From Candidatus Phycosocius bacilliformis (lineage in GTDB: Bacteria > Pseudomonadota > Alphaproteobacteria > Caulobacterales > Aquidulcibacteraceae), in the NCBI RefSeq assembly GCF_003112735.1, contig NZ_BFBR01000001.1:124001-188000 (forward strand): a stretch of 64,000 nucleotides of DNA, read 5' to 3'. Position numbers and translations under genes: made by a program. Shown here piece by piece: positions 1 through 64,000 of the stretch (the stretch's first letter is position 1; each line of letters opens with the position of its first letter). The notes below the pieces were generated by a model. That model saw nothing but the letters and a program-made list of their open reading frames with translations. It made no database searches and was not told where the DNA came from.

Positions 1-504
1 TTCGACATTGAGGGCAAGGTTTCTGGCCTCTTCTCCAAAGCAATGACCAGTCCCTGTGGCAAAATCCGAATCCCCTTGAACGAGAGCAAGGGGGAAGATG
101 GCAAGACCGACCAGATTGAAGAGTTTTTGCAACGCTATAAGGGCGAAGGGATCCAGCATATTGCGCTGGGGTCTGACGACTTGATCGCCACGGTTGATAT
201 GTTGCGCAACCGGGGTGTTGAGCTGCAAGACACAATCGACACCTATTACGACCTGATCGACACCCGCTTGCCCGGCCATGGCCATGATGTGGAAACATTG
301 CGGGCGCGTCGAATCCTAATCGACGGCGCGCCCAGCGACGGTCAGGGCCTCTTGCTGCAGATTTTCGGCAAGGATGCCGTTGGACCTATCTTTTTCGAGT
401 TTATCCAGCGAAAAGGAAATGAAGGCTTTGGCGAGGGCAATTTCAAAGCCTTGTTTGAGAGTATCGAGTTGGACCAGATCCGGCGCGGCGTGCTGCAGGG
501 CTAA
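1..504 (+). CDS. hppD: 4-hydroxyphenylpyruvate dioxygenase, C-terminal part (5' end outside window)
   Basis: Non-heme Fe(II) dioxygenase that converts 4-hydroxyphenylpyruvate to homogentisate in tyrosine breakdown. The reading frame is already open at base 1, so the start lies upstream; 167 residues are visible. Seen in the sequence: the conserved block [20 protein letters not shown], the segment [11 protein letters not shown] that carries an iron-ligand His, and [20 protein letters not shown], which carries the ligand Glu and the C-terminal helix that closes the active site. These are hallmark HPPD blocks. The gene is followed on the same strand by a peptidase, a VOC protein and a fumarylacetoacetase-type gene, which fits a tyrosine/homogentisate catabolic operon. 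Homogentisate dioxygenase is not visible and may lie upstream. Confidence 0.96.
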
Positions 505-526
505 ACGCAGATAAAGGATATCAGGC

Positions 527-1642
527 ATGAAACAGGTAGGGGCAATTGTAAGTATCAGCCTTGTGGGCCTTGTGCTCGGTGCCTGTACCATGACCACCCA
601 ATTCGGCGACGGACCAGCCAAGACTCATGCTTTCTTGACCGCGCCTCCCGCCCCAATTCCAGCTTGGTCAATCGCCATTCATGGTGGGGCGGGCGTTATT
701 GAGCGCAAAGACCTCACGCCCGAACAAGATCAGGCCTATCGCGCAGCTTTGGCAGAAGCCATTCAAATGGGTGGCGATGTTTTGGCCAAAGGCGGGAACG
801 CCTTGGACGCGGTGGAAGTCACAGCCCGCTATTTGGAAGACAATCCCTTGTTCAACGCCGGACGTGGGGCGGCGATTGATGCCGCGGGCCAAGCCACGCT
901 GGACGCAGCCGTCATGGTCGGGCCAGGCCTCAAAGCCGGAGCCGTTGCGGGCATGACGACAACCCGCCATCCGATCAGCGCGGCCAGGGCCGTGATGGAA
1001 AAGACGCCACACGTGTTTCTTATTGGAGCTGGTGCCGATCAATTCGCTGCTGAACAAGGCTTGGAGCAAGTCCCCAACAGCTTCTTTTTGACGGCCCGAC
1101 GCTGGCAAATCTTGGAAGAGGTGCTGCGCGAACAAAACCTGCCCATCCCACCGAAGCCGCCGGGCCTGACCAATGATGGGCCCGTGCGGTCAGGCCCCAA
1201 TGCTGCCACCTCTGGCGAGGCGCGTTTTGGGACCATCGGTATCGTTGTGCGCGACAGCCGTGGCGTGCTGGCGGCAGGCACATCCACCGGCGGGCTTACA
1301 GGCAAGAAATGGGGTCGTGTTGGTGATGTCCCTGTCATTGGTGCCGGCACCTATGCCACGCCAAGCTGTGCCGTCTCTGGCACAGGAACGGGTGAATATT
1401 TCATTCGGCTCGGCGTTGCGCGCGCGATTTGCGACAAGGCAAGCCAGCCCGGCATGGACCTGCAGGCGGCGGCTGATGCCGTCATGCACAAAGACTTGAC
1501 CGCTTTGGGCGGTGATGGCGGCGTTATCGTCATCAATGATCAGGGCCAGACCGTGTTTAGCATGAACACGCCGGGCATGTATCGCGCCCGCATGAGTGCC
1601 AATGCGCCCGTTCAGGTCGCCATTTACGCGGATGAGAAATGA
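527..1642 (+). CDS. Isoaspartyl peptidase/L-asparaginase, Ntn-hydrolase type, predicted lipoprotein
   Basis: Plant-type asparaginase (IaaA family), which makes an inactive precursor that cleaves itself to expose a catalytic Thr and then hydrolyses isoaspartyl dipeptides or asparagine. 371 residues. The N-terminus is a lipoprotein signal with lipobox LGAC (Cys at about residue 20). The mature part shows AIHGGAGVI, GGNALDAVE and NAGRGAAID, and the self-cleavage region FGTIGIVVRD, where the Thr after FG is the expected nucleophile, then the conserved ATSTGG-like GTSTGG. The start follows hppD by 22 nt, so co-transcription is likely. A periplasmic or membrane-anchored peptidase in a cytoplasmic tyrosine pathway cluster is unexpected; it may only share the transcript. 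The family call is firm, the substrate is inferred. Confidence 0.93.
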   Translation: MKQVGAIVSISLVGLVLGACTMTTQFGDGPAKTHAFLTAPPAPIPAWSIAIHGGAGVIERKDLTPEQDQAYRAALAEAIQMGGDVLAKGGNALDAVEVTARYLEDNPLFNAGRGAAIDAAGQATLDAAVMVGPGLKAGAVAGMTTTRHPISAARAVMEKTPHVFLIGAGADQFAAEQGLEQVPNSFFLTARRWQILEEVLREQNLPIPPKPPGLTNDGPVRSGPNAATSGEARFGTIGIVVRDSRGVLAAGTSTGGLTGKKWGRVGDVPVIGAGTYATPSCAVSGTGTGEYFIRLGVARAICDKASQPGMDLQAAADAVMHKDLTALGGDGGVIVINDQGQTVFSMNTPGMYRARMSANAPVQVAIYADEK

Positions 1643-1658
1643 GTTTGGGAGCAGGTCG

Positions 1659-2219
1659 ATGAGTCACCTCAAAGGCATCCATCACGTCGCTTATCGTTGC
1701 AAGGATGCCAAGGAAACGGTGGAATTCTACGCGCAGGTTCTGGGCATGGACTTCCAGATCGCTTTTGCCGAAGACCATGTACCGTCAACCGGGGCCTATG
1801 ACCCTTATATGCATGTCTTCCTCGATGCCGGGGGCGGCAATGTGCTCGCCTTTTTTGAGCTGCCCCAGCAGCCCCAAATGGGACGCGACCCCCACACGCC
1901 CGAATGGGTCCAACACATCGCCTTCAAAGTCGACAGCGAGCAAGCCCTGCTTGAAGGTAAAGCCCGTGCGGAAGCCTTTGGCTGCGAGGTGATTGGACCG
2001 ACCGACCATGGCATTTTCCGGTCGATCTATTTCTTTGACCCCAATGGCCACCGCTTGGAGCTGGCCTGCGATACCGGGACAGCTGCGGAAATGGCCGAGT
2101 TGCGCCGTGTTGCCCCGCTCATGCTGGAAGAATGGGCCCAGACCCGCAAAGCCCCCCGCCACGCGGACTGGCTACATGCCAAGGCCCGCGCCAGCCACGG
2201 CATCACCAATCCCACCTGA
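1659..2219 (+). CDS. VOC (glyoxalase/dioxygenase fold) family protein
   Basis: 186 residues, vicinal-oxygen-chelate metalloenzyme fold. Candidate metal ligands are visible at the usual places: His in KGIHHVAYRC near the N-terminus, His in VQHIAFKV in the middle, and Glu in GHRLELAC near the end. The segment FFDPNGHRLELA is typical of ring-cleaving dioxygenases and related VOC enzymes. I chose ATG 1659 because homology-like sequence begins there (MSHLKGIHHVAY) and a GGGAGCAGG ribosome site precedes it; the frame is open further upstream to 1596 but that part overlaps the previous gene. It lies between the peptidase and the fumarylacetoacetase-type gene, so a role in aromatic breakdown is likely. 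The exact reaction cannot be read from the sequence. Confidence 0.85.
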   Translation: MSHLKGIHHVAYRCKDAKETVEFYAQVLGMDFQIAFAEDHVPSTGAYDPYMHVFLDAGGGNVLAFFELPQQPQMGRDPHTPEWVQHIAFKVDSEQALLEGKARAEAFGCEVIGPTDHGIFRSIYFFDPNGHRLELACDTGTAAEMAELRRVAPLMLEEWAQTRKAPRHADWLHAKARASHGITNPT

Positions 2220-2255
2220 ACAGGCAGCCTGTGACAGGCGCTGGAGGACGACAGA

Positions 2256-3275
2256 ATGAAACTTGCTTCGCTCAAATCAGGTCGTGACGGACGGCTTGTG
2301 GTGGTGTCTGGCGACCTGCATTTTTGCACCGATGCAGGATTGATTGCCCCGACTTTGCAAGCGGCCCTCGATGATTGGACGCGTTGCGCGCCTGCCTTGG
2401 CCAATCTCAGTGACGCCCTTGAACGCGGGGCAGTGCCCATGGAACGGTTTCATGAGCGCGAAGCCCATTCACCGCTGCCACGGGCCTATCAATGGGCGGA
2501 TGGGTCTGCCTATGTGAACCATGTGCAATTGGTACGCCAAGCCCGTGGCGCGGAGATGCCCGAGAGCTTCTGGACGGACCCCTTGATGTATCAAGGCGGG
2601 TCTGACGACTTCCTGCCGCCACGGACCCCCATCTATCTCGCGGATGAGGCATGGGGCTGTGACCTTGAGGCCGAAGTGGCCGTGATAACAACCGATGTCC
2701 CGCAGGGCATTACCCCAGAGGCTGCGCGCAACCACATCGCCTTGGTTTGCCTCGTCAATGATGTCAGCTTGCGCAATCTGATCCCACATGAATTGGCCAA
2801 AGGCTTCGGCTTTTTTCAAGCCAAGCCCGCCAGCGCCTTTTCGCCGGTGGCCGTCACACCAGACAGCCTCGGACCCTTGTGGCAGGAGGGTAAATTGCAT
2901 GTGACCTTAAACGTCGACCTCGACGGACTGCCGCTGGGTCGGGCCCACACGGGTGTCGACATGACGTTTGATTTCGGCCAGCTCATTGCCCACGCCGCCA
3001 AGACTCGCAATCTGTCCGCGGGAACCATTGTCGGGTCAGGCACGGTGTCAAACCGCGATGCGGGCGGTGGACCCGGAAAGCCGATTGCCGAAGGCGGACT
3101 GGGCTATTCCTGCCTGGCTGAAGTGCGTGTGGTGGAAACCATTCTGCATGGGGCGGCCCAAACCCCCTTCCTGCGCTGTGGCCAAAGTGTGCGCATCTGG
3201 GCCGAAGATGGCCGAGGGCGCTCGATTTTTGGCGCGATCGACCAAAAAGTGGTTGGAAAGCCCGTTACTATTTGA
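2256..3275 (+). CDS. Fumarylacetoacetate hydrolase family protein
   Basis: 339 residues, matching the roughly 330-residue bacterial fumarylacetoacetase type found in tyrosine-degradation clusters; it would split fumarylacetoacetate into fumarate and acetoacetate. Visible: an N-terminal beta domain (MKLASLKSGRDGRLVVVS), the segment PLMYQGGSDDFL, the metal-binding acidic motif CDLEAEVAVI, LVNDVSLRN, and GTIVGSGTVSN near the end. The start ATG is preceded by GGAGG at 2243-2247. It is the last gene of the hppD-peptidase-VOC series on this strand, followed by a 225-bp gap. The maleylacetoacetate isomerase step is not represented in the window. Family assignment is firm; the pathway comes from gene context. 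Confidence 0.9.
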   Translation: MKLASLKSGRDGRLVVVSGDLHFCTDAGLIAPTLQAALDDWTRCAPALANLSDALERGAVPMERFHEREAHSPLPRAYQWADGSAYVNHVQLVRQARGAEMPESFWTDPLMYQGGSDDFLPPRTPIYLADEAWGCDLEAEVAVITTDVPQGITPEAARNHIALVCLVNDVSLRNLIPHELAKGFGFFQAKPASAFSPVAVTPDSLGPLWQEGKLHVTLNVDLDGLPLGRAHTGVDMTFDFGQLIAHAAKTRNLSAGTIVGSGTVSNRDAGGGPGKPIAEGGLGYSCLAEVRVVETILHGAAQTPFLRCGQSVRIWAEDGRGRSIFGAIDQKVVGKPVTI

Positions 3276-3500
3276 GTTTGCCGCGACTGAGTCGCCCAGC
3301 ATTTGACGTGCTTCAATCGCCAAAATAGGCTCCGGTTCTGTGCGCAACCGGTGGCAAAGCTGCCCCTGCATTACCACGAAGTTAAACTTGCGTAAGAAAG
3401 GTGTCATCAACGCAAAAGAGCGTTGACGATCACGACTGCTTGAGGTCCAACACTGACGGGACACAATTGACTTCATTGAAGATCGATGGGGTGACGTGAT

Positions 3501-4331
3501 TTGAAACGCCAATTGACCTTGATCGCCGCTGCCACACTTTTGGGCAGCTTTGCTGCCGCCGGGCAGATAAACGGCATGTGGGCTTCGCCCGAAGCACGCG
3601 CGCACAGCTTTGAAGGCTTCATGATGGCCTTCGGTCTGCCATATGGGGAGGCCGCTTCGGCGCACCGATTTCGTCTGCGCACTGACACCCATGTCGTCGC
3701 GAAAGTGCGAGTCGCGTGCACAGATCCAAAAACGGCAAAAACCTCAGATAAGCGGATTACGGCTCCTGTGTCTGTCGATCGATCGGCGCAGGCTACGCCG
3801 ACCCTGCTGATGGCTGCGCGCACACCGGACCTGACTGGGCACGAAAATGGGGATGCGTTTCCTGAGGGTGGTGCTCAAACCCCGATTTCGGCCCCGGCTT
3901 TATTTGCCAAGACCGAAATTCCCCGTGTTGTTGCCGCTGCTCGCCAAGCTGTCGCACAAGCAGGCTTAAGCCAGGCCGAACTGGCCGATGCAAAGGATCG
4001 GGCTGATCTGGTCGATGTCACCTTAGCGGCCACATTTGACGGCGCTGATCAAGCCGATCTCGAACGTGAGGTCGCCGAAGCCGTCCGACAATTATCGATC
4101 AGTCAGACTCTGGCTGCACGCGTCAATCGCGGTGATTTTTCGCGTTTCGTGATCACGGACAAGAATGACATGCGCTGTGGTAACCCGGCCCTTGTGCCAG
4201 CCTGCAACCCACTCAGCCAAACCGATCTGGATAGAATCCGCGAAGACGTGGCACGCGACGTCAGGAACGCCCAAATGTTGGTACGCGAAAGTCAATCGAA
4301 ACTATCCAAGGCACGGCTCAGCGACGGGTAA
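3501..4331 (+). CDS. Hypothetical secreted protein
   Basis: 276 residues beginning with a clear signal peptide (positive MKRQ, then a hydrophobic LIAAATLLGSFAAAG). The start codon is TTG, with GGGG about nine bases upstream; no in-frame ATG precedes it. The middle is low in recognisable motifs. The C-terminal half is predicted helical with alternating charge (a segment around DLEREVAEAVRQLS) and has two cysteines about ten residues apart (CGNPALVPAC) that could form a disulfide. I do not recognise the family. It converges on a second small secreted protein on the other strand 33 bp downstream. Confidence 0.65.
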   Translation: MKRQLTLIAAATLLGSFAAAGQINGMWASPEARAHSFEGFMMAFGLPYGEAASAHRFRLRTDTHVVAKVRVACTDPKTAKTSDKRITAPVSVDRSAQATPTLLMAARTPDLTGHENGDAFPEGGAQTPISAPALFAKTEIPRVVAAARQAVAQAGLSQAELADAKDRADLVDVTLAATFDGADQADLEREVAEAVRQLSISQTLAARVNRGDFSRFVITDKNDMRCGNPALVPACNPLSQTDLDRIREDVARDVRNAQMLVRESQSKLSKARLSDG

Positions 4332-4364
4332 GCGGTCGAAGGCAGTGTCGCTTGTCCAAACAGG

Positions 4365-4718
4365 TCAGGGGTTGACTGAAGCCGACTGAACGCTTGGCGC
4401 TTTTGTTTGGACATCTGCAGGCAAGTGGACCTTGATGCTGGCAATAGCCGGACGCTGAGCCAAAGCGACCGAGGTCAGCATTGGCCGGTCTGCCTCAGCC
4501 AAGGCATAGGCGATGAGCGTATTGACGCACTGAGCTTCATCCACCACCCGATCAGTACGCGCTGCAACCGCACACATGCGGATGGCAGCTTGTTCCATTT
4601 GCTGAAAAACCAATTCAGGTGAACTTGTCACCGGGATCTTTTGGTCGGCAATGTCTGCCTGAGCGGCCCCGCCTGTCAAAATGGCCAAAGCCAGAAAGCC
4701 TGAAATCGTGCCCTTCAT
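4365..4718 (-). CDS. Small secreted protein, weakly UrcA-like
   Basis: 117 residues with an N-terminal signal peptide (MKGTISGFLALAILTGGAAQA, cleavage likely after AQA). The mature part has two cysteines (RMCAVAAR and EAQCVNTL) with the spacing and alanine-rich helix seen in UrcA-family exported proteins of sphingomonads and Caulobacterales, but similarity is judged by eye and weak. Its 3' end faces the 3' end of the preceding secreted-protein gene. Function unknown. Confidence 0.6.
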   Translation of the reverse strand: MKGTISGFLALAILTGGAAQADIADQKIPVTSSPELVFQQMEQAAIRMCAVAARTDRVVDEAQCVNTLIAYALAEADRPMLTSVALAQRPAIASIKVHLPADVQTKAPSVQSASVNP

Positions 4719-4970
4719 CGCATGTCCTCGCCATCAGGATCAGGGCCGCAAAGGACCCGAATTGGCAAGGTGACACCAAAATGACGATCTGACAACAGTT
4801 TTATGACACTTCCATGACAAGTCTATTCGCAATGCGATCATGCGGCGGTCGATCCCTCTGAGACATGCGGCCATATTCGTGAGAATTCAGCCTGATCGGG
4901 TCAAGTTTGGGTTCCACTTTATCAATCAAGCAATCTTTCAAGGGTAGCTCATGGGTAGCAAGGATGAGTA

Positions 4971-5297
4971 ATGATGCGTCTGGATATAACTAAGCCCGAT
5001 TTGTCGACCCTGAAATCAACCTATCTTTCCAGTCTCGCCGTTGATCAAGACCGCATTACTGGCCTGTTGAGTGAACTGACCTATGGCTTGGCAGAGCCGC
5101 GCACTTACAAGGAATTGCACCGGATTGCCCACGCCCAAGCTGGCAATGCGGCAACTTTTGGGTTTGAGCGACTTGGTGATGCCGCGCGCACCATCAATCA
5201 ACGCCTGAACCAAGCTCATGAACTCTCTGCAGAACTGGAGGCAGAGGTAATTGCGTGGCTGGGTGAACTTCAACAAATCTGTCGGTCCTACCGCTAG
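4971..5297 (+). CDS. Hpt (histidine phosphotransfer) domain protein
   Basis: 108 residues, the size of a stand-alone Hpt domain, a four-helix relay that passes phosphate between response regulators in phosphorelays. The central motif is HRIAHAQAGNAATFGFERLGDAA: an active-site His in R-I-A-H followed by the small-residue patch and FGF/L pattern typical of Hpt helices. No kinase or regulator gene is next to it, so its partners cannot be named. Start ATG 4971 or the adjacent ATG 4974. In Caulobacterales such small relay proteins can act in cell-cycle or stress circuits; that is an inference only. Confidence 0.8.
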   Translation: MMRLDITKPDLSTLKSTYLSSLAVDQDRITGLLSELTYGLAEPRTYKELHRIAHAQAGNAATFGFERLGDAARTINQRLNQAHELSAELEAEVIAWLGELQQICRSYR

Positions 5298-5497
5298 AGT
5301 GGCGGGGGATTGAGCGGCCCTTATCTCAGCACAGGGCTTGGTTGACCCATGCCGACTGCAGCCCGGAGTTGGAGCCTGCCGCAATTGTGGCCATAAGCAA
5401 TCATATTGCATTCAGACTGGTGACCCTAATCTGGGTGCCAGTCCAAACCGTGATGGCGTGTTCAGCTGTCTCCTGCCCAATGATGAAAGTAGATCCG

Positions 5498-6316
5498 ATG
5501 TTGAAACTCCCGCTGCTCGGTTCGCTCACCGTACTTGCCGTTCTAGCCACCCCGTCGCTGGCCCAAAATGCTGGATCGCAAAGCCTGCTCAACAATTTAG
5601 GGCCCGGCCAAACACGGACTGTGGACATCTCGCTGCGTGCCCGGATTGGTCCGCTGGAACTGGCACGCGGCTCGTTTAAAGTCAGCTTGGACAAAGATAG
5701 CTATAGCGCTGAAGCCACCTATCGGACGTCGGGCATTGCCGCCTCGTTCAACAATGATGCAGGCGTAGCCAATGTGCGCGGTGCGATTGAGAATGGGCAA
5801 TTAAAGCCGCGCAGCTTCGTCAATCAGGAAACCAATGGCAAAAAACGTCGCATCACCATGGCCTTTCAAGGTCGGTCAGTTGATGTGACCGCAGCACCCA
5901 TGTGGGGAAGTATGGGTTCACCCCCTGCCACACTCGCGCAGAAACTGGAATCGGTCGACCCCGTTACTGGCTTGATGGAATTGTCACTGGTCACAGGTCG
6001 TGATGCAGGGCGGGCCTGCGGTGGGGCGGTCAAGATTTTCGATGGCAAGCGGCGCTATGACATTCGCACCCAATATGTCGGGATCGAGAATGTCTCAACA
6101 CCAGCCTATAAGGGTCCTGCCACCTATTGCCGGGGTACTTATACCGAGGTCGCGGGCTTCAATCAGAAAAAGCCTGGAGAAACGCGTGAGCCGATCCGCC
6201 TGCAAATCTGGCTGGCTGATGTCGGCAATATGGGTGTGTCAGTGCCGGTCCGCATGACTGGGTCCAAGGGCATTTATACCGCTGTTCTCTATGCTGATCG
6301 GGCCGTGGTCCGCTGA
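5498..6316 (+). CDS. DUF3108 domain secreted protein
   Basis: About 272 residues from ATG 5498, chosen because a clean signal peptide (MLKLPLLGSLTVLAVLATPSLA, cut before QNAGS) starts there; the frame stays open upstream to 5342 and ATGs at 5480 and 5483 are alternatives. The mature protein shows the DUF3108 pattern: a beta-rich N-terminal part (SFKVSLDKDSYSAEATYRT), a variable middle, then DPVTGLMELSL and CGGAVKIFDGKRRYD, and a C-terminal PVRMTGSKGIYTAVLYA block. The family is periplasmic and of unknown role. Confidence 0.85.
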   Translation: MLKLPLLGSLTVLAVLATPSLAQNAGSQSLLNNLGPGQTRTVDISLRARIGPLELARGSFKVSLDKDSYSAEATYRTSGIAASFNNDAGVANVRGAIENGQLKPRSFVNQETNGKKRRITMAFQGRSVDVTAAPMWGSMGSPPATLAQKLESVDPVTGLMELSLVTGRDAGRACGGAVKIFDGKRRYDIRTQYVGIENVSTPAYKGPATYCRGTYTEVAGFNQKKPGETREPIRLQIWLADVGNMGVSVPVRMTGSKGIYTAVLYADRAVVR

Positions 6317-6416
6317 TTGCGCCTGCAGGCCGCGCGCGTCCATTAGCTCACAGGCTCTGGGAGGAACGCCACCCTCTCATGCGGCAAGATAAAGCATGGC
6401 CCGTCTTGGGACGCGC

Positions 6417-7313
6417 TCACACGTCTGGCAGCAATCCGCTGGCTTCGGGATCGCCGACCTTTTTGATCAAGGCTGCTCGTAGTTTCTTCAGGGCTTGATG
6501 CTCAATCTGGCGCACACGCTCTTTGGAGATTCCCATCCGAACACCAAGGGCTTCCAGCGTCATGCCGTCATCGGTCAGACGACGTTCTTGAATGATGACC
6601 AGTTCGCGCGGGTTAAGTGACTTAAGCGCTTCTTGGATCCAATTGACGCGCCGCTCGGTATCGGTGCGTTCCATGACGTCTTGCTCGGGCAGCATGCCTT
6701 CATCGGCCAGCAGGTCCTGCCACTCCCCGCCCCCATCCAAGCCTTCAGACATGGGCGCATTGAGCGAGCGGTCATTGGCCGAGAGACGCGCGGCCATCTG
6801 CTCAACTTCGCGCTCACTAACCCCCAGTTTTGTGGCAATGATGTCGCGGTTCTCGCGCGAGATCATCCCCTCGCCCGTATCGCTGATCAGAGCACGCAGA
6901 CGGCGTAGATTGAAGAAGAGTGACTTTTGAGCCGCAGTCGTCCCAGTCCGCACAATTGACCAATTGCGCAGCACATAATCTTGGATCGACGAGCGGATCC
7001 ACCATGCGGCATAAGTTGAGAACCGCACATCCCGTTCAGGTTCAAAGCGCGCAGCAGCCTGCATCAGGCCGATATTGCCTTCCTGGACCAGATCGCTCAT
7101 CGGCAGACCATAATTGCGGAAGCGGGCGGCCATCGAGATCACCAAACGCATATAGGCCGTCGTCAGTTCGTGCAGCGCGCGCTCATCCTGCTGATCGCGC
7201 CACTTGATCGCCAGGGCGCGCTCATAATCATGCTCAAGCAAAGGGGCTTTCATCGCCTGCTTAACAAACCGGCGCGTCGCGCTTTGAGCTTCGGCTGTCT
7301 CGTAGGTGGCCAT
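6417..7313 (-). CDS. rpoH: RNA polymerase heat-shock sigma factor (sigma-32)
   Basis: 298 residues. Directs RNA polymerase to heat-shock promoters. Visible in order: region 2.1-2.4 (DLVQEGNIGLMQAAARFEPE, then RFSTYAAWWIRSSIQDYVLR), the RpoH box QKSLFFNLRRLR that separates sigma-32 from housekeeping sigma factors, region 3, and region 4.2 with the helix-turn-helix (MTLEALGVRMGISKERVRQIE). ATG 7313 was chosen because the family's N-terminus starts there and GGGGAG lies just upstream on the minus strand; the frame is open to 7382. No translational thermosensor structure was evaluated. Confidence 0.96.
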   Translation of the reverse strand: MATYETAEAQSATRRFVKQAMKAPLLEHDYERALAIKWRDQQDERALHELTTAYMRLVISMAARFRNYGLPMSDLVQEGNIGLMQAAARFEPERDVRFSTYAAWWIRSSIQDYVLRNWSIVRTGTTAAQKSLFFNLRRLRALISDTGEGMISRENRDIIATKLGVSEREVEQMAARLSANDRSLNAPMSEGLDGGGEWQDLLADEGMLPEQDVMERTDTERRVNWIQEALKSLNPRELVIIQERRLTDDGMTLEALGVRMGISKERVRQIEHQALKKLRAALIKKVGDPEASGLLPDV

Positions 7314-7686
7314 ATGCGTGCTCCCCACCCGCCGACATTCCATGGCATCCTGCCAGAACAACGGGATATTTGGTGTACGCAAATCCTTTGGGATTGGATC
7401 AAATGTTACGACAATCGCATCAACATGAACTGCACAAAACTGCAGAGCGACACATGTTCAATCTGGAAGCCGTTTGATGACCAGACCGGGTATCAAGGCA
7501 TGGCTAGATCCAACCAGCTTATCCCTTCTGGAACAAGACACTGGGCGAGGCTGTCATGCGCCCATACGTCACAGGATATGGAACTTGGCTTTTCGTCTGC
7601 GATGATCGACCGTCGTAGAAGCAGGTGCCCCAATTCTTTGTCGGCCCGCCGTAGTGGAGACTTCAGAAAGCCCCGGTCGCGCCGCT
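7314..7686. other. Intergenic region between rpoH and atpC
   Basis: About 370 bp between the start of rpoH and the stop of atpC, both on the minus strand. It should hold the rpoH promoter and any terminator for atpC. I see no convincing coding sequence, no strong hairpin with a T-tract and no clear promoter match. Short open frames here have unrelated, poorly structured translations. Confidence 0.5.
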
Positions 7687-8088
7687 TTAGGCCGCCGCGC
7701 GAATCGCCTCGAGACGGGCCAGTTTACGCTCAGCCGCGGCTTTGGCCTCGCTGTCCTTAGCATCACGCACATCTTCCCGGGCATTCTGAACGTCGCGCTC
7801 AAGGCCAGCGGTATCGAGTTGCGACAGGTCCACTGCATCTTCAGCCAGAATGGTCAGCCCGTCGGGTGTGACATCAGCAAAACCGCCGCCAACAAAAATT
7901 CGCCGCTCCGCGCTACCATCAAGGATCCGAATGGCCCCTTGCTGCACCACCGTCATAAAGGGAGCATGCTGGCTCAACACACCGAACTGTCCCTCTACAC
8001 CGGGTACCACCACCTGATCGACATCACCGGAAAACAGGGCGCGTTCTGGCGAGACCAAAGAAAAATGAAGTTTGCCGCTGGTGGCCAT
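7687..8088 (-). CDS. atpC: F1 ATP synthase epsilon subunit
   Basis: 133 residues. Central-stalk subunit that couples rotation and can inhibit ATP hydrolysis. The N-terminal beta sandwich is clear (LHFSLVSPERALFSGDVDQVVVPGVEGQFGVLSQHAPFM), followed by the C-terminal helical part rich in Ala, Glu and Arg. ATG 8088 was chosen because MATSGKLHFSLVSPE is the family's usual beginning. Unusually it is not directly behind atpD: an opposite-strand gene (8303-9094) lies between, so atpC must have its own promoter in the 214-bp divergent gap at 8089-8302. Confidence 0.96.
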   Translation of the reverse strand: MATSGKLHFSLVSPERALFSGDVDQVVVPGVEGQFGVLSQHAPFMTVVQQGAIRILDGSAERRIFVGGGFADVTPDGLTILAEDAVDLSQLDTAGLERDVQNAREDVRDAKDSEAKAAAERKLARLEAIRAAA

Positions 8089-8302
8089 GAGACTGCTCAC
8101 TGATCGTGTAATGGAGGTTTTGCGAGCGTTTAGCATTGCCGGGGCGTGCTTGCAAAGCACGGCAACAGTTAGTGGCCAGTCACTCCACTGTGATCAAAAA
8201 TGTTCCGTGCAGCTCTCTACAAATTATTGTTACTCATTGGAAATGCGCCGGTCCCGCTTGGGGTGTCCGTCGGCAGATCACATCCTTTGGGAAAGGAAGA
8301 CA

Positions 8303-9094
8303 ATGATGCTGAAAACATTTGCATTGAGCTTGGGGATTTTGGCGGCAGCAGGGCCCGCTTTGGCACAGACTGCGGCGACGGCCGCGGAATTATGCGACAA
8401 AGGGCAGGTCGTGACCGTTCGGTTTAATGAATTGACCCCCGGCGGGACCTTTGATGGATTTAAAGCTGCTGCGTCAGCCAATCAAAAATTTTACCGCGAC
8501 CGCGGCATAAACGGAAATGTGCAATTGGTTGGCCGGGCCATGGTGCGCGACGCCAAGACCGGAACGTGGTCTTTCTCACCAAATGGCGTCTCTACCGCGC
8601 ACATCAATTCGCCAATGGTGCGGGTCGATTCCAATGATCCGGCTTGGAAGGCCTTTGTCGCTCAATATGATGCCAATTCGAAGGTTACGGCTATTCAGAC
8701 CCTTTGCTACATGCCAGCCATTGACGAAACTGCGACGATCATGTCCGAAATCAAGCGCTTGGAACAGGTTTGGGTCGATAAGGCACTTTCGGGCGATGCC
8801 GCTGGCTTGGGCGCAATCCTTGATGACAGTTACATGAGTTATGGCAAGTCCAAACCCGAAACCAAGGCAGATTTGCTTGCCAGCACAGCAGACCCCAAAA
8901 AGAAGCCCAAAGCTGTATCCATCAGCGACGTGACCGTTCGTGTCGAAGACAACCTCGCCTTCGCCCAAGGTGTTTGGACGGAGACAGATTCTGCCGGCAA
9001 GGTCATCAGATTGTCCTTCCTTGATATTTGGAAACAAGACCGTCGTGGCGCTTGGAAGGCGATCGTAAGTCAGGTTGGTCCCGTCGGTCCGTAA
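8303..9094 (+). CDS. Secreted protein with C-terminal NTF2-like (SnoaL/DUF4440) domain, between atpD and atpC
   Basis: 263 residues. The start is ATG 8303 (or 8306), behind the strong ribosome site GGAAAGGAAG. Signal peptide MMLKTFALSLGILAAAGPALA. Residues about 30-145 form an unrecognised domain with conserved-looking aromatic and Pro positions. Residues about 150-263 resemble the NTF2-like fold used by DUF4440/SnoaL proteins (IKRLEQVWVDKALSGDAAGL...LDDSYMSYG, ending FLDIWKQDRRGAWKAIVSQ). It is transcribed against the atp genes on both sides and ends in an intrinsic terminator. Function unknown; no direct link to ATP synthesis can be read from it. Confidence 0.8.
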   Translation: MMLKTFALSLGILAAAGPALAQTAATAAELCDKGQVVTVRFNELTPGGTFDGFKAAASANQKFYRDRGINGNVQLVGRAMVRDAKTGTWSFSPNGVSTAHINSPMVRVDSNDPAWKAFVAQYDANSKVTAIQTLCYMPAIDETATIMSEIKRLEQVWVDKALSGDAAGLGAILDDSYMSYGKSKPETKADLLASTADPKKKPKAVSISDVTVRVEDNLAFAQGVWTETDSAGKVIRLSFLDIWKQDRRGAWKAIVSQVGPVGP

Positions 9095-9126
9095 TTCAGG
9101 ACATCCTCCATTGTCCTGAAACTGAA

Positions 9127-9159
9127 AGGCCCCGCAGCAATGCTACGGGGCCTCTTTTT
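9127..9159 (+). terminator. Intrinsic terminator after the NTF2-like gene
   Basis: Stem AGGCCCCG (9127-9134) pairs with CGGGGCCT (9146-9153), with an extra AGC/GCT pairing inside the loop, followed by CTTTTT. It ends the plus-strand gene 33 bp after its stop and lies 23 bp before the atpD stop on the other strand, so it may also slow transcription coming out of atpD, though the minus-strand T-tract is short. Confidence 0.85.
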
Positions 9160-9181
9160 GTCAGCGCCTGATGGGCAAAGC

Positions 9182-11555
<2,374 letters not shown>

Positions 11556-11578
11556 GGATTGTTTCCCTCAGCCCCGCT

Positions 11579-13120
11579 TTACGCAAACGTCTTGGCGAAA
11601 TCGTCGAGCGCTTCTTTGATGCGCTGCTCGATATTGTCGGCCTTGAGGTCAAGCTTGGTCTTGATGGCGTCCGACAGATCCTTGTACTTGGTCCGCAGAG
11701 CAGCCTTCAATTCAGCCTCATAGCGCTTGATGTCGCTGACCGCGACATTGTCCAGATATCCCTTGGTGCCGGCATAGATCAGAACAACCTGGTCTTCGAC
11801 GGCCACCGGCGAGAATTGGTCTTGCTTGAGCATTTCGGTCAAGCGTGCACCACGGGCCAGAAGGCGCTGGGTAGAGGCGTCCAAGTCCGAGCCGAACTTC
11901 GCAAACGCGGCCATTTCCCGATATTGGGCCAATTCACCCTTGATCGGACCGGCCACCTGCTTCATCGCCTTTACTTGGGCTGATGAACCCACGCGCGACA
12001 CCGACAGACCGACGTTCACGGCAGGACGTACGCCCTGATAGAACAGATCGGTTTCCAAGAAGATTTGGCCGTCAGTGATCGAGATCACATTGGTTGGAAT
12101 ATAGGCCGACACGTCATTGGCTTGGGTTTCGATGATCGGTAGAGCGGTCAAAGATCCCGACCCATTGTCTTCGTTCAGCTTTGCAGCCCGCTCCAAGAGG
12201 CGCGAGTGCAGATAGAACACATCGCCTGGATAGGCTTCGCGACCGGGAGGACGACGCAGCAACAGCGACATTTGGCGATAGGCCACGGCCTGCTTGGACA
12301 AATCGTCATAGATCATCAAAGCATGCATGCCGTTGTCGCGGAAATATTCGCCCATGGCGCAGCCCGAGAATGGGGCCAAGAACTGCAGCGGGGCTGGATC
12401 AGAGGCGGTCGCGGCCACGATGATCGAATATTTGAGCGCGCCGGATTCTTCCAACGTCTTGACCAGCTGGGCCACGGTGGAGCGCTTCTGACCGATCACG
12501 ACATAAACGCAATACAGCTTCTGGCTCTCAGGAGCACCTGCATCATGGGCTTCGCGCTGGTACAAAATGGCGTCGATGGCGATGGCGGTCTTGCCGGTTT
12601 GACGGTCGCCAATGATCAGCTCGCGCTGGCCGCGGCCAATGGGGATCAGCGCGTCAATCGACTTAATGCCGGTCTGCATCGGCTCATGCACCGATTTGCG
12701 CGGAATGATGCCGGGGGCTTTGACGTCGACTTGGCGACGATCTTTTTCGATGTCGACCAAGGGGCCTTTGCCGTCGATGGGCTCACCCAGCGGGTTCAGC
12801 ACGCGGCCCAACAGGCCTTTGCCGACTGGGACGGACACGATCTCGCCGAGGCGCTTGACAGTGTCGCCTTCCTTGATTGCGCGGTCTTCGCCGAAGATCA
12901 CGACGCCGACATTGTCACGCTCAAGGTTCAGCGCCATCCCTTTGATGCCGCCTGGGAACTCAACCATTTCGCCCGCTTGGACGCTGTCGAGGCCATAGAC
13001 CCGGGCGATACCGTCACCAACGGACAACACGGTGCCGACGTCAGCAACTGCTGCCTCAGCGCCGAAGTTTTTGATTTGATCCTTCAGGATCGCGGAAATT
13101 TCTGCGGCGCGGATGTCCAT
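11579..13120 (-). CDS. atpA: F1 ATP synthase alpha subunit
   Basis: 513 residues, full length. Non-catalytic nucleotide-binding subunit. Visible: N-terminus [20 protein letters not shown]-loop [15 protein letters not shown], the Walker B region [17 protein letters not shown], and the signature [17 protein letters not shown]. The start lies 3 nt after the atpH stop, consistent with translational coupling. Confidence 0.98.
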
Positions 13121-13123
13121 GCC

Positions 13124-13702
13124 TCAGGCCCCCTTCATCGCAATTTTGAGTGCGTCGAGTTTAGATTTGACAGAATCGTCGAACAGCCTGGAACCGACCT
13201 TGACGACGAGGCCGCCAAGAAGCTCAGGCTTGAGCGTGGTTTCAACATCAACCGGGGCCTTGAAGGCCCGGCCAAGTGCTTCAGTCAGGCTCTTGAGTTG
13301 TTCGTCACTCAAGGGCTCTGCAGTCGAGACTTCGGCCAGTACAGCCCCGCGCGCTTGTGCGGCAAGCGCCAGGAAAGCTGCCAGCATGCCACCCAAATCC
13401 GCCGCGCGGCGGTTATGTGCGGCAAGGCCGAGAAATTTCTGGGTGACGGCATTCACCTTCATCTTCTTGCCAATGGCAGCCAGAGCCGCAGCCTTCTCTT
13501 CCACCGGGAAAAGAGGGCTCGTCAAAGCGGCGCGCAGGTCTGCGCTGGTTTGCCAAGCCGCCAGCAGGGCCTTGGCATCCTGCTCTACAGCCGCAACCTT
13601 CTTGGCCTCGGTCGCCAGATCGAACAGCGCCGCGCCATAGCGCTGGGCTGCTTCACTGATCGCAGTGCGATTTGATCCGCTCAAGGGTCGACTCACGTGC
13701 AA
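13124..13702 (-). CDS. atpH: F1 ATP synthase delta subunit
   Basis: 192 residues. Peripheral-stalk connector on top of F1. Typical N-terminal helical domain (AISEAAQRYGAALFDLATEAKKV) and C-terminal beta region (LKPELLGGLVVKVGSRLFDDSVKSKLDALK). First gene of the atpHAGD run; the F0 genes are not here, as usual in alphaproteobacteria, where they form a separate operon. The start codon is taken at 13702; a few residues shorter is possible. Confidence 0.95.
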   Translation of the reverse strand: MHVSRPLSGSNRTAISEAAQRYGAALFDLATEAKKVAAVEQDAKALLAAWQTSADLRAALTSPLFPVEEKAAALAAIGKKMKVNAVTQKFLGLAAHNRRAADLGGMLAAFLALAAQARGAVLAEVSTAEPLSDEQLKSLTEALGRAFKAPVDVETTLKPELLGGLVVKVGSRLFDDSVKSKLDALKIAMKGA

Positions 13703-14107
13703 AAGAGGCCCCGCGCTTTGGCTGCGCCAAACGGTGCCTCATCGATTAATGAAAGCAAAAACAGCCCGTTCTCAGAAGGAAAATCGGAAGCCTGTCTCGC
13801 GTGACGGGGCGTCTAGCATGGGCCTCTTCCGACCGCAACATGAGGGCCGCATACAGGATGCAGGAAACAATGCGTTGTGCGCCCATCAGGTGGGCATTTA
13901 TCCTTTGATTCAACAGCCCATGCCGAGCGCAGGGCGACTCGAACGGGCTTCAAACTGATGTGATCTGGGCCGCGCCGCCCTTCACACCGGCTCTGCGGAC
14001 CGCAGCTAAGGCAAGAATCGCTGCAACCTATTCCCTGGTTGCATGCTCATGCGCGATGAGATCCCCGATCAGCTACCCTCGTCATGGCCTGTCCGATCAG
14101 AAAATCA
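13703..14107. other. Intergenic region upstream of the atpHAGD operon
   Basis: About 400 bp between the serine-hydrolase stop and atpH, both read on the minus strand. It should contain the main promoter and leader of the ATP synthase operon. I see no coding sequence and no promoter hexamers that stand out; GC-rich stretches near 13,970 could fold but have no clear terminator tail. Confidence 0.5.
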
Positions 14108-15628
14108 TCACGCGGTGCGGGTGAACAAGGCTGGTGGGAAATCGCTGTCCATCTCAACCTCGAGGCCGCGAATCTGTCCGGCCATATCCGACAGGAAGGC
14201 AAACTTCACATTCAAAAGGTCGTCATCATCCTCCCGCAAGGGCGTGGCATTGAACACATCATAATGCCAATGGCCGAGGCGGACCGGCATCTGGTTAAAC
14301 AGGCCCCGCAAGCCGCCGTCATCGAGGCTAATCGTCCAAATGCCATAGCCTGGATGCTCGAAGGTTCCGACAAACTGGGCCAAGGGCCGCGATGGACTGG
14401 TTCCAGCGATTGGCGCAGGGGGCATTTGCGCGGCGGCTTTGGCCTCATTGACCTCACGGCGCGCCAGACCCCGGGCAGACCAATTGGCCGGTTCCAATCC
14501 CATCAAACGGTCAAACACGTCCAGGCTGACATGACCTGGCAAAGGTGTTCCGCGCAAATTGGCAAAGGCGATGATGCCAATATTCTGTTCGGGGAATAAT
14601 GTGACGCGCGAGGAAAAGCCATTGAGATTGCCGCCATGGGCGACGCGGCGCATGCCCCGATAATAGTCGGTGCGCCACCCCATGCCGTAAAACCCGCGTG
14701 TGAGTTCGGTTGCTTCCGGCTGGCCACCCGTGGCAATGATCGGGGCCCACATGGCCTCACTTTGCGCCGCAGAAAACAAACGACGCCCTTGATACGTGCC
14801 GCGCCCCAATTGCAAGGCCATCCAAGCCAAAAACTGATTGGCCGAACTGTGCAATTCCCCTGCCGGGCCAATGGCATCCTCCGGACGCAGGGGGATAGAG
14901 ATGGCCAATTTGTCTGCCCCCAGCTTATGACCAAAGGCAAAATTGCCGTCCTGGGACATCTGAGTGGGCGTGAAGCCAGTGCGGCTCATGCCCAAGGGTT
15001 CAAGCAAGCGGGCCTTGAGGAAGCCCTCCCAGCTCTGACCGCTGACGCGCTCAACCACCAGACCGGCGAGAATATACATCAGATTATTGTACTGATATTG
15101 GCTTCGCAGCGGGGCCAGCATGGGCAGATGCGGGAGGCGGGCCAGAAGCTCTGCCTTGCTTAAGCGCTCATTATTGTACCAGACCAGATCATGTGTCCCC
15201 AGACCTGTGCGGTGGGACAACATATCCCGCAGGCTGAGGCTGGCATATTCAGCCCCCCCGGCCACACGGAACTCCGGCACATAGCGGGTGACCGGCTCGT
15301 CCCAATCCAGCTTGCCGTCATCGACCAAGAGGGCGGCCGAGGCTGCAGTAAAGGCCTTGGTCAGCGACGCACATCCAAATAATGTATCTGCGGTGATGGG
15401 CTGGGTCCGCGCCCCATCGCGCCAGCCAAAACCTTTGGCATAGATGGGGACGCCGTCCTTCAAGATGGCAACAGCCAGCCCGGGCGCGCGCCATGCCTGC
15501 CGGGCCGTTTCAAACAGGGCATCAAAATCAGCATAAGGATCGGGCTTTGCCTTAGCTGCCCAAGCGGGCCTGATCAGACCGCTCGCCAAGCCTGCCCCCA
15601 TGGCTGCGATAAAGGCCCGCCTTTGCAT
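14108..15628 (-). CDS. Beta-lactamase-family serine hydrolase (class C/EstB-like), exported
   Basis: 506 residues. N-terminal twin-arginine-like signal MQRRAFIAAMGAGLASGL...AWA, so probably periplasmic. Catalytic SxxK is S-L-T-K in FGCASLTKAFTAAS; the second motif Y-x-N is in YQYNNLMYILAG; the third box is HGGN (VAHGGNLNGFSS) in place of KTG. The C-terminal roughly 100 residues look like the DUF3471-type beta domain that follows such hydrolases. ATG 15628 has AGAGGTGG just upstream and is preferred to GTG 15634. Possible roles are esterase, peptidase or cell-wall amidase; true beta-lactamase activity is not implied. Confidence 0.9.
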   Translation of the reverse strand: MQRRAFIAAMGAGLASGLIRPAWAAKAKPDPYADFDALFETARQAWRAPGLAVAILKDGVPIYAKGFGWRDGARTQPITADTLFGCASLTKAFTAASAALLVDDGKLDWDEPVTRYVPEFRVAGGAEYASLSLRDMLSHRTGLGTHDLVWYNNERLSKAELLARLPHLPMLAPLRSQYQYNNLMYILAGLVVERVSGQSWEGFLKARLLEPLGMSRTGFTPTQMSQDGNFAFGHKLGADKLAISIPLRPEDAIGPAGELHSSANQFLAWMALQLGRGTYQGRRLFSAAQSEAMWAPIIATGGQPEATELTRGFYGMGWRTDYYRGMRRVAHGGNLNGFSSRVTLFPEQNIGIIAFANLRGTPLPGHVSLDVFDRLMGLEPANWSARGLARREVNEAKAAAQMPPAPIAGTSPSRPLAQFVGTFEHPGYGIWTISLDDGGLRGLFNQMPVRLGHWHYDVFNATPLREDDDDLLNVKFAFLSDMAGQIRGLEVEMDSDFPPALFTRTA

Positions 15629-15696
15629 GACCACCTCTTTAGAAACACCCCAAGCGGGCGATCATGGGCAGGTGCGCGCTCATTTGTCCAGTGATT

Positions 15697-15906
15697 TCAG
15701 CGCCGGATCGGATCAGCACCCACGCAGGTGCGGGCTTCCTCGCTCCACGTACCACCACGGCGATAGCAATCCTGCCGCATGGCCGCAGCCCGCGCCTCGG
15801 CTTTGGCTGGATCAGTCTCAACAGGGTCGAGGGCACAACCAGCCAGTCCGGCTGTCGCCATCATCCCGGCAAAGCTGGCAAGCAGCAGAAGCGTGCGCAT
15901 CATCAC
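15697..15906 (-). CDS. Small predicted lipoprotein
   Basis: 69 residues. Starts with consecutive Met codons (MMMRTLLLLASFAGMMATAG) and a lipobox LAGC, then a short Cys-containing tail (QDCYRRGGTWSEEARTCVGAD) in which two cysteines could pair. It starts 5 nt after the stop of the zeta-inhibitor gene, so they are probably co-transcribed. The CxRRGGxW...C pattern occurs in small alphaproteobacterial lipoproteins of unknown role. Confidence 0.75.
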   Translation of the reverse strand: MMMRTLLLLASFAGMMATAGLAGCALDPVETDPAKAEARAAAMRQDCYRRGGTWSEEARTCVGADPIRR

Positions 15907-15911
15907 GCCGA

Positions 15912-16229
15912 TCAGGCCGTCAATTGCTGGCGGGCAGTCTCGAGCAGGGTTTCCATCTCGCGACGGACCTGATGCTCACTTGTCGCAATTCCCTTGGCGT
16001 CCAAGTCAGCCTTCACCTTGCGATAGACATCCTCATCACCGGCTTCTTCAAAATCAGCCATCACGATGGACTTGGCATAGGCTTCCGCCTCATCGCCTTC
16101 CAGCCCCATCAATCCAGCGGCCCATGCACCCAAAAGCTTGTTGCGCCGGGCAACAATCTTAAAAGACAGCTCGCTATCGTGGGCATATTTGGCTTCTTCA
16201 GCATTCTTGCGCTCGTCGAACTGGGTCAT
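15912..16229 (-). CDS. F1-ATPase inhibitor zeta subunit (DUF1476 family)
   Basis: 105 residues. Matches the alphaproteobacterial zeta subunit, which binds F1 with its N-terminus and blocks ATP hydrolysis, as shown in Paracoccus. Visible family blocks: FDERKNAEEAKYAHDSELSFKI, RRNKLLGAWAAGLMGL, DFEEAGDEDVYRKV and a C-terminal helix. It is divergent from purC (a common neighbour in this class) and lies about 2.2 kb upstream of the F1 operon on the same strand. Confidence 0.92.
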   Translation of the reverse strand: MTQFDERKNAEEAKYAHDSELSFKIVARRNKLLGAWAAGLMGLEGDEAEAYAKSIVMADFEEAGDEDVYRKVKADLDAKGIATSEHQVRREMETLLETARQQLTA

Positions 16230-16449
16230 GATCAGACTTCCTCAAAACAGGCTTTGGGGGCCACGCATGGCGTCAGCGTGGCAGCCGGGTCTGGATAGGT
16301 CTCTGCGCAAGCAAGCGCAAGAGGATGCGCCACATGATTGAGGCATCTCGCGCAGCCTGATAGGGTAGCAAGGTGTTGGGAGTTTCGACTCGGGTCAATC
16401 AGGCCTTGAGTGCGTGCCTTGCCACCTGACCGACGGGGAGAGCGCGACG

Positions 16450-17199
16450 ATGTCACGCCGCAAGAAGATTTATGAAGGCAAGGCCAAGGTCCTCTACGAA
16501 GGGCCAGAGCCTGGGACCTTGATCCAATATTTCAAAGATGATGCCACCGCATTTAATGCTGAAAAGCACGCGATCATCGAAGGCAAGGGTGTCCTGAATA
16601 ACCGGATCTCGGAATTCATCATGACCAATCTTAATGCGATTGGTGTGCCGACCCATTTCATCCGCCGCCTCAATATGCGCGAGCAATTGATCCGCGAAGT
16701 CGAGATTATTCCGCTGGAAGTCGTTGTCCGCAACATTGCCGCAGGCTCTATCTCCAAGCGCTTGGGCATTCCTGAAGGCGAGCTTTTGCCCCGGTCGATC
16801 GTGGAATTCTATTTTAAGAACGACGGTCTGGGCGACCCGATTGTGGCCGAGGAACATATTACCGCATTCAATTGGGCCACCACCCAAGAAATTGATGACA
16901 TCATGGCGCTGGCCCTGCGCATCAATGACTATCTGTCGGGGCTTTTTGCCGGGGTTGGCATTCGTCTGGTGGACTTCAAGTTGGAATTTGGCCGCCTGTA
17001 TGAAGGCGATATGGTGCGCACGGTGCTGGCCGATGAAGTCAGCCCGGATTCGTGCCGCCTGTGGGATGCCCGCACCAATAATAAGCTCGACAAAGACCGC
17101 TTCCGGCAAGACCTCGGTGGGGTGTCAGAAGCCTATGCCGAAGTCGCTCAACGCCTCGGGATTTTCAAAGACCCCCGCAGCGCATTCGTAGAAGGCTGA
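16450..17199 (+). CDS. purC: Phosphoribosylaminoimidazole-succinocarboxamide synthase (SAICAR synthase)
   Basis: 249 residues. Purine synthesis: joins CAIR and aspartate using ATP. Visible: [14 protein letters not shown] (nucleotide-binding start), [11 protein letters not shown], the [17 protein letters not shown] block, and [12 protein letters not shown] 16450 is supported by GGGGAG about 10 bases upstream; the frame is open to 16414. purS follows after 8 nt. Confidence 0.97.
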
Positions 17200-17207
17200 A
17201 CCTACCC

Positions 17208-17450
17208 ATGAAAGCCATTGTCAATGTCCGCCTCAAGAAAGGCGTTCTCGATCCTCAAGGCCGCGCGATTGCCGAAGCCTTGCGCGGCTTGGGTTTTGAT
17301 GAAGCCGCTGATGCCCGCGTCGGCAAAGTGATCGAGATTGAATTGGATGAGACCGATCCAGAACGCGCAGCAGCCCGGGCGAAGGAAATGGCTGCCAAAC
17401 TCTTGGCCAATCCGGTCATCGAAAGCTGGACGGTTGAGATCGCCGCCTAA
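17208..17450 (+). CDS. purS: Phosphoribosylformylglycinamidine synthase subunit PurS
   Basis: 80 residues, the usual length. Small subunit that bridges PurQ and PurL in the FGAM synthase complex. Visible: MKAIVNVRLKKGVLDPQGRAI and LLANPVIESW. It sits 8 nt behind purC. purQ, which normally follows purS in alphaproteobacteria, is absent here; the next 450 bp hold a repeat and a short transcription unit, so purQ and purL must be elsewhere. Confidence 0.96.
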   Translation: MKAIVNVRLKKGVLDPQGRAIAEALRGLGFDEAADARVGKVIEIELDETDPERAAARAKEMAAKLLANPVIESWTVEIAA

Positions 17451-17515
17451 GCCACATTGCGTTTAGCTGTGCCATCCCCTTACGAGCTTTGCCCTCTTAT
17501 TACACTTGCGCCAAG

Positions 17516-17620
17516 AGGTCCCGGATCGGCGGACGCCGTCCTGGATGATACACGTATGTTCATTTGAACCCTCTTAACTTTTGCCATCCGCGCCGACGTG
17601 CGGGCGGAGAGCGGGGACCT
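17516..17620. repeat. Divergent copy of the genome's palindromic repeat
   Basis: Two arms separated by 32 bp: 17516-17549 (begins AGGTCCCGGATCGGCGGA) and 17582-17620 (ends GAGAGCGGGGACCT). Each arm matches, in reverse complement, an arm of the repeat array at 45671-46131 (GTCATCCCGGACGGC...GGGACCT and AGGTCCCCGCTCTGCG...GGATGAC). Intergenic palindromes of this kind are common in alphaproteobacteria; their role is unsettled. Confidence 0.75.
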
Positions 17621-17690
17621 CATCGCGGGTGTGCGGAAATAGATACCTGCGGCGTCCCTCCAAGATTTTTCTAAAAAGTCCCCCACCCCC

Positions 17691-17720
17691 TAGACAGGTT
17701 CCGCAAACTGAGGCGTTATG
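17691..17720 (+). promoter_or_regulatory. Possible promoter of the short unit at 17.7-17.9 kb
   Basis: TAGACA (17691-17696) resembles a -35 box; GTTATG (17715-17720) after an 18-bp spacer is a weak -10 candidate. Transcription would start near 17727, giving an RNA of roughly 175 nt that ends at the hairpin at 17868-17895. Weak match, supported mainly by position. Confidence 0.35.
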
Positions 17721-17754
17721 GTTATCCCATTAGCAACTGAAAGGAGGTGATCCG

Positions 17755-17817
17755 ATGTCTCATTGTCTGCCCTTGTGTGAAATGTCTGTCAGGATCCCTT
17801 CGGAGGCGCGCGCCTGA
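17755..17817 (+). CDS. 20-codon small ORF behind a near-perfect Shine-Dalgarno sequence
   Basis: Encodes MSHCLPLCEMSVRIPSEARA. It is preceded at 17739-17752 by GAAAGGAGGTGATC, which is complementary to almost the whole 3' tail of 16S rRNA, with seven bases between AGGAGG and ATG. It is far stronger than the ribosome sites of the surrounding genes. The 3' half of the ORF and the bases just after it can form two stem-loops (CCTTCGGAGG; GGCGCG...CGCGCC), and an intrinsic terminator follows 50 bases after the stop. It may encode a real micropeptide, act as a leader peptide, or be part of a small RNA that captures ribosomes. No family recognised. Confidence 0.5.
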   Translation: MSHCLPLCEMSVRIPSEARA

Positions 17818-17867
17818 CGCGCCCGACTTCGATGTAAGATCGGACCATTTCACTGGTCTGGCAATGG

Positions 17868-17903
17868 AAAGGTCGCTGGGCAACCGGCGACCTTTCTTGT
17901 TGT
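17868..17903 (+). terminator. Intrinsic terminator ending the short unit
   Basis: Perfect 9-bp stem AAAGGTCGC (17868-17876) / GCGACCTTT (17887-17895) with a 10-nt loop, followed by CTTGTTGTTC. It lies at the 3' end of the minus-strand GNAT gene (stop at 17905) and points in the plus direction; in the minus direction the flanking A-rich run is weaker. Confidence 0.85.
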
Positions 17904-17904
17904 T

Positions 17905-18435
17905 CTACAATGCCTTGCCCATGATCTTCAGCGGAATGACCGCCCCATTTTTGGCATGCTTTTCGATGACTTCGATCAACTCATAACCACACCGGCGATA
18001 GAGCGGCTCACCAGCCAGCGTGGCTCCCATTTGCGCACTTTTGAAGCCTTCAGCACGGGCAGCGGCCTCACCCGCATCAATGATCATCTGGCCTATGCCG
18101 CGCCGCACATGGTCGGGATGGGTATACATGGCGCGGATGCGGGCAGGCTCGGTGGCGGGGTCCAGAAGCCGGTTGTCGCGCCCTGCACTATGATCGCCAC
18201 CATAGAGCGTGCCGCGTCGGCTCCACCCGCCACAGCCGACAATCTTGCCGGCTTCTTCAACCACGAAATAGGTACCATCCTCAATTAATTGCGTGTCGAT
18301 CCCCATGGTCTCGTGGCTGCCCTCAACCTGTTCAGGCGTGAGAAAGTCATTCATCAATTGGGAGATGGCCAAAGCCATCAAGGCTTTCATTTCCGGCATA
18401 TCTGCCGGACGTGCGAGCCGCAGTGTCAGGACCAT
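17905..18435 (-). CDS. GNAT-family N-acetyltransferase
   Basis: 176 residues. Acetyl-CoA binding motif A is clear: [25 protein letters not shown] with R-R-G-I-G. Near the N-terminus, [16 protein letters not shown] is typical of the family; the C-terminus [12 protein letters not shown] is motif B. Its start overlaps the end of lysK by 10 nt, so it is likely translated from the same message. The substrate is unknown. Confidence 0.9.
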
Positions 18436-20003
18436 GCAGCGAGCCTTTCATCAATCAGCGCGATGGTTTCAGTTACGCCAAACAAGGCAACAAAGCCACC
18501 AAAACGCGGGCCCTGTTCTTGGCCCAAGAGTACTTCATAAAGGGCCTTGAACCAGTCACGCAGATTGTCGAACTGGTGGGTCTTGCCGACCTCAAACACC
18601 CGGTTTTGGATTGCGTCGCCATCGCGCATGTCCGGCCCCAAGGCTTCCAATTCCGCCTTGAGATCGAGGATGGCTGCCCGTTCAGCTGGGCTGGGCGCGC
18701 GGAACTTCTTGGTCGGCAGAATGAAGTCACGATAATAGGCGAGTGCAAAGCCCGCCAATTGATCAAGCAAGGGCTGGTCTTCGGGGGTCGCTGCAGGTGC
18801 ATAGCGGCGGATAAATCCCCACAGGACTTCCTTGGTCTCAGCATTGGCCGCCGATACCAGATTCAGCAACAGGCCAAAACTGATTGGCGACCCAGTCTGG
18901 GGCGGCCGGCCGTTATGTATGTGCCACACCGGATTTTCGAGCTGGCGCGCAGGCTCTTCACGGTGGAAGGCATCAAGAAACTGCAGATACTCGTCCACAG
19001 CACGCGGGATGACATCGAAATACAGCTTCTTGGCCGCCCGTGGCTTTTGAAAATTATAGAGCGACAGGCTTTCAGGCGGCGCATAGGTCAGCCATTGTTC
19101 GACTGAGATCCCGTTCCCCTTCGACTTGCTGATCTTCTCGCCATTCTGATCGAGGAACAGCTCATAGCAATATTGTACGGGAGGTTCTGCCCCGAGGATT
19201 CGGCAGATCTTCGAATAGATCGGCCCATTGGTCTGATGGTCCTTGCCATACATTTCAAAGTCGACGCCAAGCGCCGCCCAGCGCATGCCAAAATCAGGCT
19301 TCCACTGCATTTTCACATGCCCGCCTGTCACTGGCAGGGTCACGTCGGTGCCATCTTCGTCGGCAAAGGTGATCGTACCAGCCTTGGGGTCGGTCGCCTT
19401 CATGGGAACATAAAGGACCCGGCCGGTCGACGGCGAGATTGGCAGGAATGGGCTGTAAGTGGCCCGGCGCTCCTCACCCAGCGTCGGCAGCATGACAGCC
19501 ATGATGTCGTCATACCGCTCAAGTGCTGTCAAAAGCGTCGCATCAAATGCACCGGACCGATAAAGTTCGGTGGCAGACTTGAACACATAGTCAAAGCCGA
19601 AACTGTCAAGAAAGCCGCGCAACCGCGCATTATTGTGCTGGGCAAAGCCGGCATGGGTGCCAAAAGGATCTGGCACATCGGTCAATGGCTTTTGCAGATA
19701 GGGCTCAAGGGAAGCAGGATTGGGCACGTTGTCTGGGACTTTGCGCATGCCATCCATGTCGTCACTCACGCACAGCAGCATGGTCGGGACGGCCCCGTCA
19801 GTCAGGGCATGGAAGGCTTGTCGCACCATGGTCGTGCGGACCACTTCGCCAAAGGTGCCAATGTGGGGCAGACCAGAAGGGCCATAGCCGGTTTCGAATA
19901 CGACTGGCCCCGTTTTCCCCGATTTCTCAACCCGTTCCAGCAAAAGGCGGGCGAGTTCGAAAGGCCAAGCCTTCGCGTCCTTGGCCAGAAGTGCACGGGT
20001 CAT
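18426..20003 (-). CDS. lysK: Lysyl-tRNA synthetase, class I
   Basis: 525 residues. Charges tRNA-Lys; the class I form replaces the usual class II LysRS in many alphaproteobacteria. Visible: HIGH-type motif [14 protein letters not shown], the [14 protein letters not shown] block, and KMSKS-type motif [14 protein letters not shown] 20003 has GGAAGAG nearby upstream; GTG 20021 in frame is an alternative. Downstream gene: GNAT, overlapping. Confidence 0.96.
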
Positions 20004-20111
20004 AATCAGGGTCTCTTCCACAGCTTTATTGGGCAGGACCGCCTTGTGACGGAATCGACCCCAGACGTCAAATCAGCCTGCATCCTCCCCAATCTCATCG
20101 CTTTCCTGGTC

Positions 20112-20152
20112 TTGACTCCTCAGCCTGCACAATCTAATCATAAACATGTTTA
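20112..20152 (+). promoter_or_regulatory. Promoter with palindromic operator for the SRPBCC-MarR operon
   Basis: TTGACT (20112-20117), 17-bp spacer, TAATCA (20135-20140): a good sigma-70-type promoter. Immediately after the -10 lies the perfect 12-bp palindrome TAAACATGTTTA (20141-20152), at the expected transcription start. The operon encodes a MarR regulator, so this is a strong candidate autoregulatory operator. Binding is inferred. Confidence 0.65.
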
Positions 20153-20168
20153 CAAATGGAGACATGCG

Positions 20169-20591
20169 ATGCCCTATTGTGAGACGATTGAGATCAACGC
20201 AAAACCAGAGATTGTTTTTTCGCTCTATTCTGACATTCGCAGCTGGCCGCAATGGGATCGGGAGGTCTCATCTGTCGAGATTGCTGAGGGCCTTGTTTCG
20301 GGTGCCCAGGGCTGGTTGCAACCGCGTGAAGGTCCACGCACCAAAATCACGATCCAGGATGTCGTTTACCCGCTCCAATTTGTCGCAGTCTCGCAACTAA
20401 TTGGTTGTGTTATAATGTTCGAACACAGACTTGAGGCGACCACTGTGGGGACACGCGTCCTTCACGGTCTTTACTTCAAGGGTCCAACAGGCTTTCTCTT
20501 CGAAAGATTGCTAGGTCCAGTTTTGAGTCGGGGTCTACCGGAGACCCTCAAAGGCCTTAAACAAGCTGCAGAAGCGATTAGAATTCCATAA
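20169..20591 (+). CDS. SRPBCC (START-like/polyketide cyclase) superfamily protein
   Basis: 140 residues. Start MPYCETIEINAKPEIVFSLYSDIRSWPQWDREV is the classic SRPBCC beginning (ligand-binding helix-grip fold, W-P-x-W-D). The remainder, with VGTRVLHGLYFKGP and a long C-terminal helix (GLPETLKGLKQAAEAI), fits the fold. It is 12 bp upstream of a MarR gene and behind the palindromic operator; it may bind or modify the ligand sensed by that regulator. Confidence 0.85.
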   Translation: MPYCETIEINAKPEIVFSLYSDIRSWPQWDREVSSVEIAEGLVSGAQGWLQPREGPRTKITIQDVVYPLQFVAVSQLIGCVIMFEHRLEATTVGTRVLHGLYFKGPTGFLFERLLGPVLSRGLPETLKGLKQAAEAIRIP

Positions 20592-20603
20592 GGGGGACTT
20601 ACC

Positions 20604-21014
20604 TTGGATTGGTCAATACTGTCGGATTTTGAAGGTCCTCAGGCCAGTCCAGGCTTCCAATTTTGGGTGCGCTTTATGGCTTGGCAGCGTGGTCTGAACC
20701 ACCAGTTGCGTGCCCTTTCCCTAACCCAGCCGCAGTTTGCTTTGCTGGCAACCATTGGCTGGAAAACCCGCGATGGCAGTGCCTTGTCGCAACAGGAATT
20801 GGCAGACTTCCTCAGGCTTGATCGCATGCTGGTATCCCAGATCATCAGTCGGCTCGATCGCGACGGGTTGGTCAAACGGCAGGCCGCTGCCCATGATCGT
20901 CGACGCAAAGGTCTACAGCTGACCGAGCTGGGGCGTGAAAAGATCAAATCCGCCATGCCCGTGGTTGAACGATTTGATCGTGCCTTCTTTGGTGTTGAAA
21001 AGGGTGCAAATTAG
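20604..21014 (+). CDS. MarR-family transcriptional regulator
   Basis: 136 residues, winged helix. Visible: SLTQPQFALLATIGW, the recognition helix region LSQQELADFLRLDRMLVSQIISRLDRDGLVKR, and the wing AAAHDRRRKGLQLTELG. The start is TTG with AGGGGGAC seven bases upstream. In an operon with the SRPBCC gene; likely represses its own promoter through TAAACATGTTTA. The stop touches the end of the convergent sigma-factor gene. Confidence 0.9.
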   Translation: MDWSILSDFEGPQASPGFQFWVRFMAWQRGLNHQLRALSLTQPQFALLATIGWKTRDGSALSQQELADFLRLDRMLVSQIISRLDRDGLVKRQAAAHDRRRKGLQLTELGREKIKSAMPVVERFDRAFFGVEKGAN

Positions 21015-22283
21015 CTAGGGGGGCCCCGGCCTGTCTCTTCTGGCCTGTGCCAACAGATAGGCGCAGACAGATGTATTGCGGGTCAAACCAACAGCCCGCT
21101 TGAGCGCGGCTTCAGCTTCCCCATCCTGAGTGGCTGCAAGAACGGCGTGGCGGGTTACCCAATAGGGCTGGTAATGTGCCACGTCGCTGGGCTCAAGACT
21201 GTCGAGAACCTCGCGGGCCGCTTCAACCAACCCCATACCCAGCAAGACCGCCGCATAGCTGACGAAAGCCCCAATGCTTGGCCGATGCTGGAGAAGTAAC
21301 TCATGAAGTGATCGTAGCGCCGCCCAATTGACCGACCCCGTGACCGGGGTCTGCACATGGACGGATTGAATGGCAGCTTCCAATTGGAACCTTCCGACAC
21401 GGCCTAGCGCGCCGGCATGAGTTAAAATGGCCTCCGCCTCCAGAATAAGATCACGTCGCCATAGGCGGGCATCCTGCTCGCGCAACGGGATGAAAGCACC
21501 GTCGGGGCCGGCACGGGCGGGTCGGCGCGCCTCGATATAAAGCATCAGCGCCAAGAGTCCCAGAGCCTCGGGTTCGCCGGGCAAAAGCGAGACAATGAGA
21601 CGGGCGAGGAAGATTGCTTCGCCTGCAAGGCTGGGCTGTCCACCCCCATCGCCGTCAACCCCGTCCCAAACAGTGCCGAAAGCCGCATAGATGGCCGAAA
21701 GCACATCATCCAAGCGTTCAGCCATCACATCCCGATCAGGCAAGGCAAAGCCGATCCCGGCAAGCTTGATCTTGGCTTTGGCGCGCACCAGACGTTGGCC
21801 CATTGTGGTTGGAGAGACAAGAAAGGCCGAACCGATTTGACCCGCATCAAGGCCAAGAATGGTTTGCAGCATCAGAGGGGTGCGCATATCCTCTTGGATC
21901 GCCGGATGCGCGCACACAAACATCAGCGCCAGCCGCATATCGGGTATCGTGGCTGGCTTGGCATCGCTGGCGTCCATCCGGATCAGGATCTCATCTATGG
22001 CTTTGAGTTTGACCGTTTCGTGCCGGTAGGCGTTGCGCAACTGGTTGCGTGCTGTCGTCAAAAGCCAAGCGTCGGGATTGGCGGGAATGCCGGTGCGAGG
22101 CCAAGCTCGCAGCGCAGCAGCAAAAGCCTCCGACAACGCGTCCTCGCTGGCTGCGATATCGCCGTCACGGGCAGACAGAAGCGCGATTAATCGACCATAG
22201 GACGCGCGCGCCCGCTCAACCACAGTCTCGGCAACATCATCCTTACCAAGCGAGGTGGCTGAACCAGCGCGCGCTGTCGTCAT
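21015..22283 (-). CDS. ECF sigma factor with C-terminal TPR-like extension (ECF42 type)
   Basis: 422 residues. N-terminal sigma-2 and sigma-4 regions (DALSEAFAAALRAWPRTGIPANPDAWLLTTARNQLRNAYR; then LDAGQIGSAFLVSPTTMGQRLVRAKAKI), then a roughly 230-residue helical extension of the DUF6596/TPR kind. It follows the YciI/DGPF-domain gene by 8 nt; this gene pair is the known signature of the ECF42 group, which has no classical anti-sigma factor and where the extension is needed for activity. Confidence 0.9.
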   Translation of the reverse strand: MTTARAGSATSLGKDDVAETVVERARASYGRLIALLSARDGDIAASEDALSEAFAAALRAWPRTGIPANPDAWLLTTARNQLRNAYRHETVKLKAIDEILIRMDASDAKPATIPDMRLALMFVCAHPAIQEDMRTPLMLQTILGLDAGQIGSAFLVSPTTMGQRLVRAKAKIKLAGIGFALPDRDVMAERLDDVLSAIYAAFGTVWDGVDGDGGGQPSLAGEAIFLARLIVSLLPGEPEALGLLALMLYIEARRPARAGPDGAFIPLREQDARLWRRDLILEAEAILTHAGALGRVGRFQLEAAIQSVHVQTPVTGSVNWAALRSLHELLLQHRPSIGAFVSYAAVLLGMGLVEAAREVLDSLEPSDVAHYQPYWVTRHAVLAATQDGEAEAALKRAVGLTRNTSVCAYLLAQARRDRPGPP

Positions 22284-22291
22284 GATCAGGC

Positions 22292-22657
22292 CTAGGCAGC
22301 GTTGGGCGGCGGCAACATGATCGGCCGGACCTCGACCGACCCGCCACTGGCAGCCGGGGACTTGGCCGCCCAGGCGAGTGCGGTATCAAGATCGGGCACA
22401 TCAATCGTGAAATAGCCGCCCAATTGCTCTTTGGTGTCGGCAAAAGGGCCGTCCTGGACAACGCGCTTGCCATCAATAATGCGCACGGTGGTCGCAGTGT
22501 GTGGCGGCTGTAAACCATCGCCATTGACGACAATGCCTGCTTGCTGGATCTCACCGACAAAGGCCGTCCAAGCACCCCAATAATCCCCAGCCACAGCCGG
22601 ATCGTTCCGCTTGTCGCGCTCTGCGGCAGTTTCGTTCATAATGAGCATGAATTGCAT
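22292..22657 (-). CDS. YciI/DGPF-domain protein
   Basis: 121 residues. Visible: MQFMLIMNETAAERDKRNDP at the start and the DGPF motif in VQDGPFADTKEQLGGYFTIDV. In actinobacteria and proteobacteria, ECF42 sigma factors commonly control DGPF genes next to them. First gene of the pair with the ECF factor. Confidence 0.9.
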   Translation of the reverse strand: MQFMLIMNETAAERDKRNDPAVAGDYWGAWTAFVGEIQQAGIVVNGDGLQPPHTATTVRIIDGKRVVQDGPFADTKEQLGGYFTIDVPDLDTALAWAAKSPAASGGSVEVRPIMLPPPNAA

Positions 22658-22979
22658 ATCAAATCTCCGTTCTTGTTATGACTCAGGTCAGTAGCCTGGT
22701 CGAGTGGGTGAGCAATATCGGGTCCCATGCTTTCTTGGTCTGCATCAGACACGTGATTGGTTTCCCTCCGTTGCCGAGACGCACAAACAGCGCTTGCTGT
22801 TTGCTTTCTCATTGGCATGACACGTCAACCCCGCCCATTTCGACATGCTTGGAAAAAATTTGCAGATCACTGCAGAAACGGGCTGCAAGCATTGGCTGAG
22901 AAACCCAAGCTCGGCCCGTCTTGACAGGTCCACCCCAACCAGCTGACGGAAGGGGGAATTGATAGGATCATGCGACATC
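22658..22979. other. Divergent intergenic region between YciI and SixA genes
   Basis: About 320 bp. It contains one perfect 8-bp hairpin, CAAACAGC/GCTGTTTG (22784-22803, loop GCTT), about 130 bp upstream of the YciI start. It presumably holds the promoter of the YciI-ECF pair and that of the sixA-like gene; no clear promoter hexamers are visible. Confidence 0.5.
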
Positions 22980-23510
22980 ATGCTCACTGACCTCGTCCTG
23001 TTTCGCCATGGCAAGGCGGTCCGCCCATATGAGGCGCGTGATGATTTCAGCCGTGGCCTGACCGCGCGCGGGGTGAATGAGGCGGCAAGCCAGGCCCGAC
23101 GTCTTAAGGCAGCCGGCTTCAAACCCGATGTCGTGCTGGTTTCGACTGCTTTGCGCGCTGCACAGACTTGGGACGCCGCCCGCCCCTGTTTTCCCGAAGC
23201 CAGCGTGCGTGCCAACCGCGCCCTCTATCTGGCTGCACCGGAAATCTATCTGTCAGCAGCGAGAGATGCAGGGGCCGCCCGCATTCTTTTAATCGCTCAT
23301 GATCCAGGTCTCCACGAGCTTGCTCGGCGGCTCATGAAGGGTGACCACGACACAGCGGCCGGCCAAGCTGAGTTACATGCGCATCTGCCAACCAGTGGCT
23401 TGGCTTGGTTCAGACGCGATCCAAGAGCCCAGTCGGGCTTTCAGCTTCACCAATTCTGGCCTCCGACCAGAGCCACCGACACACCACAACCTGATCCCGT
23501 CGATGATTAA
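22980..23510 (+). CDS. SixA-like histidine phosphatase
   Basis: 176 residues from ATG 22980. Catalytic RHG motif in LVLFRHGKAVRP, second His in LLIAHDPGLHELAR, as in SixA/phosphoglycerate mutase-like phosphatases. SixA acts on phosphohistidine (for example ArcB or the nitrogen PTS); the real target here is unknown. In-frame TTG 22959 is an alternative start. The glnD gene follows after 57 nt on the same strand. Confidence 0.88.
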   Translation: MLTDLVLFRHGKAVRPYEARDDFSRGLTARGVNEAASQARRLKAAGFKPDVVLVSTALRAAQTWDAARPCFPEASVRANRALYLAAPEIYLSAARDAGAARILLIAHDPGLHELARRLMKGDHDTAAGQAELHAHLPTSGLAWFRRDPRAQSGFQLHQFWPPTRATDTPQPDPVDD

Positions 23511-23567
23511 CAGTCCTGCGCCGCCCCCAAGGGTGACAAATCATGCCCTTTGCAGGCAAAAAGCCTT

Positions 23568-26420
23568 ATGAACAAAGTCAAGCGCACGCCGTTAAAGCCC
23601 TGGTCCATCGATGCTGTGGTTGATGGCAACCGGCTACGTGTACAATTGAGTGCGGCTGCACTTGATCATTTAGGCGATGAAAAGGCCACGCGTGCGCGTG
23701 TACTTGACCTCCTCAAAGGTGCGCTTTTCCGTGGCCGTCTGATTGCACAAGAGCGGCTGGAAAGTGGGGCGGGCGGGCTTGATTGCGCCCATCTTTTGGC
23801 GGCTGTGCAGGATCAAGTGATCTCAGCCCTCTATGACTTCACCATCACGCATGTTTTCCGCGCGCGAAACCCAACAGCCGCCGAACGTTTGAGTGTGTGT
23901 GCCACCGGCGGCTATGGCCGCAATTCGATGGCACCCTCTTCAGATGTCGATCTGATGTTTGTGCGCCCGATCAAGGATGCCGCATGGGCCGAGAGCGTGA
24001 TTGAATACATGCTTTACATGTTGTGGGACATGGGTCTGAAAGTCGGACACGCGTCCCGCACCATTTCTGAATGTCTGCGTGCGGCCCGCGAAGATATGAC
24101 CATTCGTACGTCAGTGCTTGAAACGCGCTTTGTCTGTGGCGACAAGCTCTTGTTCAAAGAATTGGAAATCCGCCTGCGCAAGGACTTGTTTGACGGCACG
24201 GCAGCCGATTTTGTCGCGGCCAAGTTGGCCGAACGCGACAACCGTCATCGCAGAACCGGGGAAAGCCGCTATATGGTTGAGCCCAATATCAAGGATGGCA
24301 AGGGCGGCTTGCGGGATTTGCACACCTTGTTCTGGATCGCCAAATATATTCACGGCACCGATGACGTCAGTCAGTTTGTCGACAAGGGCGTATTCAGTCG
24401 CGAGGATATGAAGCAGTTTAATCAGGCCGCTGAGTTCCTGTGGACAGTGCGTTGTCATCTGCATTTCCTCACCGGCCGGGCGGAAGAGCGGCTGACTTTC
24501 GATCTCCAGCCGGAAATGGCTCGCCGCATGGGCTATGGGGATCGGGCTGACAATCCCGCAGTCGAACGCTTCATGAAACGCTATTTTCTGGTCACCAAAC
24601 AGGTCGGCTCACTCACCCGCATCCTGTCTGCGCGGCTGGAACTTGATCGACAAAAAGCAATTCCCCGCGGTATTTCGCGTTTCTTTGCCAGCCCCGCAAA
24701 AGTCCGCACCCTGTCAGATCCGCGATTTCTTGAAGATCATGGTCGCATCGGCTTTGCCGACCCCACCACCGTTAGCAACGATCTCTCAGCCTTAATCGAT
24801 ATCTTTAAAATGGCTGATCTGCTGGATCTCGATATCGACCCTTCGGCTCTGGCCCTGACCAATCGAATGGCCAGCAAAGGTCGGGCGATGCGCGAAGACC
24901 CGCGCTGTGTGGCCAGTTTCCTTGAGATTGCGGCATCAACCAAGGACCCGGCCCGTGCCTTAGGCTTGTTGAATGAATCAGGACTCTTGGGTCGGCTGGT
25001 TCCAGAGTTTGGACGCATCGTTGGCCAGACCCAGTTCAACATGTATCATCACTTTACGGTTGATGAGCACACATTGCGCGGCATCGCCAATATTTCCGAT
25101 ATTGAACATGGTCGACTGGCCAAGGAATTGCCGGTCTCAACTGAGCTTTTTCCCCGCATCGCTAATCGACGCGCGCTTTATCTAGCCATGCTGTTGCATG
25201 ATGTTGGCAAAGGCGAAGGCGACCAGCAGATCGAAGGGGCCAAAGCCGCCCAGATTGCCTGCCGCCGTCTGGGCTTGGATGCAGAAGAAGTTGATCTGGT
25301 CGCCTGGTTGGTCGGCCATCATTTGATCATGAGCGAAGTGGCCCAGCGTCGCGACATTGGCGACCCCAAAACCATCAGCGATTTTGCCGCCACAGTCGGC
25401 ACGTTGGAGCGCTTGCGCCTGCTTTTGGTTCTGACTGTTGCCGACATCCGGGCCGTTGGCCCTGGCGTGTGGAATGATTGGAAAGCCCAATTATTGCGCG
25501 ACCTATATAAATTGACTGAGGCCACCTTACGCGGCGGTCGCTCAGATGAGCGCTTCGTCCGGCGACAATTGAAAGCGCAAGCCGACGAGCGCCGGGCCGA
25601 AGCACTGATCGATCCGATACTGGCGGCATTTTTTACCAGCCTAGAAGATGCATATTGGCTGGGCTTTGACCGCGATCAACAAAAGTGGCACGGAGCCGAA
25701 GTGGCAAAAGCCCTGCATCAAGGGGCTGACTTCTGGCTGGCCTCACGACCGGCTCCAAGCCGAGGTGCTACCGAGGTTTTGGTTTTAAGTCCTGACCAGC
25801 CGGGTCTGTTTGCAGCCCTATCTGCCCTGTTTGCCCAGTCCGGGGCCAATGTGATCGATGCCCGGATCCACACGACCAAGGACGGACAAGCCTTTGATGT
25901 GTTCGCATTACAGGACCAATCGGGGGCAGCCTTTGGCGAAGGGCGGAGCGAAACGATTGATCGCTTATTCGGACGTTTGCGAGCCGTGCTGCAAGCTGAA
26001 AAAAAGGCGGATCGGGACAATCTGATTGCAGCTGGCGTTGCAGCGACACGCAAACCTACCAATCGTACCGCCGCCTTCACCATCGAGCCTGTGATCATGG
26101 TCGACAATGATGGCGCAGCTTTTGACACAATCGTCGAGGTCTCAGGTCGTGACCGGCCTGGTCTGTTGGCTGACCTCGCGAAAGTATTTGAAGAAGAAGG
26201 CCTTAATGTCACTTCCGCCCATATTGATGGGGTGGGCGAGCGAGCGACTGACGCTTTCTATCTGCGTGACCGTGGCGGCTTGAAATTACTTGATGCGCGT
26301 CGGATCGCGGTCTTGAAGCAGCGTCTGATGGCGGTCCTCGCTGAAACGGACGTGGTCGAAGGGCCCAGCCTGTCGGCGCGACGGAAACTTGCAAGGGCGC
26401 GGGCCAGCATCCGGCGGTAA
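23568..26420 (+). CDS. glnD: Bifunctional uridylyltransferase/uridylyl-removing enzyme (PII)
   Basis: 950 residues. Senses glutamine and modifies PII proteins to set nitrogen metabolism. In order: nucleotidyltransferase domain with GGYGRNSMAPSSDVDLMF (G-x-G and D-x-D), the GlnD-specific linker (NIKDGKGGLRDLHTLFW), the HD hydrolase domain (LLHDVGKGEGDQQ; LVGHHLIMSEVAQRRD), and two C-terminal ACT domains (VLSPDQPGLFAALSALF; VSGRDRPGLLADLAKVF). All parts are present, so both activities are expected. ATG 23568 preferred over TTG 23550. Confidence 0.97.
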   Translation: MNKVKRTPLKPWSIDAVVDGNRLRVQLSAAALDHLGDEKATRARVLDLLKGALFRGRLIAQERLESGAGGLDCAHLLAAVQDQVISALYDFTITHVFRARNPTAAERLSVCATGGYGRNSMAPSSDVDLMFVRPIKDAAWAESVIEYMLYMLWDMGLKVGHASRTISECLRAAREDMTIRTSVLETRFVCGDKLLFKELEIRLRKDLFDGTAADFVAAKLAERDNRHRRTGESRYMVEPNIKDGKGGLRDLHTLFWIAKYIHGTDDVSQFVDKGVFSREDMKQFNQAAEFLWTVRCHLHFLTGRAEERLTFDLQPEMARRMGYGDRADNPAVERFMKRYFLVTKQVGSLTRILSARLELDRQKAIPRGISRFFASPAKVRTLSDPRFLEDHGRIGFADPTTVSNDLSALIDIFKMADLLDLDIDPSALALTNRMASKGRAMREDPRCVASFLEIAASTKDPARALGLLNESGLLGRLVPEFGRIVGQTQFNMYHHFTVDEHTLRGIANISDIEHGRLAKELPVSTELFPRIANRRALYLAMLLHDVGKGEGDQQIEGAKAAQIACRRLGLDAEEVDLVAWLVGHHLIMSEVAQRRDIGDPKTISDFAATVGTLERLRLLLVLTVADIRAVGPGVWNDWKAQLLRDLYKLTEATLRGGRSDERFVRRQLKAQADERRAEALIDPILAAFFTSLEDAYWLGFDRDQQKWHGAEVAKALHQGADFWLASRPAPSRGATEVLVLSPDQPGLFAALSALFAQSGANVIDARIHTTKDGQAFDVFALQDQSGAAFGEGRSETIDRLFGRLRAVLQAEKKADRDNLIAAGVAATRKPTNRTAAFTIEPVIMVDNDGAAFDTIVEVSGRDRPGLLADLAKVFEEEGLNVTSAHIDGVGERATDAFYLRDRGGLKLLDARRIAVLKQRLMAVLAETDVVEGPSLSARRKLARARASIRR

Positions 26421-26433
26421 GGCCAATCAAGCT

Positions 26434-27501
26434 TTACTGTGTCTGCACCATCTCAGTACTGATGGCATACTCACCCTGAAGCCAAGCAACGATCTCACGG
26501 GCGGCAGGATGGTCGACTTGACTATAGCGTTCCAGCAGGGTCTGCCGACGATTACCCAATTTGGCCAAGCCGACGTCTTGGAGTGACATCAAATCCGCCC
26601 GCACCATCTCGGCAAGTTCGGTTCCAAGAAGCTGTATGGCAGCAGCATGTGTGCTGGCACCATAACAATAATCCTCACCCTGTGCATAACTCATCGCCAG
26701 TGTGATGGCAGGCAAGCAGGTTAGAAATGGTTGCAAGGCTGGGTTGACTGCATGGCCCGCGAGCCAATCGCCCATCTGGTGCGGGCGGCCGGTAAAGGCG
26801 CGCACATGCAGGAACTGGCTCATTCGCGGGCCATCATTGACGGGATAATTATCCCACAACAAGGGCTTACGCTTCAGAATCTTGCCCACATCACGCAGAT
26901 GGCCAAGAGAGTATTCCCGCGAGCATACTTCCTCACCTGTCCAATAAACATCGATGGCTGGATCAAGATGGGTCCCAAGATCGGATAGATAGGTGGGTGG
27001 GCGACGGCCAAAAACCCGATCGAGGACCGGGTCATTGGTATAATAGGTAGGCGTCATAATCAGCTTCAGGTGCGGCACCGTATCACGCGCCAGATGCATG
27101 ATATCGACTTGGCGCTCTGCCAGGTCCGGCAGGGTCGAATGCATGTCGTCAAAAAAGATGCCTAATTCTTGAACACCCAGCGACGCCAAATCCTCAAGGC
27201 GATGCTGGAATACGTGACGGACGTGGTCATTAAAGTCATTGAAGGCTTCATAGGGGCTGAGGCCAACGCCGACTCGCACACCCAAGCCTTTGCAGAAATT
27301 CACAAACTGGGCGATTTGCCCGGCCTCTTGGAGAGGATGAGGTTCAATCCATCGCCGCCTTAAGTGCGGGTCGCCCTTGGGTGCATAGTGGAAGAAACGA
27401 TAGCCATGCTGGGCGAGGATTTCCACCACTGCGCGGCGGTCGTCCCACGACCATGGTTGCCCAAAATAGCCTTCAACAATTCCAAGATTAACCTTGGACA
27501 T
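26434..27501 (-). CDS. GH84-family beta-N-acetylglucosaminidase-like protein
   Basis: 355 residues. The N-terminus LGIVEGYFGQPWSWDDR is the GH84 (O-GlcNAcase/hyaluronidase-like) signature, and FFDDMHS carries the adjacent catalytic Asp pair. YWTGEEVCSREYS and LLWDNYPVND are further family blocks. No signal peptide, so probably cytoplasmic. ATG 27501 follows the podJ-like stop by 7 nt on the same strand, suggesting one transcript. Physiological substrate unknown: recycled wall sugars or a GlcNAc-modified protein are possibilities. Confidence 0.88.
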   Translation of the reverse strand: MSKVNLGIVEGYFGQPWSWDDRRAVVEILAQHGYRFFHYAPKGDPHLRRRWIEPHPLQEAGQIAQFVNFCKGLGVRVGVGLSPYEAFNDFNDHVRHVFQHRLEDLASLGVQELGIFFDDMHSTLPDLAERQVDIMHLARDTVPHLKLIMTPTYYTNDPVLDRVFGRRPPTYLSDLGTHLDPAIDVYWTGEEVCSREYSLGHLRDVGKILKRKPLLWDNYPVNDGPRMSQFLHVRAFTGRPHQMGDWLAGHAVNPALQPFLTCLPAITLAMSYAQGEDYCYGASTHAAAIQLLGTELAEMVRADLMSLQDVGLAKLGNRRQTLLERYSQVDHPAAREIVAWLQGEYAISTEMVQTQ

Positions 27502-27508
27502 AAAAACC

Positions 27509-30500
27509 TCAGTCCGGCGTACCGGGCTCGACACGGAATTGTGCCACCAATTGATCTTGCTGAGCGCGCTGTTCAGGTGTCAGTCGAGCTCCAATTTCAC
27601 GCACTTTGGCCGCTGCGTCGGGGTCGCCGCCGCGCGCCGCAATTGAAAACCAGTAATAGGCCTGAATATCTGACTTCGGGCCGCCTAAGCCTTGCTCGGC
27701 CATCGCACCCAAATTGAATTGTGAATCGGTGACCCCGCGCTGGGCAGCCCGCCGAAAACTCTCGGCGGCACGCGCCATATTCTGGGGCACACCATCGCCC
27801 TGAGCATAATAAACACCCAGATTATGCATAGCCTGCCGACTACCACGGGCGGCGGCCCGTTCGGTCAGTGCGCGAGCCTGCGCTAAATCCTTTGGCACAC
27901 CGTCGCCATTCTCATATTTGGTCGCCAAGCGGTTCATTGCGCGGGTATCACCGGCATCTGCTGCCCGCCGCAACAAGGCGACACTGCCTGCCGTATCCCC
28001 TGCCTGACTGCGGGCCATGGCTTGCTCGTAAAGACCCGTGGCCGCAGCCGGTGCCGCGGCAGCACTGGCCGCAGCAGGGGCGCTTGGACCTGAAGCAATG
28101 GGTGTTGGCGCGGAGACCACGGGGACTCGCACGGGGGCAGCAGCCGCACTTGTTACCGCGCTGGGGCCTGCGGTCGCGATTGAGGCGACACGTGGGGTTG
28201 GAACAGCATTTGGCCTTGCGGCGGATGCCACCGGAACTGAGGCGCGGGACGGTGTCGCAACTTGGGCTCTGGCCACTGGTCGGGGTGGGCTGGCATCGGA
28301 CCGGGCCGCGCGGAATGTAGCCGGGCGGATACGGGCGCGCGTAGCATCGGCACGCGACCGGGCTTGACGGGCTTCAGCTGCCGCAACGGCCATGATCCTG
28401 GCGGCTTCCTGTTGCCGAGGAGTCAATTCGGGCCGAGCGACTGCCGCTGGTGCGACAGCTTTTGATGGTGCTTGTGGGCCAGCGGTGGGCGGCACTTGGG
28501 CCTTGGGGGCCTGCGCAGGTGGTGCTGCAAAATTGGCCTTAGCTTGGGGAGCCGCAGCCGCAGCCGTCGCAGCAGGCGCAGGTGCAGAAGGCGCAGGCGC
28601 AGCAGGAGGGGTCGCTGCGACGGGCGTTGCGGCCGGTGCGGCTGGTGAAACGGGGGCCACAGCATTTGGTGGGGTCGGAGCATCTGCGGCACCTGGCACC
28701 GCACCAGCAATTGCGGATGGATCAGCAGGCGGGGGAACCGCAGCTGGCAAGGCTTCAGCGGGCAAAGGGGCTGCAGCTTGCTTCAAGGCGGCTGGCTTCT
28801 CACTCGCATCACCTGCCGAGCGCATTTGGTTGACCACTGCCAGTCCGCCAGTCGCAGCCAATGCCACCACTGCAATCATGCCAACCGGGGTCAATTGAGG
28901 CGGCTTGAACGACAGGCCGAGTTTACCCTTGCCGTCTCCCGCCGCTTTGGCAGAGCCCTTTGCAGCGGCTTTACCGGCCGCTTTACCTGAGGCCTTGGGC
29001 GAAGCTTTACCGGCAGGATCCGATTGAGCCGGCGACTTGCCACCGGGCTTGGCTTTGGCTTGGGCGGATTTCTTATCCTTGCCGGCCCCAGCTCGTTGCA
29101 TCAGGCCAGGCTTCTTTTTGGTTAGTGCGGCTTCGCGTGCAGCCGCTGCCTGATTGGCTGCACGACGCGCGGCGAGCAGATAATCCGGTGTTGCCCCCAT
29201 GCCTTGGCCATTGGGTTCGTCCCAGTCATGCTCGAGAACCGAGAAGTCTTCATCCTCATCCAAGCCGCTGGGCTGGGTCGGATCAAGTGGCATATCAGCC
29301 ATGCCTTCATCAAACATTCGGGCATGATCAGCCAATGGATCAGGCACATCGGCATGCAGATCAGCAAAATCCGTGAAGCCATCCCCCTCATCGCTGTCAG
29401 GGAATGGCGTACCAAAACCGGTGCGCCGGGTTGGGGTGGCCGGTTGGCTGGCAGCCCGGCTGGTCGGGCTCTCGGTGAAGAAAGGATCCTCAAAGCCCGG
29501 CTTTGCCAATGGATCAAGATCCGCATCAAAGCCGAAGCCATCTTCCACCACAAAACCATCGCCAGCCAATCCGCGCGGACGGCCCGTCGTGGGCGGTTCA
29601 ATATCAATAGGCTGATGGGGGTTGGGGACGATCTGGGCCTGACTGGCCCGGGGCAATTGTTCTGCCTGTTCAAGACGCTCGCTCAAAGCGGCGATATCAC
29701 GCTGCAGCGGCAAAGTGATGGCCTGCTGGCGGGCTTCGACTGACTGTATTTCAGCGCGAACCTGGCCAACGGTTTCCTCCAGCATGACCCTTGTCACACC
29801 ATTGCTGCCATCCAGCCGCGCAGAAATAGACTGTAACGCCGCATCCTGCTTTGCGGAGAGCCGATCTGCCAATTCCTGCATCTGTTTGGAGATCGTCGCG
29901 ATATTCTCGGCCGATTGGCGCTCGCTTGCATCCAAACGCTCGCCAAAATTCTGAGCCAGACGTTGGATGTGCTGGCCAGCTTGGTCCATGACAGATGCAT
30001 CATGGCGTTCGATTGCGGACAAACGCTCATCCACGGCCCGAGTCACACGCGCCAATTCCAGTTGCATGGCCATAGACCCGCCCTGATCAGCTTGCGTGTC
30101 ACGGGCCTCTACGGCGGCCAGTCGGGTCTCCAGAGCCTCAGAAGCCTGCGCAATCTTTTGATTGACCCGTTCAAACACTTCATGATGACGCTTTTCAGTG
30201 GCATCAAGACGGGTGGCCAAGGCTTGCGCCATCTCGGTCATTCGGCTTTCAACACCGGCTTCAAGCGACTGGGCGACATGGCCTTGAATGTCAGAGCGAG
30301 TCGCCTCGATGCGGGCGTCCAGATCACCCAATCGGGCGGCCATATCCGCCAAACGGCTTTCCAGCGCATGGACCGTCGACAGCGTATCCCCTGTCGAGCC
30401 CGCACCTTCGATCTGGGTCAGGCGGGCGGACAATTCCACCAGTGCGTCGACCATGCGCGATGCATTTTCATGGGCAAAGCCCTCGATCTGATTGACGCGC

Positions 30501-31339
30501 TCATTGACCAGATTGATGCTCTGCTCGGGGGCTTGCAGCGCTTGCTGGCTTAAGGCCTCAAGCTGGGCGACCCGCGAGGACAATTGGCCAACATCACCGG
30601 AGGGCTTAACATCACTGTCTGATTCAAGGCCAGTCAACCGTGCCGACAGGTCAATCATCGCATCGGCAAAGCGGTGATTGGTTTCTTGGGCCAGTGCTTC
30701 GGTGGTTGCCAAACGCTCAGCCACCTCGCCAAGGCCAGCCTCCATCCGGGCCAGACCTTCTTGCGTGGTTCGCTCGACATCTCCAACACGGGTTTCGGTT
30801 TGATAAACCTGGGTCGACAAGCGACCCAGCGCGACCTCTAATGACTTGAAAGCTGCAAGCGATTCATGGCTTGGATCATGGGCTTCCATGCGCCGGACCC
30901 GCTCGCCCAGCACAGCCTGGGTGTCACGCAAGGCTGCAAGCTGGGATTCAACCCGCGCCAACGCCGTCTCCCCACTGCGGCGTTTACGGGAACCAACCTC
31001 GCCGGAGCTGGCCATCACAGCAGCTTCGTCGCCCCTGCCTGACTCATTCTGCGAAGCAGCCAGTTCGATGCCACCGGCTTCCAAGCGACGACTCAGCTGT
31101 TCCAAGGCAGCCGTCAGGCGACTGGCTTCCTGGCCAAAGTCCGTCGCAACATCGGTTCCGCCCGAGGTGAGAGGTGACTTGCCGCTGCGCGGTGCGACGT
31201 CGTCGGTTTCGGCAATCAGTCGGTTCAACAATTCGCCCAGCGTCAAGCCCTCGCGACGGGCAAGGTCCTTTGCCGCCTCGCGGGTGCGAGGCTCAACGCC
31301 TTTGACACTCCATGGCGACTGTCCGCCCATACGAATCAC
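27509..31339 (-). CDS. podJ: PodJ-like polar localization protein with SEL1 repeats
   Basis: 1276 residues. N-terminus SPWSVKGVEPRTREAAKDLARREGLTLGELLNRLI is the PodJ-type start. Residues about 100-570 are coiled coil with repeated LEALSQ/LSARL heptads. An acidic linker follows (about 600-720), then a Lys/Ala-rich stretch, one membrane span near 815-837 (VGMIAVVALAATGGLAVV), an Ala/Pro-rich periplasmic part to about 1090, and three to four SEL1 repeats (AMHNLGVYYAQGDGVPQNMARAAESF). Caulobacter PodJ recruits polarity, pilus and holdfast factors. No peptidoglycan-binding domain is seen at the C-terminus here, unlike the Caulobacter protein. Confidence 0.85.
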   Translation of the reverse strand: MIRMGGQSPWSVKGVEPRTREAAKDLARREGLTLGELLNRLIAETDDVAPRSGKSPLTSGGTDVATDFGQEASRLTAALEQLSRRLEAGGIELAASQNESGRGDEAAVMASSGEVGSRKRRSGETALARVESQLAALRDTQAVLGERVRRMEAHDPSHESLAAFKSLEVALGRLSTQVYQTETRVGDVERTTQEGLARMEAGLGEVAERLATTEALAQETNHRFADAMIDLSARLTGLESDSDVKPSGDVGQLSSRVAQLEALSQQALQAPEQSINLVNERVNQIEGFAHENASRMVDALVELSARLTQIEGAGSTGDTLSTVHALESRLADMAARLGDLDARIEATRSDIQGHVAQSLEAGVESRMTEMAQALATRLDATEKRHHEVFERVNQKIAQASEALETRLAAVEARDTQADQGGSMAMQLELARVTRAVDERLSAIERHDASVMDQAGQHIQRLAQNFGERLDASERQSAENIATISKQMQELADRLSAKQDAALQSISARLDGSNGVTRVMLEETVGQVRAEIQSVEARQQAITLPLQRDIAALSERLEQAEQLPRASQAQIVPNPHQPIDIEPPTTGRPRGLAGDGFVVEDGFGFDADLDPLAKPGFEDPFFTESPTSRAASQPATPTRRTGFGTPFPDSDEGDGFTDFADLHADVPDPLADHARMFDEGMADMPLDPTQPSGLDEDEDFSVLEHDWDEPNGQGMGATPDYLLAARRAANQAAAAREAALTKKKPGLMQRAGAGKDKKSAQAKAKPGGKSPAQSDPAGKASPKASGKAAGKAAAKGSAKAAGDGKGKLGLSFKPPQLTPVGMIAVVALAATGGLAVVNQMRSAGDASEKPAALKQAAAPLPAEALPAAVPPPADPSAIAGAVPGAADAPTPPNAVAPVSPAAPAATPVAATPPAAPAPSAPAPAATAAAAAPQAKANFAAPPAQAPKAQVPPTAGPQAPSKAVAPAAVARPELTPRQQEAARIMAVAAAEARQARSRADATRARIRPATFRAARSDASPPRPVARAQVATPSRASVPVASAARPNAVPTPRVASIATAGPSAVTSAAAAPVRVPVVSAPTPIASGPSAPAAASAAAAPAAATGLYEQAMARSQAGDTAGSVALLRRAADAGDTRAMNRLATKYENGDGVPKDLAQARALTERAAARGSRQAMHNLGVYYAQGDGVPQNMARAAESFRRAAQRGVTDSQFNLGAMAEQGLGGPKSDIQAYYWFSIAARGGDPDAAAKVREIGARLTPEQRAQQDQLVAQFRVEPGTPD

Positions 31340-31494
31340 ACTTCCGCCAGCTTCTGCGGCCCCAAATGAATTTTCCGAAGAAATTCAGCAACCAGCTCTG
31401 TTCTTTTACTGCTTCGCAGATTTTGAACAGTCCAAATTGTGGCAACTGCCCTCTTCATACTGCTGGACTTGCGGGTGTTATGGTAAATGACAGG

Positions 31495-31509
31495 TTAAAG
31501 TGCATTAAC
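31495..31509 (-). promoter_or_regulatory. CtrA-like site upstream of podJ
   Basis: TTAA-N6-TTAAC (31495-31498 and 31505-31509), about 155 bp upstream of podJ. The CtrA consensus in Caulobacterales is TTAA-N7-TTAA(C), so the spacing is one short. podJ expression is cell-cycle controlled in Caulobacter, which makes the position plausible; binding is inferred. Confidence 0.35.
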
Positions 31510-31624
31510 GGCTCATGGCTTTTTAGCTGCTTGTTCAAATGCTTCATCAGGGCAAGGCAGTGGTTCCAGGTCAAATCCAAGTCAAAAGGTCTGAGGACGG
31601 ATCAAAAAATACAGTGTCACCAAA

Positions 31625-31657
31625 ATGAAAGGCCCCGCCGAATGGATCGGCGGGGCC
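31625..31657 (-). terminator. Intrinsic terminator of the ferritin-like gene
   Basis: Perfect 11-bp stem GGCCCCGCCGA (31631-31641) / TCGGCGGGGCC (31647-31657) with a 5-nt loop; on the minus strand it is followed by TTTCATTTTGG. Located 25 bp after the stop of the minus-strand gene at 31682. Confidence 0.85.
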
Positions 31658-31681
31658 CAGCACAACATCAATAGTTGCAGA

Positions 31682-32818
31682 TTATTCAGCGGCAATCTTG
31701 ACTTGCTTCAAGGCGTTCGCCCCGTCACCAAAATTGACCGTTTGCAGGAAGCGGATGCCATCTTCAGCAATGTCATCACCCACCATATGTTCGCCTTCGG
31801 CCTCAAACTCGGCAAAGTCGACATACATGGCATAGAAGGCTTTGGTGCGGTCAGTGATGATGTTGGCGTTCCACAAAGTCTTCACAAGCACGCGGAAGAT
31901 ATTGGTGGCTTCCTTCATGCGCTCACGGCGTTCAGCGTCGGTCGCCATTTCCTGGAATTGCACCATGACGATATCGGGATCGAGCCCGAACTGGTCATAA
32001 ATGGCGCGCATTTGGTGCGGTGCCACAAGGTTGAACAAGAGGGTCTGGAAGCAATGGGCGGCCCAGTCTTCCACAATGGCATGCTCAGCCGCATCCAGTT
32101 TCGGAATGGTGCGATCAGCCCAGATTTTGCCGAACTTATGATGGAAGGCCTCATCGGTCATCACAAGCTGGGTCAGCTTGCGGGCCAACGGATCGGACCA
32201 TTCCTTATAGATCATGGCAAAGGCACCCATTGCTAGGCCTTCGATCAGCATCTGCATGCCGACGATTTTTTTGTAAACTTCTGGGGCGTGCACAATATCG
32301 ACCAACAGGGTCTTGAGAACTTCCCCGCATGGCAGCGGGCTGCCCCAGCGTGCTTTAATATAAGCGGCAAAAGCCGCAACATGGCGGGCTTCTTCACGGG
32401 CTTGGTTGGCGGCATATTCCTGCGCCCCAGCGTCGCGCAACACATGGCATAGCGAAGCAGACAGGTTCAGCGCGCCCTGCTCGCCATGCAAAATGGCTGA
32501 CAATTGCCACCGCGCCATTTCATTTTTGAAGCGGATCAGCTCTTTAGGCTTATCCTTGAAGAATTCCTGGACATAAGGGGTCTCAAGTGCGGGAACCATA
32601 TGGTCAGGCAACAGGGCCTGATTTTCCATGTCGAAGGGCTCATCAAAGTCGATATAGCGCTTATCGGTTGGGTCCCAGAAATGGTCATGTGTGGCCGAGA
32701 TAATCTTGTCAAACGCGGTCGAGCGACCCGTATGGCGGTCAATCTCCAGCATGGCGGCAAAATCGGTTGGCGCCACCGCGTCATACAAGGCGTCTTTGGT
32801 GATGTGCGACGATGTCAT
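31682..32818 (-). CDS. Ferritin-like diiron protein (ribonucleotide-reductase R2-like fold)
   Basis: 378 residues. Carries the two-helix-pair carboxylate pattern of diiron oxidases: Glu in LHGEQGALN, E-x-x-H in AREEARHVAAF, Glu in MLIEGLAMGAF and E-x-x-H in TDEAFHHKFG. This fold includes R2, fatty-aldehyde deformylating oxygenase and N-oxygenases. Which reaction applies cannot be read. It forms its own unit with a terminator; a 200-bp gap separates it from the transporter gene upstream. Similar proteins occur in Caulobacterales and sphingomonads. Confidence 0.8.
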   Translation of the reverse strand: MTSSHITKDALYDAVAPTDFAAMLEIDRHTGRSTAFDKIISATHDHFWDPTDKRYIDFDEPFDMENQALLPDHMVPALETPYVQEFFKDKPKELIRFKNEMARWQLSAILHGEQGALNLSASLCHVLRDAGAQEYAANQAREEARHVAAFAAYIKARWGSPLPCGEVLKTLLVDIVHAPEVYKKIVGMQMLIEGLAMGAFAMIYKEWSDPLARKLTQLVMTDEAFHHKFGKIWADRTIPKLDAAEHAIVEDWAAHCFQTLLFNLVAPHQMRAIYDQFGLDPDIVMVQFQEMATDAERRERMKEATNIFRVLVKTLWNANIITDRTKAFYAMYVDFAEFEAEGEHMVGDDIAEDGIRFLQTVNFGDGANALKQVKIAAE

Positions 32819-33018
32819 ATCTCAAACTCTCCCACTTGTTCTTTTCGGGGACATTCTCGGGGTCTTTGGCGTCCCAATCGGGTCCTTGAGCACAGATCAG
32901 CCTCTTGCGGGCTGGATCAATGACTAACATGCCACAAATTTCCAAAGGATCAATTGAAAAATGACGGCTGCGTCAGCTTCTTTGCTGTCGCAGCCATCAA
33001 ACCTGTGTGATGGCCGCT

Positions 33019-34692
33019 CTATAAATCATGTATCGAGCGGTCTTTGGTTTCTGGCAAGAAGATCAAGGACACCACCACACTGATTGAAGTGATGATGACC
33101 GGATACCAGAGGCCTGAATACATATTGCCCGTGGTCGCCACGATGGCCACAGCGGTGGCCGGCATAAAGCCCCCGAAGAAGCCAGTGCCGACATGATAAG
33201 GAACTGATAGAGCGGTATAGCGAATGCGGGTCGGGAACATTTCCACCAAACCCGCTGCCAGCGGGCCGTACAGGGCGGTTGCGGCCACCACAAACACCAT
33301 CAGATAGGCCAATACCGCCAGATGGTTGATCTTGGCTGGGTCTGCCTTATCGGGATAGCCTGCGGCTTTGAGCGCCGCCTTCAATTTGGCCCCGAACGCA
33401 TCCTTGGCTGCTTTTTGGGCTTTGGCATCAAGGGCCGAAATATCCACGCTATCGAGAACCATCGTGCCGACTTTGACTTGGGCGGTGCTGCCTGTCGGGG
33501 CGATCTCATTGTCGTAAGAAATGCCCGAATTGGTCAGATAGCTCTTGGCCACATCGCAGGACGACGAGAAAGCATCGCGGCCGTCAGGCGTCTTGCCAAC
33601 GGGATTGAACTGAACCGAACAGGTTGCAGGATCGGCGCGCACCACAATCGGGGTCGTGGTTTGGGCGGCAACCAGATCAGGATTGGCAGCCTTCGCCAAT
33701 TGGTGGAAGGCGGGAAAGAAACTTACCACCGCCAGAAGCATCCCCGCCATCATGACGGGCTTGCGGCCGAGCTTGTCCGATAACCAGCCGAAAAACACGT
33801 ACAGCACAGCCGAGAAAGTGGTGATGATCAAGAGCCAGATATTGATGGTCTGAGGATCGACTTTGAGCTGGCGCTCCAAAAAGACCTGCACATAGAAGAA
33901 GCCAGTATACCACACCACGCCTTGGGCCATCATCAGGCCGAACAAGGCCAATAGGATCAATTTCAGATTGGACCATTTCCCAAAAGCGTCCGACAAAGGG
34001 GCTTTGGAAGCAGAACCTTCTTCCTTGATCGCCTTGAACATCGGGCTTTCTTCCAATTGCAGGCGGATCCACAGCGCAATCGCCAACAAGAAGACCGACA
34101 AAAGAAACGGCAAGCGCCAGCCCCAAGCTTGGAAGGCTTCTTCGCCTAAGAGGACGCGGGTCAGGAACACCACCATCAAGGCCAACAACAGCCCGCCGGC
34201 GGCCGACGTTTGCACCCATGAGGTATTCCAACCACGTTTATGCGGTTGGGAATGTTCGGCCACATAGATCACGGCCCCACCATATTCGCCGCCCAGCGCA
34301 AAGCCTTGGGCAATGCGAAGGCCGACGAGGAGAATGGGGGCCCAAATGCCAATCTGCTCATAGTCGGGCAAAAGGCCTACAGCGAATGTGGACGCCCCCA
34401 TCATCACGATGGTCACGAGGAAGGCACCCTTTCGACCCTTGGTATCGCCGATGGCACCAAACACCACCGCGCCCAATGGGCGGGCAGCAAAGCCCACACC
34501 AAAAGTCAACAGGGCAAAAATGAACTGAGCCGCCGGGGGCGAACCGGCAAAGAAGTGCTGGCCCATGACCGAGGCCAGCAGGCCGAAGATGAAGAAATCA
34601 TACCATTCAAAAACCGTTCCAGCAGCCGACGCCGCCACAACGGTCTTGAGCTTTTGTGGTTCGCCATTGGGCACATCTGCAGCGTGAGTCAC
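33019..34692 (-). CDS. MFS transporter, metabolite:H+ symporter (MHS) family, with large loop insertion
   Basis: 557 residues from GTG 34692, which has AGGGGG just upstream; in-frame GTG 34743 is an alternative. Start LKTVVAASAAGTVFEWYDFFIFG and GGEYGGAVIYVAEHS are MHS-family signatures (KgtP, ProP, ShiA relatives). Between helices about 10 and 11 there is an insertion of some 130 residues (from LAKAANPDL to AKINHLAVL) with two cysteines (ATCSVQFN, SSCDVAKS), probably a folded outer domain. Substrate likely a carboxylate or small metabolite; unknown. Confidence 0.88.
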   Translation of the reverse strand: MTHAADVPNGEPQKLKTVVAASAAGTVFEWYDFFIFGLLASVMGQHFFAGSPPAAQFIFALLTFGVGFAARPLGAVVFGAIGDTKGRKGAFLVTIVMMGASTFAVGLLPDYEQIGIWAPILLVGLRIAQGFALGGEYGGAVIYVAEHSQPHKRGWNTSWVQTSAAGGLLLALMVVFLTRVLLGEEAFQAWGWRLPFLLSVFLLAIALWIRLQLEESPMFKAIKEEGSASKAPLSDAFGKWSNLKLILLALFGLMMAQGVVWYTGFFYVQVFLERQLKVDPQTINIWLLIITTFSAVLYVFFGWLSDKLGRKPVMMAGMLLAVVSFFPAFHQLAKAANPDLVAAQTTTPIVVRADPATCSVQFNPVGKTPDGRDAFSSSCDVAKSYLTNSGISYDNEIAPTGSTAQVKVGTMVLDSVDISALDAKAQKAAKDAFGAKLKAALKAAGYPDKADPAKINHLAVLAYLMVFVVAATALYGPLAAGLVEMFPTRIRYTALSVPYHVGTGFFGGFMPATAVAIVATTGNMYSGLWYPVIITSISVVVSLIFLPETKDRSIHDL

Positions 34693-34817
34693 GATTTCCC
34701 CCTGATCATGGTTCAACACGCGTTCTTGAACCCTGTTAGCCACCCGATCAAGTCACATACCCGCATCACCTGCACGACCCGGAGTTTTCAACCGCATGCG
34801 GAGGAGGGCGACCGGCT

Positions 34818-35510
34818 TCAGTCCGGTGCCCGCCCAAGGCGCCGGGCCTCCTGGATGCGACCGCGCACCAGCCAATTGTCGACATCCTTGGGAGCCAGCC
34901 TCAAGGCCTGAGCGATGTCGAGCTCTGCAGCGTCATAGGATTTTTGCTGCAGCAAGGTTTCAGCGCGCAGCCGCAAAGCCAGAACATCAAGTGGGCGAAC
35001 CGATAAGCAAGCGGTCAAATCGGTCTGGGCTTCGGCCCATTTGCTTTGGCCTGCTTTGGCGCGTGCCCGATCCAGCAACAGATCGGGCTCGCCCGGCTTC
35101 AATTTCAGTGCGGCATCCAACGCCTTTTGAGCCGCGGCATATTCTTCAATCATCATCCAAGCATTGGCAGCGCGCGACAGGATCATAGCGCGGCTTTCTT
35201 CATCCCCGGCATCCGGGGCAGAGGCCAAGGCTGTCAAACGCTCAGCCCCGCCGCCAATGTCACCCCCTTCAATGCGCGCAATGGCGATACATTGCTCAGC
35301 ATAGATTGCCCCACCCTGGCTTCGCCAGACAAAGCCGTCCTCAAGGGCCTCTTCGGGCTTGGTCTCTGCCTTGGCAACACACGCCGCCAAACGGGTTGCG
35401 TCACGGGGATCGGTTGCAGCATGGGCTTGCGTGGCAAGGACAAAGGTCGTTAGGGCGAATGGTAGGATGGCCAAGACGGCGGGCTGGGATATCGGCTTAT
35501 GGGTCGTCAT
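34818..35510 (-). CDS. Secreted TPR-repeat protein
   Basis: 230 residues from ATG 35510. Signal peptide MTTHKPISQPAVLAILPFALTTFVLATQAHA. Three or four tetratricopeptide helices pairs follow (EYAAAQKALDAALKLKPGEPDLL; KWAEAQTDLTACLSVRPLDV; SYDAAELDIAQALRLAPKD), plus a Cys pair near the N-terminus (AACVAKAE, AEQCIAIA). A periplasmic scaffold role is likely. The start is divergent from the SDR gene, 52 bp away. Confidence 0.85.
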   Translation of the reverse strand: MTTHKPISQPAVLAILPFALTTFVLATQAHAATDPRDATRLAACVAKAETKPEEALEDGFVWRSQGGAIYAEQCIAIARIEGGDIGGGAERLTALASAPDAGDEESRAMILSRAANAWMMIEEYAAAQKALDAALKLKPGEPDLLLDRARAKAGQSKWAEAQTDLTACLSVRPLDVLALRLRAETLLQQKSYDAAELDIAQALRLAPKDVDNWLVRGRIQEARRLGRAPD

Positions 35511-35562
35511 GAGATAGGTTCTGATCGGGCTAAACGGCAAAACTGAGGCAAGGAAGCAGTTG

Positions 35563-36426
35563 ATGCGGGTTCTCATACTGGGATGCGGCTTTGTCGGTAC
35601 CGCATTGGGAAAAGTCATGATAGCACAAGGTGCCCAGGTTGTGGGTACATGCCGCAGCCAAAGCGGGGCAGATGGGCTTGCCGCACAGGGTATTGAGCCG
35701 CTCCTGTTTGATGGCACGCCCGACCCGAAACTGTCCGAAGCTGCCGATTCTGCGAGCCATGTGCTGGCCAGCATCCCTCCCGGCCCAAGCGGGGATCCCG
35801 CATTGGCAGCCCTCCCCAGCGATTGGCTTGGCGATAAAACCCGATGGATTGGCTATTTGTCGACCACAGGCGTTTATGGGGATCGTGCTGGGGGCTGGGC
35901 CTATGAGGATGACGCCCCCACGCCTCTCAGTGTCGAAGCCACTCGGCGGGCCGCCGCCGAAGCGGCTTGGCAGAGCCTGCCCCAACCTGCCCATGTTTTT
36001 CGCCTACCGGGCATTTACGGGCCAGGAAGATCCGCACTTGAGCAAGTGCTGGCTGGAACCGCCCGTCGGATCGACAAGCCTGGCCAAGTGTTTTCGCGCG
36101 CCCATCGGGAAGATATTGTCGCTGCACTTCTGGCCAGTTTCGCGCGGCCCAATCCCGGCCGCATTTATAACATTTGTGATGACCACCCATGTCCTTCTGG
36201 CGATGTCATTGTGGAGGCCTGTCGTCTTTTGGGTCGCGCGCCCCCGCCTCTGATCCCCTTTGACCAAGCCGGTCTGTCGGACATGGCGCGGCGCTTTTAT
36301 AGCGAATGCAAACGGGTCTCCAATGCGCGCGCCAAAGCCGAATTGGGTTGGACCCCGGCTTTTCCGACCTATGTGGAGGGTCTGGCCGATTGCTGGGCTC
36401 GGCTGGAGCCGAAGCCATCTGACTGA
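35563..36426 (+). CDS. SDR-family NAD(P)-dependent epimerase/dehydratase-like protein (YeeZ type)
   Basis: 287 residues. Rossmann start MRVLILGCGFVGTALGKVM (G-x-G-x-x-G variant); STTGVYGDRAGGW; FRLPGIYGPGRS; a C-terminal GLADCWARL. The pattern resembles YeeZ, an atypical short-chain dehydrogenase of unknown substrate that lacks the standard YxxxK. TTG 35560 directly upstream of ATG 35563 is possible too. Confidence 0.85.
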   Translation: MRVLILGCGFVGTALGKVMIAQGAQVVGTCRSQSGADGLAAQGIEPLLFDGTPDPKLSEAADSASHVLASIPPGPSGDPALAALPSDWLGDKTRWIGYLSTTGVYGDRAGGWAYEDDAPTPLSVEATRRAAAEAAWQSLPQPAHVFRLPGIYGPGRSALEQVLAGTARRIDKPGQVFSRAHREDIVAALLASFARPNPGRIYNICDDHPCPSGDVIVEACRLLGRAPPPLIPFDQAGLSDMARRFYSECKRVSNARAKAELGWTPAFPTYVEGLADCWARLEPKPSD

Positions 36427-36432
36427 AGAGGA

Positions 36433-37179
36433 TCAGGCACGAATTCGACGCTCAATCCAGGTCAGAACCGCATGCAAGGCCAGCCCCATTAAGGCCAGCA
36501 GGAAGAGGGCTGCAAACATGGTGGCCGTCTCAAGCCGATTACCGGCTTCCACCAGACGCCAGGACAGCCCCCCGGTTGCCCCGGTCCCGGCGACAAATTC
36601 TGCCACCACCACACCAACCAGCGACAAGCCCGCAGCCGTCTTTACCCCCGCCAGCAGGAAGGGGGCCGCTGTGGGCAGCTCCAGCCGGATGAAGCGCTGC
36701 AGGCTGGACGCCCGGTGCAGGCGGAACACGCGGTCCAAACCCGGATCGACTGCTTTGAGGCCTGCTAAAGCCGAGGTCAGCACCGGAAATACCGCAACAA
36801 TGACGGCAAGGATCAAGATGGCGCGGCGGGGGTTTTCAATCCCGCTCCAAATAATGACCAAAGGGGCAATCGCAACGATGGGGGTTGCTTGCAACACCAA
36901 TGCATAAGGACCAAGCCCCCGCTCTAGCCAGGGAATGCGGGCAAATATCAAGGCAACCAAAGTGCCGATCATGATTGAGAGGGCCAAAGCCGTCATCGCC
37001 AGCCCCAGCGTGACCCCGGCAGCGGGCAGCAGAATCCCGCCACGTGCCAGCAATGCCTCGGCCACCGCACTGGGTGGCGGCAACACCACCGACGGCACCT
37101 GCAAGAGCCGGGTTAGACCCTCCCACACAAGCAAGATCACAAGACCTGCCGCAACCGGGGCAAGATCGAGGCGCTTCAT
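36433..37179 (-). CDS. ABC transporter permease (TauC/SsuC/ThiX type)
   Basis: 248 residues with about six membrane helices and an EAA-type loop (VVVAEFVAGTGATGGLSWRLVEAG). Partner of the ATPase and binding protein encoded just upstream on the same strand; its start overlaps the ATPase stop by 4 nt (ATGA). Substrate class by family: sulfonates, nitrate or thiamine precursors. Confidence 0.92.
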   Translation of the reverse strand: MKRLDLAPVAAGLVILLVWEGLTRLLQVPSVVLPPPSAVAEALLARGGILLPAAGVTLGLAMTALALSIMIGTLVALIFARIPWLERGLGPYALVLQATPIVAIAPLVIIWSGIENPRRAILILAVIVAVFPVLTSALAGLKAVDPGLDRVFRLHRASSLQRFIRLELPTAAPFLLAGVKTAAGLSLVGVVVAEFVAGTGATGGLSWRLVEAGNRLETATMFAALFLLALMGLALHAVLTWIERRIRA

Positions 37180-37934
37180 ACAGGCCCCCTGTGATCACTT
37201 AACACGCGGCGGGCCGCCGCAGCGGCCTGGGCGAAATCCGGTGAGGTGAGGAAATCACGATCACGGGCTATTGCCGGGACTGCAATCTCGGCCATGATCC
37301 GACCCGGACGGGGCGAGAGCACCAAAATACGGTCGGCCAAATACACGGCTTCATCGACAGAATGGGTCACAAACAAGACAGCCAGATCTTGGGTCTCCTT
37401 GGCCTTCAACACAAGGTCATCAAGAGCCCGGCGACCCAATTCATCGATCGCGGCAAAGGGCTCGTCCAGCAAAAGGGCTGCTGGATCATTGATCAGCGCG
37501 CGCGCCAGCGCCACGCGCATGCGCATCCCGCCTGACAAGGTGCGCGGATAGGCTTTGGCAAAATCGTCAAGCCCCACACGCGCCAATGCGGCCTCCGCCC
37601 GGCGCATCTGCTCAGCCCGATCGATCCCAGCCAGCGCCAAGGGCAGGGCCACATTGTCGCCCGCTGTGGCCCAATTCATCAAATTGGGTTCCTGAAATAC
37701 CATGCCAGGCACGGGTGCCCCCTCCGACATGGCCGCCTCGACCGAACCACTGGCCACATTCTGCAACCCAGCCAAAGCCGCCAATAGCGTGCTCTTGCCG
37801 CAGCCTGATGGCCCGAGCAGCACCACGCACTCCCCCGCCCGGACCGTCAGATCAATCGGGCCCAGAGCATCAAGGGCTCCAAAGCGCACGCAGGCCTGGC
37901 TTGCCGCCAGCCTTATGGGACGATCAGCCTTCAT
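37176..37934 (-). CDS. ABC transporter ATP-binding protein (TauB/SsuB/ThiZ type)
   Basis: 252 residues. Walker A LLGPSGCGKSTLLAALAG, signature LSGGMRMRVALARALINDP, Walker B LLLDEPFAAIDELGRRAL, switch His in FVTHSVDEAVYLADRI, all typical of this importer class. Start ATG 37934 overlaps the binding-protein stop by one base (TGATG). Confidence 0.95.
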   Translation of the reverse strand: MKADRPIRLAASQACVRFGALDALGPIDLTVRAGECVVLLGPSGCGKSTLLAALAGLQNVASGSVEAAMSEGAPVPGMVFQEPNLMNWATAGDNVALPLALAGIDRAEQMRRAEAALARVGLDDFAKAYPRTLSGGMRMRVALARALINDPAALLLDEPFAAIDELGRRALDDLVLKAKETQDLAVLFVTHSVDEAVYLADRILVLSPRPGRIMAEIAVPAIARDRDFLTSPDFAQAAAAARRVLSDHRGPV

Positions 37935-38929
37935 CAAGTCGGTTTGGGCAGGAAGCTGAGGTCGATGCCTGAGGCCCAATCAAGGTCCGCTGGGTAAACT
38001 TTGGCCGCTGCCATGACGTCAAAAAACGCTTTCCAGCGGTCCATCGTCATGGTGCCAATCGCCCCCTCGGCTGTTTCGACGATGCCATAGGACAATAATT
38101 TCTCCCGCGCTTGGGCCAACAGGTCCGGCGTCATGTCGGGATTATCCTTGGTGATCAAGCCATCACCGGGGGCGGGATCGCCGCGCAAATAATCCTTCCA
38201 GCCTGCAATCGTTGCCTCAACAAAACCGCGAACGGCCTCTGGGTGGGCGGCACGGAAGCTGTCTGACACCAAGGTCATGGCCGCATAGCCCGGATAGCCT
38301 GAATCGGCCAAAAGAAAGACTTGTGGGTCGATCTTGCCCTGCGTCTTCAATGTATAAGGCTCGCTGGTGACATAGCCCTGCTGGATGGCCTTGGGATCGG
38401 CCAGAAACGGGGCAGCGTTGAAAGTATATTTGCGCACCTGATCATCGGTAAAGCCATATTTGGCCTTCAACCATGGCCAGAAGGCCGTGATGGAAGCATC
38501 GGCCAGCATGATCGGCTTGCCCTTCATATCCGCCAGCGATGTGATGTCAGCGCGCGGATGGGTGATCAGCACTTGCGGGTCCTTCTGGAAGGACGCCATC
38601 ACCGCCTTGGCCTTTGCGCCCGCTTGGACCATGGACAGGACGATTGGCGCGTTGGACCCCAACCCCATTTCGATCGCGTTGGCGGCCAGCAATTGGGGGA
38701 CATTCACACTGGGCCCCCCTTGAATTAGGCTGACATCAAGACCTTTGTCGGCATAAAAGCCGCGTGCCACAGCTTGGTAAAATCCGCCCTGCTCGGCCTG
38801 CGCTCGCCAGTCAGTGGCAAAGCGAATGCGGACAGCCCCGCCGGTGTCGGCAGGCTTATCTGGGCCGCATGCCGCCAGCGCAAGTGAGGATGCGAGGCCA
38901 GAAGCCATGAGGGTGCGACGGGTAATCAA
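37934..38929 (-). CDS. ABC transporter substrate-binding lipoprotein, NMT1/THI5-like
   Basis: 331 residues. Lipoprotein signal with lipobox ALAAC (MITRRTLMASGLASSLALAAC). NMT1-like pattern: IRFATDWRAQAEQGGFYQAVARGFYADKGLDVSLIQGG. First gene of a three-gene importer operon. The family takes up thiamine precursors, nitrate, taurine or aromatic sulfonates; there is no TPP riboswitch in the 110 bp upstream, so a thiamine role is not supported by regulation. Confidence 0.9.
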   Translation of the reverse strand: MITRRTLMASGLASSLALAACGPDKPADTGGAVRIRFATDWRAQAEQGGFYQAVARGFYADKGLDVSLIQGGPSVNVPQLLAANAIEMGLGSNAPIVLSMVQAGAKAKAVMASFQKDPQVLITHPRADITSLADMKGKPIMLADASITAFWPWLKAKYGFTDDQVRKYTFNAAPFLADPKAIQQGYVTSEPYTLKTQGKIDPQVFLLADSGYPGYAAMTLVSDSFRAAHPEAVRGFVEATIAGWKDYLRGDPAPGDGLITKDNPDMTPDLLAQAREKLLSYGIVETAEGAIGTMTMDRWKAFFDVMAAAKVYPADLDWASGIDLSFLPKPT

Positions 38930-39038
38930 GCCAAATCTCCTGTGACCATGCTCCTATCATAGAGCAGCCCGCTTATCTGGCGAGCCCCAAAAACGCGTAC
39001 AATCGTCGTCTGGACAGATCAAAGACACCTAACAAAGG

Positions 39039-39827
39039 TCAAAAGGCGCAGGAATCGCCCATGATCACCAGCTTGGCAGTCTTGAATAAGATGCGCATTT
39101 CCATACCAAGCGACCAGTTTTCGATATAGTCCAGATCCAGACGAATCCGCCGCCGCATCTTGTCCAAGGTTTCGGTTGGTCCACGTGACCCACTGCATTG
39201 AGCAAGGCCGGTGATGCCAGGCTTGGCACGAAAGCGCTCGCGATAGTCGCTCAATAACGCGCCATAATAATGATCATGGGCGACGGCATGGGGGCGGGGC
39301 CCCACAATCGACATCTCGCCGCGCAACACATTCCACAATTGGGGTAATTCATCGAGACTGGACCGGCGCAGGAAGTTGCCCAAAGCCGTAATGCGCTGAT
39401 CATTGCGGCAGGCTTGGATGACGCAGTCGCCATCTTCCAACGTGGTCATGGTGCGAAACTTGTAAATCTTGAAAGCCTTGCCACCCAGACCCGTGCGGGT
39501 TTGGGCAAAGATGACAGGGCCAGGGCTCGTCATTTTGATAAGGATGGCGATGGTCAACAAAAAGGGGGCAAGGAACACAAGCCCAAGCCCTGCAGCAACC
39601 AGATCGAAAAGCCTCTTGGGCCAACTCATCACAGAAGCCGACAAAGTCTTGGCCGGGACAGGCCGATACAGGCTGATCTCGGCCAAATGCCCGCTGAGAT
39701 TGGTTGATATGTGGTTCATCAGATCGGTCCAGATCCCAACGCTCAATGTCAAATGCGCTTTGTTGTTCAACGTCCAATTGTGAGACAACGCGTGCCTCAT
39801 CATGCAAATCTGAGGCCGCCCGGACAC
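39039..39827 (-). CDS. Polyprenyl-phosphate sugar-phosphate transferase (exopolysaccharide type)
   Basis: 262 residues. The C-terminal about 195 residues are a complete bacterial sugar transferase: one membrane helix (FDLVAAGLGLVFLAPFLLTIAILIK), KMTSPGPVIFAQTRTGLGGKAFKIYKFRTM, SLDELPQLWNVLRGEMSIVGPRP and YRERFRAKPGITGLAQ. It would load the first sugar of a surface polysaccharide onto undecaprenyl phosphate, like the holdfast enzymes PssY/HfsE. The first about 65 residues are not conserved-looking and the start is uncertain (GTG 39827, ATG 39803 or ATG 39719). No other polysaccharide gene is adjacent. Confidence 0.88.
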   Translation of the reverse strand: MSGRPQICMMRHALSHNWTLNNKAHLTLSVGIWTDLMNHISTNLSGHLAEISLYRPVPAKTLSASVMSWPKRLFDLVAAGLGLVFLAPFLLTIAILIKMTSPGPVIFAQTRTGLGGKAFKIYKFRTMTTLEDGDCVIQACRNDQRITALGNFLRRSSLDELPQLWNVLRGEMSIVGPRPHAVAHDHYYGALLSDYRERFRAKPGITGLAQCSGSRGPTETLDKMRRRIRLDLDYIENWSLGMEMRILFKTAKLVIMGDSCAF

Positions 39828-40065
39828 ACATCAATCACGCTGCGATCAGCCTAGAACAACAGGACCCATTATGACCCCGCCGATCCGTCGATTCTGATCA
39901 GGTTGTCGACCTATCTCGCTGTTGGGCGTAAGCGATTGACCACAAGGTGTCCAGCCAAGACCTCTTTTTTATCCTCGGGCCAGCCTTTATATACCCCAAC
40001 GAGGCGATTGTGCGCGTAGATTGGTCGGCGTGCTCAAAAACATCCCGCTATCAGGCAAAGGCGTC

Positions 40066-41121
40066 ATGCAGAATAATCCCGAGTCCAAAGTGCCCGTCAC
40101 CGTTCTCACCGGCTATTTGGGTGCCGGCAAAACGACCTTGCTCAACCATATTCTGACCGCACCCCATGGTCGTCGCTATGCGGTTATCGTCAATGAATTC
40201 GGCGAGATCGGCATTGATCATGATCTGATTGTCGATGTGGACGAGGAAATCTTTGAGCTGAATAATGGCTGCGTCTGTTGCTCGGTGCGCGGCGATCTGA
40301 TCCGCATATTAGGAGCATTATTTCGCCGCGGGCAGACTTTTGACGGCGTGATCATCGAAACAACGGGTCTGGCAGATCCGGCACCAGTAGCCCAGACTTT
40401 CTTCGCCGATGATGAGGTGCGCCACCGGGCAAGCCTTGATGCTGTGGTTAGCGTCGTCGATGCCGTTCATATTGCGGGTCAGATTGCTCAAAGCCAGGAA
40501 GCTGTCGAGCAAATTGCCTTTGCCGACGTCATTGTTCTCAACAAAGCGGATGCAGCCAGCCCAGAGCAACTTCAAACGGCCCGCGAGATCATAAACCGCC
40601 TCAATCAGAGCGCCCGTGTCTTGGTGACCTCACGCTCTGTCGTTGATTTGGACGACATTCTCGATGTCGGTGCGTTCTCGCTGGATCGGATTTTGGCCCA
40701 TGATCCCCATTTTCTGCCGCGACCCGCTGTGCACAACCACCATGATCACCAGAGCCATGATCACCACAGTCATGATCATGAGCATCATCATGATCATGCC
40801 CATAGCCATTATGCCGGCATAGACTCACTTGCGATGCGTGTGACCTCGCCCCTGTCAGAGGCGGCCTTTGATACATGGCTGTCCGCCCTTGTGGCCGAGC
40901 GCGGATTAGACATTTTGCGTTTGAAGGGCGTCCTCAACATGGCAGATGACCCACGTCGCTATGTCATCCACGGTGTGCATATGATGTTGGAGGGTGATTA
41001 TCTGGGACCTTGGGATCCCGATTCGGTTCGTGATAGCCGCTTGGTGATTATCGGGCGCAACCTCCATGACCCTGTGTTGCGCCGCGAAATCGAAGCCGGT
41101 TTTGCAGCCTGTGCAGCTTAA
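40066..41121 (+). CDS. CobW/G3E-family GTPase with His-rich metal-binding segment
   Basis: 351 residues. Walker [16 protein letters not shown], metal motif C-x-C-C in [14 protein letters not shown], guanine-specificity motif NKAD, and a histidine-rich stretch at about residues 223-249 ([20 protein letters not shown]) before the C-terminal CobW domain. Such proteins are zinc (or cobalt) chaperones that hand metal to client enzymes. ATG 40066 preferred over TTG 40021. No Zur-type operator is obvious upstream. Confidence 0.92.
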
Positions 41122-41307
41122 TCCCGGACTAAAGGCAGCAAAACAGGCCATTTTGCGGTAAAATCTCGACCAATTGGTCCTGTCGCGCCCTTGACCTTTC
41201 CGCCCGAAACGCGATTGCTTGGCCCATTGCATTCGTCTGGTTACACGCGGGTGCGCATTTCTGGGGCCTGTATTGTCAAGCCTCAGGCAAGGACTAAGGA
41301 AACGACT

Positions 41308-41580
41308 ATGAGCAAGAAAGACCTGATCGACGCTGTCGCAGAGGCTGCTGACATCACTAAGGACAAAGCTAACACCGCCATCGACGCGCTGACCGCAGCG
41401 ATCGTAAAAAGCCTGAAGGCTGGCGGCGAAGTCACGCTGGCCCCTCTGGGCAAGTTCAAGGTCTCCAAGCGCGAAGCCCGTCAGGGCCGCAACCCTTCGA
41501 CCGGTGAAACGGTGGAAATCAAGGCAGCAACTGTTGCCAAGTTCCAGCCTTCCAAGGCTTTGAAGGACGCGCTCAATTAA
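41308..41580 (+). CDS. HU-family DNA-binding protein
   Basis: 90 residues, the standard length. MSKKDLIDAVAEAADITKDKANTAIDAL, then GEVTLAPLGKFKVSKREARQGRNPSTGETVEI, with the conserved RxGRNPxTG arm that enters the DNA minor groove. Nucleoid architecture. ATG 41308 has AAGGA upstream; an intrinsic terminator follows. Confidence 0.97.
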   Translation: MSKKDLIDAVAEAADITKDKANTAIDALTAAIVKSLKAGGEVTLAPLGKFKVSKREARQGRNPSTGETVEIKAATVAKFQPSKALKDALN

Positions 41581-41644
41581 GTGAGCTTCGGGGCAGGCAA
41601 GGCGGGCATGTTTGTTAAAGCCCCCGGCCTGCCCTATCTTGATC

Positions 41645-41700
41645 AAGGCCCGGCCTGATCTGGTTGACCGATGTGCCACCAGTCAGGTTCGGGCCTTTTT
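41645..41700 (+). terminator. Intrinsic terminator after the HU gene
   Basis: Outer stem AAGGCCCG / CGGGCCTT with an inner CCTGA/TCAGG pairing, followed by TTT; the whole hairpin spans 41645 to about 41697 with a T-run to 41700. It lies 65 bp after the HU stop. Confidence 0.75.
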
Positions 41701-41747
41701 CATGGCCACAATTTGGTGGCACAGCCGCCACCTTCTGCCTTGAGGTT

Positions 41748-42290
41748 TCAGCGGGCTCTTGGATGGGTGAGGTGCTCAACATCCGGGGGATTGGAAAAGG
41801 GCATGAACTGGGCTTGGCCTTCCACCTTCTTCCAGTCCCGCAGCGCCCAAATTCCGGTTGGGAAGGCGATGTCGTCCCACGGGATATCCGCATAAGCAAA
41901 CCAAGCGACTTCCAAGCTCTCAGGACCCGGCTCAAAACCGGGTTCGGCCAAAGTGCCGCGGTACATGAAATGGACCTGACTTATGCGAGGCACTTCATAA
42001 ATCGCCAGAAGCCCATCGATCTGGACTTTGGCACGAGCCTCTTCCCAAGCCTCACGCGCAGCACCTGCCGCCGTTGTCTCACGCTCTTCCATAAAGCCAG
42101 CGGGAATTGTCCAAAATCCATGACGGGGCTCGATCGCCCTTCGGCATAGCAAGATGCGCCCATCATCATCACTGATCACCACGCCAGCCACAATCTTGGG
42201 ATTGACATAGTTTATAAACCCGCAGGTGTCGCAGACTTGACGGGGCCGATCATCTCCGGCGGGGACTTGTAACGAAAAAGTGGCTGGCAT
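41748..42290 (-). CDS. Nudix hydrolase with partial zinc-ribbon start
   Basis: 180 residues. Nudix box GFMEERETTAAGAAREAWEEARAKV (G-x5-E-x7-REAWEE, with Ala where the last Gly usually is). N-terminal CDTCGFINYVNPK gives one Cys pair, as in ribbon-type Nudix proteins. ATG 42290 chosen because the domain starts right after. Substrate: a nucleoside diphosphate derivative, not identifiable. Confidence 0.9.
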   Translation of the reverse strand: MPATFSLQVPAGDDRPRQVCDTCGFINYVNPKIVAGVVISDDDGRILLCRRAIEPRHGFWTIPAGFMEERETTAAGAAREAWEEARAKVQIDGLLAIYEVPRISQVHFMYRGTLAEPGFEPGPESLEVAWFAYADIPWDDIAFPTGIWALRDWKKVEGQAQFMPFSNPPDVEHLTHPRAR

Positions 42291-42417
42291 TGAGAATGAA
42301 CTTCCGTGAAAACCAAGGTCCGGGTACCCCACCTTGTCGTGCGACCGTCAAAATTGAGTGATAGGACGCCCACTGAGGACTTCCCCGCGTGTGTGTGTAG
42401 CCAAGGCGAGTAGCGAG

Positions 42418-42999
42418 ATGAGCGGTCAAGATCAAGAAGCAAGCGACAATGTCGCAACAAACCTCACCCCAGCTGTCCCCGCGACAGCAGCCGGTGCTGC
42501 TTTCAGCCTGAATGGCTCACTCAGCCATCTGCTCCATCGTGCGCAACAAGCTGCCGCCGACCTCCACGGGGTTGCTTTGGGTCAAGATGGGCTGACGCAA
42601 CGCCAGTTTGCTGTTCTGGCCGTGCTGGCTGAGCAAGAAGGTCTGTCCCAGAGCGATTTGGTAAGCCGCACCGGGATCGACCGATCCACCATTGCCGAAA
42701 TGATCGCACGCATGCAGGCCAAAGGCCTGACCCAGCGCACGCGGTCCGCCACAGACAGCCGGGCCAATTCGGTCAGCCTGACTGAGACTGGACGGGCGGT
42801 GTATGAAGCAGCCGTGCCGAAAATTGCCCAAGTTGACACCACGGTCTTGGCAGCTTTGCCGGCCTCCAAGCGGGCAGGCTTTGTTGAATTATTGATGCGG
42901 CTGGCCATTCCGGCACCGGAAAACAGCCCTGTGACGCCCGCCGATAAAAAGAAAAAAGACAAGGACAAAAAGAAGAAAAAGAAAAAAGCCAAGCGTTAA
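42418..42999 (+). CDS. MarR-family regulator with lysine-rich tail
   Basis: 193 residues. Winged-helix core: GLTQRQFAVLAVLAEQEGLSQSDLVSRTGIDRSTIAEMIARMQAKGL and wing RSATDSRANSVSLTETG. The last 17 residues are nearly all Lys (KKKKDKDKKKKKKKAKR), unusual for MarR proteins, which would add sequence-independent DNA affinity. A short AAAGCCA/TGGCTTT hairpin (42985-43010) overlaps the stop but has a poor T-tract. Confidence 0.9.
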   Translation: MSGQDQEASDNVATNLTPAVPATAAGAAFSLNGSLSHLLHRAQQAAADLHGVALGQDGLTQRQFAVLAVLAEQEGLSQSDLVSRTGIDRSTIAEMIARMQAKGLTQRTRSATDSRANSVSLTETGRAVYEAAVPKIAQVDTTVLAALPASKRAGFVELLMRLAIPAPENSPVTPADKKKKDKDKKKKKKKAKR

Positions 43000-43054
43000 A
43001 GCCTGGCTTTGGTTCCTGTGATCTGTGCGCCTGTGTCGTTCGGGCGGGCGCGAC

Positions 43055-43468
43055 TTAAGCTGCAGGCTGGGTCAATGGTTCAGCCGATACCGCAGCAGCA
43101 GCTTGATTTTGAAGATCAATCTGGCTTGCGAGACCTTGCATAATGGTCCGGTTGATATCGATCAGAGGCTCAATATCTTCGCCCTTCTGCATGACTTCGC
43201 TGGAATAGCGTCCCACCCACAAACTGAGCGAAATGATCGAGGCGCGCAATTGTTGGGGCAATTGGTTTTCCGCGCTGGCACAATCTGCGGCCATGAATGA
43301 CCACACGCGCCGGTTCCAGTCCAGCGCATCCATGCGTTTTGCAATTTCATGGCGCGGCAGCTGCTGGGCTTCCATCAGCGCGCGCGTGACCTGACCGAAC
43401 AGTCGGTACTCGATCTCACGCGGCGTTTCGGCTCGCTGCTGCGCCTTCTGGTACGCTTGGAGCGACAT
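43055..43468 (-). CDS. flaF: Flagellar biosynthesis regulator FlaF
   Basis: 137 residues. [33 protein letters not shown] is the FlaF start; [22 protein letters not shown] is another family block. Needed for flagellin secretion and assembly; works against FlbT in flagellin mRNA control. ATG 43468 has GGAGGGG upstream. Its first 53 bases overlap the end of flbT in another frame. Confidence 0.95.
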
Positions 43469-43868
43469 GCTCAATCCCCTCCATATTCAGCCTCTCGGCT
43501 TCATATTCCATCAGTTTCCGGCATCTGGACAACGCCTTATAATATTCACCCGTCATGACCTCACGAGAAATATTGACACATTCCTCCAAAATGGCGGGGG
43601 AATGAACCACACTCATGAACTCGGTCATGCGGAGCGCGAACTCATTATATTGTTCTGGTGTCTCATGGCCCTGCAGATACATCAGCATGATCGGCAAATA
43701 GATGCGCCGCACGGGTGTGTTGGCTTCCTCCAACTGCATGATGTCTTTTTCACGCAGGACAGAGGCCTTATTCTGCAAGAGTAAAGTGGTTCGACGATCC
43801 CCGTTTTGAACAACGGCACCGTTCAGCACGATCTTTTCGTTCGGCTTCAGCGATAATTTCAGCGGCAT
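43416..43868 (-). CDS. flbT: Flagellin mRNA regulator FlbT
   Basis: 150 residues. [34 protein letters not shown] is the typical start. Binds flagellin mRNA leaders and destabilises them until the hook is finished. ATG 43868 has AGGAG six bases upstream. Overlaps flaF by 53 nt, more than the usual few bases; the FlbT tail after VAPS is Ala-rich and may be a recent extension. No flagellin gene is in the window. Confidence 0.94.
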
Positions 43869-44118
43869 TTCAAGCTCCTGCGTGCCTAAGGCGCTGATCA
43901 GAAGATGTCGATATGACACAAACCTACAACGCAAATCACTCAGGGATGCTAAACAAACGTGGTTAACGAATGCCTTCCGACTGTGGCGATGCATTGCGTC
44001 ACGCATTTGTGAGCTTTGCCCCATCCGATGGCTTGACCCTGAACGGCCTTGCAGGCAACCACGCCTCACGATGCAGTGATAAGCGTGCTCGGAACGAGGC
44101 TTTGGGGGAGGGTCAGAC

Positions 44119-44874
44119 GTGGCAGATTGGTTTGCGTGGATGGCAACGCCAGATGGCTGGGCCTCTTTGGCGACATTGACCCTGCTTGAGATTGTGCTGG
44201 GGATCGACAATGTCATCTTCATCTCAATCGCCGCATCCAAACTGCCCAAGGAACAGCAAGCCATGGCCCGTCGCCTTGGTTTGAGCCTCGCACTGATCCT
44301 GCGCGTCATCTTGTTGTCGATGCTGGTGTGGCTGGCAGGCCTGACCAAGCCCTTGTTCGCCGTGTTCGATCACCCCTTCTCGATGCGTGACCTTATTCTG
44401 ATCGCCGGGGGCGGCTACCTCCTCTATAAAGCGACCATCGAGATCGGCGAGATGGTGCGTGCCAAGGGCGTGGAAGATCATGCCGGGCCCAAGACAAAAT
44501 CCTCCAGCTTGCTGGTGGTGGTCGCCCAGATTGCCGTGATCGATGTGATTTTCGCGATTGATTCCATTGTGACGGCCATTGGCATGTCCAACAATCTGTC
44601 GATCATGGTCGCCGCTGTGGTGATCGCCATTGCGGTGATGATGTTTGCCAGCGAGGCAGTCTCGGCTTTCATCGACAAATATGAGACCACAAAAATGCTG
44701 GCACTCGCCTTTCTGATGATCGTCGGGATGGTGCTGGTCGCCGATGGATTTGGTCAACATATTGAGCGAACCTATCTTTATGCCGCCATCGCATTCTCTG
44801 TGCTGGTTGAAAGTCTGAACATTCTCGTCAAACGCCGCACTGAGCGCGAAGGTGAGGATGGCGAGGGGATTTAG
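44119..44874 (+). CDS. TerC-family integral membrane protein
   Basis: 251 residues with about seven membrane spans. Two acidic in-membrane motifs that mark the family: LEIVLGIDNVIFISIAASKL and IDVIFAIDSIVTAIGM. TerC relatives include manganese exporters that load metal during protein secretion. Start is GTG 44119 behind GGGGGAGGG. Transcribed divergently from flbT. Confidence 0.92.
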   Translation: MADWFAWMATPDGWASLATLTLLEIVLGIDNVIFISIAASKLPKEQQAMARRLGLSLALILRVILLSMLVWLAGLTKPLFAVFDHPFSMRDLILIAGGGYLLYKATIEIGEMVRAKGVEDHAGPKTKSSSLLVVVAQIAVIDVIFAIDSIVTAIGMSNNLSIMVAAVVIAIAVMMFASEAVSAFIDKYETTKMLALAFLMIVGMVLVADGFGQHIERTYLYAAIAFSVLVESLNILVKRRTEREGEDGEGI

Positions 44875-44932
44875 GCCGGACGTTTGCAGCCAACACCCCC
44901 ACCCCCGCTTGAACATCAAAGCAGGGTCACAT

Positions 44933-45604
44933 CTATAACAAGGTGATCATGGGTACTGGCCAGCGGCGGGGCGGGGGTAAGGGCGGGGGACGACTTCGGC
45001 TTTTCTGGGTGATCTGAAAGCCCATCGCATCGAAGGTGGCGCTGATTTCATGGCCACGTCGGGCCATGATGCGGGGGCGCTCATCAGGGGCGAGCATGGG
45101 GCCGGGACGGCGGCGGGCGAGAGAGAAGGCCAAGCGTTTGGCCTTGGCCTGGGGGTCGGCTGCGATGGCCTGCAGCAAGTCCAAGCGCCGCAACCAGTGG
45201 CCGATGGGCACAGGGGCGGGGGTAAAGTAAAAGGGCCGGGCTTGGCCAGTGATGGCCCTGTCCAGCGCCTCAAACCGCTGTGCGAGCGTGTCCGGATGGG
45301 GCAGAAACGGGGCCGGAAACACCCGAAAACCTGGCGTGCGAACAGAAGGCTTGCGCGCCTTCTTGCGGCGCAGGTTTTCAACCTGCGGCTTGGCGACCAA
45401 TTCATGCTCCAGATCAAGCGCCATCAGGATCAATATCCGGCGCAAGAAGGCCTCAAGCGCCCGCACCCCCGCCCGCAAGCGTGCGGCCACCGCCTTGCGC
45501 ACAAAGTGTGGCCGTTCCCACAAATTATCCTTTGCCAAGACATGGCTATGCAGCTGCAAGGCCAAGGACAGCACAAAGGCAAAGGGGGCAAGCGAGAAGG
45601 CCAT
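44933..45604 (-). CDS. Conserved hypothetical protein (alphaproteobacterial)
   Basis: 223 residues from ATG 45604, chosen because upstream sequence runs into the repeat array. Begins MAFSLAPFAFVLSLALQLHSHVLA; central block ALEAFLRRILILMALDLEHELVAKPQVENLRR with many Arg/Lys, and a Pro/Arg-rich C-terminus (PPPLPPPRRW). I recognise the general style of an alphaproteobacterial family of unknown function but no domain. Confidence 0.6.
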   Translation of the reverse strand: MAFSLAPFAFVLSLALQLHSHVLAKDNLWERPHFVRKAVAARLRAGVRALEAFLRRILILMALDLEHELVAKPQVENLRRKKARKPSVRTPGFRVFPAPFLPHPDTLAQRFEALDRAITGQARPFYFTPAPVPIGHWLRRLDLLQAIAADPQAKAKRLAFSLARRRPGPMLAPDERPRIMARRGHEISATFDAMGFQITQKSRSRPPPLPPPRRWPVPMITLL

Positions 45605-45670
45605 GACACTATCATGGCTGGGATGTTGTGCGGTGGGATAGATTGGGATGGCCCCCACCCCCACAATGCT

Positions 45671-46131
45671 GTCATCCCGGACGGCGATGGCCAATCCGGG
45701 ACCTTGTGGCGCACGTGCGCGAGGAGGTCCCCGCTCTGCGCTTCGCTCCGGCGGGGATGACATCGTTTAGAGTTGGTTGCATTTATAAATGGGTGTCATC
45801 CCGGACGGCGAAGCCGATCCGGGACCTTGTGGTGCATTTTCACATGGAGGTCCCCGCTCTTCGCTGCGCTCCGGCGGGGATGACATCGTTTAGAGTTGGT
45901 TGCATTTATAAGTCGGTGTCATCCCGGACGGCGCAGCCGATCCGGGACCTCATGCCGCACGTGCGCATGGAGGTCCCCGCTCTGCGCTATCGCTCCGGCG
46001 GGGATGACATCGTTTAGAGTTGGTTGCATTTATAAATGGGTGTCATCCCGGACGGCGAAGCCGGTCCGGGACCTTGTGACGCACAGGCGCGATGAGGTCC
46101 CCGCTCTTCGCTTCGCTTCGGCGGGGATGAC
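45671..46131. repeat. Tandem array of about 124-bp palindromic repeats (3.7 copies)
   Basis: Copies begin at 45671, 45795, 45918 and 46042 (periods 124, 123, 124). Each unit has a left arm GTCATCCCGGACGGCGAAGC..GATCCGGGACCT, about 20 variable bases, a right arm AGGTCCCCGCTCT..GGCGGGGATGAC that is its imperfect inverse, and a 32-33-bp linker (ATCGTTTAGAGTTGGTTGCA...). Linkers are nearly identical, so the array grew by recent tandem duplication. It lies between hflC and the hypothetical gene. Function unknown; each unit can fold into a long hairpin. Confidence 0.93.
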
Positions 46132-46211
46132 ATCGAAAGAACTTAGAAGCGCTTTGGTGCCCAATCTGGTCACCAAACCGCAACCTCAATTGTTCTTGCG
46201 ACATCGGGGTG

Positions 46212-46274
46212 GTCAAGTGCGCAGCTTTGCTGCGTCGCGGCGCGATCGGTTTTCGAAGAAAACCGACACTTGAC
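46212..46274. repeat. Nested inverted repeats (three-way-junction shape)
   Basis: Outer stem GTCAAGTG (46212-46219) / CACTTGAC (46267-46274), 8 bp perfect, encloses hairpin CGCAGC-TTT-GCTGCG (46220-46234) and hairpin CGGTTTTC-GAA-GAAAACCG (46247-46265). A tight composite fold on either strand. It lies in the intergenic zone downstream of hflC, next to the repeat array. Confidence 0.75.
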
Positions 46275-46307
46275 GACCCAGATGTCGCGCTCAAACTCGA
46301 CCATCCG

Positions 46308-46333
46308 TTTGGTGAAACACAGGTTTCACCAAA
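46308..46333. repeat. 11-bp perfect inverted repeat
   Basis: TTTGGTGAAAC (46308-46318) and GTTTCACCAAA (46323-46333) with loop ACAG. No T-tract follows on either strand, so it is not a standard terminator. Part of the same intergenic zone as the nested inverted repeats. Confidence 0.8.
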
Positions 46334-46367
46334 GCGGTTCTGAGTGGAAATGAACATCCACAACCTT

Positions 46368-46449
46368 GTCATCCCGGACGGCGTTAGCCGATCCGGGATC
46401 TCATGACGCAGAAAGCCCAAAAGGCCGCGCTGCGCACCCGCGGGGATGG
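46368..46449. repeat. Isolated copy of the palindromic repeat at the hflC 3' end
   Basis: GTCATCCCGGACGGCGTTAGCCGATCCGGGATCT left arm followed by a diverged right arm ending CGGGGATGGC. Same family as the array at 45671-46131. It abuts the hflC stop (46453). Confidence 0.8.
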
Positions 46450-46452
46450 CAC

Positions 46453-47280
46453 CTATTGCTGGCCGCTGCCGCCACCGCGACTATTGAAGAAGCGGAAGAA
46501 GTCGCCATCGGGACTGGTGACGATGGTGGTGCCGGGTGGCAGAGCCTTTTCATAAGCCTGCATGGACCGATAGAAGGCCGCAAAGCCTGGATCCTGATTA
46601 TAGGCATCGGCAATGATCTTGGCCCGCTCACGGTCAGCGCCACCACGGATTTCCTGTGCCTGACGGTCACCTGCGGCCCGGACACTGGCAGCAGCCTGCT
46701 GACGTTCTGACCGCATGCGTTCAAACACGCGCTCTTGGTTGGCCGGGGGCAGATCAGCGGCGCGGATTTTCACATCCACCACTTCAATCCCCAAGGTACG
46801 GGCTTCCCGATTCATTTCTGCCCGGATTGCCGACATTAATTGAGAGCGGCGACCGGAAATAATGTCGGTGGACTGAGCCGAACCCAAGACCCGGCGCAGC
46901 GACGCCTCCAGCAAGCTGGTCAAACGGTCACGCGCGCGCCCCTCGGTCCGAACAGCCTGATAGAAGCGCAGCGGATTGACGATGCGCCAGCGCGCGAAAC
47001 TATCGACTTCCAAGCGTTCTTGGTCGGCGGTTACAACTTCGCTCTTGCCGGACGGGGTCAGGTCAAGGATGCGGCGATCATAAATCTCACGCTGCTGGAT
47101 GAAGGGCACCATGACCTTCAGACCGGGGTCAGTACCATCAATATTGAAGAAATTCTTTGGCTGACCGAATTGCAACGTGATGGCCTGCTGTGTCTCGCTG
47201 ACGGTGAACAGCGATGCATTGGCCAAAATGAGCGCGCCAAAGGCAAGCCCACCGAGAATGGGAAGCGTACGGGCGTTCAT
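46453..47280 (-). CDS. hflC: HflC, regulator of membrane protease FtsH
   Basis: 275 residues. N-terminal membrane anchor (LPILGGLAFGALILANASLFTV), SPFH/prohibitin domain (SETQQAITLQFGQP...YDRRILDLTPSGKSEVVTADQERLEVD), coiled-coil end (VRAAGDRQAQEIRGGADRERAKIIADAYNQDP). Forms the periplasmic HflKC cage around FtsH. Its start overlaps the hflK stop by 4 nt. The usual downstream Do-like protease gene is absent; palindromic repeats follow instead. Confidence 0.96.
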   Translation of the reverse strand: MNARTLPILGGLAFGALILANASLFTVSETQQAITLQFGQPKNFFNIDGTDPGLKVMVPFIQQREIYDRRILDLTPSGKSEVVTADQERLEVDSFARWRIVNPLRFYQAVRTEGRARDRLTSLLEASLRRVLGSAQSTDIISGRRSQLMSAIRAEMNREARTLGIEVVDVKIRAADLPPANQERVFERMRSERQQAAASVRAAGDRQAQEIRGGADRERAKIIADAYNQDPGFAAFYRSMQAYEKALPPGTTIVTSPDGDFFRFFNSRGGGSGQQ

Positions 47281-48485
47281 CGGACAACTCCTTGCGCGTT
47301 GTTGTTTTGAGCTGCTGGTTGAGCAGGTGCCGCATTGGTCGCGGCCCCCTTCAGCAATTCAGGGGGGAGGACCACCATGGGTGCATTGCCGGTGCGGCCG
47401 GGATCAAGCAGGACCTTATTGGCCCGCTCATAGACTTTTTCCATGGTTTCCAGATACAGGCGCTGACGCGTGACATCCGGGGCGAGGCGATATTCCTGAT
47501 AGAGCTGGTTGAAGCGGGCTGCTTCACCTTGGGCCTGTGGCACCACGGCGTTGCGATAGGAACGCGCCTGATTGATCTTGGTTTCAGCTTCCTGACTGGC
47601 TGCGGCCACTTCCCGGAAGGCGTCATTGACGGCAGCAGGGGGTTCAGCCTTGGTCAAATTGACCTGCGTAATGCGGATACCAGCCTTATATTCGTTCAGC
47701 GTGCGCTGAATGAGGTCACGGGTTTGGGTTTCCACCGTTGCACGGCCAGTCGACAGAACTTGCTCGCGCTGTGAACGGCCGGCCACCTCACGCATCGCCG
47801 CTTCGGCCACGGCCCGGACCGTTTCTTCCGCACTGCTGCGTCCGTCCTGACCATGGGCGACCTGAAACAGATAATCGCGGGAGTTTTCGATCCGCCACCA
47901 GACCTGGAAACCCACATCCACGATGTTTTCGTCCGCCGTCAGCATCAAGCCGTCATTTGGGCCTGCACCGGCCCCACCGCCGACGGTCAAGGAGCGCGCA
48001 GTCTGCACATCAACAATCTGACGGGTCTCAATCGGGGACGGCATATGGACATGCAGACCTTGGCCTTGGGTGTCGACATATTTGCCAAAGCGCTGGATCA
48101 CGGCCTCTTCACCGGCATCAACGACATAAATGCCAGTGGCAAACCAACCCAGCACCGCCACCAGCGCAATCGCACCCAGGGTGCGCTTGTCAAACTGGAT
48201 CGGCTCTCCGCCGCCGCCGCCGCCACGTGGCAGGCCACCGCCGCCACCGCCGCCGCCCAGCACATTCTTCAAACGATCCTCAACTCGCTTGGCCAGATCA
48301 TCCAGATTGCCACTTTCACCAGAATTGCCTGGACGCCGAGGCGGCTGGTTTCCACCAGTGCCCCAGGGATTGCGTGGGCCCGAACCGCCAGAGGAGTTGC
48401 CCCCAGATCCGCCACCGGATCCACCACCGGGACCCCAAGGGCCACCGCCACCACCGCCGCCGTTTGAATTGTCATTCCAAGGCAT
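47277..48485 (-). CDS. hflK: HflK, regulator of membrane protease FtsH
   Basis: 402 residues. Very Gly-rich cytoplasmic N-terminus (first about 100 residues, runs such as GGGGGGPWGPGGGSGGGSGG), a membrane span (GAIALVAVLGWFATGIYVV), then the SPFH domain (AGEEAVIQRFGKYVDTQGQGLHVHMPSPIET) and coiled coil. Partner of HflC in the same operon. Confidence 0.96.
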   Translation of the reverse strand: MPWNDNSNGGGGGGGPWGPGGGSGGGSGGNSSGGSGPRNPWGTGGNQPPRRPGNSGESGNLDDLAKRVEDRLKNVLGGGGGGGGLPRGGGGGGEPIQFDKRTLGAIALVAVLGWFATGIYVVDAGEEAVIQRFGKYVDTQGQGLHVHMPSPIETRQIVDVQTARSLTVGGGAGAGPNDGLMLTADENIVDVGFQVWWRIENSRDYLFQVAHGQDGRSSAEETVRAVAEAAMREVAGRSQREQVLSTGRATVETQTRDLIQRTLNEYKAGIRITQVNLTKAEPPAAVNDAFREVAAASQEAETKINQARSYRNAVVPQAQGEAARFNQLYQEYRLAPDVTRQRLYLETMEKVYERANKVLLDPGRTGNAPMVVLPPELLKGAATNAAPAQPAAQNNNAQGVVR

Positions 48486-48621
48486 CTGATCGCTTTTCCA
48501 TTTCTAAACAGCCGGCACAGACCCATGCCCATGCCAAACAAGCCGCCGAATGCAGGGCCTAACACTTGCAAGCCTATCCGACTGCCCCTTATGTGCGTTC
48601 TCAGCGACAGGGATCAAGAAG

Positions 48622-49842
48622 GTGTTTGGAATCAAGCGATCACTCAAACGCGAGGATGTCCTGAAAATCTTGGACACTTTGCGCGGATTGGACGGCTTAA
48701 GTCTTGTAAAATCAGGACTTATTGAGGACGTTCGCATCTCGGAAACCCAAGATGTCCTCACAACAATTGCAGTGCCCGCAGGTGCAGAAAGTTTTGCACC
48801 GACCTGGCAAGAGGCTGCAACAGCCGCGATTGGAGGCCTGCCAGGGGTTGGTAAGGTGACCGTGGTGATGACCGCCCATCGTGAGCCATCCCGACCTGCC
48901 AGCGGTGAGTCGTCTCCTCAGCCACAAGCGTCCGCCGCAAACCCCACCACCCAGCGGGTCCGCAAGGGCGCGCGTTTGACGGATGCGGCGCTCGCCCAAG
49001 GTGTGGCACAAGCCCCACCTGCCAAACCCGGCATCCCTGGCATCACCGCCATTTTGGCAGTCGCCTCAGCCAAGGGCGGGGTGGGCAAGTCAACTGTGGC
49101 GGTTAATTTGGCAGCGGCCTTGGCCGCGCTTGGGTTGCGGGTCGGCCTTCTCGATGTAGACATTTACGGCCCCTCGATCCCCACCATGTTGGGCACAGTC
49201 GAGGCCGAGCCCGAGGTGGATGAGCACAAGAAATTGCTGCCAATCCCGGCCTATGGCCTCCAAACCATGTCGATTGGCTATTTGGTCGATGGCGATGCGC
49301 CAATGATCTGGCGTGGGCCGATTGTGACCAGCGCCATCAAGCAATTGCTGGAAGATGTGACATGGGGAAGTGCTGAAGAGCCACTCGACATTCTGGTCAT
49401 GGATACCCCGCCTGGCACCGGGGATGCTCAATTGGCACTCGCCCAACGTGTGCCATTGTCCGCCGCTGTTCTGGTGTCGACCCCGCAAGAAGTCGCACTG
49501 GCAGATGTCCGTCGCGGTGCGGGCATGTTTGCCAAAACCCATGTGCCTGTCCTTGGCGTCATCGAAAATATGGCGTGGCTCGCCCAACCCGACGGGACCC
49601 GCCTGCATGTGTTTGGCGAAGGCGGCGCGCGACGGACAGCTGAGGCCCTTAATCTGCCGTTCTTAGGCGAGGTGCCTCTTGAAATCGGCATCCGGCAGAG
49701 CGGGGATGCAGGTGTGCCCTATGTGGTAGCCGCACCGGGGTCTGAGACCGCCAATGCCTTTTTGTCGATTGCCGCCCATATTCATGATGGCCTGACCCAT
49801 CAGGCAACCAAGCCTGCCCCGCTCATTCGCTTTGTCGCCTAG
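48622..49842 (+). CDS. mrp: Mrp/ApbC-type iron-sulfur cluster carrier ATPase
   Basis: 406 residues from GTG 48622 (ATG 48550 also in frame). N-terminal DUF59/MIP18 domain (REDVLKILDTLRGLDGLSLVKSGLIED), a Pro/Ala-rich linker, then the deviant Walker A ASAKGGVGKSTVAVNLA, LDVDIYGPSIPTMLG, and DILVMDTPPGTGDAQL. The C-x-x-C that bridges the cluster in E. coli Mrp is replaced (ENMAWLAQPDGTRLHVFGEGG), as in a number of alphaproteobacterial homologues. The 3' end overlaps the convergent LysR gene by 4 nt. Confidence 0.92.
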   Translation: MFGIKRSLKREDVLKILDTLRGLDGLSLVKSGLIEDVRISETQDVLTTIAVPAGAESFAPTWQEAATAAIGGLPGVGKVTVVMTAHREPSRPASGESSPQPQASAANPTTQRVRKGARLTDAALAQGVAQAPPAKPGIPGITAILAVASAKGGVGKSTVAVNLAAALAALGLRVGLLDVDIYGPSIPTMLGTVEAEPEVDEHKKLLPIPAYGLQTMSIGYLVDGDAPMIWRGPIVTSAIKQLLEDVTWGSAEEPLDILVMDTPPGTGDAQLALAQRVPLSAAVLVSTPQEVALADVRRGAGMFAKTHVPVLGVIENMAWLAQPDGTRLHVFGEGGARRTAEALNLPFLGEVPLEIGIRQSGDAGVPYVVAAPGSETANAFLSIAAHIHDGLTHQATKPAPLIRFVA

Positions 49843-50738
49843 CGTTCACCTGCGGGGCTGATTGCTTGCTTGAACGACGCGACGATCCAATGGCGGACCC
49901 GCTGCAGTCGGGGGGTGGTCCGAGTATCGCGGTGAAAAACCAGCCACGGTATGCGCTCGGGCAAACCGGACTGGGGAATTTCAACCAAGCCAGCCGCCTT
50001 GGCCGCATACGCAGGCAAGGGCGCAATGCCGACCCCGGCAACCGCGGCATTCTGTAAAGATCTTACGCTGGAGGAGGTAAAGCAAACCTGGCCTTCCAGC
50101 CCTTGAGCTTTCAGCCACAGATTTTCGGCAATATCGCCATAGGCTGGATCGAGCCAAATCAAATCTTCCGATGCCAAGGTGATCGAATGCGGATTGCGCC
50201 CGGCGAGATAGGACTGGGAAGCAAACAGGCCCATGCGGATGACGGGAAGTCGGCGTGCCACCAAACTCTCTTCATGGGGCTGCACCATGCGGATCGCAAC
50301 ATCGGTGCGGCCTGCGTTGAGATTGGCAATGTCATTGGACACCTCAAGGTCAATCCGAATAGCGGGGTCATCTGCCCGCAACTGGGCCAAGCGGGGAGCC
50401 AGCACGTCGGCAATCACGGCTTCAGTCGCCGAAATGCGAACCGACGGCAGATTAGGCCCATCTTGCAGCGCACGGGCTAATCGGGCAATTTGCCCCAAGT
50501 GTCGTGCGCCGGGTTCTGCCACCGCCAGAATCGTCTGGCCCGCGCCCGTCAGGGCCGCTCCGCGTGGACCCCGCTGGAAAAGACGCAACCCCAATTGTTC
50601 TTCAAGACTATCGAGACGGCGGCTGATGGTGGCTACCGACACAGCGAGCTGATTGGCAGCCTCCGACAATGATCCACAGCGCGCCACGACGACAAAACTG
50701 CGCAATCCTTCCCAGTCAATCGCCTGCTCATCGATCAT
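49839..50738 (-). CDS. LysR-family transcriptional regulator
   Basis: 299 residues. N-terminal winged helix (DWEGLRSFVVVARCGSLSEAANQLAVSVATISRRLDSLEEQLGLRLFQR) and a substrate-binding effector domain. ATG 50738 chosen as the usual start of the HTH. It is divergent from the YdhR-like gene (114-bp gap), the classic layout for LysR control of the neighbour. Effector unknown. Confidence 0.93.
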   Translation of the reverse strand: MIDEQAIDWEGLRSFVVVARCGSLSEAANQLAVSVATISRRLDSLEEQLGLRLFQRGPRGAALTGAGQTILAVAEPGARHLGQIARLARALQDGPNLPSVRISATEAVIADVLAPRLAQLRADDPAIRIDLEVSNDIANLNAGRTDVAIRMVQPHEESLVARRLPVIRMGLFASQSYLAGRNPHSITLASEDLIWLDPAYGDIAENLWLKAQGLEGQVCFTSSSVRSLQNAAVAGVGIAPLPAYAAKAAGLVEIPQSGLPERIPWLVFHRDTRTTPRLQRVRHWIVASFKQAISPAGER

Positions 50739-50852
50739 TTTTGCAAATCCATTTTCCGTTTTTATAGCTTCCTGTTGTGCGTGGTCAATCGCAAATGGGG
50801 AAGCACCCGCGGGCACCACGTCGATCGCGGCACGCTTAGAAAGGAACTCACC

Positions 50853-51548
50853 ATGAAAAACCTTCTGCCTTTACTGGCCTTAGCCGCATGGGTTGGTCTG
50901 TCACCACAAGTCAAAGCCCAAAAAGCCGCATCCGATCAGGTAGCAGTCTATGTCTCAATCCCCAGACCGGCTGGGGCCAGCGATGCTGTACTAGATCAGG
51001 AGTTTGCGAAAGCCGTACCGGCCTATGCCAAGGTTCCCGGTTTGAGGCGCAAGTATTTCACCTATGACGCGGGGCATTTCGGTGGTCTCTATCTGTTTGC
51101 CGATCGGGCTAGCGCCACCAACCAATTCTCACCAGCTTGGCACGCACGGGTTGAACGCACGTATGGGTCTAAAGCCGAGGTCACCTATTTCACAGTACCT
51201 GTGGTCACCGCAGGTGCGTCCAGACAGGCCCCATCTGGCGGCAACGTCGCGGTAATCGTGCGGGTAAAACCCCCTTGGTATGCCACACAAGGCCTGATCC
51301 GGCGAGGCTTTGCCAAAGCGATTCCTGACTATGCCGGCATTCCACGCCTGATCTACAAATATTTCACCATCGGCGACGACCGCACTTTTGGCGGCATTTA
51401 TCTCTGGGAAGATCAGGCCAGTGCCGCGGCCTATTTTGGCCCAGCTTGGCATGCCCGCGTCAAGCAGCGATATGGTCACGATGGCGAGGTCATCATGCTG
51501 AAGGCTCCTGTCAGCCTGATTAAACCCAATGTGACGGGGAGCCAATAA
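50853..51548 (+). CDS. Secreted protein with two tandem YdhR-like (dimeric alpha-beta barrel) domains
   Basis: 231 residues. Signal peptide MKNLLPLLALAAWVGLSPQVKA. Two similar halves: residues about 30-115 and 130-220, with matching blocks FAKAVPAYAKVPGLRRKYFTYD...SPAWHARVERTYG and FAKAIPDYAGIPRLIYKYFTIG...GPAWHARVKQRYG. Each half resembles the YdhR/ABM monooxygenase-like fold, which normally works as a homodimer; here the duplication would make a single-chain dimer. ATG 50853 has AAAGGAA upstream. The hydrolase gene follows one base after the stop. Confidence 0.8.
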   Translation: MKNLLPLLALAAWVGLSPQVKAQKAASDQVAVYVSIPRPAGASDAVLDQEFAKAVPAYAKVPGLRRKYFTYDAGHFGGLYLFADRASATNQFSPAWHARVERTYGSKAEVTYFTVPVVTAGASRQAPSGGNVAVIVRVKPPWYATQGLIRRGFAKAIPDYAGIPRLIYKYFTIGDDRTFGGIYLWEDQASAAAYFGPAWHARVKQRYGHDGEVIMLKAPVSLIKPNVTGSQ

Positions 51549-51549
51549 G

Positions 51550-52494
51550 ATGGGCATGCTGCGCGATCTTGGCCTCAAGCTCGATACGTGGCATGGGCGT
51601 ACCGCGATGGCGCGGTTTAAGAATGGCTGGCCCGCTCACGCGTCACCCGATGTCGGCTTTTACCGCACGCCACTGACCCAGTATCGCTATCGGGTGGTTG
51701 GCTCTGGCCCGACTCTCGTCTTTGCTGCTGATCCGCCCATGAGTCTGGAAAATTATGACGGGCTGATCGAGGCCTTCAGCCCATACTTCCGAGTAATTGT
51801 GTTTGAACTGCCTGCTATGGGATTCAGCGCGGTCAGCTCTGACTATCGCTTTGACTTTTACCAGACCAATGACGATGTCGCCCGCTTTCTTGCCGATGTG
51901 GCCGGTGAGGGAGCCATTCTGGCCTTCTCCTGCGTGGCAGGCCTTTGTGCAGTCGATCTGGCTTGCCGACGGCCCGAATTGGTATCGCGCCTTGCCTTGA
52001 TACAAACCACAGATGTGGCGGGATTTGCCGTTTGGAAAGCGCGTCGTGACCCCCAAGGCATTCTGGCCAAGCCCATTATCGGCCAGCTTGCCATGAAGCA
52101 AATGGCCCCCAAGCGCATGCCGGATTGGTATCGGCTGTCGGTAGGACGCAAGGAAATGATTGACGCGCTGGTTGCCTGTGCGTGCCGGTCGTTTGAGCAT
52201 GGGGCCATGTGGTCTTTGGCCAGCGCTTATCAGGTCTATATGGACCCGAATATCAGGCTTGGCCGTCCGAAACAGCCCGCACTAGCTTTCTGGGGCCAAG
52301 CTGACCGCAGTCATCCTGCCGAGCATGTCGACAGCCCCAAACGTTTGGCCGACCATGTTGACATGATTGTCTACCCCGATCTTGGCCACACGCCGGAATT
52401 GGAAGACCCTGCCCGCCTGTGTGCGGATTTGCGGGCTTGGATTGCCAAAAGCGGACAGGTCTTCCCACCAGCGCCAGAAGCGCCTATAATATAG
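51550..52494 (+). CDS. Alpha/beta hydrolase with apparent Cys nucleophile
   Basis: 314 residues. Alpha/beta hydrolase pattern: oxyanion region AADPPMSLENYDGLIEAF, FRVIVFELPAMGFS, nucleophile elbow LAFSCVAGLCAVDLA, acid in WGQADRSHP and His in YPDLGHTPELEDP. At the elbow, where G-x-S-x-G is normal, the sequence is F-S-C-V-A-G, so Cys128 appears to take the Ser place (as in dienelactone hydrolases). Translationally coupled to the YdhR-like gene. Its last codons contain the ssrA promoter -10 box. Substrate unknown. Confidence 0.85.
   Translation: MGMLRDLGLKLDTWHGRTAMARFKNGWPAHASPDVGFYRTPLTQYRYRVVGSGPTLVFAADPPMSLENYDGLIEAFSPYFRVIVFELPAMGFSAVSSDYRFDFYQTNDDVARFLADVAGEGAILAFSCVAGLCAVDLACRRPELVSRLALIQTTDVAGFAVWKARRDPQGILAKPIIGQLAMKQMAPKRMPDWYRLSVGRKEMIDALVACACRSFEHGAMWSLASAYQVYMDPNIRLGRPKQPALAFWGQADRSHPAEHVDSPKRLADHVDMIVYPDLGHTPELEDPARLCADLRAWIAKSGQVFPPAPEAPII
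52462..52490 (+). promoter_or_regulatory. ssrA promoter inside the hydrolase gene end
   Basis: TATAAT (52485-52490) is a perfect -10 box, with TTCCCA (52462-52467) 17 bases upstream as a weak -35. The TATAAT overlaps the last codons of the hydrolase gene, whose stop is 52492-52494; the mature acceptor RNA starts about 52494-52497. Confidence 0.6.
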
Positions 52495-52577
52495 AGGTCC
52501 GGTTCGCCGGACTATGGTGATAAACGTGCGTGTAATAAGCAGGCCGGACCGGGGTGCGATTCCCCGCGGCTCCACCA
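52494..52577 (+). ncRNA. ssrA: tmRNA, acceptor piece (circularly permuted)
   Basis: About 84 nt ending in CGGCTCCACCA (52567-52577): the 3' acceptor strand and encoded CCA. Just before it, GGGGTGCGATTCCCC is a T-arm. In alphaproteobacteria the ssrA gene is permuted and the acceptor piece comes first. The last seven bases before ACCA pair with the start of the coding piece (GGGGCCG at 52606-52612). Exact 5' end not visible. Confidence 0.9.
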
Positions 52578-52605
52578 AAATCTCTGCGGGTGTCGCCGCG
52601 AGTGT

Positions 52606-52813
52606 GGGGCCGATCAGGATCGACGGATGTGTAAAGACGTAACTTTTACCCGCGTGGGCTTCGTCATCCGCCCATTTTCATAAATGCAAACGATAACTTT
52701 GCACAGGACGTCCGTTTGGCTGCGTAATGCGGTCTGATTGACTTCCGACTAAGTCCCCCGGCTACGGCTGAGGGCGGGGCGCGGAGGGGGGCCCGGCAAC
52801 AGCAACCCCCTCC
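52606..52813 (+). ncRNA. ssrA: tmRNA, coding piece with tag ANDNFAQDVRLAA
   Basis: Begins GGGGCCGATCAGGATCGACGG, the conserved 5' end of tmRNA. The tag frame starts at the GCA resume codon at 52686 and reads A-N-D-N-F-A-Q-D-V-R-L-A-A, stop TAA at 52725-52727. The first six residues equal those of the Caulobacter tag (AANDNFAEEFAVAA after the charged Ala), the LAA end is what ClpX reads. The 3' limit is set at the perfect hairpin GGAGGGGG/CCCCCTCC (52783-52813). A 28-nt linker to the acceptor piece is removed in processing. Confidence 0.92.
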
Positions 52814-53057
52814 ACCTTGCCACCTCAGATAAGGCTTACGGCAACACCTATTTCTGGAAAAATCAAATCCTTAGCCGCCTGCGTGGGTTGGGGACGTGCT
52901 GCTGCAAAAACCCATCACAAAACCACTCACGATACTCGCCAAATGGGTGCTTTCGCTCGCTTGTCTATCGAAGTTGATTGCGCCAGCAGTCAAGCAAGAT
53001 TAAGAAGACAGTTACGGATTTCGTGCCATGAGTGGCCAACAGCAGGAGACAGACCCG
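52814..53057. other. Gap between ssrA and sspB
   Basis: About 240 bp without clear genes. A possible earlier start of sspB (ATG 53028) falls here. It may contain the sspB promoter; nothing strong is visible. Confidence 0.4.
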
Positions 53058-53537
53058 ATGTCGGAAGACCTCATCGGCTATGCAAAACTGACCCAGGATG
53101 CCCTACGCGGCGTCGTGCGCGACGCATTGAAGGTGGCACTGACGGGCCTGCCCGGCGATCATCATTTTTATATCAGTTTCCGCACCCGTTCGCGGGGCGT
53201 GCAAGTCGCCCAATATCTGGCGGCCAAATATCCCGATGAAATGACCATCGTGATCCAGCATCAATATGAAGGGCTGGAAGTGCGAGACGATCATTTTGCG
53301 ATCACCCTGCATTTTGGCGGCGTACCCCAGCGCATCGTGATCCCATTTGCAGCCATCACCCGATTCTATGACCCTTCAGTTCGTTTCGCGCTGCCGTTTG
53401 ACGCGGTCGACGATTTGTCGCCGGATGCGATCGAGGAAGAGGATGATGTTCTGGAAAATGACGTAGACGGCAGCGTCGTGAAGGCCCCAACCACGGGGGC
53501 AGTCGTCAGCCTTGATGCTTTCCGGCGCAAGAAGTGA
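53058..53537 (+). CDS. sspB: SspB-family ClpXP adaptor (alphaproteobacterial form)
   Basis: 159 residues. Core block YISFRTRSRGVQVAQYLAAKYPDEMTIVIQHQYEGLEV, then FAITLHFGGVPQRIVIPFAAITRFYDPSV, as in Caulobacter SspB-alpha, followed by an acidic linker and a C-terminal ClpX-tethering tail (AVVSLDAFRRKK). It holds tmRNA-tagged proteins and brings them to ClpXP. ATG 53058 has AGGAGA eight bases upstream; ATG 53028 is possible. Next to ssrA, which supplies its tag. Confidence 0.94.
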   Translation: MSEDLIGYAKLTQDALRGVVRDALKVALTGLPGDHHFYISFRTRSRGVQVAQYLAAKYPDEMTIVIQHQYEGLEVRDDHFAITLHFGGVPQRIVIPFAAITRFYDPSVRFALPFDAVDDLSPDAIEEEDDVLENDVDGSVVKAPTTGAVVSLDAFRRKK

Positions 53538-54004
53538 GCGCAAGACCTGGCCCAACCCGCAGCGATGCGGAGGTTCTGGCAAAATTCACCCAAGCCAAAT
53601 CCCGCCCACCTTGCTCGGACACGTTGAGTCTAAACGTATTAAGCATCGACCAAGCGGCAGGCAAAGTACGCATCGCCATGGTGGGCCAAGCGGCATGGTG
53701 CAATCCGCGCGGGGCGCTGCAAGGCGGCTTTGTGACGGCCATGCTGGATGAAGCCATGGCCATTGCCGGCATCGTTGCCGGAGAGATGGCCTTTGCGGTT
53801 CCAACATTGGAGCTTAAAACCACATTTCTGCGCCCCTGCCCCGCTGGCCCCGTTGAAGCCGAGGGTCGGGTGATCAAATGGGGCCAGAAGGCTGCATTTC
53901 TGGAGGCGGATTTGTTTGACGCCGAGGGCAAGCTGGTTGCGCGCGCCACCTCCACCGTGGTGCCAACACCGCTGCCCGCACGCCATCCGCGCGCGGATGG
54001 CTAG
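53534..54004 (+). CDS. PaaI-family hotdog thioesterase
   Basis: 156 residues. Hotdog pattern with catalytic region NPRGALQGGFVTAMLDEAMAIAG and LELKTTFLRPCPAGPVEAEGRVIKWG. Start GTG 53534 overlaps the sspB stop (GTGA), so it is translated from the same message. Acyl-CoA or similar thioester substrate, unknown. Confidence 0.88.
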   Translation: MSARPGPTRSDAEVLAKFTQAKSRPPCSDTLSLNVLSIDQAAGKVRIAMVGQAAWCNPRGALQGGFVTAMLDEAMAIAGIVAGEMAFAVPTLELKTTFLRPCPAGPVEAEGRVIKWGQKAAFLEADLFDAEGKLVARATSTVVPTPLPARHPRADG

Positions 54005-54708
54005 GTGTCTGATAGGATCTTCAGCCGCTCCATCAGGCGGCGGGCTGCGTGACGGCTCTCCTCCGACCACGGCGCAAGGTCTGAGCGCATCAGGCAGGAC
54101 TCGCTCTTCAGAATAATTCCATCATCAAGGATCTTAAGCGCATTGGCCGCAAGCGTGGCCCCGGATGTGGTGATGTCGACGATGGCATCCGCAATGCCAG
54201 CCCCCGGCGCGCCTTCAGTGGCCCCAGCACTGTCGATAATGCGGTGATCCACGACATGATGGTCGCGCATGAATTGGGCGGTCAAGCGGGTGAATTTGGT
54301 CGCGATGCGGAAACGCCGCCCTGTCTGGCGACGAATGTCTGTGGCAACTTCGGCCAAATCAGCCATGGTCTCGACATCAATCCAGCCATTGGGCACCGCC
54401 ACCACCACATCGGCCCGGCCAAAGCCAAGACGCGCCACGATGGTCAAACGAAGATCAACCTCATCAGAGGCCTCTCGCACAATATCTTCACCGGTAACGC
54501 CCAGATGGATCTCACCGGCCAGCAGGGCCTTGCCGATATCGCCTGCCGAAGCCAAGCGAACCTGCACATCATCAAAGCCATCCAGTGTCGCGCTATAGCC
54601 GCGCTCGCCCCCGGTCTGGCGCAGCACCAAGCCATGGCGGGCCAGCCAAGCCTCGCACTGATCTTTCAACCGCCCCTTCGACGGCAAGGCCAGGATCAGC
54701 TCAGCCAT
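54001..54708 (-). CDS. hisG: ATP phosphoribosyltransferase, short form
   Basis: 235 residues, the short HisG that needs HisZ. First step of histidine synthesis. Visible: AELILALPSKGRLKDQCEAWLARHG, HLGVTGEDIVREA, and VDITTSGATLAANALKIL (PRPP site). ATG 54708 lies 1 nt after the hisZ stop. Last gene of hisS-hisZ-hisG; the 3' end overlaps the convergent thioesterase gene by 4 nt. Confidence 0.96.
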   Translation of the reverse strand: MAELILALPSKGRLKDQCEAWLARHGLVLRQTGGERGYSATLDGFDDVQVRLASAGDIGKALLAGEIHLGVTGEDIVREASDEVDLRLTIVARLGFGRADVVVAVPNGWIDVETMADLAEVATDIRRQTGRRFRIATKFTRLTAQFMRDHHVVDHRIIDSAGATEGAPGAGIADAIVDITTSGATLAANALKILDDGIILKSESCLMRSDLAPWSEESRHAARRLMERLKILSDT

Positions 54709-54709
54709 G

Positions 54710-55858
54710 TCAGCGCCCTCCGAACCGCGCGGGGCGAACGACACATCCCACAGCCTTGGCCCGCCTGTGACCGGACGAAACCTCCCCGACCAATCGGTCA
54801 TAGCGCCCACCGGTCGCAACGGGGCGGGTAAAGTCGCCGCCACGCGCTATGTCAAAAGCCATACCGTCATAATAGTCGAACGCCTCAGGACTGATCGCCT
54901 CAAAATGGGCTTGGGCGAGGGCATCAGGTGCTTCCTGCTCAATCCGGTCGAGGCGCAAGGTCCAAGCCTGACGCCAATCCATCAGATCAACCCCTAATTT
55001 GGCAGCCAGCGCGACACATTCATCCAAACTATCACCAATCGACCCGACCGAGCGCAACTGGATCAGGCGGGACAAGGTCTCGGCAAGCTCGGCTGGCAAG
55101 GGTGCTGCAATCGCGCGGCGGGCGCGGGCAGCAAGGCGCGCGGCCACATCCTCAACCCCGCGCGTGCCCGGCAAGGCCAAACCTGCAAGACTGAGCACCT
55201 CATCCACCATGTCGCGGGCTCGGTCGGGATCGAGGTCGGCAATTGTGTGTTCGAGCGCGCTGATCTGGCGACGCGGCCTTTCACCCATAGCTTGGGCCAA
55301 AACGCGCTGCAGGGCATTCTTATGGCTGGCGACATCGCTCAAAGCCTGCCCCCAGGGCTGTGGTAAATCGGCACCTTCGATGATGCGCGGCAAAAGACCC
55401 CCATCGGCCAAACGCACGTGCAGGCCTGTCTCCCCGGCAGCCCGGCAAGCCTCCCATGCCGCCAGAAACACCGTGACATCTGCTTCAATGCGGTCTGGAT
55501 CGCCAAAACGCTCCAAGCCAATCTGGATGAATTCAGGCGCGCGATTTTCCCCAGCCTTGGGCGCACGAAACACTTTGCCCTCACACAGCCAAGCTGCGGG
55601 GGTATCATCATGGGGCGCAGTCTCTGCATACTGAAGCGCCGCCGGGATGGTCAGATCGGCGCGTAGGCACAATTCGGCCCCATCCGGTCCTGAGGCGAAA
55701 TACAGGCGCGGTCGCAAGTCTTCCCCGGCCAATTCCAGTACCAGAGCCGCAGGCAATAGGGTTGGCAGGGCAATAATCTGTCCGCCACGCGCCTGCAGGG
55801 CTGCCCAAGCAGCCTGTGCCGGTGGGGTCCCAGTTACAGCATTGGCCAGATCGCTCAT
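54710..55858 (-). CDS. hisZ: ATP phosphoribosyltransferase regulatory subunit
   Basis: 382 residues. A HisS paralogue without tRNA-charging residues: LRPRLYFASGPDGAELCLRADLTIPAALQYAET, CEGKVFRAPKAGENRAPEFIQIGLERFG, FDIARGGDFTRPVATGGRYDRL. It forms the active HisZG complex. Start ATG overlaps the hisS stop by 4 nt (ATGA). Confidence 0.95.
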   Translation of the reverse strand: MSDLANAVTGTPPAQAAWAALQARGGQIIALPTLLPAALVLELAGEDLRPRLYFASGPDGAELCLRADLTIPAALQYAETAPHDDTPAAWLCEGKVFRAPKAGENRAPEFIQIGLERFGDPDRIEADVTVFLAAWEACRAAGETGLHVRLADGGLLPRIIEGADLPQPWGQALSDVASHKNALQRVLAQAMGERPRRQISALEHTIADLDPDRARDMVDEVLSLAGLALPGTRGVEDVAARLAARARRAIAAPLPAELAETLSRLIQLRSVGSIGDSLDECVALAAKLGVDLMDWRQAWTLRLDRIEQEAPDALAQAHFEAISPEAFDYYDGMAFDIARGGDFTRPVATGGRYDRLVGEVSSGHRRAKAVGCVVRPARFGGR

Positions 55859-57336
55859 CGCTTTAGCATATCCTGAACAGCTGCCACCAAGCCTGCACGC
55901 GGCACGAGAATCTGTGCCGGCCGCTCTTTCCGCCACGCCTCATTGCTGTCGATCGATTGGGCCAATTCAGCACCCAGATTGAGGTCCTTCAGCGTGACAT
56001 TGCCGGCCTCACGTTCTGTGCTGCCTTCGATCACCACGATGGGGGCGTTGCGCCGGTCGGCATATTTCATCTGCGCTTTCATGCCAGACTGGCCAAGATA
56101 GACCTCAGCCGCAATGCCAGCACCACGCAATTGCCCCGCCATCTGCATATAGCCAGCCATGGCATCGGCATCCAGAGCCAGAATAACCACCGGACCCGAC
56201 CGCGCCTGTGGTGCATGGCCGGCTGCCGACAGGGCCGCGACAAGCCGGGAAACGCCGAGTGAGAAGCCGGTGGCAGGAGCCCGCTCACCCCGGAAACGCA
56301 TCACCAAATCATCATAGCGCCCACCCGACCCGATCGAGCCAAAGCGAACCTTTTGACCCTTGTCATCGACGGTCTCGGCCAAAAGCTCAACCTCGAAGAC
56401 CGGACCGGTGTAATATTCCAGACCCCGCACAATCGCCGGATCAAAGAAAGCGCGATCTTCTCCAAGGCCTAAGGCCGCCAAAGTGGCATCAATGGCGGCA
56501 AGTTCTGCCACACCTTCCCCGCCCAATTCGGTATCGCCCACGACCTCGGCCAAAGCCGCCAAGGTTTCCTTGCGGGTGGCCTTGCGGGTGGCGGTGAAAG
56601 CCATGACCTGACTGATGGCGGCTGGGTTTAGGCCCGCACCCTTGGTGAAATCGCCAGATTCATCCTTGCGCCCGGCACCCAACAAAAGCTCAACCCCCTG
56701 CGCGCCCAGTCGATCCAGCTTATCCACGGCGCGCAAAACACCCAGACGGGTGCGAACATCACCCGCATCAATGCCAATCTTGGCCAACAGACCATCGAGC
56801 AATTTGCGGTTGGACACATTGACCACATAGAGCCCGCGCGGCACGCCTGCGGCTTCAACCGCATCTGCCCCCATGGCAATGGCTTCGGCATCGGCCTCCG
56901 GCCGGGCGGAGCCCACGCAATCAGCATCGCATTGCCAGAACTCTCGGAAGCGGCCGGGGCCTGGCTTTTCATTGCGCCAGACCGGGCCTGCGGCACAGCG
57001 GCGGAAGGGCTTTGGCAGGCCATCCCAATTCTGCGCGACAAAGCGAGCCAGCGGCGCAGTCAGATCATAGCGCAGGCTCATCCATTGGCCGTCATCATCC
57101 TCCAGCGCGAACACGCCTTCATTGGGACGGTCCTGATCGGGCAGGAATTTGCCCAAGGCATCGGCATATTCGAAACTGGGGGTTTCCAGTCGCTCATACC
57201 CCCAGGATTCATAGACGCGCAGCACCTTTTCCACCACGGACCGCTCAGCCATCAAAGCATCGGCACGCCGATCAATAAAGCCGCGCGGGGTGCGGGCCAG
57301 CGGGCGGCTTGGGGCGGAATTCTTGGTTTCGGACAT
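55855..57336 (-). CDS. hisS: Histidyl-tRNA synthetase
   Basis: 493 residues. Motif 2 region RYDLTAPLARFVAQNW...WRNEKPGPGRFREFWQCDAD, the His-specific block (GLEYYTGPVFEVEL; GGRYDDLVMRF) and a C-terminal anticodon domain. ATG 57336 chosen at MSETKNSAPSRP; the frame is open to 57354. Heads the hisS-hisZ-hisG unit. Confidence 0.96.
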   Translation of the reverse strand: MSETKNSAPSRPLARTPRGFIDRRADALMAERSVVEKVLRVYESWGYERLETPSFEYADALGKFLPDQDRPNEGVFALEDDDGQWMSLRYDLTAPLARFVAQNWDGLPKPFRRCAAGPVWRNEKPGPGRFREFWQCDADCVGSARPEADAEAIAMGADAVEAAGVPRGLYVVNVSNRKLLDGLLAKIGIDAGDVRTRLGVLRAVDKLDRLGAQGVELLLGAGRKDESGDFTKGAGLNPAAISQVMAFTATRKATRKETLAALAEVVGDTELGGEGVAELAAIDATLAALGLGEDRAFFDPAIVRGLEYYTGPVFEVELLAETVDDKGQKVRFGSIGSGGRYDDLVMRFRGERAPATGFSLGVSRLVAALSAAGHAPQARSGPVVILALDADAMAGYMQMAGQLRGAGIAAEVYLGQSGMKAQMKYADRRNAPIVVIEGSTEREAGNVTLKDLNLGAELAQSIDSNEAWRKERPAQILVPRAGLVAAVQDMLKR

Positions 57337-57581
57337 GGGTCTGGCGCTTGGCAAAAGGGTTGTGACAATCTGTTGGGCAGGGGTTTATCCCGACTGGGCG
57401 CAGGCTTCAATCAACAGGCCCTGCCAAGGCGCAGCCGGACACTGTCTGCACACACCTGCGTGATCAGGCTTTTTGTTGTGCAAATCACGGTGACAGTCAC
57501 ATCGGGCAGGGTTAGAGACTGGCAGCGGGGCCAACAGCTTAACGATCCTGATGCGGGTCGATTTTTTGGAAAGTCCAAGTG

Positions 57582-58388
57582 ATGGGTGACACAAGACGGC
57601 GTCGCAGCAAAGCATTGGCGAGTGGAACCGGTGTGGCCGTCGCCATTCTAGCCGCCTTAATCAGCCTTGGCCTGAGCCTAAGCCCAATCCGAGACAAGAT
57701 GGCTGCTGCCCCGTCGGCACCCTTAGTGGAACCAAAAGCCACCAATTGGGTGGAATTGGCCCGTCAAGCGCTGGACCGGGCTGAGCTGACCCAAATCAAA
57801 GTCGGGTTTAAGGCCGGTGTTTTGAGTGTGTCAGGTGATGTCAGCGAATTAGAGCAGCGCGACGAGGCTGGCGCTATCGTGCGTCAGGCCGTTTTGGCTG
57901 ACCCCAGCCATGTTGGCACCGTGCTGGCGCTGGAAAACCGTATCACCGTCAATGGCACTGATCTGGCCGATGCGCCTGAGGCCGCCGCATTGATGGGCAA
58001 AAGCCCCGGTGCCAAGGCCTGCCAAACGGCTTATGATACTTTGCTGGATGGGCGCGTGATTAATTTCGCCTCTGGCAGTGCTGTTCTGGCCGACGAGTCC
58101 AAGCCCTTGCTGGATGCGTTGGCCGATGTTGCGCGGCGGTGTGAAACCTATCGGGTAGAGCTTGGCGGCCATACAGATGCGCGCGGTGATGCCACCGCCA
58201 ATCAAGCGCTGTCTGAGCGTCGCGCCCAATCGGTAGCTGATTATCTGGTGTCCAAATCCGTGCCCGCCAGCCTGCTTGGCGTGACGGGCTATGGCGAAAC
58301 CCAACCACGCGATGCGCGCGGCAGCGCTGAAGCCGATGCCCGCAATCGGCGCATTGAGTTCAAAATCGTCGAAGGCGTCCAGGACTGA
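57582..58388 (+). CDS. OmpA-family protein with N-terminal anchor and BON-like part
   Basis: 268 residues. One N-terminal membrane span (GTGVAVAILAALISLGLSLS), a BON-like middle (LTQIKVGFKAGVLSVSGDVSELEQRDEAGAIV), and a C-terminal OmpA peptidoglycan-binding domain (INFASGSAVLADESKPLLDALADVA; GGHTDARGDATANQALSERRAQSVADYL). Periplasmic wall-binding role likely. GTG 57579 directly upstream is a possible alternative start. Confidence 0.9.
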   Translation: MGDTRRRRSKALASGTGVAVAILAALISLGLSLSPIRDKMAAAPSAPLVEPKATNWVELARQALDRAELTQIKVGFKAGVLSVSGDVSELEQRDEAGAIVRQAVLADPSHVGTVLALENRITVNGTDLADAPEAAALMGKSPGAKACQTAYDTLLDGRVINFASGSAVLADESKPLLDALADVARRCETYRVELGGHTDARGDATANQALSERRAQSVADYLVSKSVPASLLGVTGYGETQPRDARGSAEADARNRRIEFKIVEGVQD

Positions 58389-58406
58389 ACTGGCCCGAAC
58401 CGGTCT

Positions 58407-58985
58407 CTAACGCGTCAGGCCCGGCACCCATTTCACATCGTCCGCACCATTGGCATTGGCCCGCCGTCCGGCGACAAACAACAAGTCAGACAAGCGGTTG
58501 AGATAATGCAGCACGGAGGCAGAGACGATCTCGCCCTCGGTCTGCATCAAGGCTGCCACTTGCCGTTCAGCCCGCCGTGTGATGGTACGGGCGACATGCA
58601 AATAGGCCGAAAGCGGTGTGCCACCGGGCAGGATGAAGGAATCAAGGGCTGGAATGGCCGCGTTCATCGCATCGATTTCGTTTTCAAGCCGCGTCACTTG
58701 ATTGGGCAGGATCCGCAAGGCTTCCCAGCCAAGTGGCTTACCGCGCTCGGGCGTGGCAAGGTCTGCCCCCAGATCAAACAAATCATTCTGAATGCGGCCT
58801 AAAATGGCATCAAGTTCCCCATCTTGCCCGCAATGCAAACGCGCCACACCCAGCGCGGCATTGGCCTCATCCACCGCACCATAGGCCTCAACCCGGGCAT
58901 CAAATTTTGGCACAGTCTCGCCTGTCGCAAGGCTTGTGGTGCCCTTATCGCCGGTGCGGGTGTAAATCTTATTCAGCGTGACCAT
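58407..58985 (-). CDS. Cob(I)yrinic acid a,c-diamide adenosyltransferase, PduO type
   Basis: 192 residues. N-terminus KIYTRTGDKGTTSLATGETVPKFDARVEAYGAVDEANAALGVAR is the PduO/ATR signature; ARTITRRAERQVAALM and LHYLNRLSDLLFVAGRRAN complete it. Makes adenosylcobalamin from reduced cobalamin. Confidence 0.95.
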   Translation of the reverse strand: MVTLNKIYTRTGDKGTTSLATGETVPKFDARVEAYGAVDEANAALGVARLHCGQDGELDAILGRIQNDLFDLGADLATPERGKPLGWEALRILPNQVTRLENEIDAMNAAIPALDSFILPGGTPLSAYLHVARTITRRAERQVAALMQTEGEIVSASVLHYLNRLSDLLFVAGRRANANGADDVKWVPGLTR

Positions 58986-59169
58986 GCTTCATCCTATGTC
59001 TCTGTCTAAAGCCTTACTATAGGTCCGAAGCTTTCCTGCCAAAGCACGAAGCTGCAATTTTGCGGGAAGGGCGCGCTGGCCAGCCCAGCTTGAGCGGTAT
59101 AGATATTTGATCTAAAGTGGTGGTCTGGATTTAAATGAATAGCGGGGGTTGAAGCGGTTGGGTTTTGAT

Positions 59170-59382
59170 ATGAAAAACTTCATCACCTCATTCATAGGCT
59201 TCTCATTGGCCTCTTTGATCTATTATTTGGTGGTGAGTGGTCCGCTCGATGGCCGCCAATTGGCAATCATCCTATCGGGCGGGTTTGTGTTTGCGGTGTG
59301 GTTCGAGGGCTTAAGTCTCTTCTTTAGGCGCTTATTCCTCTGGCTCGGGCGATACTACGCAAAGCGGCAGGAAGAGGTTTGA
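59170..59382 (+). CDS. Small membrane protein, hypothetical
   Basis: 70 residues from ATG 59170 (TTG 59149 also in frame). Two hydrophobic spans: ITSFIGFSLASLIYYLVV and LAIILSGGFVFAVWFEGLSLFF, then a basic tail (GRYYAKRQEEV). No family recognised; a weak ribosome site lowers confidence. Confidence 0.5.
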   Translation: MKNFITSFIGFSLASLIYYLVVSGPLDGRQLAIILSGGFVFAVWFEGLSLFFRRLFLWLGRYYAKRQEEV

Positions 59383-59460
59383 GCGTCTGGCTCACTTAGC
59401 ATCCTCCTCCAAAAGCAAAGACACCTCGAACTACGGCGCAATCGTGCTAAATCATCTGTC

Positions 59461-59802
59461 ATGACCCAGCCCATTCGCCTGATCGCCCTTGTTCTTGCCG
59501 CCGCCTTTGTTGCCTTGGTCGGCTGGGCCAGTTGGCGCGGAGACTTTGGCGCTGAGTTTGGGGCGATAACCGCCATGCCTTGGGGCCGGGTGTCTCTGAT
59601 CGACCTTTATCTTGGCTTTTTGATTTATGCCGCTTTTGTCTGGTTGCTCGAGACCGATCTCAAGACGCGCCTCTTATGGATCGTCCCGGTCTTCTTTTTA
59701 GGCAATGCGTGGTCATTGGTGTGGATCGCGGTCCGCTGGCCGCAGATCTTGGCGCGGCTCAAAAATGCGTCGGCAGAGCCGCCGAGTGACGCTAAGTCCT
59801 GA
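59461..59802 (+). CDS. DUF1475-family membrane protein
   Basis: 113 residues, about three membrane spans. Pattern IRLIALVLAAAFVALVGWAS, MPWGRVSLIDLYLGFLIYAAFVWLLE and RLLWIVPVFFLGNAWSLVWIAVR matches DUF1475. Function unknown. Convergent with hpt. Confidence 0.75.
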   Translation: MTQPIRLIALVLAAAFVALVGWASWRGDFGAEFGAITAMPWGRVSLIDLYLGFLIYAAFVWLLETDLKTRLLWIVPVFFLGNAWSLVWIAVRWPQILARLKNASAEPPSDAKS

Positions 59803-59804
59803 CC

Positions 59805-60329
59805 CTAAGTCTTAACCGCACAAATATCAGGCAAGCCGCGCCCGCGACCTGCATCATCCAACCCATAACCCACCAAAAACCGATCGGGCAAGTCAAAGCC
59901 CAGATAGTCGGGGGCAGGCAATTCTGCTGCCAATGGCTTTCTGGCCAACAGGCAGGTTAAAACCTCACGCGCACCTTTGGAGGCCAAGTAGGATTTGGCA
60001 AACAGGATGGTGCGGCCGGTGTCATACACATCATCGACAATCAGTACCTGACGACCGCCAATCGGCTTTTGCAGATCGGCCAGCACATTGATGCGGCCGC
60101 CGCTTTCATGGCTGTCGCCATAGCTTGAGAGCCACAGAAAGTCGGTGCGCGGGGTTTTGCCGTGCCGGGCCAAACCGCGGACCACATCCGCCATAAACAC
60201 AAAAGCACCCTGCAATAGGCCAATCACGACGGCCTCCTCATCCAGGCGATCAGCAATCTCGGCGGTCAATTCCTCGACGCGCTGATTAATCTGGGCCGCT
60301 GAGACCAGAATATCCAATTGGGTGGTCAC
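59805..60329 (-). CDS. hpt: Hypoxanthine phosphoribosyltransferase
   Basis: 174 residues. PRPP-binding motif VLIVDDVYDTGRT; GLLQGAFVFMADVVRGL; WLSSYGDSHESGG flexible loop; FLVGYGLDDAGRGRGLPDICAV near the end. Purine salvage to IMP/GMP. Start is GTG 60329 behind GGAGAGG. Confidence 0.94.
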   Translation of the reverse strand: MTTQLDILVSAAQINQRVEELTAEIADRLDEEAVVIGLLQGAFVFMADVVRGLARHGKTPRTDFLWLSSYGDSHESGGRINVLADLQKPIGGRQVLIVDDVYDTGRTILFAKSYLASKGAREVLTCLLARKPLAAELPAPDYLGFDLPDRFLVGYGLDDAGRGRGLPDICAVKT

Positions 60330-60376
60330 CCGTGCCTCTCCCTTTAAATGCTGTGTATGATCGCAAACTGAGCCGG

Positions 60377-61285
60377 TCAGCGCGATGTCAAAGGTGCGCC
60401 GTGATTGTCGATTTCCTCTCCCGGAGCCAGATCGTGCCCTGCACCTTCGGCGGGCATGGGCTCAGGAGCTTTGCCGTGGGGTTTGTCTGCGGCTGGTAAG
60501 GCGCGGGCCGCTGGGGGTTTGGGACCCTTGCGCGGAGGATCGGCAAACATGATCACAGCCTTAAGATTACCACGGACGGGATTGCTGCGCGCACTCATGA
60601 AGGCGTGTGACTTACCCGGCTGCAAGGTCTCGATACCAGGATCCACCATCCAGGACAGTTTCTCAATTCCCTTGGCATCCACCAAAGCAACTTTCAAATA
60701 GGGGATGAATTCAGGCGTCCGCGACACCGACTTCAAGACGCCGCGCACTTCCACCTTGGGCCCTTTTGCATCCAATGTGCTGGTTACCGTCACATTGGCA
60801 ATATCAACGCCATAGAGATTGGCGGGTAGACCAATGAGGGAAAATGCCGTTGCCGCCTTCGGCCAAGCCCGAACAATGTCGGTACGATACATCACCGCCG
60901 CACCCAAGACCCCGCCCAATACTGCAAGGCTCAACAGCCAAGGAATACCGGCGGCAAGCCGATGTGTGTTGCGGATCTGGTCGAGCGCTTTCTTACGGGC
61001 AAGTTCATGAGGCTCAAGCTTTGGCTTTTGCGCGCGTTTACCCAGCCCCAATTTGGCCAACAGACCCTTTTTGGCTGCCGCGTCTACCGCTTTTGCGGTT
61101 GACGCAGCTGGTCGAGGCCGCAATCCGCTATCAGAACCAGACTTGTCGGCATAGTGAATGGCCCCGGCAGGGCGTGCCAACCAGGAGTGTCCGCATGCCG
61201 CACAGCGGACGGTGCGCCCAGACGGCGGGATCGCCGCGTCGGCGACATTGTACTTCGCTGAGCATTGAGGGCATGTCAGTTGCAT
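60377..61285 (-). CDS. MJ0042-type zinc-ribbon membrane protein
   Basis: 302 residues. N-terminal zinc ribbon CPQCSAKYNVADAAIPPSGRTVRCAACGHSW (two C-x-x-C), a basic linker, one membrane span (WLLSLAVLGGVLGAAVMY), then a beta-rich periplasmic domain (DIANVTVTSTLDAKGPKVEVRGVLKS) of the DUF3426 kind. Divergent from ftsE, a common neighbourhood in alphaproteobacteria. Function unknown. Confidence 0.85.
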   Translation of the reverse strand: MQLTCPQCSAKYNVADAAIPPSGRTVRCAACGHSWLARPAGAIHYADKSGSDSGLRPRPAASTAKAVDAAAKKGLLAKLGLGKRAQKPKLEPHELARKKALDQIRNTHRLAAGIPWLLSLAVLGGVLGAAVMYRTDIVRAWPKAATAFSLIGLPANLYGVDIANVTVTSTLDAKGPKVEVRGVLKSVSRTPEFIPYLKVALVDAKGIEKLSWMVDPGIETLQPGKSHAFMSARSNPVRGNLKAVIMFADPPRKGPKPPAARALPAADKPHGKAPEPMPAEGAGHDLAPGEEIDNHGAPLTSR

Positions 61286-61351
61286 GAAAGAGTCGAATCA
61301 CTTGGCTAGCGCAACCATAAAAAAGCGCTTATTCGCTGTCAGAGTCTACTC

Positions 61352-62086
61352 ATGAATGAAAAAACTCGCACTCCGCGCTACCGGGACGGTGGACCCATCG
61401 TCCGCTTTGACAAAGTCGGTGTCACCTATGGCTCCGGCACCCAAGCGCTGCGCAATGTGTCGTTTGAGCTGGAGAGTGGCGGGTTCTATTTTCTAACTGG
61501 GCCATCGGGTGCCGGTAAATCGACTTTGTTGAAGCTGATGTATTTGGCGCTACGGCCCAGTCAGGGCCGGGCGCAACTGTTCGGTGTGGATATTGGCAGC
61601 GCAAGTCGGGACGATTTGCCAATGCTGCGCCGCCAGATCGGTGTGGTGTTTCAGGATTTCCGTTTGCTGCCGCATCTGTCGGTGTTTGACAATGTCGCCA
61701 TGCCCTTCCGGGTCCGCGATGTGCCATTGAGCCATTATGCCGAGGATGTCGACGATCTGTTACGCTGGGTTGGCTTGGGAGGGCGCATTGATGCGTTGCC
61801 GGAGACCCTGTCGGGGGGCGAACAACAGCGGGTTGCCATTGCCCGAGCGGTGGTTGGCAAACCATCCTTGCTGATTGCAGACGAGCCGACCGGCAACGTC
61901 GACCCGGAAATGGGCGCGCGCATCATCCGGCTGTTCATCGAATTGCATAAATTGGGGGCCACCGTTGTGATCGCCACCCACGACCTAGACCTTGTGCGGC
62001 GTTCAGGCGCGCCTGTCCTGCAATTGGAAGCAGGCGAGCTCACCCAGTTTCCCGGGCTTGAGCCGGGGGCAAAGGCTCGGCGATGA
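61352..62086 (+). CDS. ftsE: Cell-division ATPase FtsE
   Basis: 244 residues. Walker A GPSGAGKSTLLKLMYLAL, Q-loop VVFQDFRLLPHLSVFDNVA, signature LSGGEQQRVAIARAVV, Walker B LLIADEPTGNVD. With FtsX it controls septal peptidoglycan hydrolysis. The stop overlaps the ftsX start by 4 nt. Confidence 0.97.
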   Translation: MNEKTRTPRYRDGGPIVRFDKVGVTYGSGTQALRNVSFELESGGFYFLTGPSGAGKSTLLKLMYLALRPSQGRAQLFGVDIGSASRDDLPMLRRQIGVVFQDFRLLPHLSVFDNVAMPFRVRDVPLSHYAEDVDDLLRWVGLGGRIDALPETLSGGEQQRVAIARAVVGKPSLLIADEPTGNVDPEMGARIIRLFIELHKLGATVVIATHDLDLVRRSGAPVLQLEAGELTQFPGLEPGAKARR

Positions 62087-62994
62087 TGCGTAAACTCTGG
62101 TCCTCTTTCCTGCGCCTGTTCCGGGAATCAGACCGGGCATTGCTGCCAGCGGATTCCCGCCAAGTGCGTCCTTTGACCATTGTGGTAGCGATCATGTGCG
62201 CGCTGGGCTGTCTGGCGGGATTGAGTGCTTCAGCAGGTTTTCGTGCGGCTGATACCTGGACCAGCGACCTCAAGAGCGCCATGAGCGTGGTGGTGCAATC
62301 CCCGCGCGGAGATGCAGACCTGACGCGGGCAGCTGCCATTGTCGGGCGGGTGGCCGGCGTCACCCGCAGCGAGGCCATGAGCCGGGATCGGGCCAAGGAG
62401 TTGCTGCGCAATTATGGCACCGACATGAGCACGACGATCGACGCTTTGCCTGTGCCGCGCTTGATCGAAGTCGGCGTGGTGGCAGGCCAGACCAATGTGA
62501 AAGCTGATATCGAACGTGTGCTCAAGGCGGCAGGTTTTACTGTCACTGTCGATGATCATAGCCGCTTTACCGGGGAAGTCCTGCGCACCTCAACCTTGGT
62601 TCGGATCGTGGCAATCCTGGCTTTGGTTGCCCTGGTGGTGGCGGCAATTGCGACCATCGCCTTTGCCGCCCGCGCAGCACTGGAGACACGGCGCGAAGCC
62701 GTCAATATTCTCCATCTGGTCGGGGCGAAAGACGCGTTTGTTGCCCGTGAGGTCCAGATCCGCTTTTTGCGGCTGGGATTTGTGGCTGGATTGATCGGGG
62801 CTGGCGTGGCGGGGGTCTTGGCTTTGATCGGTACATTGGTGTTTGCCTTCGGGGCCTCAGACTTTACCAGCGGCGCGCCGCTGTTGGCTTGGACTGATGT
62901 GTGGATTCTGCTGATTGCCCCCATGATTACCGGCAGTGCCAGCGCCATCGCCGCCAATATGGCAGCACGCGCGACACTGCGGGATTTGGTGTGA
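62083..62994 (+). CDS. ftsX: Cell-division membrane protein FtsX
   Basis: 303 residues, four membrane spans (one near residue 35-55, three in the C-terminal half) around a periplasmic domain; conserved AARAALETRREAVNILHLVGAKDAFVAREVQIRFL. Partner of FtsE. ydcF-like gene follows after 1 nt. Confidence 0.95.
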   Translation: MMRKLWSSFLRLFRESDRALLPADSRQVRPLTIVVAIMCALGCLAGLSASAGFRAADTWTSDLKSAMSVVVQSPRGDADLTRAAAIVGRVAGVTRSEAMSRDRAKELLRNYGTDMSTTIDALPVPRLIEVGVVAGQTNVKADIERVLKAAGFTVTVDDHSRFTGEVLRTSTLVRIVAILALVALVVAAIATIAFAARAALETRREAVNILHLVGAKDAFVAREVQIRFLRLGFVAGLIGAGVAGVLALIGTLVFAFGASDFTSGAPLLAWTDVWILLIAPMITGSASAIAANMAARATLRDLV

Positions 62995-62995
62995 C

Positions 62996-63697
62996 ATGGC
63001 CCGGCGCGGTCATGGACGGTCAGGCCGGGCCGGATCACGCGCCTCTGTGCCGGTTGCTTCATCGACTTTGGTGTCACGCCTGATCTTTCTTCTGAGCCTA
63101 ACCGGGGGCCTGCTTCTGTTGATCGGCTTTGTTCGATTTGGTGATCATGTCAGCCGTTTGCAGACCCCATCTGGACCCTTGAAAGCCGATGGGGCCACGG
63201 CGTTGACCGGTGGGTCAGACCAACGCCTGCAAGCCGGGGTGCGGCTGGTCGAGAACGGCACTGTCCCCCGGCTTTTGATTTCTGGGGTTAATCAGACCAG
63301 CACGACAGCCGAAGTGCGCGCTGTCGCAGGGGGTGCTGAAGCCACCTATGCCTGCTGTATCGATCTGGGGCGTCGGGCCACAGATACATTGGGCAATGCC
63401 GAAGAAGCCGCTCAATGGGTAAAGGTACATCGGATTCGGCGGCTGATCCTGATTACGGACGCCTATCATATGCCACGTAGCCTTTATGAAGTGCGCAGGG
63501 CTATTCCCGAGGTGACGCTGATCCCCTACCCTGTGCAAACCACAGCTGCGTTTGATCGTGACTGGTGGAAGGATGAACGCGCAACCCGATCGCTGGCATT
63601 GGAATATGGCAAATATCTGGTTGCCATCAGCCGTGGCCTGTTGGAAGGCGATAGCGAGATTGTTTGGAGCCAAGTGGCTCTCACACACAAGGAATAG
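62996..63697 (+). CDS. YdcF/SanA-family (DUF218) protein
   Basis: 233 residues. One membrane span (LIFLLSLTGGLLLLIGFV), then the DUF218 fold (ALTGGSDQRLQAGVRLVENGTVPRLLISG; LGNAEEAAQW; ILITDAYHMPRSLYEVRR). ATG 62996 is one base after the ftsX stop; the frame is open further upstream inside ftsX. Envelope-linked function of unknown detail. Confidence 0.9.
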   Translation: MARRGHGRSGRAGSRASVPVASSTLVSRLIFLLSLTGGLLLLIGFVRFGDHVSRLQTPSGPLKADGATALTGGSDQRLQAGVRLVENGTVPRLLISGVNQTSTTAEVRAVAGGAEATYACCIDLGRRATDTLGNAEEAAQWVKVHRIRRLILITDAYHMPRSLYEVRRAIPEVTLIPYPVQTTAAFDRDWWKDERATRSLALEYGKYLVAISRGLLEGDSEIVWSQVALTHKE

Positions 63698-63702
63698 CAC
63701 GA

Positions 63703-64000
63703 ATGACCCTGATCCGGTCACTAATCTTCATGCTCTGGATGTGGGGCAGCGTGTTGATTGTCGGCACTTTGGGTGCGCCGTTTGTCTTTCTGTCACCTCT
63801 TGGTGGGGCCAAGGTGATGGAAGTGTGGGCGCGGGTCATGGTGTTTGGGGCCAAGTGGATTTGTGGCATCACTTATGAAGTGCGTGGCTTGGAACATCTT
63901 CCCAAAGGCCCGGTGATGATTGCCGCCAAACATCAAAGCGTGCTCGACACGGTGGTCCCGACCTTGTTCACGCATTTGCCGGTCTATGTGCTCAAGCAGG
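63703..64000 (+). CDS. plsC: 1-acyl-sn-glycerol-3-phosphate acyltransferase, N-terminal part (cut by window end)
   Basis: About 99 residues visible. N-terminal membrane helix (LIRSLIFMLWMWGSVLIVGTLGAPFVFL) and the catalytic H-x4-D motif HQSVLDT after GPVMIAAK. Makes phosphatidic acid in phospholipid synthesis. Last visible gene of ftsE-ftsX-ydcF-plsC, 5 nt behind the ydcF-like gene. Confidence 0.9.
   Translation, partial: MTLIRSLIFMLWMWGSVLIVGTLGAPFVFLSPLGGAKVMEVWARVMVFGAKWICGITYEVRGLEHLPKGPVMIAAKHQSVLDTVVPTLFTHLPVYVLKQ

Follow-up and report, generated by a model that had tools for sequence, protein, structure and literature searches.

A divergent CC2171 homologue in Candidatus Phycosocius bacilliformis with an extended Shine-Dalgarno sequence and a conserved short reading frame

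Introduction

The Caulobacter small RNA CC2171, a name that reportedly goes back to work by Landt in 2008, is represented in Rfam by the family RF01867, the structure of which includes a long-range helix between an early TCATTGTC and a late GACAATGGA as well as a 3' terminator hairpin. In the parts of the literature accessible to us, CC2171 and RF01867 appear only in the Rfam 15 covariation update and in a table line of a survey of Mesorhizobium sRNAs, and no functional study was found; the sections of that survey that we consulted list an RF01867 locus in the sRNA table and report 19 annotated sRNAs detected by RNA-seq (PMC5596092). Searching the literature with the sequence, the peptide and the name of the family returned nothing on function, and the only match to the RNA sequence, in the accessible part of PMC6943124, was to the 16S oligonucleotides of a YbeY assay.

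Among the literature examined, which was available in part, the closest worked-out mechanism is that of the DUF1127 uORF attenuator of S. meliloti (PMC12218461). According to the sections available, the first codons of this attenuator fold together with its ribosome site, and its authors suggest that it can sense ribosome shortage (PMC12218461). Here we describe an element from Candidatus Phycosocius bacilliformis, located in a 64-kb stretch of DNA (the whole of which is referred to below as the window), which is real and conserved and is homologous to a named sRNA that the literature searched leaves unexplained.

Results

Identity and layout of the element

A preliminary description of the window had drawn attention to a near-complete complement of the 16S rRNA 3' tail at 17739-17752, and this was borne out: GAAAGGAGGTGATC lies there and, together with the following C, makes up an exact 15-nt complement (Table 1), as judged against the alphaproteobacterial tail GGCTGGATCACCTCCTTTCT, taken from three named plasmid-borne rRNA loci (Rhodobacter, Phyllobacterium and Azospirillum) and not from the host itself. 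The exceptional strength attributed to this extended Shine-Dalgarno sequence (SD) was likewise evident, the runner-up among stretches exactly complementary to the 18-nt tail being only 9 nt long on both strands of the window; AAAGGAGGTGATC occurs a single time in the 3.3-Mb assembly. The reported gap of 7 bases to the ATG at 17755 holds for the core GGAGG, the full motif ending 1-2 nt upstream of that codon, and the 20-codon ORF was found as described. A terminator hairpin is present too, with 14 pairs and a loop of 4, in place of the 9 bp at 17868-17895 given originally. In nine assemblies of the genus, GGATCACCTCCTT was met only as the complement of the element and never in an rRNA, even in a genome consisting of one contig; the rRNA is probably missing from the sequences searched.

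Table 1. Position of the features of the element within the window
Feature	Position	Strand	Evidence or remark
Promoter-like region, CTAGAC ... TATGGT (weak, putative)	17690..17722	+	Genus-level conservation begins about here
CC2171-like RNA	17731..17894	+	RF01867 full-length match, model 1-159 of 159, 63.7 bits, E 5.3e-13
Extended SD, GAAAGGAGGTGATCC	17739..17753	+	Complementary over all 15 nt to the 16S 3' tail of Alphaproteobacteria
20-codon ORF, MSHCLPLCEMSVRIPSEARA	17755..17814, stop TGA 17815-17817	+	Frame conservation, dN/dS examined
Long-range helix, 5' arm (TC and CATTGTC, codons 2-5)	17758..17767	+	
16S-tail mimic in ORF, AGGATCCCTTCG, complementary to own SD	17791..17802	+	L001 z -1.4; family tests
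Long-range helix, 3' arm, GGCAATGGA, adjoining the 5' side of the terminator	17860..17868	+	
Intrinsic terminator, 14 pairs, loop of 4	17866..17897	+	Terminator scan

DNA homology within the genus begins at query positions 120-153, that is, from position 17679 of the window. The position profile of 142 relatives displays a T-rich, -35-like peak about 50 nt upstream of the SD and an A/C-rich leader in front of it; a scanner found no sigma-70 consensus promoter at the element. Folded as a 172-nt or as a 213-nt RNA, the region beats all 200 dinucleotide shuffles (z -3.63 and -4.55, respectively). Just upstream of the element (17573-17648) the intergenic DNA contains a dispersed repeat, about 40-65 bp long, for which 12 further places in the same genome are listed at E <= 0.001 and others occur in the genus. 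Elsewhere in the window, a tmRNA gene (52458-52813) matches the alpha (permuted) tmRNA models.

No Rfam family matched the element at gathering thresholds, and RF01867 emerged as the best one with a permissive setting. The match spans the full length of the model, and its score of 63.7 bits does not reach the gathering score of 75 bits, which 6 of 18 related loci exceed; the window element is thus a divergent CC2171 homologue, judged from the alignment to the model, that formally stays under the family threshold. In the covariance alignment the two share the leader, the SD, the TGTCTCATTGTC arm, the pre-terminator GACAATGGA arm and the terminator. Both the long-range helix of RF01867, with one G-U pair, and its terminator hairpin are present in the window (Table 1). 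At E <= 0.001 RF01867 was detected in 22 of 115 genomes of the class, five of them above the gathering score, and was not found in the other 93; of 14 well-known genomes used as controls, Caulobacter vibrioides was the only one with a match.

Spread among the Alphaproteobacteria

All eight other genomes of the genus carry a homologous stretch of 183 to 259 bp with both the SD and the ORF. Loss of the two in close relatives, which the preliminary description had named as a reason to abandon its proposal, was therefore not seen. Further relatives were sought with the pattern AAAGGAGGTGATCC, 0-3 bases, TGTC. Its exact form occurs in 42 of 289 sampled genomes of the class, with one copy per matching genome, and the reversed pattern in none. 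In a sample of the phylum the pattern was present in 45 of 299 genomes, all 45 being among the 86 from the class or closer, and in none of the 213 outside the class (manual counts of the listing). Given that the exact pattern was not found in 247 of the 289 sampled class genomes (nor in 41 of the 86 from the phylum sample), and that RF01867 is missing from most genomes of the class searched with it, the element is far from universal. Variants with other bases after GGTG also exist (L184, L196 and L199).

In the named collection at least 117 stretches bear the pattern, and among the 80 matches with titles listed 76 are alphaproteobacterial or plain 'Proteobacteria'. The remaining four (L069, L102, L074 and L124) come from metagenome assemblies titled Gemmatimonadetes (2), Acidobacteria (1) and Woeseiaceae (1), and could represent members, transfer or misbinning; model R1 gives L102 a poor score (E 0.66). 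An element closely related to that of the window's genus is found on a contig titled Aquidulcibacter, a genus of Caulobacterales (L109). One genome, G072, holds two copies of different type, MSHCH and MSHGSA (L186 and L201). Of 77 loci not included in its alignment, model R1 matches 76 at E < 0.001. This test is partly circular, as these loci were mostly fetched by the SD pattern, and hence does not prove that they form a single family; the Rhodobacteraceae and MSS types are less certain relatives.

Genomic neighbourhood

In the window, the element is preceded by purC and purS and followed by convergent genes for a GNAT protein and then a class I lysine-tRNA ligase. Seventeen neighbour proteins of several clades were compared by tblastn with 173 loci, covering up to 4 kb on each side where available. 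Most neighbours proved to be confined to one clade, such as a branched-chain aminotransferase-like gene (named by eye) at 13 loci; the GNAT gene recurs at 10 loci and the ligase gene at 11. In this search purC and purS were found at no locus but the window's own, which has two locus identifiers, so the upstream gene varies even within the genus. The suggestion that the element occupies the slot expected for purQ did not hold, purQ being on another contig, and a link to purine genes was rejected on these grounds.

The gene of the ribosome-rescue factor ArfB (NF006718, 179 bits, cut-off 100) lies within 1.4 kb of the element at 18 of the 173 loci (L131, L075, L072 and L117, for example). At 15 loci of Rhodobacteraceae type it is located downstream on the same strand, its distance from the SD ranging from 179 to 1134 bases, and at three loci of Hyphomonas type upstream on the other strand. 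A queuosine-precursor transporter gene is found upstream of the element at 18 loci of Rhodobacteraceae type.

These arrangements bear on the idea that the element is a cis-acting leader or attenuator of a neighbouring gene, one of three options offered in the preliminary description. In kind, the element does resemble the uORF attenuators of Alphaproteobacteria, and the co-directional arfB of the Rhodobacteraceae-type loci would be in line with such a role. A conserved co-directional downstream gene was nevertheless not found: the next gene in the window is convergent, arfB changes side and strand between the two types, most tested neighbours belong to single clades, and a terminator recognisable by a simple rule is present in 152 of the 175 distinct elements collected. 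We give the leader reading next to no weight. Comparison of loci instead supports an independent gene, with neighbours that appear to depend mostly on the clade.

A conserved frame with a near-neutral peptide

These 175 distinct elements form the clean set behind the family counts, from which 143 representatives were kept by k-mer similarity; loci L224-L226 are left out of all counts. As most elements were fetched by the AAAGGAGGTGATCC...TGTC pattern, their SD is not a free observation. An exact tail complement of at least 14 nt is present in 171 of the 175, the fetch pattern fixing 14 bases in most, and one of at least 17 nt in 64; it may run into the start codon (GATCCAGTG). Shorter complements occur in some elements found with the family model, such as AAAGGAGGTGGTCC in L184 and AAAGGAGGTGCCC in L199, from which it follows that the full length of the complement is not essential.

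In the frame set by the SD, a stop before codon 13 occurs in none of the 143 representatives; in frame 1 such a stop is present in 55 of them and in frame 2 in 59. The stop falls at codons 13-27 in 130 of them, where 200 mononucleotide shuffles of the 108 bases from codon 5 onwards gave 40 on average and never more than 57. When similar sequences were removed more strictly, the most dissimilar subset still had no early stops in 34 elements (17 and 20 in the other frames). This frame-specific lack of stops across homologues is the kind of signal by which translated small ORFs are recognised, and it would be hard to explain without translation.

That the ORF of a non-coding sRNA is there by chance consequently appears very improbable. 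RF01867 is indeed classed as an sRNA and the helices covary; furthermore, in the accessible part of a study of Caulobacter, intergenic ncRNA regions are described as untranslated, with two exceptions (Schrader et al. 2014, PMC4117421). The chance reading is nonetheless hard to square with a frame that is never closed early while the two others often are.

Conservation of the frame does not extend to the peptide. Crude pairwise dN/dS estimates, in which the pairs are non-independent and codons 1-2 are left out, amount to 0.93 for the Aquidulcibacter type (26 pairs), 1.03 for the MSS group (14 pairs), 1.08 for a 14-codon group of mostly Bradyrhizobium type (20 pairs), 1.09 for the Rhodobacteraceae type (45 pairs) and 1.14 for the Sphingomonas type (93 pairs). 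Two small groups are lower (0.54 for SHC, with 2 pairs, and 0.73, with 5 pairs). Among close relatives, variation is not highest at third codon positions, and the peptides of different clades share little past the initial M/V/L-S. Purifying selection on amino acids was thus not seen in any of the five groups with at least 14 pairs, and these comparisons indicate that translation is conserved while the peptide sequence is close to neutral.

A functional micropeptide served by a strong ribosome site, another of the options raised initially, is accordingly disfavoured, and we consider it quite improbable. The very strong conservation of the frame would suit a peptide, as would the low value of the SHC group, which comes from two pairs only. 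Values of dN/dS close to 1 in every larger group (up to 93 pairs) stand against it, as does the scarcity of residues shared between clades, the bases just after the common start being located in a paired arm. Because the pairs are not independent and constraint on the RNA can blur dN/dS, this is evidence against a function of the peptide, not proof. Of the checks proposed in the preliminary description, the search among relatives thus gave a recurring pattern and a kept frame, without the bias towards silent sites that a peptide would lead one to expect; a further one, on compensatory pairing, turned out positive for two helices, one of them only in some clades.

Two crossing helices

The long-range helix connects codons 2-6 with the stretch before the terminator, and its sequence differs between three sets (CATTGTC/GACAATG, CATGGT(T)CAGC/GCTGACCATG and GTGAG/CTCAC). 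Pairing was tested on those 118 of the 143 representatives that have a terminator in the allowed range. The mean energy of the duplex formed by each element with its own partner is -9.8 kcal/mol, compared with -7.8 for permuted partners and -8.5 for the best of 2000 permutations; the own partner is the single best one in 1 of the 118 elements and within the top tenth in 29. In an alignment of 43 of the 45 SHC-type sequences, 94% of the cells of this helix are paired.

The second helix is formed by the SD and a mimic of the 16S tail inside the ORF, for example CTGGATCnTCGCCTC. Pairing of the SD with the ORF is stronger than in dinucleotide shuffles (z -1.16 +- 0.11, 118 elements), whereas the controls lie near zero: -0.06 for the sequence that follows the ORF (101 elements), -0.11 for the reversed SD (118) and 0.01 for the complement of the SD. 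Own pairing of SD and mimic reaches -16.2, against -15.2 when permuted, and 0 of 5000 permutations were as good. Moreover, covariation with the mimic was seen at the base that follows GATCC, which is able to pair in 49 of 88 cases where 37.6 are expected (0 of 5000 shuffles as high); in the window itself this base (G) is mismatched to the mimic (A). Shuffles and permutations do not fully preserve relatedness in any of these tests or in those on the alignment below.

In the SHC-type alignment, 83% of the cells of the SD-mimic helix are paired, and both sides have changed in three of its seven pairs. Cells changed on both sides number 16, against 4.4 in shuffles (0 of 500 as high), and shifting the partner by 1-3 columns lowers the pairing of the whole structure from 89% to 23-48%. 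Two of five measures were unremarkable, namely pairs with changes on both sides (5 against 3.2, equalled in 61 of 500 shuffles) and further pair types (15 against 13.0, 60 of 500).

The location of the mimic varies with the clade. When the region searched did not depend on the ORF, 92 of 143 representatives overall had their best mimic entirely upstream of the stop; by group the figures are 39 of 49 for SHC, 26 of 32 for MSS, 11 of 21 for the Sphingomonas type and 0 of 16 for the Rhodobacteraceae type. Support for a lock between SD and mimic is strongest among SHC and MSS elements, weak in the Sphingomonas group and lacking in the Rhodobacteraceae group. The idea of a mimic at a fixed distance before the stop fitted SHC as long as the search was confined to the ORF, and failed once it was untied from the ORF end.

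As the two helices cross each other, they would form either a pseudoknot or a switch, and a nested folding program, which displays one or the other, cannot decide between these. Among the 118 elements it gave mainly the long-range helix in 62, mainly SD-ORF pairing in 16 and both in none; for the window, the respective values are about 0.3 and 0.5.

Discussion

Comparison among relatives shows a unit with an extended SD, a short ORF that is always open, a long-range helix, a mimic of the 16S tail in several clades, a terminator, and independence from most neighbours; it also shows a peptide sequence close to neutral. Of the options in the preliminary description, an sRNA with a ribosome site comes closest: a short independent unit and a conserved RNA structure are supported, to which conservation of translation itself has to be added, while a micropeptide and a leader peptide found no support.

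Our leading reading, to which we would assign a little less than an even chance, is that this stand-alone CC2171-like RNA of about 170 nt is gated by ribosomes that initiate on it. The long-range helix and the lock between SD and mimic would be alternative states or parts of a pseudoknot. Because the SD, the start codon and codons 2-5 fall within the ribosome footprint and the mimic lies on the path of the ribosome, a 30S subunit or a translating ribosome would compete with both helices, and initiation followed by elongation might open the two of them. The fold of the RNA, and hence its stability or its pairing with other RNAs, would then track the supply of initiating ribosomes, so that the RNA would either report on these or be protected by them. 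The absence of translation described for most intergenic ncRNA regions of Caulobacter counts against this reading.

A bolder version, which we hold to be doubtful, is that an RNA widespread in Alphaproteobacteria senses how plentiful free initiating 30S subunits are by combining a tail complement with an internal mimic in an ORF whose product is irrelevant, loading of ribosomes flipping it between a self-locked form and an open one that would act on other RNAs or on subunits. Should evolution indeed be preserving the translation of an ORF with a neutral peptide, the element would be a natural sensor of ribosome supply, or a ribosome-gated RNA, across much of the class. Being translated may itself be the signal, a question that can be tested in Caulobacter.

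Next in rank after a ribosome-gated RNA come two other roles, each of them distinctly unlikely in our estimation. The RNA might be directed at the 16S rRNA, pairing with the whole single-stranded 3' tail so as to retain free 30S subunits or to influence maturation of the 16S 3' end, with the ORF letting the subunit leave. The great length of the complement in most elements, even into the start codon, and the proximity of arfB in two types of loci are in line with this; the shorter complements of L184 and L199 are not, nor is the covariation between the mimic in the ORF and the base beyond GATCC, a place at which the three 16S tails read have an identical base. Alternatively, in a trans-acting sRNA the ribosome site could be mainly a 5' stabiliser, the ORF merely loading protecting ribosomes, for which the stand-alone unit with its usual terminator, the near-neutral peptide and the A/C-rich leader before the SD would be appropriate. 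A stabiliser alone, however, explains neither the narrow range in which the ORF ends nor the pairing of SD and mimic.

Set beside the systems described so far, ribosome gating of the kind we favour would have its nearest counterpart in the S. meliloti DUF1127 uORF, also an alphaproteobacterial ORF the translation of which sets the accessibility of the RNA; as portrayed in the available sections, that attenuator is a cis element upstream of a gene and presumably Rho-dependent, whereas the window element stands alone with its own terminator (PMC12218461). The alphaR8 or SisA-D RNAs of Caulobacter are likewise alphaproteobacterial sRNAs, with an anti-SD-like 10-mer; the likeness drawn here is one of description, and the portion of text examined mentions neither an SD nor an ORF (PMC12559287). 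The extended SD sites of S. aureus similarly lengthen the SD-anti-SD helix towards the start codon, but belong to firmicute mRNAs, and a self-pairing mimic is not mentioned in the portion examined (PMC13009471). With CC2171 itself the element shares the long-range helix, which is already part of the Rfam structure and not new; RF01867, in contrast, is typed as an sRNA gene, with a structure line that shows no ORF, no 16S-tail complement and no SD-mimic pairing. What is new with respect to that family is that translation is conserved although the peptide is near neutral, together with the spread over the class and the pairing of the SD with its mimic.
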